From: an uncultured Blautia sp.
GTDB lineage: Bacteria; Bacillota; Clostridia; Lachnospirales; Lachnospiraceae
Length of the DNA: 17,837 bases
Direction: 5' to 3'
Assembly (NCBI GenBank): GCA_934394545.1
Contig: CAKRRG010000056.1
Location: forward strand, 1 to 17,837
Shown here: positions 1-17,837 of the stretch, piece by piece
Layout: every line of letters starts with the position of its first letter
Position numbering within the stretch: position 1 is the stretch's first letter
Translations under genes and position numbers: made by a program
Notes under the pieces: generated by a model
The model's database searches: none
What the model saw: the letters and a program-made list of their open reading frames with translations, nothing else
Told to the model about the DNA's origin: nothing

Positions 1-996
1 GATGGAAAAAATACTCTGCACGAATCCGTACAGCCACATGGAGATCTTGACAAGCTTACTCCGGATGAAATCATTGAGATCATCCGTGAAGCAGGAATCG
101 TTGGTATGGGTGGTGCAGGTTTCCCGACCTGTGTTAAGCTGAAACCGGCGAAACCAGTTGATACCATTCTTCTCAATGGCTGCGAATGTGAGCCGCTTTT
201 AACAGCAGACCACAGAGTGCTTCTTGAGTATGCAGATGATATTATTTTTGGTCTGCGAGCAGTTCTCAAGACAACCGGTGCCCAGAAGGGTATCATTGTC
301 ATTGAGGATAACAAGCCGGATGCCATTGAATTAATGCAGGAAAAGGTTGCCAATATCGGAGATATGGAAGTGTTTGTTGCCAGAACCAAATACCCACAGG
401 GCGCTGAGAAAACTCTGATCAAGCGTGTTATGGGCAGAATCGTTCCAAGCGGCGGTCTTCCGGCAGATGTTGGTGTTGTAGTAGATAATATCAGTACAGT
501 AAAAGCAATTTCAGATGCGATCCAGACAGGAATGCCTCTGATCGAGCGTGTTGCTACTGTTACAGGTGAGAAGATCAAGAATCCTGGAAACTTTATCATT
601 AAAATTGGTACAAGCGTAAGAGAACTGATCGACTATTGCGGCGGATTTACAGATGAAGATGTCCTTGTGAAGATGGGTGGACCTATGATGGGATTCCCTC
701 TGAATACACTGGATGTACCTATGATGAAAGGCTCCAACGGTATCATTGCTATTGATACAGATGAGACAAAAGAGCAGCCATGTATCAAATGCGGACGCTG
801 TGTAGATGTCTGTCCGATGGAACTGTCTCCGCTGTACTTTGTAAAATATGCCAAAGACGAGAACTGGCAGGGCATGAAAGACATGAACGTTATGGATTGT
901 GTTGAGTGCAGATGCTGTCAGTATATCTGTTCTTCCAAGATTCCGATCATCGACAGTATTAAAGCCGGAAAAAATGCAGTAAGGGGGATGAAGTGA
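1..996 (+). CDS. rnfC2: RnfC2-like NADH-oxidising subunit of methylene-THF reductase, 5' end outside window
   Basis: The frame is open from base 1, so the N-terminus lies outside the window; 331 codons are visible, against roughly 430-445 in the RnfC family. The visible part opens with the conserved GMGGAGFPT segment of the flavin/NADH-binding domain, followed by NGCECEPLLT and a SLBB-like region. It ends with two ferredoxin-type [4Fe-4S] motifs, CIKCGRCVDVCP (visible residues 261-272) and CVECRCCQYIC (300-310). No membrane segment is seen. The next gene, metV, starts one base after the stop and metF follows, an order known from Acetobacterium woodii, where RnfC2 feeds NADH electrons into the MetV-MetF methylene-tetrahydrofolate reductase. 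That context, and the absence of other rnf genes in view, favours RnfC2 over the RnfC of a membrane Rnf complex; rnf genes upstream of the window cannot be excluded. Confidence 0.85.
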   Translation, partial: DGKNTLHESVQPHGDLDKLTPDEIIEIIREAGIVGMGGAGFPTCVKLKPAKPVDTILLNGCECEPLLTADHRVLLEYADDIIFGLRAVLKTTGAQKGIIVIEDNKPDAIELMQEKVANIGDMEVFVARTKYPQGAEKTLIKRVMGRIVPSGGLPADVGVVVDNISTVKAISDAIQTGMPLIERVATVTGEKIKNPGNFIIKIGTSVRELIDYCGGFTDEDVLVKMGGPMMGFPLNTLDVPMMKGSNGIIAIDTDETKEQPCIKCGRCVDVCPMELSPLYFVKYAKDENWQGMKDMNVMDCVECRCCQYICSSKIPIIDSIKAGKNAVRGMK

Positions 997-997
997 T

Positions 998-1618
998 ATG
1001 TTGATTACCCAGTTAAAAGCAAAAGAAGCAATCACATCACTGACAGCCGGAAAGAAAGTTTTCATTATTAACTGTCATGGATGTAAAGAGGTTCGTTTTC
1101 CGGAAAAAGAAGCTGTTGAACTTCAGAAGGAGCTTTCCGCTGAAGGAAATGTGACAGGAATTATGACTACTGATTATATTTGTAATCCGGAAAATATGGA
1201 GCTGCGTCTTCAGAAACATATGAGTAAAATTCAGGAAGCAGATCTGGTTCTTGTATTTTCCTGTGGTGTTGGTGTGCAGACAATTTCTGAATATCTGGAA
1301 GATAAGATGGTCTGCGCTGCCTGTGATACATACCCGGTACCTGGTTTCCAGGGAGTGACACCATTAGAATATAAATGCGATCAGTGCGGTGAGTGTTATC
1401 TGAATCTGACAGGTGGAATCTGCCCGATCACAGCATGTTCCAAGAGCCTTGTGAATGGCCAGTGCGGTGGTTCCAAGAATGGAAAATGCGAAGTTGACAG
1501 TGAAATGGAGTGTGGATGGGAGCGTATTTACAGACGCCTGAAAGAAATTGGACGCCTTGATGTGCTGAAATGCCCGACACAGATCCACAATTTTGCTACA
1601 GATGATGATGTGAAATAA
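998..1618 (+). CDS. metV: MetV, cysteine-rich subunit of methylene-tetrahydrofolate reductase
   Basis: This 206-residue protein matches the MTHFR_C/MetV family. About fifteen cysteines are visible, including the pairs CHGC and CAAC, the cluster CDQCGEC, and the family signature around NGQCGGSKNGKCEVDSEMEC near residues 152-171. In acetogens MetV carries Fe-S and/or zinc sites and passes electrons to the flavin of MetF, which reduces methylene-THF to methyl-THF in the Wood-Ljungdahl pathway. The ATG is one base after the rnfC2 stop, and its ribosome binding site (AAGGGGG, 981-987) lies inside the end of rnfC2, so the two are translationally close. No signal peptide or membrane segment is seen, as expected for a cytosolic subunit. 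Family assignment is firm; the exact cofactor content cannot be read from sequence. Confidence 0.9.
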   Translation: MLITQLKAKEAITSLTAGKKVFIINCHGCKEVRFPEKEAVELQKELSAEGNVTGIMTTDYICNPENMELRLQKHMSKIQEADLVLVFSCGVGVQTISEYLEDKMVCAACDTYPVPGFQGVTPLEYKCDQCGECYLNLTGGICPITACSKSLVNGQCGGSKNGKCEVDSEMECGWERIYRRLKEIGRLDVLKCPTQIHNFATDDDVK

Positions 1619-1659
1619 AAGGTTAATCCTAAATTTTTAATGATTGGAGCAAATATAAT

Positions 1660-2538
1660 ATGAAAATGAAAGAATTATTCGATCGTGGTGAATTTGCAGT
1701 TTCAGCAGAAGTAGGACCGCCGAAGGGAATCCATGTAGATGAGCTGGTAGAAGAAGCCAAAACATATCTTACAGGTGTTCATGCAGTTAACGTAACAGAT
1801 AACCAGTCTTCTGTTATGCGTCTTGGATCTCTTGCTATGTGTAAGGTTCTCAAAGATGCAGGCATGAATCCGATTTTCCAGCTTGCATGCCGTGACAGAA
1901 ACCGTATCGCTCTGGAGTCTGATCTTCTCAGCGCTGCTATGTTCGGTATTGACAATATTCTCTGTCTTACCGGTGATCATACTAAGATGGGTGATCATCC
2001 TCAGGCAAAACCGGTATTCGACCTTGATTCCGTATCTCTTCTTCATACAGTGAAGCTTCTGGAATCTGGTGTGGATCTTGGTGGAAACCAGCTTGTTGGA
2101 GAGCCTCCGAAATTCTCCAAGGGTGCTGTTGTGTCTCCATGCAGTGATTCCGTTGATGCACAGCTTGCTAAGATGGAAAGAAAGGTTGCAGCAGGTGCTG
2201 ACTATTTCCAGACACAGGCTGTATTCGAGCCGGAGAAATTTATCAAATTTATGGAAAAAGCAAAACAGTTCGGAAAACCTGTACAGGTTGGAATTATTAT
2301 TCCGAAGTCTGCTGGAATGGCGAAATTCATGAATAACAACGTTGCCGGCATTCATGTTCCGGATGAGATGATCGAGGAACTGAAGGCTGACAAAGAAAAG
2401 ACAAAAGCCGGAATTACCGGTGTTGAGATCGCTGCACGTATTATCAAAGAGTGCAAGCCATACTGCCAGGGTGTTCATATCATGGCACTTGGCTGGGAGT
2501 CCAAGATTCCGGATCTGCTGAAATTAGCTGAAATCTAA
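1660..2538 (+). CDS. metF: MetF, 5,10-methylenetetrahydrofolate reductase catalytic subunit
   Basis: The 292-residue product is a FAD-dependent MTHFR TIM barrel of the usual bacterial length. Visible family features are FAVSAEVGPPKG near residues 12-23, containing the conserved active-site Glu; NVTDNQSS; ACRDRNR; LTGDHTKMGDHPQAKPVFDLDS, typical of clostridial MetF; and a C-terminal GVHIMALGWE. It reduces methylene-THF to methyl-THF for the methyl branch of acetogenesis and possibly for methionine synthesis. The start follows the metV stop by 41 bases and has a ribosome binding site TTGGAG at 1644-1649. It is the last gene of the operon, followed directly by an intrinsic terminator. Electrons should come from NADH through the RnfC2-like protein and MetV, by analogy with A. 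woodii; direct bifurcation is not evident from sequence. Confidence 0.93.
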   Translation: MKMKELFDRGEFAVSAEVGPPKGIHVDELVEEAKTYLTGVHAVNVTDNQSSVMRLGSLAMCKVLKDAGMNPIFQLACRDRNRIALESDLLSAAMFGIDNILCLTGDHTKMGDHPQAKPVFDLDSVSLLHTVKLLESGVDLGGNQLVGEPPKFSKGAVVSPCSDSVDAQLAKMERKVAAGADYFQTQAVFEPEKFIKFMEKAKQFGKPVQVGIIIPKSAGMAKFMNNNVAGIHVPDEMIEELKADKEKTKAGITGVEIAARIIKECKPYCQGVHIMALGWESKIPDLLKLAEI

Positions 2539-2544
2539 AATTAT

Positions 2545-2607
2545 ACGGGCCGTCTGAACCATGAATGCGGAAAATCTGCATTTGGGGAGAGGACGGCTCG
2601 TTTTTTT
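2545..2607 (+). terminator. Intrinsic terminator of the rnfC2-metV-metF operon
   Basis: Arms ACGGGCCGTC (2545-2554) and GACGGCTCGT (2592-2601) form a 10-bp GC-rich stem with one G-U pair, followed by T7 (2601-2607). The 37-base loop contains its own hairpin, ATGCGGA (2565-2571) with TCTGCAT (2575-2581) around AAA. It starts seven bases after the metF stop. Confidence 0.85.
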
Positions 2608-2613
2608 ACTTAC

Positions 2614-2674
2614 TATGAAAGTCCTGGACGGCAGCTGTGGGAGCGCCATAGGCGTGGAACAGCTGACTTTCATA
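2614..2674. repeat. 61-base compound inverted repeat between terminator and MATE promoter
   Basis: The outer arms TATGAAAGTC (2614-2623) and GACTTTCATA (2665-2674) are perfect 10-bp inverted repeats. Inside them CAGCTGT (2632-2638) pairs with ACAGCTG (2659-2665, sharing one base with the outer arm), and an inner CGCC-ATA-GGCG (2644-2654) forms a third stem. The element lies after the metF terminator and upstream of the MATE promoter, so it is probably not part of either main transcript. It resembles a REP- or MITE-like intergenic element, but no second copy is seen in this window and no coding content is present. Confidence 0.6.
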
Positions 2675-2685
2675 TAAAAATAGTA

Positions 2686-2714
2686 TTGTTTTAAGCAGAA
2701 AGGAACGATATAAT
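2686..2714 (+). promoter_or_regulatory. Sigma-A type promoter for the MATE-GHKL gene
   Basis: TTGTTT (2686-2691) and a consensus TATAAT (2709-2714) are separated by 17 bases. The -10 is 37 bases upstream of the chosen ATG at 2752, leaving a short leader with AGGAGG at 2738-2743. Confidence 0.65.
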
Positions 2715-2751
2715 TTTATTATTGGGAAATGATGGGCAGGAGGAGAATTAT

Positions 2752-4473
2752 ATGGAAACAAACTATGCAAAAAGTGCATACAGAACCTTTTTATTCTGGG
2801 GAGTATGTTCTTCTCTTGGGGTTACCGTATCCACCCTTGTGGATGCTACTCTGGTAGGAAATTTTATAGGCAGTACCGGCCTGGCTGTGGCGAACATTGC
2901 CACACCGGTATTTCTGCTTTATTTACTTATGGGAATCACCTTAGGCGGCGGTGCAGGCGTCTTAATTGGGAAAAAACTTGGTGAAGCAGATCTGAAAGGT
3001 GCAAATCGGGTTTTCGGCTCTGTATTAAGTGCAGGCCTGATAACAGGTGTGCTTTTCGCAGCAGTATCTCTCGTATTTCGTAGCGCATTATGCAGTCTGC
3101 TTGGTGCCACACCGGAGCTTTTGCCACAGGCCCTGCAGTATCTGACTGTAGTGTTTGCCTTTGCCCCGATTTATGTGTTATATAATATTCTCTCTATTGC
3201 AGTTCGGACAGACGGCGCGCCAAAGCTGGCTGCCATTTCTTCTGCTGGCGTTATTGTCACAAATTTAAGCCTGGATCTGCTCTTTATGAAGGTGCTGAAC
3301 TGGGGACTTGTCGGGGCTTCGGCGTCTTTATGTATTGCAGAAACAGTAGGAACTCTGGTGTTGCTTACTCATTTTTGGAACAAGCAGGCACTTTTAAGCT
3401 TTCATTTTCACATTCCCACCTGGAATGAAGTCAAAGAATATGTGGAAAATGGATTTGGCGTAGGTTCTGCTTTTATTTTTCAGGCGGTGGTTATGTTGGT
3501 GTTTAATACCATGCTGTTAAAGGGCGCTTCAGAAGACGGTACCTTTTCGGTAGCAGTATTTGGCGTTATCTATACCATGAGCACCATTCCAGGCGCCATG
3601 TTTGACGGAGCCGGAGCTGCCGCTTCCACGGTTATCTCTATTTTAGGAGGTGAGAAGGACTGGAAAGGAATGCTGGCGGTATATCATGACGGACTGCGGA
3701 TCGTTGCAGCCGCAGGAATTATTATTGCGTTGTTTTTTTCTGCCGGGGCAAAGAACATACTGATTTTCTTTGGTCTGAATGATGGTCAGGCACTGGAAAC
3801 AGCAGCGGCTGCATTTCGTATTTACGCATTAAGCGTTGCTCTGGCAGGAGTGAATGTGGTAACTACATCTTTCTGGCAAACAATAGGAAAAACAAGGTAT
3901 GCTTCCGGGTTATCTGTTTTACGTAACTTCGTTCTCATGCTGGCGGCTGGATTTTTGCTGATTGAGAAGAAAGGAATCGTAGGGCTTGCACTTGTGTATG
4001 TAATAAGTGAGGGAGTTTGCCTGCTGCTGGTTTTGGCAATACAGATATTCGGAAAAATAAAAGATTACATAAAAGAAAAATACAGCTTTACCAACCGGGT
4101 CTTCGAGGAATATTATCCCATCGAGGAAGGCAGTATGGAAAAAATGTCCCAGAATCTGAATGGATTATGCGATGAATGGGAACTTGATTTTAAGCAGTCT
4201 TTCTTTATCCATCTGATCGTGGAGGAACTGCTTCTGAATATTATGAAATTCGGCATCGGCAAAACCGATAAGAAATATTATGTATCTGTGAAAGTAATGG
4301 ACAACAACGGAGAATGTATACTTCGGATCCGCGACAATGTCAATTCCTACAATCCCTTTGACCTCCGCGGTGACGAGGTTGACCGGGCCGTAATGGAGAT
4401 GATCAAGAAAAAGGCGAAGTATTATGAATATCAGAGGAAGCTGGTGTTTAATTATCTTTATGTGAAGATCTAA
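2752..4473 (+). CDS. MATE-family efflux transporter fused to a C-terminal RsbW/GHKL-like ATPase domain
   Basis: The start at 2752 is chosen over an upstream TTG (2722) because a full AGGAGG (2738-2743) sits eight bases before it; the product is 573 residues. Residues about 1-445 are a MATE multidrug/toxin exporter: roughly twelve hydrophobic segments, the early VDATLVGNFIGSTGLA segment typical of the family, and a second half starting near FGVGSAFIFQ. Such proteins use Na+ or H+ gradients. Residues about 455-573 are hydrophilic and resemble the histidine-kinase-like ATPase fold of anti-sigma factor kinases: an N-box-like ExxxN (E492, N496) and a G1-like RIRDN (D528). The usual DxGxG and glycine-rich ATP lid are not evident, so nucleotide binding may be weak or lost. 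The gene is monocistronic, with its own promoter. The MATE call is firm; the GHKL call is by motif reading and the role of the fusion is unknown. Confidence 0.8.
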   Translation: METNYAKSAYRTFLFWGVCSSLGVTVSTLVDATLVGNFIGSTGLAVANIATPVFLLYLLMGITLGGGAGVLIGKKLGEADLKGANRVFGSVLSAGLITGVLFAAVSLVFRSALCSLLGATPELLPQALQYLTVVFAFAPIYVLYNILSIAVRTDGAPKLAAISSAGVIVTNLSLDLLFMKVLNWGLVGASASLCIAETVGTLVLLTHFWNKQALLSFHFHIPTWNEVKEYVENGFGVGSAFIFQAVVMLVFNTMLLKGASEDGTFSVAVFGVIYTMSTIPGAMFDGAGAAASTVISILGGEKDWKGMLAVYHDGLRIVAAAGIIIALFFSAGAKNILIFFGLNDGQALETAAAAFRIYALSVALAGVNVVTTSFWQTIGKTRYASGLSVLRNFVLMLAAGFLLIEKKGIVGLALVYVISEGVCLLLVLAIQIFGKIKDYIKEKYSFTNRVFEEYYPIEEGSMEKMSQNLNGLCDEWELDFKQSFFIHLIVEELLLNIMKFGIGKTDKKYYVSVKVMDNNGECILRIRDNVNSYNPFDLRGDEVDRAVMEMIKKKAKYYEYQRKLVFNYLYVKI

Positions 4474-4535
4474 CTTGTTTTGCATACATCAGAGAAAACA
4501 CCTGTTTCAGCTTTTTTATGCGACAGATGTGTGCC

Positions 4536-5735
4536 TTACCGCTTGCGCCGGTACTCATTGGGAGTCATTCCAAATTGCTTTTTAAAAGCAGTCTGAAAAT
4601 GACTCTGACTGGAAAAGCATAAAAAGGTACTGATGGTACTGATGGATTTGTTTGTATATTCCAATAATTCTTTACCCTCCTCCAGTTTACAGCGCAATAT
4701 AAAGGCGCTGACAGAAAAACCAAGTGTCTTTTTAAAATAAGAAGAAAAATAGGATTTACTGAATCCTACATAAGCAGCAACATTACCTACCGTGAGACGC
4801 TGGTTTGTGTTTTGCTGAATATAACGAATAGCCTTTTGAATGCACCCGTCCGTAGAGACGGGTGTTTTCGATTCCGCTACTTTTTGGGCAAAAGCATAAC
4901 CAACCTTTGACAGAAGATCATACAGTCCTTCAATGTTATTCAGCCTTTCAGAAGCTTGGATAAAATAATCGGAAAGCTGATAGGCACTGTCATAATCAAG
5001 GCCTCCCTCTATTGCAGCCCTGGTGCAGATGGTTGTTGTGATGATGATGTCATTCTTCAGCTGGCGAAGCACAGTAGAACCGGTAACACCCAGATGATAA
5101 TTGCTGTCACTGAATTCAATATTTTTAAAGCCCTGGTAGTTACCAGTCCGCACAAGCTTCAGAATCTGTTCCTCAATGGCATAAGTCTGATTGTGCTGTT
5201 CATTTTCCTTGGTCTGGTAAGTTCCTTCGAGCAGGGAAGCATCTTTTAAGGATATTTGCACAGAGGTTTCTGACTCAGAATCTGTCAGCTGTTCCAGAGT
5301 CAGCGATTCTTCATGAAGACAATAATTAAGAAAGAGACACTTTTTTAATAAGGAATTCATAGAGACACAGGGAATCTGATGGAGAAAGCTGTTAAAGTCT
5401 GCGCGTTCATGATTGGGAACGGTATAATCCCTGTACAATTGCAAAAGATCAGATTCTGAGTATGGAATATTGGTCACTGGTCAGAAAATAAGCTTCCCAT
5501 TTTCCGGATAATTCACCTTCAGGGAACAGAAAATGATGCCATATTTCGTAGTACAGTAGGAAATCCTTTTTTTCGAATCCAGAAGACTTTCTATATATTT
5601 CTTTGGCGGATATGTAAGGTCTGTCTGTTCCGGCATACAGAAGATACAGGTTTCCCCTTCAAAAAGATACATTGGAATGTTAGAATCCAGATAATACATT
5701 TTAATAAAATCCATCAGATTATAGGAATCTCTCAT
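4536..5735 (-). pseudogene. AraC-family regulator interrupted by one in-frame TGA
   Basis: Read on the minus strand from ATG 5735-5733 (ribosome binding site AAGGGAG six bases upstream), 84 codons lead to a TGA at 5483-5481. The same frame then continues without interruption for 314 codons to the stop at 4536. The pieces join as ENGKLIF-stop-PVTNIPYSESDL, which reads as one regulator of about 400 residues: an N-terminal sensor region and a C-terminal double helix-turn-helix (IQKAIRYIQQN to TPNEYRRKR). Related regulators, as I remember them, carry a Gly-Pro at the break, so a GGA to TGA change would explain it. A GTG three bases past the TGA (5477-5475) could permit reinitiation and a 313-residue protein with an intact DNA-binding domain. 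The gene is divergent from the GH3-GPH-GH78 genes, its likely targets. Readthrough, sequencing error and true loss cannot be separated here. Confidence 0.8.
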
Positions 5736-5769
5736 AACGAACTCCCTTATCAAACATTTTATATGCTCT

Positions 5770-5798
5770 ATCGTAATTAATTTTTTTATAGAAGTCAA
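5770..5798 (-). promoter_or_regulatory. Promoter of the interrupted AraC-family gene
   Basis: On the minus strand TTGACT (5798-5793) is followed after 17 bases by TACGAT (5775-5770), about 35 bases before the ATG at 5735. A longer reading frame beginning at 5798 would start inside the -35 box, which supports the downstream start. Confidence 0.55.
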
Positions 5799-5809
5799 TA
5801 AAAAAACAC

Positions 5810-5845
5810 TTCAAAAAAGTATAAATATGTAAAAAATAGTTCAAA
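5810..5845. promoter_or_regulatory. Possible AraC operator pair (TTCAAA repeats) upstream of the GH3 gene
   Basis: TTCAAA occurs at 5810-5815 and 5840-5845, each preceded by A-rich sequence, 30 bases apart (about three helical turns), in the 214-base divergent region. No convincing -35/-10 pair for the GH3 gene was found, which fits activator-dependent transcription, but the repeats are short and the region is AT-rich. The GH3 ribosome binding site GGAGG (5938-5942) is clear. Confidence 0.25.
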
Positions 5846-5949
5846 TGTGAAATAAAGCTTTCCCATTTCTGGTTATCATAAAATCACAATAAAGACGAGA
5901 CTGAACGTAACAAAACCATGCATCATTGTAATAAAATGGAGGTAATCAC

Positions 5950-8241
5950 ATGAAGAAAGAAAAAATCCAGGAGCTGATCTTCCAGATGACATTAGAAGAA
6001 AAAGCCGGAATGTGCTCCGGAGCCGACTTCTGGCATCTGAAAGGAATTGAGCGTCTTGGAATTCCACAGGTCATGGTGACAGACGGACCTCACGGAATCA
6101 GAAAACAGGCAGAAGCAGTAGACCATCTTGGAATCAATGAGAGCGAGAAAGCAGTCTGCTTCCCGGCCGGATGTTCAACTGCATCCAGCTTTGACCGTGA
6201 TCTGATCCGCAGACAGGGAGAAATCCTTGGTCAGGAATGTCAGGCTCTGAATGTCAGCACGATCCTTGGACCGGCAATGAATATCAAACGTTCCCCATTA
6301 TGTGGAAGAAATTTCGAATATTATTCTGAAGATCCATTGGTATCTACAGAAATGGCTGCTGCAATGATCGAAGGTGTGCAGAGCAGACATGTGGGAACAA
6401 GCGCTAAACATTTTGTGGCAAACAATCAGGAAAAACGCCGTATGACCAATTCCTCTGATATGGATGAACGGACATTAAGGGAAATTTATCTGGCATCCTT
6501 TGAAGGAGCTGTAAAAAAAGCAAAGCCATGGACTGTTATGAGCTCCTATAACCGCATCAATGGCAAATTTGTTGGAGATAACAGAGAATATCTGACAGAA
6601 ATCCTCAGAGATGAATGGGGATTTGATGGGTATGTGGTTTCTGACTGGGGTGCAGTGAACAATCGGATTTCTGCATTGTCAGCAGGACTTGACCTGGAGA
6701 TGCCTCCGGGGGATTATGAAAATGACAGACTGATCGTAAAAGCTGTTCAGGAAGGAATGCTTGATGAGAAGGTTGTAGACCTGGCATGTGAAAGAATCTT
6801 GGACGTAATTTTCCGCTATACAGAAAAACGTGATACAAAAGCCGTATTCGAATATGAAAAAGATCATAATGCAGCAGCTGATATTGCAGCTGAGTGTATG
6901 GTGCTTCTGAAAAATGAGAACCAGATTCTTCCGCTTGATGCAGATAAAAAAATCGCCTTTATCGGAAAATATGCGAAAGCTCCAAGATATCAGGGTGGTG
7001 GAAGCTCTCATATTAACAGCTGGAAGGTAGAATCTGCGCTGGAAGCTGCAAAAGAGATTCCAGAACTTGCAAACGTAACTTTCGCAGAAGGCTATCAGGA
7101 TGAGAAGGATGAGGTTGTAGAAGAGCTTCAGAAGGAAGCTGTAAAGGCAGCAGCAGAAGCTGATGTGGCTGTGTTGTTCCTGGGACTTCCGGACAACTTC
7201 GAATCCGAAGGATATGACAGAAAGCACATGAATCTTCCCGGCTGCCAGAACCAGCTTGTACAGAAGATTCTTGAAGTACAGAAGCATGTGGTAGTCGTAC
7301 TTCATAATGGTTCAGCCGTACTTATGCCATGGAAAGATCAGGTAGAAGGTATCCTGGAAGCATATCTTGGCGGAGAAGCAGTGGGAAGAGCCGTGGCTGA
7401 GGTTCTTGCAGGTAAAAAGAATCCATGTGGACGCCTTGCAGAGACATTTCCGCTCCGTCTGGAAGATACCCCGTGCTATCTGACTTATGGAAAAGGATTG
7501 GATAACGCAGATTACCAGGAAGGCGTATTTGTAGGATATCGTTATTACACTTCCCGAAAAATGGAAACTGCATTCCCCTTTGGTTTTGGATTGTCATACA
7601 CAACCTTTGAATACAGTGATCTGCAGCTTGATAAGAAAGAAATGTCTGATAAAGATATTTTAGAGGTAAGTGTCAAGGTAAAGAATACTGGAAATCGTGC
7701 AGGTAAAACAGTGGTTCAGCTTTATGTAGAAGCACCGGAGACAGAAGTAGTACGTCCAGTCAGAGAACTGAGAGGATTCGAAAAGATATCCTTAGAAGCA
7801 GGCGAAGAGAAGACAGTCACATTTACACTGGATGAGCGAGCATTCGCATATTGGAATACACTGATTCATGACTGGTATGCTGAAGAAGGAACTTATAAAG
7901 TGATGATCGGTGAAAATGCAGATCAGATGTGCCTGGGAGAAGAAGTCATCGTACACTGCACAAAAGAAATTCCAAAGATTTATTCATTAAATACCTGTCT
8001 TGGAGAGCTGATGCGCGATCCGAAAGCCCAGGCTGTGATGGGACCTTTCATGCAGGGAATGGCACAGAATGATGCAGCAAAAGATATGGCAGAAGCACAG
8101 GAAAACGATACATCAGGAGCTGTAAACCAGGAAATGATGGCTGCGATGATGGAAGGCATGCCCCTTCGTCAGCTGCTTAGCTTTGTACCTGGAATTACAA
8201 GAGAAATGCTGGAACAGATGGTGAATGCTTTAAACGCTTAA
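5950..8241 (+). CDS. Glycoside hydrolase family 3 beta-glucosidase with extra C-terminal module
   Basis: This 763-residue GH3 enzyme should release terminal beta-linked sugars, most likely glucose, from short glycosides. Residues about 1-300 are the (beta/alpha)8 domain with KHFVANNQE and the nucleophile motif GYVVSDWGAV, placing the nucleophile at D232. Residues about 315-530 are the alpha/beta sandwich with ESEGYDR, candidate acid/base E418 or E420. A fibronectin III-like domain follows at about 565-660. Residues 678-763 are an additional helical tail (SLNTCLGELMRDP ... LEQMVNALNA) not needed for a minimal GH3 and clearly related to the tail of the GH78 protein downstream. No signal peptide is present, so the enzyme is cytoplasmic and acts on imported substrate. 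GGAGG (5938-5942) sits seven bases before the ATG. The GPH transporter gene follows after ten bases. Family is certain; substrate is inferred. Confidence 0.92.
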   Translation: MKKEKIQELIFQMTLEEKAGMCSGADFWHLKGIERLGIPQVMVTDGPHGIRKQAEAVDHLGINESEKAVCFPAGCSTASSFDRDLIRRQGEILGQECQALNVSTILGPAMNIKRSPLCGRNFEYYSEDPLVSTEMAAAMIEGVQSRHVGTSAKHFVANNQEKRRMTNSSDMDERTLREIYLASFEGAVKKAKPWTVMSSYNRINGKFVGDNREYLTEILRDEWGFDGYVVSDWGAVNNRISALSAGLDLEMPPGDYENDRLIVKAVQEGMLDEKVVDLACERILDVIFRYTEKRDTKAVFEYEKDHNAAADIAAECMVLLKNENQILPLDADKKIAFIGKYAKAPRYQGGGSSHINSWKVESALEAAKEIPELANVTFAEGYQDEKDEVVEELQKEAVKAAAEADVAVLFLGLPDNFESEGYDRKHMNLPGCQNQLVQKILEVQKHVVVVLHNGSAVLMPWKDQVEGILEAYLGGEAVGRAVAEVLAGKKNPCGRLAETFPLRLEDTPCYLTYGKGLDNADYQEGVFVGYRYYTSRKMETAFPFGFGLSYTTFEYSDLQLDKKEMSDKDILEVSVKVKNTGNRAGKTVVQLYVEAPETEVVRPVRELRGFEKISLEAGEEKTVTFTLDERAFAYWNTLIHDWYAEEGTYKVMIGENADQMCLGEEVIVHCTKEIPKIYSLNTCLGELMRDPKAQAVMGPFMQGMAQNDAAKDMAEAQENDTSGAVNQEMMAAMMEGMPLRQLLSFVPGITREMLEQMVNALNA

Positions 8242-8251
8242 GGAGAGAAAA

Positions 8252-9640
8252 ATGGGAAAGACAAAAAAAGAGCTTGGTCTGGATTCCATGGGAATTCAGA
8301 AGACAATGAGACTTACAGATTATCTCGGTGATGGTCTCGGACAGTTACCACTGAATATCATGAGCAGTCTGGTAGGACAGTTGACTTACTTTTACACGGA
8401 AAAAGTGGGGCTTGCAGCAGGAATGGTTGCAACCATGCTTCTGATCGCAAAGATTTTTGATGCACTTTCAGATCTTGCAATGGGAAAAATCATGGATGCA
8501 GGCAAATCTCCAAAAGGAAAATGTCGTCCCTGGTTTTCAAGAATGGCGATTCCGGCACTCGTATCAATCATTTTACTGTTTACCGTACCTAAGAACATTG
8601 GAAGTGGCTTACAGGCTGCATACGTGCTGATCACAAATGTGCTTATCACAGCAATCGTATATACCGCAGTAGCAATTCCTTATGGTGCCCTGATGGCTAT
8701 CCGTACCGAAAGTTTTGAAGAACGTGGTAAAATGGGAATCTTCCGTACAGCATTCGGATATATTGCCGGAATGGTAATTGCAATTCTTCTGATACCTATT
8801 ACTAATATGCTTGGTGGAACACAGAGTGCATGGATCAAGGTAGCAGTGGTCTTTGGTCTGATTTCACTTCTTTCATTATTTATTCTTTATAAAGTAACAA
8901 GAGAAAACGTACAGATCACAGAAAAAAGCGAAGACGATGATGTACCGTTTATGGAAGGCATCAAAATTCTTTTCAAGAATAAGTACTGGGTTATTATGCT
9001 TGTACTTCAGTTTTTGATAAATATTTCTTATAGCTTAAGTACATCCGGTGGAACATACTATGCGAAATACATTCTTGGAAATGATAATATTGTAGCACTT
9101 CTGGGAGCTGTAGGCCTGATTCCTACATTTCTGGGATTCATTCTCACAGGACCTTTGGTATCCAAGCTTGGAATGACAAAAACATGCATGGTTTCCTGTG
9201 TGCTGGGAGCTGCTGCCTGCGTGGTAAGAGTATTCACACCCTACAGCATTGCAACCTGTATTGCAGGTGGAGTTGTAACTACCTTTGCAAACATTCCTAT
9301 GATGTGTCTGTTTGGAGCAATGGTAAATAACTGCGTGGAATATAATGATTACAAATTCGGAAAACGAATCGTAGGTATGACAAATAGTGCAAACTCTTTT
9401 GGAATGAAGATTGGATCCGGTATTGGGGCATCTCTGATCGGGTGGCTGCTGGCAGCCGCAGGATACAAGGCATCTCTGGCAACTCAGCCTGGCTCCGTTG
9501 ATATGGCGATCTTTGCATTTTCAATCTATATTCCGCTTGCAATCTTCGTGATCATGTTTATCTGTCTGAGGAAGAATGATCTTGAGAAGAGATATCCTGA
9601 GATCATGGCAGAGCTGCAGAAAAGAGAAGAAGCAAAATAA
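8252..9640 (+). CDS. GPH-family (MelB/XynP-like) glycoside:cation symporter
   Basis: The 462-residue product is a twelve-segment membrane protein of the glycoside-pentoside-hexuronide family. The diagnostic loop motif appears as DALSDLAMGKIMDAG with KCRPW (residues 70-94), matching the family pattern D-x(3)-D-x(3)-G-x(3)-D followed by RPW. An N-terminal YLGDGLGQ segment, where MelB-type proteins have cation- and sugar-binding acidic residues, is also present. It should import an oligosaccharide or glycoside with H+ or Na+. The ribosome binding site AGGAGA (8241-8246) overlaps the GH3 stop codon, so the two genes are co-transcribed. Its place between a GH3 and a GH78 enzyme, both cytoplasmic, suggests that it carries their rhamnose- and glucose-containing substrate. 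Confidence 0.9.
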   Translation: MGKTKKELGLDSMGIQKTMRLTDYLGDGLGQLPLNIMSSLVGQLTYFYTEKVGLAAGMVATMLLIAKIFDALSDLAMGKIMDAGKSPKGKCRPWFSRMAIPALVSIILLFTVPKNIGSGLQAAYVLITNVLITAIVYTAVAIPYGALMAIRTESFEERGKMGIFRTAFGYIAGMVIAILLIPITNMLGGTQSAWIKVAVVFGLISLLSLFILYKVTRENVQITEKSEDDDVPFMEGIKILFKNKYWVIMLVLQFLINISYSLSTSGGTYYAKYILGNDNIVALLGAVGLIPTFLGFILTGPLVSKLGMTKTCMVSCVLGAAACVVRVFTPYSIATCIAGGVVTTFANIPMMCLFGAMVNNCVEYNDYKFGKRIVGMTNSANSFGMKIGSGIGASLIGWLLAAAGYKASLATQPGSVDMAIFAFSIYIPLAIFVIMFICLRKNDLEKRYPEIMAELQKREEAK

Positions 9641-9648
9641 ATACTGAG

Positions 9649-9688
9649 ACAAAAGGACGGGGCTTACAAGATGGTTCTGTCCTTTTGT
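9649..9688 (+). promoter_or_regulatory. Intercistronic hairpin between GPH symporter and GH78 genes
   Basis: ACAAAAGGAC (9649-9658) and GTCCTTTTGT (9679-9688) are perfect 10-bp inverted repeats. Further G-C and G-U pairs extend the stem to about 15 bp around a ten-base loop (9664-9673). There is no T-run after it, so it is not a standard terminator. It could act as an mRNA processing or stability element, or cause partial attenuation before the GH78 gene. Confidence 0.5.
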
Positions 9689-9712
9689 GGATTCATGAAT
9701 GGAGGAAATAAA

Positions 9713-12442
9713 ATGAGATTATACGATCTTAGAACAGAATACAGAGAAAACCCAATGGGACTTACTGCTAAGGCACCCAGATTTTCATGGAAAATGGAGT
9801 CACAGGAGAAGAATACCTTACAGACTGCATATGAAATTCATGTAACAGATGAAAATGGAAAGCTTGTATGGAACAGTGGGAAAAAAGTAACAGACCAGTC
9901 TGTTCTGATTCCTTATGAAGGTGAAGCACTTGCTCCAGAAACGCTGTACACCGTGCTGGTATCTGTTACAGACAATCATGGAAATACAGAATCTGTTGAA
10001 GGTACATTTGAGACAGGAATTTTTGATAATACAGAGTTTCAAGCACAGATGATCACAAGCGATTTCCCGGAAGAGGAGACAGCATGCCCGGTATTTGGAA
10101 AGACATTTGTACTTGATAAAAAGGTAAAGAAAGCCCGTCTGTATGCAACAGCACATGGTGTTTATGAGGTGACATTGAACGGACAGATAGTAGGTGACTA
10201 TCGTATGGCACCAGGCTGGACAAGCTATCACAACAGATTACAGTATCAGATTTATGATGTGACTGAAATGCTTGCTATGGAAAATAAAATTGCCATCACA
10301 GTTGGAAACGGCTGGTATAAGGGAATCCTGGGCTTCTATTGTCAGCCAAATCAGTATGGCACAAAGGTGGGAGCATTTGCGGAGCTTCATGTGGAATATG
10401 AAGATGGAAGCAAAGAGGTAATCGTTACCGATGAAACATGGTCTGTAAAAACAGGGGAAATCCGTTACAGTGAAATTTACATGGGTGAGACAATTGACAC
10501 GGATGAGCCGGAGTTTGCAGAGGGGAAAGTTCTTGTGAAAGAATTTGACAAAACAGTTCTGACTGCACAGGAAAATGAGCCTGTCCGTATTACTGAAAGA
10601 ATTTCCGGAAAAGAACTGATCACAACACCAAAGGGTGAGAGACTGGTTGATTTCGGGCAGATTATCACAGGTGTTGTGGAGCTGCATGTGAAAAGCAAGA
10701 AAGGTCAGAAGATCGTAATTCGTCATGCAGAAGTTCTGGACAAAGACGGAAACTTTTATCCGGAGACACTTCGTCAGGCAAAATCAATTGATACCTTTAT
10801 CTGCAACGGAGAAGAGCAGATTTTCCGTCCACATTTTACTTTCCACGGCTTCCGTTATATCTGTGTGGAAGGACTGGAAGAATTTACGGCAGATCAGTTT
10901 GCTGCCTGTGTGACACATTCTGATATGGAAAAGACAGGTAATTTTAATTGCTCTAATCAGAAAGTAAATCAGTTGCAGAGCAATATTACATGGAGTCAGC
11001 GAGATAACTTCCTTGATATTCCCACAGATTGCCCGCAGCGTGATGAGCGTCTTGGCTGGACAGGAGATGCACAGGTATTTTCCTGGACAGCAGCATTTAA
11101 CAGAAATACTGCATTATTTTACACGAAATGGATGCGTGATGTGGCAGCAGAATCTTCCCTGGAGAAAGGTGTGCCCCATGTTGTGCCGGATATCTTGGGA
11201 CAGTACAGCTCTTCTGCATGGAGTGATGTAGCAGTTATCGTTCCGTGGGTAGTTTATCAGATTTATGGCGACAAAGGCATCCTGGAAGAGAACTGGAAAT
11301 GTATGCATGAGTGGGTAGACTATATTAAGAATAACTGTGGAGAGAACGGTCTCTGGCAGACCGGGTTCCAGTATGGTGACTGGCTTGCCCTGGATAAAGA
11401 AGAGAGCGCAGACAGAACCGGCGCGACAGATAAATATATGATTGCAAATGCATACTATCTGTATGTAACCGAGCTTGTGAAAAAAACAGCAGAGGTGCTT
11501 GGAAAAGCCGAAGAAGCAGCAAAATATGGGGATTTGTACGAAACAACCTTGGATGCATTCCAGAGAGAATATTATACAGAGACAGGCCGCATTGTAAGTG
11601 AAACACAGACAGGTGCAATTCTTTCCCTGTATTTTAATCTTGCAAGAGAAAAAGACAGAAAACGCATTTTAAATACATTGCTCACCAATATTGCAAATCA
11701 CAAAAATCATCTGGCTACAGGATTTGTGGGAACACCGTATATCTGCCATACACTTTCTGAAAATGGAGAGCATGAGATGGCAGCGACTCTCTTTATGAAA
11801 GAAGATTATCCATCATGGCTTTATGCAGTAAACATGGGAGCAACAACTATCTGGGAGCGTTGGAATTCCATCAAACCGGATGGAACCTTTGACGAATCCG
11901 GAATGAATTCGCTGAATCATTATGCATATGGTTCTGTAGGGGACTGGATGTACCGCAAGGTTGCCGGATTATCCCAGTTAGAGCCGGGATATAAGAAATT
12001 CCAGGTAAAACCCATGTTTGTAAAAGGCATTGAAGAATGGGGCACAGAGTTTGAATCTGTTTACGGAAAAATCGTGGCAAACACATCCTGTATGAATGGA
12101 AAAATCCATGTGTATGTAGAAGTTCCGGCAAACACTACAGCAGTGATCCTGCTTCCGGAGAAAGAGGAAGTACAGGAAGTTGGTTCTGGTGTATATGATT
12201 ACGAATATGCGACAGAGACCAGTCTCGCTGTAGAGAGATTCAGTATGGACAGCACACTTGGTGAAATCGTTGAAGAACCACTCGCAGTCGAGATGTTCAA
12301 TCAGATGGCACCGGGAATGCTGGAAGGTCCGATGATCCAGTTCGCTTATGGTATGACACTGGCAGAACTGCTTGGGGCTGCACCACAGGCAAAACCGATG
12401 TATGAAGCTGTTGTAAATGCACTGAATCAGAAGGAAAATTGA
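9713..12442 (+). CDS. Glycoside hydrolase family 78 alpha-L-rhamnosidase with extra C-terminal module
   Basis: The start at 9713 has GGAGG (9701-9705) seven bases upstream; an earlier ATG at 9671 lies inside the hairpin and is rejected. The 909-residue protein hydrolyses terminal alpha-L-rhamnose. The N-terminal beta domain begins with ENPMGLTAKAPRFSW, then the rhamnosidase N region (LNGQIVGDYRMAPGWTSY), and a concanavalin-like domain ending FHGFRYICVEGL. The (alpha/alpha)6 catalytic domain carries DCPQRDERLGWTGD (candidate acid E445) and TIWERWNS (candidate base E715), followed by the C-terminal beta-sandwich. Residues about 843-909 form a tail (SMDSTLGEIVEEP ... EAVVNALNQ) related to the GH3 tail. 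No signal peptide is seen, so it is cytoplasmic. It ends the GH3-GPH-GH78 run. Family assignment is strong; the natural substrate, perhaps rutinosides or other plant rhamnosides, is inferred. Confidence 0.92.
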   Translation: MRLYDLRTEYRENPMGLTAKAPRFSWKMESQEKNTLQTAYEIHVTDENGKLVWNSGKKVTDQSVLIPYEGEALAPETLYTVLVSVTDNHGNTESVEGTFETGIFDNTEFQAQMITSDFPEEETACPVFGKTFVLDKKVKKARLYATAHGVYEVTLNGQIVGDYRMAPGWTSYHNRLQYQIYDVTEMLAMENKIAITVGNGWYKGILGFYCQPNQYGTKVGAFAELHVEYEDGSKEVIVTDETWSVKTGEIRYSEIYMGETIDTDEPEFAEGKVLVKEFDKTVLTAQENEPVRITERISGKELITTPKGERLVDFGQIITGVVELHVKSKKGQKIVIRHAEVLDKDGNFYPETLRQAKSIDTFICNGEEQIFRPHFTFHGFRYICVEGLEEFTADQFAACVTHSDMEKTGNFNCSNQKVNQLQSNITWSQRDNFLDIPTDCPQRDERLGWTGDAQVFSWTAAFNRNTALFYTKWMRDVAAESSLEKGVPHVVPDILGQYSSSAWSDVAVIVPWVVYQIYGDKGILEENWKCMHEWVDYIKNNCGENGLWQTGFQYGDWLALDKEESADRTGATDKYMIANAYYLYVTELVKKTAEVLGKAEEAAKYGDLYETTLDAFQREYYTETGRIVSETQTGAILSLYFNLAREKDRKRILNTLLTNIANHKNHLATGFVGTPYICHTLSENGEHEMAATLFMKEDYPSWLYAVNMGATTIWERWNSIKPDGTFDESGMNSLNHYAYGSVGDWMYRKVAGLSQLEPGYKKFQVKPMFVKGIEEWGTEFESVYGKIVANTSCMNGKIHVYVEVPANTTAVILLPEKEEVQEVGSGVYDYEYATETSLAVERFSMDSTLGEIVEEPLAVEMFNQMAPGMLEGPMIQFAYGMTLAELLGAAPQAKPMYEAVVNALNQKEN

Positions 12443-12521
12443 ACAAACTTGGAGAAAACAATTGAGTAATAAATGTGCAGAATAAAACAGACATAAATTT
12501 CAGAAGTTGTTCAAAGAGCAG

Positions 12522-13424
12522 CTATTTATCCCACTTTTTTTTCCGATATTCCCCAGGGGTTGCCTGGTAGTGTTTTTTGAAGGCTCTGCAAAAATAATCT
12601 ACATTGTGAAAACCAGTTTCGGCTGAAATGGTGCTGACTTTTTTCTCTGTATGGGAAAGCAGAAGGGCAGCCTGTTTCAGCCGATAGTTTATGAGATAAT
12701 TGACCGGCGTGATGTGAAGATAGCTCCGAAAAAGGTTTAAGGCAGAGCTTTTGCTGATTATAGACTGTGCAGCAATCTCATCCAGGGAAAGGTTTCTTCT
12801 GTAATTTTCGTGAATAAACTGCATCATCAGCTGGAGTCTTGCGCGGTTTACAGAGAACTGTCCGGTGATTTCCGGCGTAGTGGAAAGATCTGTATGCTTG
12901 TATATTTCCAGCCAGAGCTGCTGCATAAGGGAAGAGGTCAGAAGATGGCAGAAAGAACCGGAAGTCTGCGCAGAAATAATCTGCTTCATAAGATCAAGAA
13001 CCCTGGCCTGCCAGGAAATCTCCCTGCGAAAAATCCAAAAAGGAATATTCGATGAAATGATAGGCTTCACATAATTCTGGTAAATATAGCTGTCTGTAGC
13101 TGCAAGGAAAGAGGGCATGCAGAGAAAGTTTGGGATGACAGCATCCACAGGAGAGGAAAAACGGTGAAGGAATTTGGAATTAATAAAAATGCCGCTGTCA
13201 GCTGGCAGCTCCAGCTGTTTTTCCCCAATCCATGCAGTTACGGTTCCGGATTGAACATACACAAATTCCAGCTCCGTATGCCAGTGCCAGTCTATGCAGT
13301 TAAAATCAAACTGGGCTAAATGCTCATAATAGTAGCGAAAGGGATAGTCCTGGCTTCCGTGGGGAAGAGTTTCCATTAAATTTTCGTCGGTAATGATTTT
13401 GGTATATACGTTGGTTTCTTTCAT
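12522..13424 (-). CDS. AraC-family transcriptional regulator with N-terminal cupin domain
   Basis: The 300-residue protein has the classic AraC layout. An N-terminal cupin sensor includes DWHWHTELEFVYVQSG (H47, H49) and a GIFINSKFLHRF strand. The C-terminal double helix-turn-helix of about 100 residues starts near RLQLMMQFIHEN and ends TPGEYRKKKWDK. The start has GAGGA ten bases upstream on the minus strand. It is convergent with the GH78 gene (79 bases between stops, no convincing terminator seen) and divergent from the MFS gene, with which it shares a promoter region. It may control that transporter, itself, or the rhamnosidase locus; the inducer is probably a sugar but cannot be read from the sequence. 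Its frame is intact, unlike the AraC gene at the other end of the glycosidase locus, so it could partly take over that role. Confidence 0.9.
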   Translation of the reverse strand: MKETNVYTKIITDENLMETLPHGSQDYPFRYYYEHLAQFDFNCIDWHWHTELEFVYVQSGTVTAWIGEKQLELPADSGIFINSKFLHRFSSPVDAVIPNFLCMPSFLAATDSYIYQNYVKPIISSNIPFWIFRREISWQARVLDLMKQIISAQTSGSFCHLLTSSLMQQLWLEIYKHTDLSTTPEITGQFSVNRARLQLMMQFIHENYRRNLSLDEIAAQSIISKSSALNLFRSYLHITPVNYLINYRLKQAALLLSHTEKKVSTISAETGFHNVDYFCRAFKKHYQATPGEYRKKKWDK

Positions 13425-13453
13425 GTCTTGTTTATCCTCAAATTTCTTACGAT

Positions 13454-13483
13454 ATTATACAATAAAAATCATAAATAATCCAA
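13454..13483 (-). promoter_or_regulatory. Promoter of the cupin AraC-family gene
   Basis: On the minus strand TTGGAT (13483-13478) and a consensus TATAAT (13459-13454) are separated by 18 bases, about 30 bases upstream of the ATG at 13424. Confidence 0.6.
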
Positions 13484-13516
13484 TGAAAAACACAATCAAA
13501 TATAATATAATCCAAT
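13475..13516. repeat. Direct repeat ATAATCCAAT x2, candidate AraC operator
   Basis: ATAATCCAAT occurs at 13475-13484 and 13507-13516, 32 bases apart (about three helical turns), in the divergent region. The first copy covers the -35 box of the AraC gene and the second overlaps the -10 region of the MFS gene. Direct half-sites on one helix face are typical of AraC-family binding. Confidence 0.45.
13483..13511 (+). promoter_or_regulatory. Promoter of the MFS transporter gene
   Basis: ATGAAA (13483-13488) and TATAAT (13506-13511) are 17 bases apart; a second TATAAT lies at 13501-13506. The -35 is weak, which fits activation by the divergent AraC regulator. Confidence 0.5.
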
Positions 13517-13526
13517 AAGACAAAAA

Positions 13527-13542
13527 TCTTCTTTAAAGAAGA
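13527..13542. promoter_or_regulatory. 16-bp perfect palindrome in the MFS leader
   Basis: TCTTCTTTAAAGAAGA is a perfect palindrome without spacer, located between the promoter and the ribosome binding site AGGAGA (13547-13552). It lies where a repressor could act just downstream of the start of transcription. Confidence 0.4.
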
Positions 13543-13559
13543 AAAAAGGAGAACCAATC

Positions 13560-14756
13560 ATGCCGAATTACCAGAAAACCAAACGAGCCTGTTATATGGG
13601 CTTTATCACCCAGGCCATAGCAGCAAATTTTGCACCTTTGCTGTTTCTGAAATTTCACACAGATTATCATATTTCTCTTGGAAATATTGCGCTGATCTCC
13701 ACCTGCTTTTTCTTTACCCAGCTGCTGGTTGATTTGTTTTGTGCCAGGTTTGTGGACAAAATCGGATATCGCGTGTGCATTGTGACATCTGAGATCAGTT
13801 CCGCTTTAGGACTGGTGGGGCTGGCAATTCTTCCGGAGCTTTTGCCAGATCCTTTTGTGGGAATCATCATCAGTGTTATTGTGTATGCTGTTGGAAGCGG
13901 ACTGATTGAAGTGCTTTGCAGTCCCATTGTGGAAGCATGTCCGTTCGAAAACAAAGAGGCGACCATGAGTCTTCTTCATTCCTTCTACTGCTGGGGCTCT
14001 GTGGGAACCATTGTTGTTTCCACCCTGTTTTTCGCTGTTTTCGGAATGGATAGCTGGAAGTGGCTGGCAGTTTTGTGGGCAATCGTTCCAGCCTTTAATG
14101 TTTACAACTTTGCCACCTGTCCCATCGAACATCTGGTAGATGAAGGGGAAGGCATGAAAATCGGGGAACTGTTTCGTAAGCCTGTATTCTGGATTGCCGT
14201 GTGTCTGATGGTGTGTTCGGGAGCATCGGAGCTGTCCATGTCCCAGTGGGCATCTGCCTATGCAGAGGCGGCACTTGGACTGTCCAAGACCATCGGAGAC
14301 CTGGCTGGTCCCTGTATGTTTGCCATTACGATGGGAATCAGCCGTGTGATCTTTGGAAAATACGGAGATAAAATGGACTTGACGAAATTTATGGCTGGAT
14401 CCGGAATTTTATGCGTATTCTGCTATCTTCTTGCATCTCTGTCCTCCAATCCGGCAGCAGGACTGATCGGCTGTATTGTCTGCGGATTTTCCGTTGGAAT
14501 CATGTGGCCTGGCACTATCAGTATTTCCTCTAAGAAATTTCCAGCAGGCGGAACTGCCATGTTCGCCCTTCTTGCCATGGCAGGAGACCTTGGGGGCAGC
14601 ATAGGCCCTGGAATCGTTGGCCGTGTCACCCAGAATGCCGGAGATAATATCCGCGCAGGTATGGGCGTAGGCCTGATTTTCCCAGTGGTGCTGTTGGTGA
14701 TGGTTTTTCTGCTGAAAAAGCAAAGGCATTATTTAAAATGGGGTGGCGTAAATTAA
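13560..14756 (+). CDS. Major facilitator superfamily transporter, probably for a sugar or small metabolite
   Basis: The 398-residue product has about twelve hydrophobic segments and the MFS motif A-like loop FVDKIGYR (residues 63-70) between segments 2 and 3. A related loop (FGKYGDKMD) occurs in the second half. It is closest in feel to the sugar-transporting MFS proteins of Firmicutes, but the substrate is not readable. AGGAGA (13547-13552) lies seven bases before the ATG. It is divergent from a cupin AraC regulator, which suggests that the two form a regulator-transporter pair. It may handle a product of the neighbouring glycosidases, such as rhamnose or an aglycone, or be unrelated to them. 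The subtilase gene begins 46 bases downstream, possibly co-transcribed. Confidence 0.85.
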   Translation: MPNYQKTKRACYMGFITQAIAANFAPLLFLKFHTDYHISLGNIALISTCFFFTQLLVDLFCARFVDKIGYRVCIVTSEISSALGLVGLAILPELLPDPFVGIIISVIVYAVGSGLIEVLCSPIVEACPFENKEATMSLLHSFYCWGSVGTIVVSTLFFAVFGMDSWKWLAVLWAIVPAFNVYNFATCPIEHLVDEGEGMKIGELFRKPVFWIAVCLMVCSGASELSMSQWASAYAEAALGLSKTIGDLAGPCMFAITMGISRVIFGKYGDKMDLTKFMAGSGILCVFCYLLASLSSNPAAGLIGCIVCGFSVGIMWPGTISISSKKFPAGGTAMFALLAMAGDLGGSIGPGIVGRVTQNAGDNIRAGMGVGLIFPVVLLVMVFLLKKQRHYLKWGGVN

Positions 14757-14802
14757 AGATAAGTGTATTCTGAGTATGCATACGCTGCAAAATGGAGGGA
14801 AT

Positions 14803-16614
14803 ATGCCAGATCAGAAGCTGGATAATCTTTTGAACCTTGCGCTGGATGCCACAGAAGAGGAAAGAGAGAAATCCCGGAATCTGAATGTGGGGTATGAGAA
14901 ACAGGCACGAAAGTGGGAAATTATTGTGAAGTATAGTGAGGTGGGGATTGCCAATGAGGAAGTTTCTGACGGAATGAAATATGGTGCGGGAAATGATAGA
15001 GATTCCGTTGAGATATTACTAGGTGGACCCGAAATTTCCGTGGTATCTCTCCTTGGCGGGTATGCCATTGTGACGATTCCTGAAAGTATGCTGGATGAAT
15101 ATTCCCGGCGCCCCCAGATAGAATTTATAGAAAAGCCCACCCGTCTGTATTTCGAAGACCTGTTTTCCAAAGAGGCAAGCTGTATTACCCAGGTGCAGCG
15201 CGATGAGCCTGGAAATCTACGGCTGACAGGGCGCGGTGTGTTGATCGGAATTGTAGATTCCGGCGTGGATTACCGTCATCCTGCATTTCTCACAGCAGAC
15301 GGAAAGTCCAGAATATTGCGTTTGTGGGATCAGAGCATTCCTGGTAATCCACCGGAGGGCTATGCAACAGGAACTGAATATACCAATGAGGAAATTAATG
15401 AGGCGTTGTCCCTCTCTGTGCAGGAGGGACGGCGCCTTGTTCCGTCTGAAGATGTGAGCGGTCATGGAACCGCTGTGCTTGGAGTGGCAGCTGGCAGCGA
15501 TTTTTCCCGTGGGGCAGTGAACCGGGGTGTGGCATATGAAAGTGACCTTTTGGTTGTAAAAATGGGAATTCCAAGACAGGATTCTTTTCCAAGAACTACA
15601 GAGCTGATGCAAGGTGTGGATTATCTGGTTCGGCAGGCCATACGGCTTGGAAGATCAATTGCGATTAATTTAAGCTTTGGAAATAATTATGGCTCACACA
15701 GAGGCGATTCTCTGCTGGAAACTTACCTGGACAATGTGTCCGGCATGGGGAAAAATGTGATCTGTGTAGGAATGGGAAACAATGGAAATGATGCTCTGCA
15801 TACCGGAGGAAAGCTTTCGCCAGGTGAAATCCAGGAAATTGAACTTGGTGTTGGTGCCTTTGAGCCAACCTTGAATGTGCAGCTTTGGAAAAATTACGAA
15901 GATGAGATGGAAATCTATCTGGAAAATCCAGCCGGGGAGCGTGTTGGCCCCCTTTTTGAAACACTGGGCGCCCAGCGTTGGCAGGCGGGAAATACGGAAC
16001 TTCTGATTTATTATGGAAAACCGGCACCATATCATGTGACGCAGGAGATTTATGTGGATTTTCTGGCGCGGGATGGGAAAAGACCCTATGTAGACAGCGG
16101 TGTGTGGAAAATAATCTTAGCAGCAAGAAATATAAAAAACGGGGAATATTTCCTGTGGCTTCCAGGTGGCAAAACGCTAAACCCAGGCACAGCCTTCTAT
16201 CTTCCACGTCCTCAGGGAACCCTCACAATCCCTGCCACTGCCAGACGCGTGATCAGCGTCGGCGCCTACGACGCCCGTCAAAACACCTATGCTGATTTCT
16301 CTGGCCGCGGCTGTCGTGCCCTCCCCTATCCAAAACCCGACCTTGTCGCTCCCGGTGTTGATATCTATGCTCCCCGCTCTGGTGGAGGCTATGCATCCTT
16401 CACTGGCACCTCCTTTTCCACATCTTTCGTCACCGGCGCCGTTGCTCTTCTTATGGAATGGGGAATCACTCGCCGAAACGATCCCTACCTCTACGGCGAA
16501 AAACTAAAAGCCTATCTCCGTCGTGGCGCAAAAGACTTGCCGGGAGTGGAAAAATTGCCGAATGACTTAATCGGGTGGGGACGATTGTGTCTGAAAAGTA
16601 GCTTGCCAGATTAA
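14803..16614 (+). CDS. Csp-like S8 family subtilisin protease
   Basis: The start at 14803 has GGAGGG (14794-14799) just upstream and gives 603 residues; an ATG at 14776 has no clear ribosome binding site. An N-terminal prodomain-like region of about 135 residues (from LDNLLNLALDATEEERE) precedes the peptidase domain. The triad is complete: D152 in GIVDSGVDYRHP, H221 in SGHGTAVLGVAAG and S537 in FTGTSFSTSF. The insert of more than 300 residues between His and Ser is typical of the clostridial Csp-like subtilases, whose best-known members process spore germination enzymes. Lachnospiraceae often carry several paralogues of unknown role. There is no signal peptide. Codon use changes to C-ending codons between roughly 16160 and 16520 and then returns, which could reflect gene conversion with a paralogue. 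The protease call is firm; a germination role is only a possibility. Confidence 0.9.
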   Translation: MPDQKLDNLLNLALDATEEEREKSRNLNVGYEKQARKWEIIVKYSEVGIANEEVSDGMKYGAGNDRDSVEILLGGPEISVVSLLGGYAIVTIPESMLDEYSRRPQIEFIEKPTRLYFEDLFSKEASCITQVQRDEPGNLRLTGRGVLIGIVDSGVDYRHPAFLTADGKSRILRLWDQSIPGNPPEGYATGTEYTNEEINEALSLSVQEGRRLVPSEDVSGHGTAVLGVAAGSDFSRGAVNRGVAYESDLLVVKMGIPRQDSFPRTTELMQGVDYLVRQAIRLGRSIAINLSFGNNYGSHRGDSLLETYLDNVSGMGKNVICVGMGNNGNDALHTGGKLSPGEIQEIELGVGAFEPTLNVQLWKNYEDEMEIYLENPAGERVGPLFETLGAQRWQAGNTELLIYYGKPAPYHVTQEIYVDFLARDGKRPYVDSGVWKIILAARNIKNGEYFLWLPGGKTLNPGTAFYLPRPQGTLTIPATARRVISVGAYDARQNTYADFSGRGCRALPYPKPDLVAPGVDIYAPRSGGGYASFTGTSFSTSFVTGAVALLMEWGITRRNDPYLYGEKLKAYLRRGAKDLPGVEKLPNDLIGWGRLCLKSSLPD

Positions 16615-16618
16615 ACTA

Positions 16619-16646
16619 TTGTATTTATAGGAAAATATGTTATGAT
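16619..16646 (+). promoter_or_regulatory. Promoter of the HTH-KilA-N gene pair
   Basis: TTGTAT (16619-16624) and TATGAT (16641-16646) are separated by 16 bases, starting five bases after the subtilase stop. The palindromic operator at 16647-16665 directly follows the -10 box. Confidence 0.6.
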
Positions 16647-16665
16647 ATATACACATTGTGTATAT
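16647..16665. promoter_or_regulatory. 19-bp palindromic operator over the predicted transcription start
   Basis: ATATACACA (16647-16655), a single T, and TGTGTATAT (16657-16665) form a perfect 9-1-9 inverted repeat. It abuts the -10 box and covers the expected +1, the position used by small autorepressing HTH proteins and antitoxins. The HTH protein encoded 18 bases downstream is the natural candidate ligand. Confidence 0.6.
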
Positions 16666-16682
16666 GATAGGGAAGAACAAAT

Positions 16683-16889
16683 ATGGAAATAAAAGATGAA
16701 ATAAAAGAATTACGCGAAAGTACAGGGATGAATAGAAAAGAATTCTGTGAGCATTTCGGAATTCCTTACAGAACCGTAACGGAATGGGAAAGAGGAACAA
16801 GGAAAATGCCGGATTATGTTTTAAGATTATTGGCATACAGGATAAAAATGGAAGGTTTTGATGGAAAGGAAAAAGTGGATGAAGAATAG
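16683..16889 (+). CDS. Small XRE-like helix-turn-helix protein, candidate autorepressor or antitoxin
   Basis: The 68-residue protein begins MEIKDEIKELRESTGMNRKE and carries a helix-turn-helix at residues about 16-50 (FCEHFGIPYRTVTEWERGTR), then a short charged tail. This type of small HTH protein is common in Lachnospiraceae, often next to accessory or toxin-like genes. AGGGAA lies at 16669-16674. The gene is preceded by its own promoter and a palindromic operator, and it overlaps the start of the KilA-N gene by 11 bases, so the two should be co-translated. This layout resembles a toxin-antitoxin or phage-type control pair, with this protein as repressor. DNA binding is well supported; the antitoxin role is inference. 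Confidence 0.8.
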   Translation: MEIKDEIKELRESTGMNRKEFCEHFGIPYRTVTEWERGTRKMPDYVLRLLAYRIKMEGFDGKEKVDEE

Positions 16890-17745
16890 GATAATTAATG
16901 TACAAGATGTACCAATTTCGATTTCAGAACAAAAATTGGATGATTATATTTGTATTACGGATATTGCAAAAGCTAAAACAGGCGAATCACGTAGTGCCGA
17001 TGTTGTGAAAAACTGGCTGCGAAATAGAAATACATTAGAATTTTTAGGAACGTGGGAAATGATTTATAATCCTGATTTTAAAGTGGTCGAATTCGACCAC
17101 TTTAAATCTGAAGCAGGTTTACATACATTTGTATTAAGCGTTGCAGAATGGATTAATAAAACGAATGCGATAGGATTATATGTAAAGCGTGGAAAATATG
17201 GCGGTACGTATGCTCATAAAGACATTGCCTTTGAATTCGCATCTGCAATCAGTCCGGTTTTTAAATTGTATTTGATAAAAGAATTCCAGCGGTTGAAGGA
17301 AGAAGAAAATAATTTAGAGCAAAGTGAATGGAATGCTAAACGATTTTTGACTAAAAATAATTATTTGATTCAGACGGACGCAGTAAAAAAATATTTGATT
17401 CCGCGGATGAATTATAGAGAGAATCTACAATGGCTGGCATATGCAGAAGAAGCGGATATATTAAATGTGGCATTGTTTGGATTTACAGCAAAAGCGTGGA
17501 GAGAAGCTAATCCTGAGTTATCAAAAAAGAACAATGTCAGAGATTTTGCATCTATCAATGAATTGACAGTGCTTTCCAATCTGGAATCTCATAATGCGCA
17601 GATGATTAAAGAAGGAAAGAAAAAAGAAGAACGGTTTAAAATTCTACAGGAAATTGCAGAATATCAGTTGGATATTCTGAATACTGCAGAGCAGATTAAA
17701 ATGCTAGAGGATGAGAAGCAGATTGGCGAAACAGTGTTTAGCTAA
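16879..17745 (+). CDS. KilA-N domain protein
   Basis: The start at 16879 (AAAGGA eight bases upstream) gives 288 residues; ATG 16861 is an alternative adding six. Residues about 20-140 form a KilA-N domain: YICITDIAKAK, VVKNWLRNRNTLEFLGTWE, AGLHTFVLSVAEWINKTNAIG, GGTYAHKDIAFEFASAI and SPVFKLYLIKEFQRL. KilA-N is a DNA-binding fold of phage and large DNA virus proteins; bacterial chromosomal copies are of unclear function. The rest is hydrophilic, with a charged, probably coiled-coil end (about 235-288). The gene overlaps the small HTH gene upstream. A perfect 30-bp palindrome spans codons 67-76. The gene is more AT-rich than the glycosidase region, which points to acquired DNA. The family is clear; the role could be a toxin, phage-related regulator or defence component. 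Confidence 0.85.
   Translation: MKNRIINVQDVPISISEQKLDDYICITDIAKAKTGESRSADVVKNWLRNRNTLEFLGTWEMIYNPDFKVVEFDHFKSEAGLHTFVLSVAEWINKTNAIGLYVKRGKYGGTYAHKDIAFEFASAISPVFKLYLIKEFQRLKEEENNLEQSEWNAKRFLTKNNYLIQTDAVKKYLIPRMNYRENLQWLAYAEEADILNVALFGFTAKAWREANPELSKKNNVRDFASINELTVLSNLESHNAQMIKEGKKKEERFKILQEIAEYQLDILNTAEQIKMLEDEKQIGETVFS
17077..17106. repeat. Perfect 30-bp palindrome inside the KilA-N gene
   Basis: TTTAAAGTGGTCGAA (17077-17091) is followed immediately by its exact reverse complement (17092-17106), with no spacer. The element begins and ends on codon boundaries (codons 67-76, peptide FKVVEFDHFK), so the minus strand in the same register encodes the same peptide. The centre is GAATTC. It could extrude a cruciform or serve as a dyad binding site; a coding coincidence is the alternative. 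Confidence 0.85.
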
Positions 17746-17750
17746 TTTGA

Positions 17751-17837
17751 GAATCTTCCAAAATTTATATCAAAAGAAAATTTTATTTGAGTTGGTCACG
17801 CTATCTGAAATTTATGCGAATTGATGATATAGATGAA
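17751..17837 (+). pseudogene. Start-less fragment resembling the DUF1016/YhcG nuclease family, cut by window end
   Basis: The frame is open from 17751 (after a TGA at 17748-17750) to the window end, with no start codon before an internal ATG at 17814. From 17787 it reads LSWSRYLKFMRIDDIDE, which resembles the conserved LSWSHY...(I/V).D segment of DUF1016/YhcG-type PD-(D/E)XK nucleases. That segment is normally internal and preceded by over a hundred residues. Here only 55 bases separate the KilA-N stop (17745) from it (17791 onward excluded, the match begins at 17787 and the stop ends at 17745, a gap of 41 bases), so the N-terminal part is missing. A decayed gene or a truncated remnant is likeliest. 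The match is short and from memory. Confidence 0.4.

Follow-up and report, generated by a model that had tools for sequence, protein, structure and literature searches.

A palindromic DNA site within the codons of KilA-N genes and its free-standing copies in phages: a possible cognate self-recognition element

Results and Discussion

The stretch of DNA analysed here (17,837 nucleotides from an uncultured Blautia sp., called the window below) contains a KilA-N gene with a perfect 30-bp palindrome within its codons. Sequence comparisons show that the DNA of this palindrome is under selection, that its variable arms are linked to the N-terminal module of the protein, that phages share these barcodes, and that phages in which the gene was not detected have gained the element cleanly in one case. 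We propose that the palindrome is a duplex-DNA site with a barcode, recognised by the KilA-N protein of the same gene, and that it may serve as an immunity pass which phages have copied as counter-defence. We give about even credence to this explanation.

The palindrome and the gene containing it

The palindrome TTTAAAGTGGTCGAATTCGACCACTTTAAA (17077..17106, no strand assigned) has 15 of 15 complementary pairs and a spacer of 0, as the preliminary description had stated, and is the longest of four inverted repeats with 100% complementarity among the ten inverted repeats listed. It lies in register with the KilA-N ORF and, counting from the ATG at 16879, fills codons 67-76 (74-83 if the TTG at 16858 is the start). 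In this register FKVVEFDHFK is read from both strands, again in agreement with the earlier account. The chance figure given there (17,837 x 4^-15 = 1.7e-5) is correct; for this peptide, written with the codon usage of eleven ORFs of the window, a perfect dyad still has a probability of only 5e-5.

From left to right, the proposed cognate self-recognition site, delimited by inverted-repeat search and conservation, comprises the constant end TTTAA (17077..17081, plus strand), a variable arm of the AGTGG type (17082..17086, plus strand), the constant core TCGAATTCGA (17087..17096, no strand assigned), a second variable arm, of AGTGG type on the minus strand (17097..17101), and the right constant end (17102..17106, minus strand). 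The ends were assigned from the conservation of pairs in 125 homologous contexts and from free-standing sites, the arms, which are the proposed specificity barcode, by arm comparison, and the core from the 125 contexts and from viral pattern scans with a control core.

The KilA-N gene (16879..17745, plus strand) encodes 288 amino acids. The ORF matches PF04383 with 79.5 bits (gathering cutoff 23.8), and KilA-N is the only domain recognised in the protein. The PADLOC candidate PDC-S22, a candidate phage-defence family, matches the protein with an E value of 2.6e-121 over positions 1-278 of the 281 in the profile, and was the sole PADLOC model for it at E up to 0.1. A model for BstA is present in PADLOC as well. 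The annotation obtained from PHROG 2657 is 'transcriptional regulator'.

The N-terminal module (16879..17193, plus strand), a predicted DNA-binding domain, carries the palindrome and is swapped as a unit in relatives. The C-terminal part (17194..17742, plus strand) is helical and is nearly identical between the genes of some relatives despite differing N-modules. AlphaFold predicts a helix at residues 69-78 (17083..17112, plus strand), mostly encoded by the palindrome, with a mean pLDDT of 96 over residues 61-70 and of 92 over residues 71-80. The protein shows a structural match to DNA-binding domains; a sequence search for solved structures gave none at E up to 0.01. Over its whole length (16879-17742) the model weakly resembles DdrC of Deinococcus, a DNA-binding protein of the DNA-damage response (Foldseek E 1.2e-3).

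Conservation of the palindrome in homologous genes

Homologous genes were taken from the best 80 loci of a genome scan with protein patterns excluding the palindrome, from 44 loci added by a viral scan, and from a small number of records of plasmids, phages and E. coli. Restriction to alignments that cover the ten codons with neither indel nor N left 137 contexts, which became 125 once identical ones had been merged; five loci with in-frame stops are omitted from alignment A1.

Between 11 and 15 of the 15 pairs are present in 123 of the 125 distinct in-gene contexts, and the remaining two, which were retained in the set, have 2 and 3 pairs. The homologous ten codons contain 13.3 of 15 pairs on average, compared to 2.7-5.3 in windows slid by 15-60 bases, where the maximum was 9 pairs (n=125). 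Pairs 4 and 5 are retained in 98 and 99% of the contexts, the central pairs 14 and 15 in 88 and 98%, pair 13 in 67% (GAATTT variants) and pair 2 in 54%. The codon position of the dyad is unchanged from Bacillota to Bacteroidota and Pseudomonadota. It is absent from a remote KilA-N stretch in locus L108 (35% identity), and no clean empty site inside the gene was found among the homologues aligned.

In the 52 contexts encoding FKVVEFDHF[K/R], which reach loci of about 56% protein identity, the effective codon number is 1.00-1.08 at eight of the ten codons and 1.30 and 1.99 at the other two, compared to about 2-4 at four-fold sites flanking the palindrome codons. This synonymous conservation, which the preliminary description had proposed to measure, argues for selection on the DNA. 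Furthermore, 37 different 7-nt left-arm sequences occur in the 125 contexts, and 14 of these sequences have a partner that is complementary at all 7 nt; stem changes among distant homologues alter the peptide yet stay complementary. Such alternative stems are GGTAAC/GTTACC (L061), CTGGTC/GACCAG (L119) and, likewise complementary, AACATGGTG/CACCATGTT (L142). A truncated gene fragment in L061 has a stop codon within the dyad, with 14 of 15 pairs and a centre that has changed on both sides, from GAATTC to TAATTA.

Because synonymous sites keep the dyad, even through amino-acid changes, these alignments show the palindrome DNA itself to be selected as a symmetric site, as had been anticipated for the case that synonymous sites hold the dyad. 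Chance and protein conservation fail to account for the palindromes compared here. The earlier idea that the VVEFDHF peptide drives the coincidence in part finds no support, because other dyads are retained by homologues whose peptides differ.

Locus L061 (692-2620) also contains tandem truncated N-terminal KilA-N fragments (ORFs of 67, 92 and 99 aa) in front of a full-length gene. Each fragment has a different palindrome; these might be silent barcodes or decayed copies.

Exchange of the N-terminal module

The predicted DNA-binding module at the N-terminus swaps between genes along with its palindrome, and the type of the barcode arm is linked to the N-module; this comparison also draws on genes whose loci were retrieved with a DNA pattern. 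The profiled pairs have their module break about 110 bp after the palindrome start, some 30 codons downstream of the palindrome. Recombination at the centre of the palindrome was considered as driver of the swaps and rejected, the break falling downstream and outside the palindrome. With the site inside the coding sequence of its recogniser, protein and site would be kept matched during module swaps, which shows how such a pair could stay together: the site is written into the recogniser's codons.

Several roles had been suggested for the case that the DNA is selected. A site for the KilA-N protein fits the sequence data best. The upstream HTH protein had been named as an alternative reader. 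In the window its small HTH_3 gene (16683..16889, plus strand) overlaps the start of the KilA-N gene, but such a companion is found in a minority of relatives: because a homologue lies near the KilA-N gene in 6 of 80 loci only, the HTH protein is unlikely to read the site. A recombination target or a cruciform is unneeded, because the module break is so far downstream of the palindrome.

Free-standing copies in phages

Viral contigs were scanned with the pattern TTTAAN5TCGAATTYGAN5TTARA. At least 120 viral stretches, genes and free sites together, match with the core TCGAATTYGA, compared to 3 matches for the control core TCGATATYGA in the same pattern. In the loci then collected, some of which overlap, 105 of 327 dyads lie outside KilA-N matches, and merging left 75 distinct free contexts that agree with the pattern of the scan; free means outside the tblastn matches of five KilA-N queries, and remote KilA-N relatives could hide among these sites.

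The arms of free sites are largely those of the genes. The in-gene set of 52 arms includes 110 of the 150 free half-arms (2000 positional shuffles gave 34.6 +/- 4.8 and at most 51), and of the 51 distinct free arms 27 also occur in KilA-N genes, 2.6 being expected. Free sites are often hybrids, with arms pairing at 3.3 of 5 positions (shuffled partners 1.9, in-gene sites 4.4), which weakens the case for simple symmetric recognition.

Among 62 flank-distinct free sites, 17 lie at most 6 bp from the 3' end of an ORF (random 2.4%) and none that close to a 5' end (random 2.2%); 7 are inside ORFs that encode 100 aa or more. Grouped by their flanks, the sites gave 11 clusters with more than one member, and in 7 of these clusters the members have different site sequences. 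In the six clusters aligned, ends and core are constant and the arms change in place, and one half-site can differ while the other half-site and the flanks remain alike. Some free sites occur in close pairs, and some adjacent copies share TTTAAA. The presence of free-standing copies in phages points to a role in defence or counter-defence and suggests a tag with the meaning 'do not attack me'.

Some of these sites have unusual surroundings. In one viral contig (L250:3099-3241) a stretch that looks like a tRNA by eye lies between two different palindromes of this kind, and in two further loci (L232:1617-1646 and L233:13028-13057) the palindromes are in frame within other ORFs, encoding SNSLEFDGIK and FNSLEFEGIK. 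In Bacteroidota genome stretches, some of them included twice, 54 dyads were scored, 44 in KilA-N matches and 10 outside. Among these 10, the dyads of L174 and L351 are one site, that of L164 is the upstream site of L048 (see below), and those of L167 and L168 seem to be AT-rich dyads due to chance.

Filled and empty sites in named phages

Four S. pseudintermedius phages (SP120, phiSP38-1, SpT5 and SN11) have a site that starts at the dut stop codon. Pel11, SNUABM-J and QT1 have the same dut end and the same downstream leader with nothing between them, and in SpT152, phiSP15-1 and phiSP119-3 the same leader follows another gene end, with the site absent. In total, 4 filled and 6 empty phages were inspected behind dut. 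Compared to Pel11, SP120 has 27 bp more, a clean insertion of the element behind dut. The KilA-N protein is encoded in 17 phage records (tblastn E 1e-5), and neither the dut-site phages nor Streptococcus phage Javan527 are among these.

Staphylococcus phage EW has a KilA-N gene, whose arms are CGTG/CGCC. Nine free sites from staphylococcal phages or from phages with related flanks were aligned; 7 of them show these arms, with L247 and L262 differing. Javan527 has a CTGG/GGGG hybrid site and Javan118 and Javan523 have CGTG/GGGG, all behind a small gene. The KilA-N genes of streptococcal satellites have the arms CTGG (Javan588, Javan625), CTAG/CTGG (Javan279) and CGATTG (Javan97), and the CTGG arm is thus present in 3 of the 4 inspected. 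None of the streptococcal genes inspected had the GGGG or CGTG arms that the streptococcal phages carry. To judge from these sequences, the host match of the arms is partial.

The small streptococcal phage gene of 88 aa (L319:1836-2102) occurs in varied genomic contexts, with the palindrome just after its stop codon in most of the cases inspected. Javan179 has the 88-aa gene without palindrome, but is not a clean empty site because its other flank differs. Phage 2638A is uninformative, because the sequence upstream of the shared gene is different. A flank pattern for empty sites in one phage group matched only three filled relatives.

Proposed function and alternative explanations

The site would thus consist of constant ends (TTTAA), a nearly constant core and variable barcode arms of 4-5 nt. 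A dimer of the KilA-N protein may bind it via the N-terminal module. The protein would act on replicating foreign DNA in the manner of abortive infection and spare DNA with the cognate site, so that the element on which the gene resides escapes harm. Phages without the gene would pass as self by maintaining forged copies, many of which combine two different half-sites and some of which occur as close pairs. Somewhat more tentatively, we suggest a barcoded 'passport' system extending from Bacillota to Bacteroidota and Pseudomonadota, in which the forged passes of phages track the barcodes of their hosts. The letters of the pass would double as codons for a helix in the domain that recognises it, allowing joint change of pass and reader.

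The main rival explanation is an intragenic operator, by which a KilA-N regulator represses its own gene, the free sites being other operators. GalR and LacI use internal operators, and both the structural match to DNA-binding domains and the PHROG annotation agree with such a role. Moreover, in L048, L068 and L109 further palindromes are situated 31-38 bp upstream of the start codon (L048:3913-3942, L068:3932-3961, L109:32-61), with arms equal to the in-gene arms in L048 and L068; upstream and in-gene arms do not match in L109 and L061. The upstream palindrome of L048 overlaps the stop codon of an apparent type III R-M mod gene. However, the internal site keeps to the same ten codons in nearly all contexts, and a further upstream dyad was found in 4 of 80 loci (L038, L048, L061, L068). 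Free sites cluster at 3' ends of ORFs and none of the 62 lies within 6 bp of a 5' end, the named phages bearing sites are outside the 17 records encoding the gene, and arms change in place between related phages, all of which speak against an operator. We regard an operator as rather unlikely. Alternatively it might be that the palindrome is a mobile unit of 27-30 bp that inserts widely and settled early in the KilA-N gene. The clean gain of the element alone behind dut, with empty sites in relatives, would fit such a unit, as would the free sites within longer ORFs and the TTTAAA common to some adjacent copies. The copy in the gene, however, is not recent, given its constant codons from Bacillota to Bacteroidota and Pseudomonadota and its compensatory stem changes, and transposition alone is inadequate where one half-site changes and the flanks remain alike. 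No enzyme that would mobilise the unit came to light in scans made for other purposes. We regard the mobile unit as quite improbable.

An RNA hairpin in the mRNA, acting in autogenous translational control or RNA processing, could explain why broken pairs are mostly G-U in the mRNA sense (116 compared to 39 A-C). Of these G-U pairs, however, 92 are at positions 2 and 13, and elsewhere A-C (39) exceeds G-U (24). In free sites at ORF 3' ends position 2 has the non-wobble orientation in 9 cases versus 3 (n=17), and pairs 14 and 15, which would be in the loop, are among the well-retained ones. Rfam gave no match up to E 1 within 14500-17837. On the wobble test, the orientation and Rfam we rejected the hairpin, which is very unlikely. 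As the breaks in the stem show no G-U preference, it seems from the sequences that duplex DNA rather than mRNA is read at the palindrome. The presence of palindromes in phages could also mean that they are sites of attack, at which the KilA-N protein cuts or blocks the DNA bearing them. In this case the KilA-N gene would be among the targets of its own protein, and phages should be losing the site, for which any mutation would do. Yet the sites retain their ends and core while the arms vary, and one gain was observed. We regard an attack site as very unlikely.

If the explanation as an immunity pass is true, phages carry non-coding counter-defence tags of 27-30 bp that are invisible to protein-based searches for anti-defence genes, and from its barcode one could tell which defence allele a tag evades. 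The palindrome also offers a mechanism-level handle on the large KilA-N family, whose members were otherwise recognised in this analysis only as regulators or defence candidates.

Relation to known systems

BstA, a KilA-N(-like) defence protein with an in-gene cognate DNA immunity element termed aba (Owen et al. 2021, PMC8585504), is the one characterised precedent that we found for this architecture. Aba comprises 63 bp over the start codon with terminal direct CCCGCC repeats, is reported to act as DNA and not as RNA or peptide, and protects phage P22 when moved into it in the laboratory; BstA variants have cognate elements (PMC8585504). Aba has also been provided in trans from a plasmid, and its full effect reportedly needs no transcription. 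Both systems have a single-gene KilA-N(-like) protein and a short cis DNA element in its own locus, situated partly or wholly in the coding sequence. Aba differs from the palindrome in sequence, symmetry and position: here, a 30-bp palindrome with constant core and variable barcode is located about 200 bp into the gene, is spread over several phyla and has natural free-standing copies in phages. CCCGCC was not found around the KilA-N start in the window, the element being at codons 67-76 instead.

The PDC-S22 model, although matching the protein over nearly its full length, is silent on a DNA element or mechanism. In Streptococcus suis, PDC-S22 is reported to co-occur with other systems (PMC12813430). 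In the titles and abstract openings given by searches of open-licence PMC we found no mention of this palindrome in KilA-N genes or phages. In-gene DNA immunity elements are already known; on this coverage, the palindromic barcode, the spread over several phyla and the natural phage copies are apparently new.

The intragenic operators of lac and gal are likewise symmetric regulator sites inside coding sequence. The palindrome shares this feature with them, but is barcoded, lies in the codons of the recogniser's own N-terminal domain and has phage-borne copies clustered at 3' ends of genes. HsdS of type I R-M systems has swappable target-recognition domains; as there, a recognition module is exchanged against a constant partner part, but unlike in HsdS the codons of the module also contain the DNA site proposed for it. 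Rickettsia palindromic elements and REPs are short palindromes found between genes and in frame inside genes. Unlike these, the KilA-N palindrome is fixed at one homologous position of a single gene family in several phyla and shows compensatory evolution.

Gene neighbourhood and further homologues

One search yielded at least 7,999 KilA-N homologues. Among 97 neighbour proteins scanned (out of 143 on a list made by script), housekeeping families prevailed, accompanied by some R-M, recombinase, RhuM, subtilase and PDC or other defence-candidate models. As the neighbours are mostly housekeeping proteins, the defence-island test is weak.

The exact 30-mer had no match in 5,426 E. coli genomes. 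Only one of these genomes has a DNA-level relative of the gene in locus L136. This relative (L324:4962-7167) is an annotated gene located before dinD, and its dyad has 12 of 15 pairs and the different core GTGGAATTACAC.
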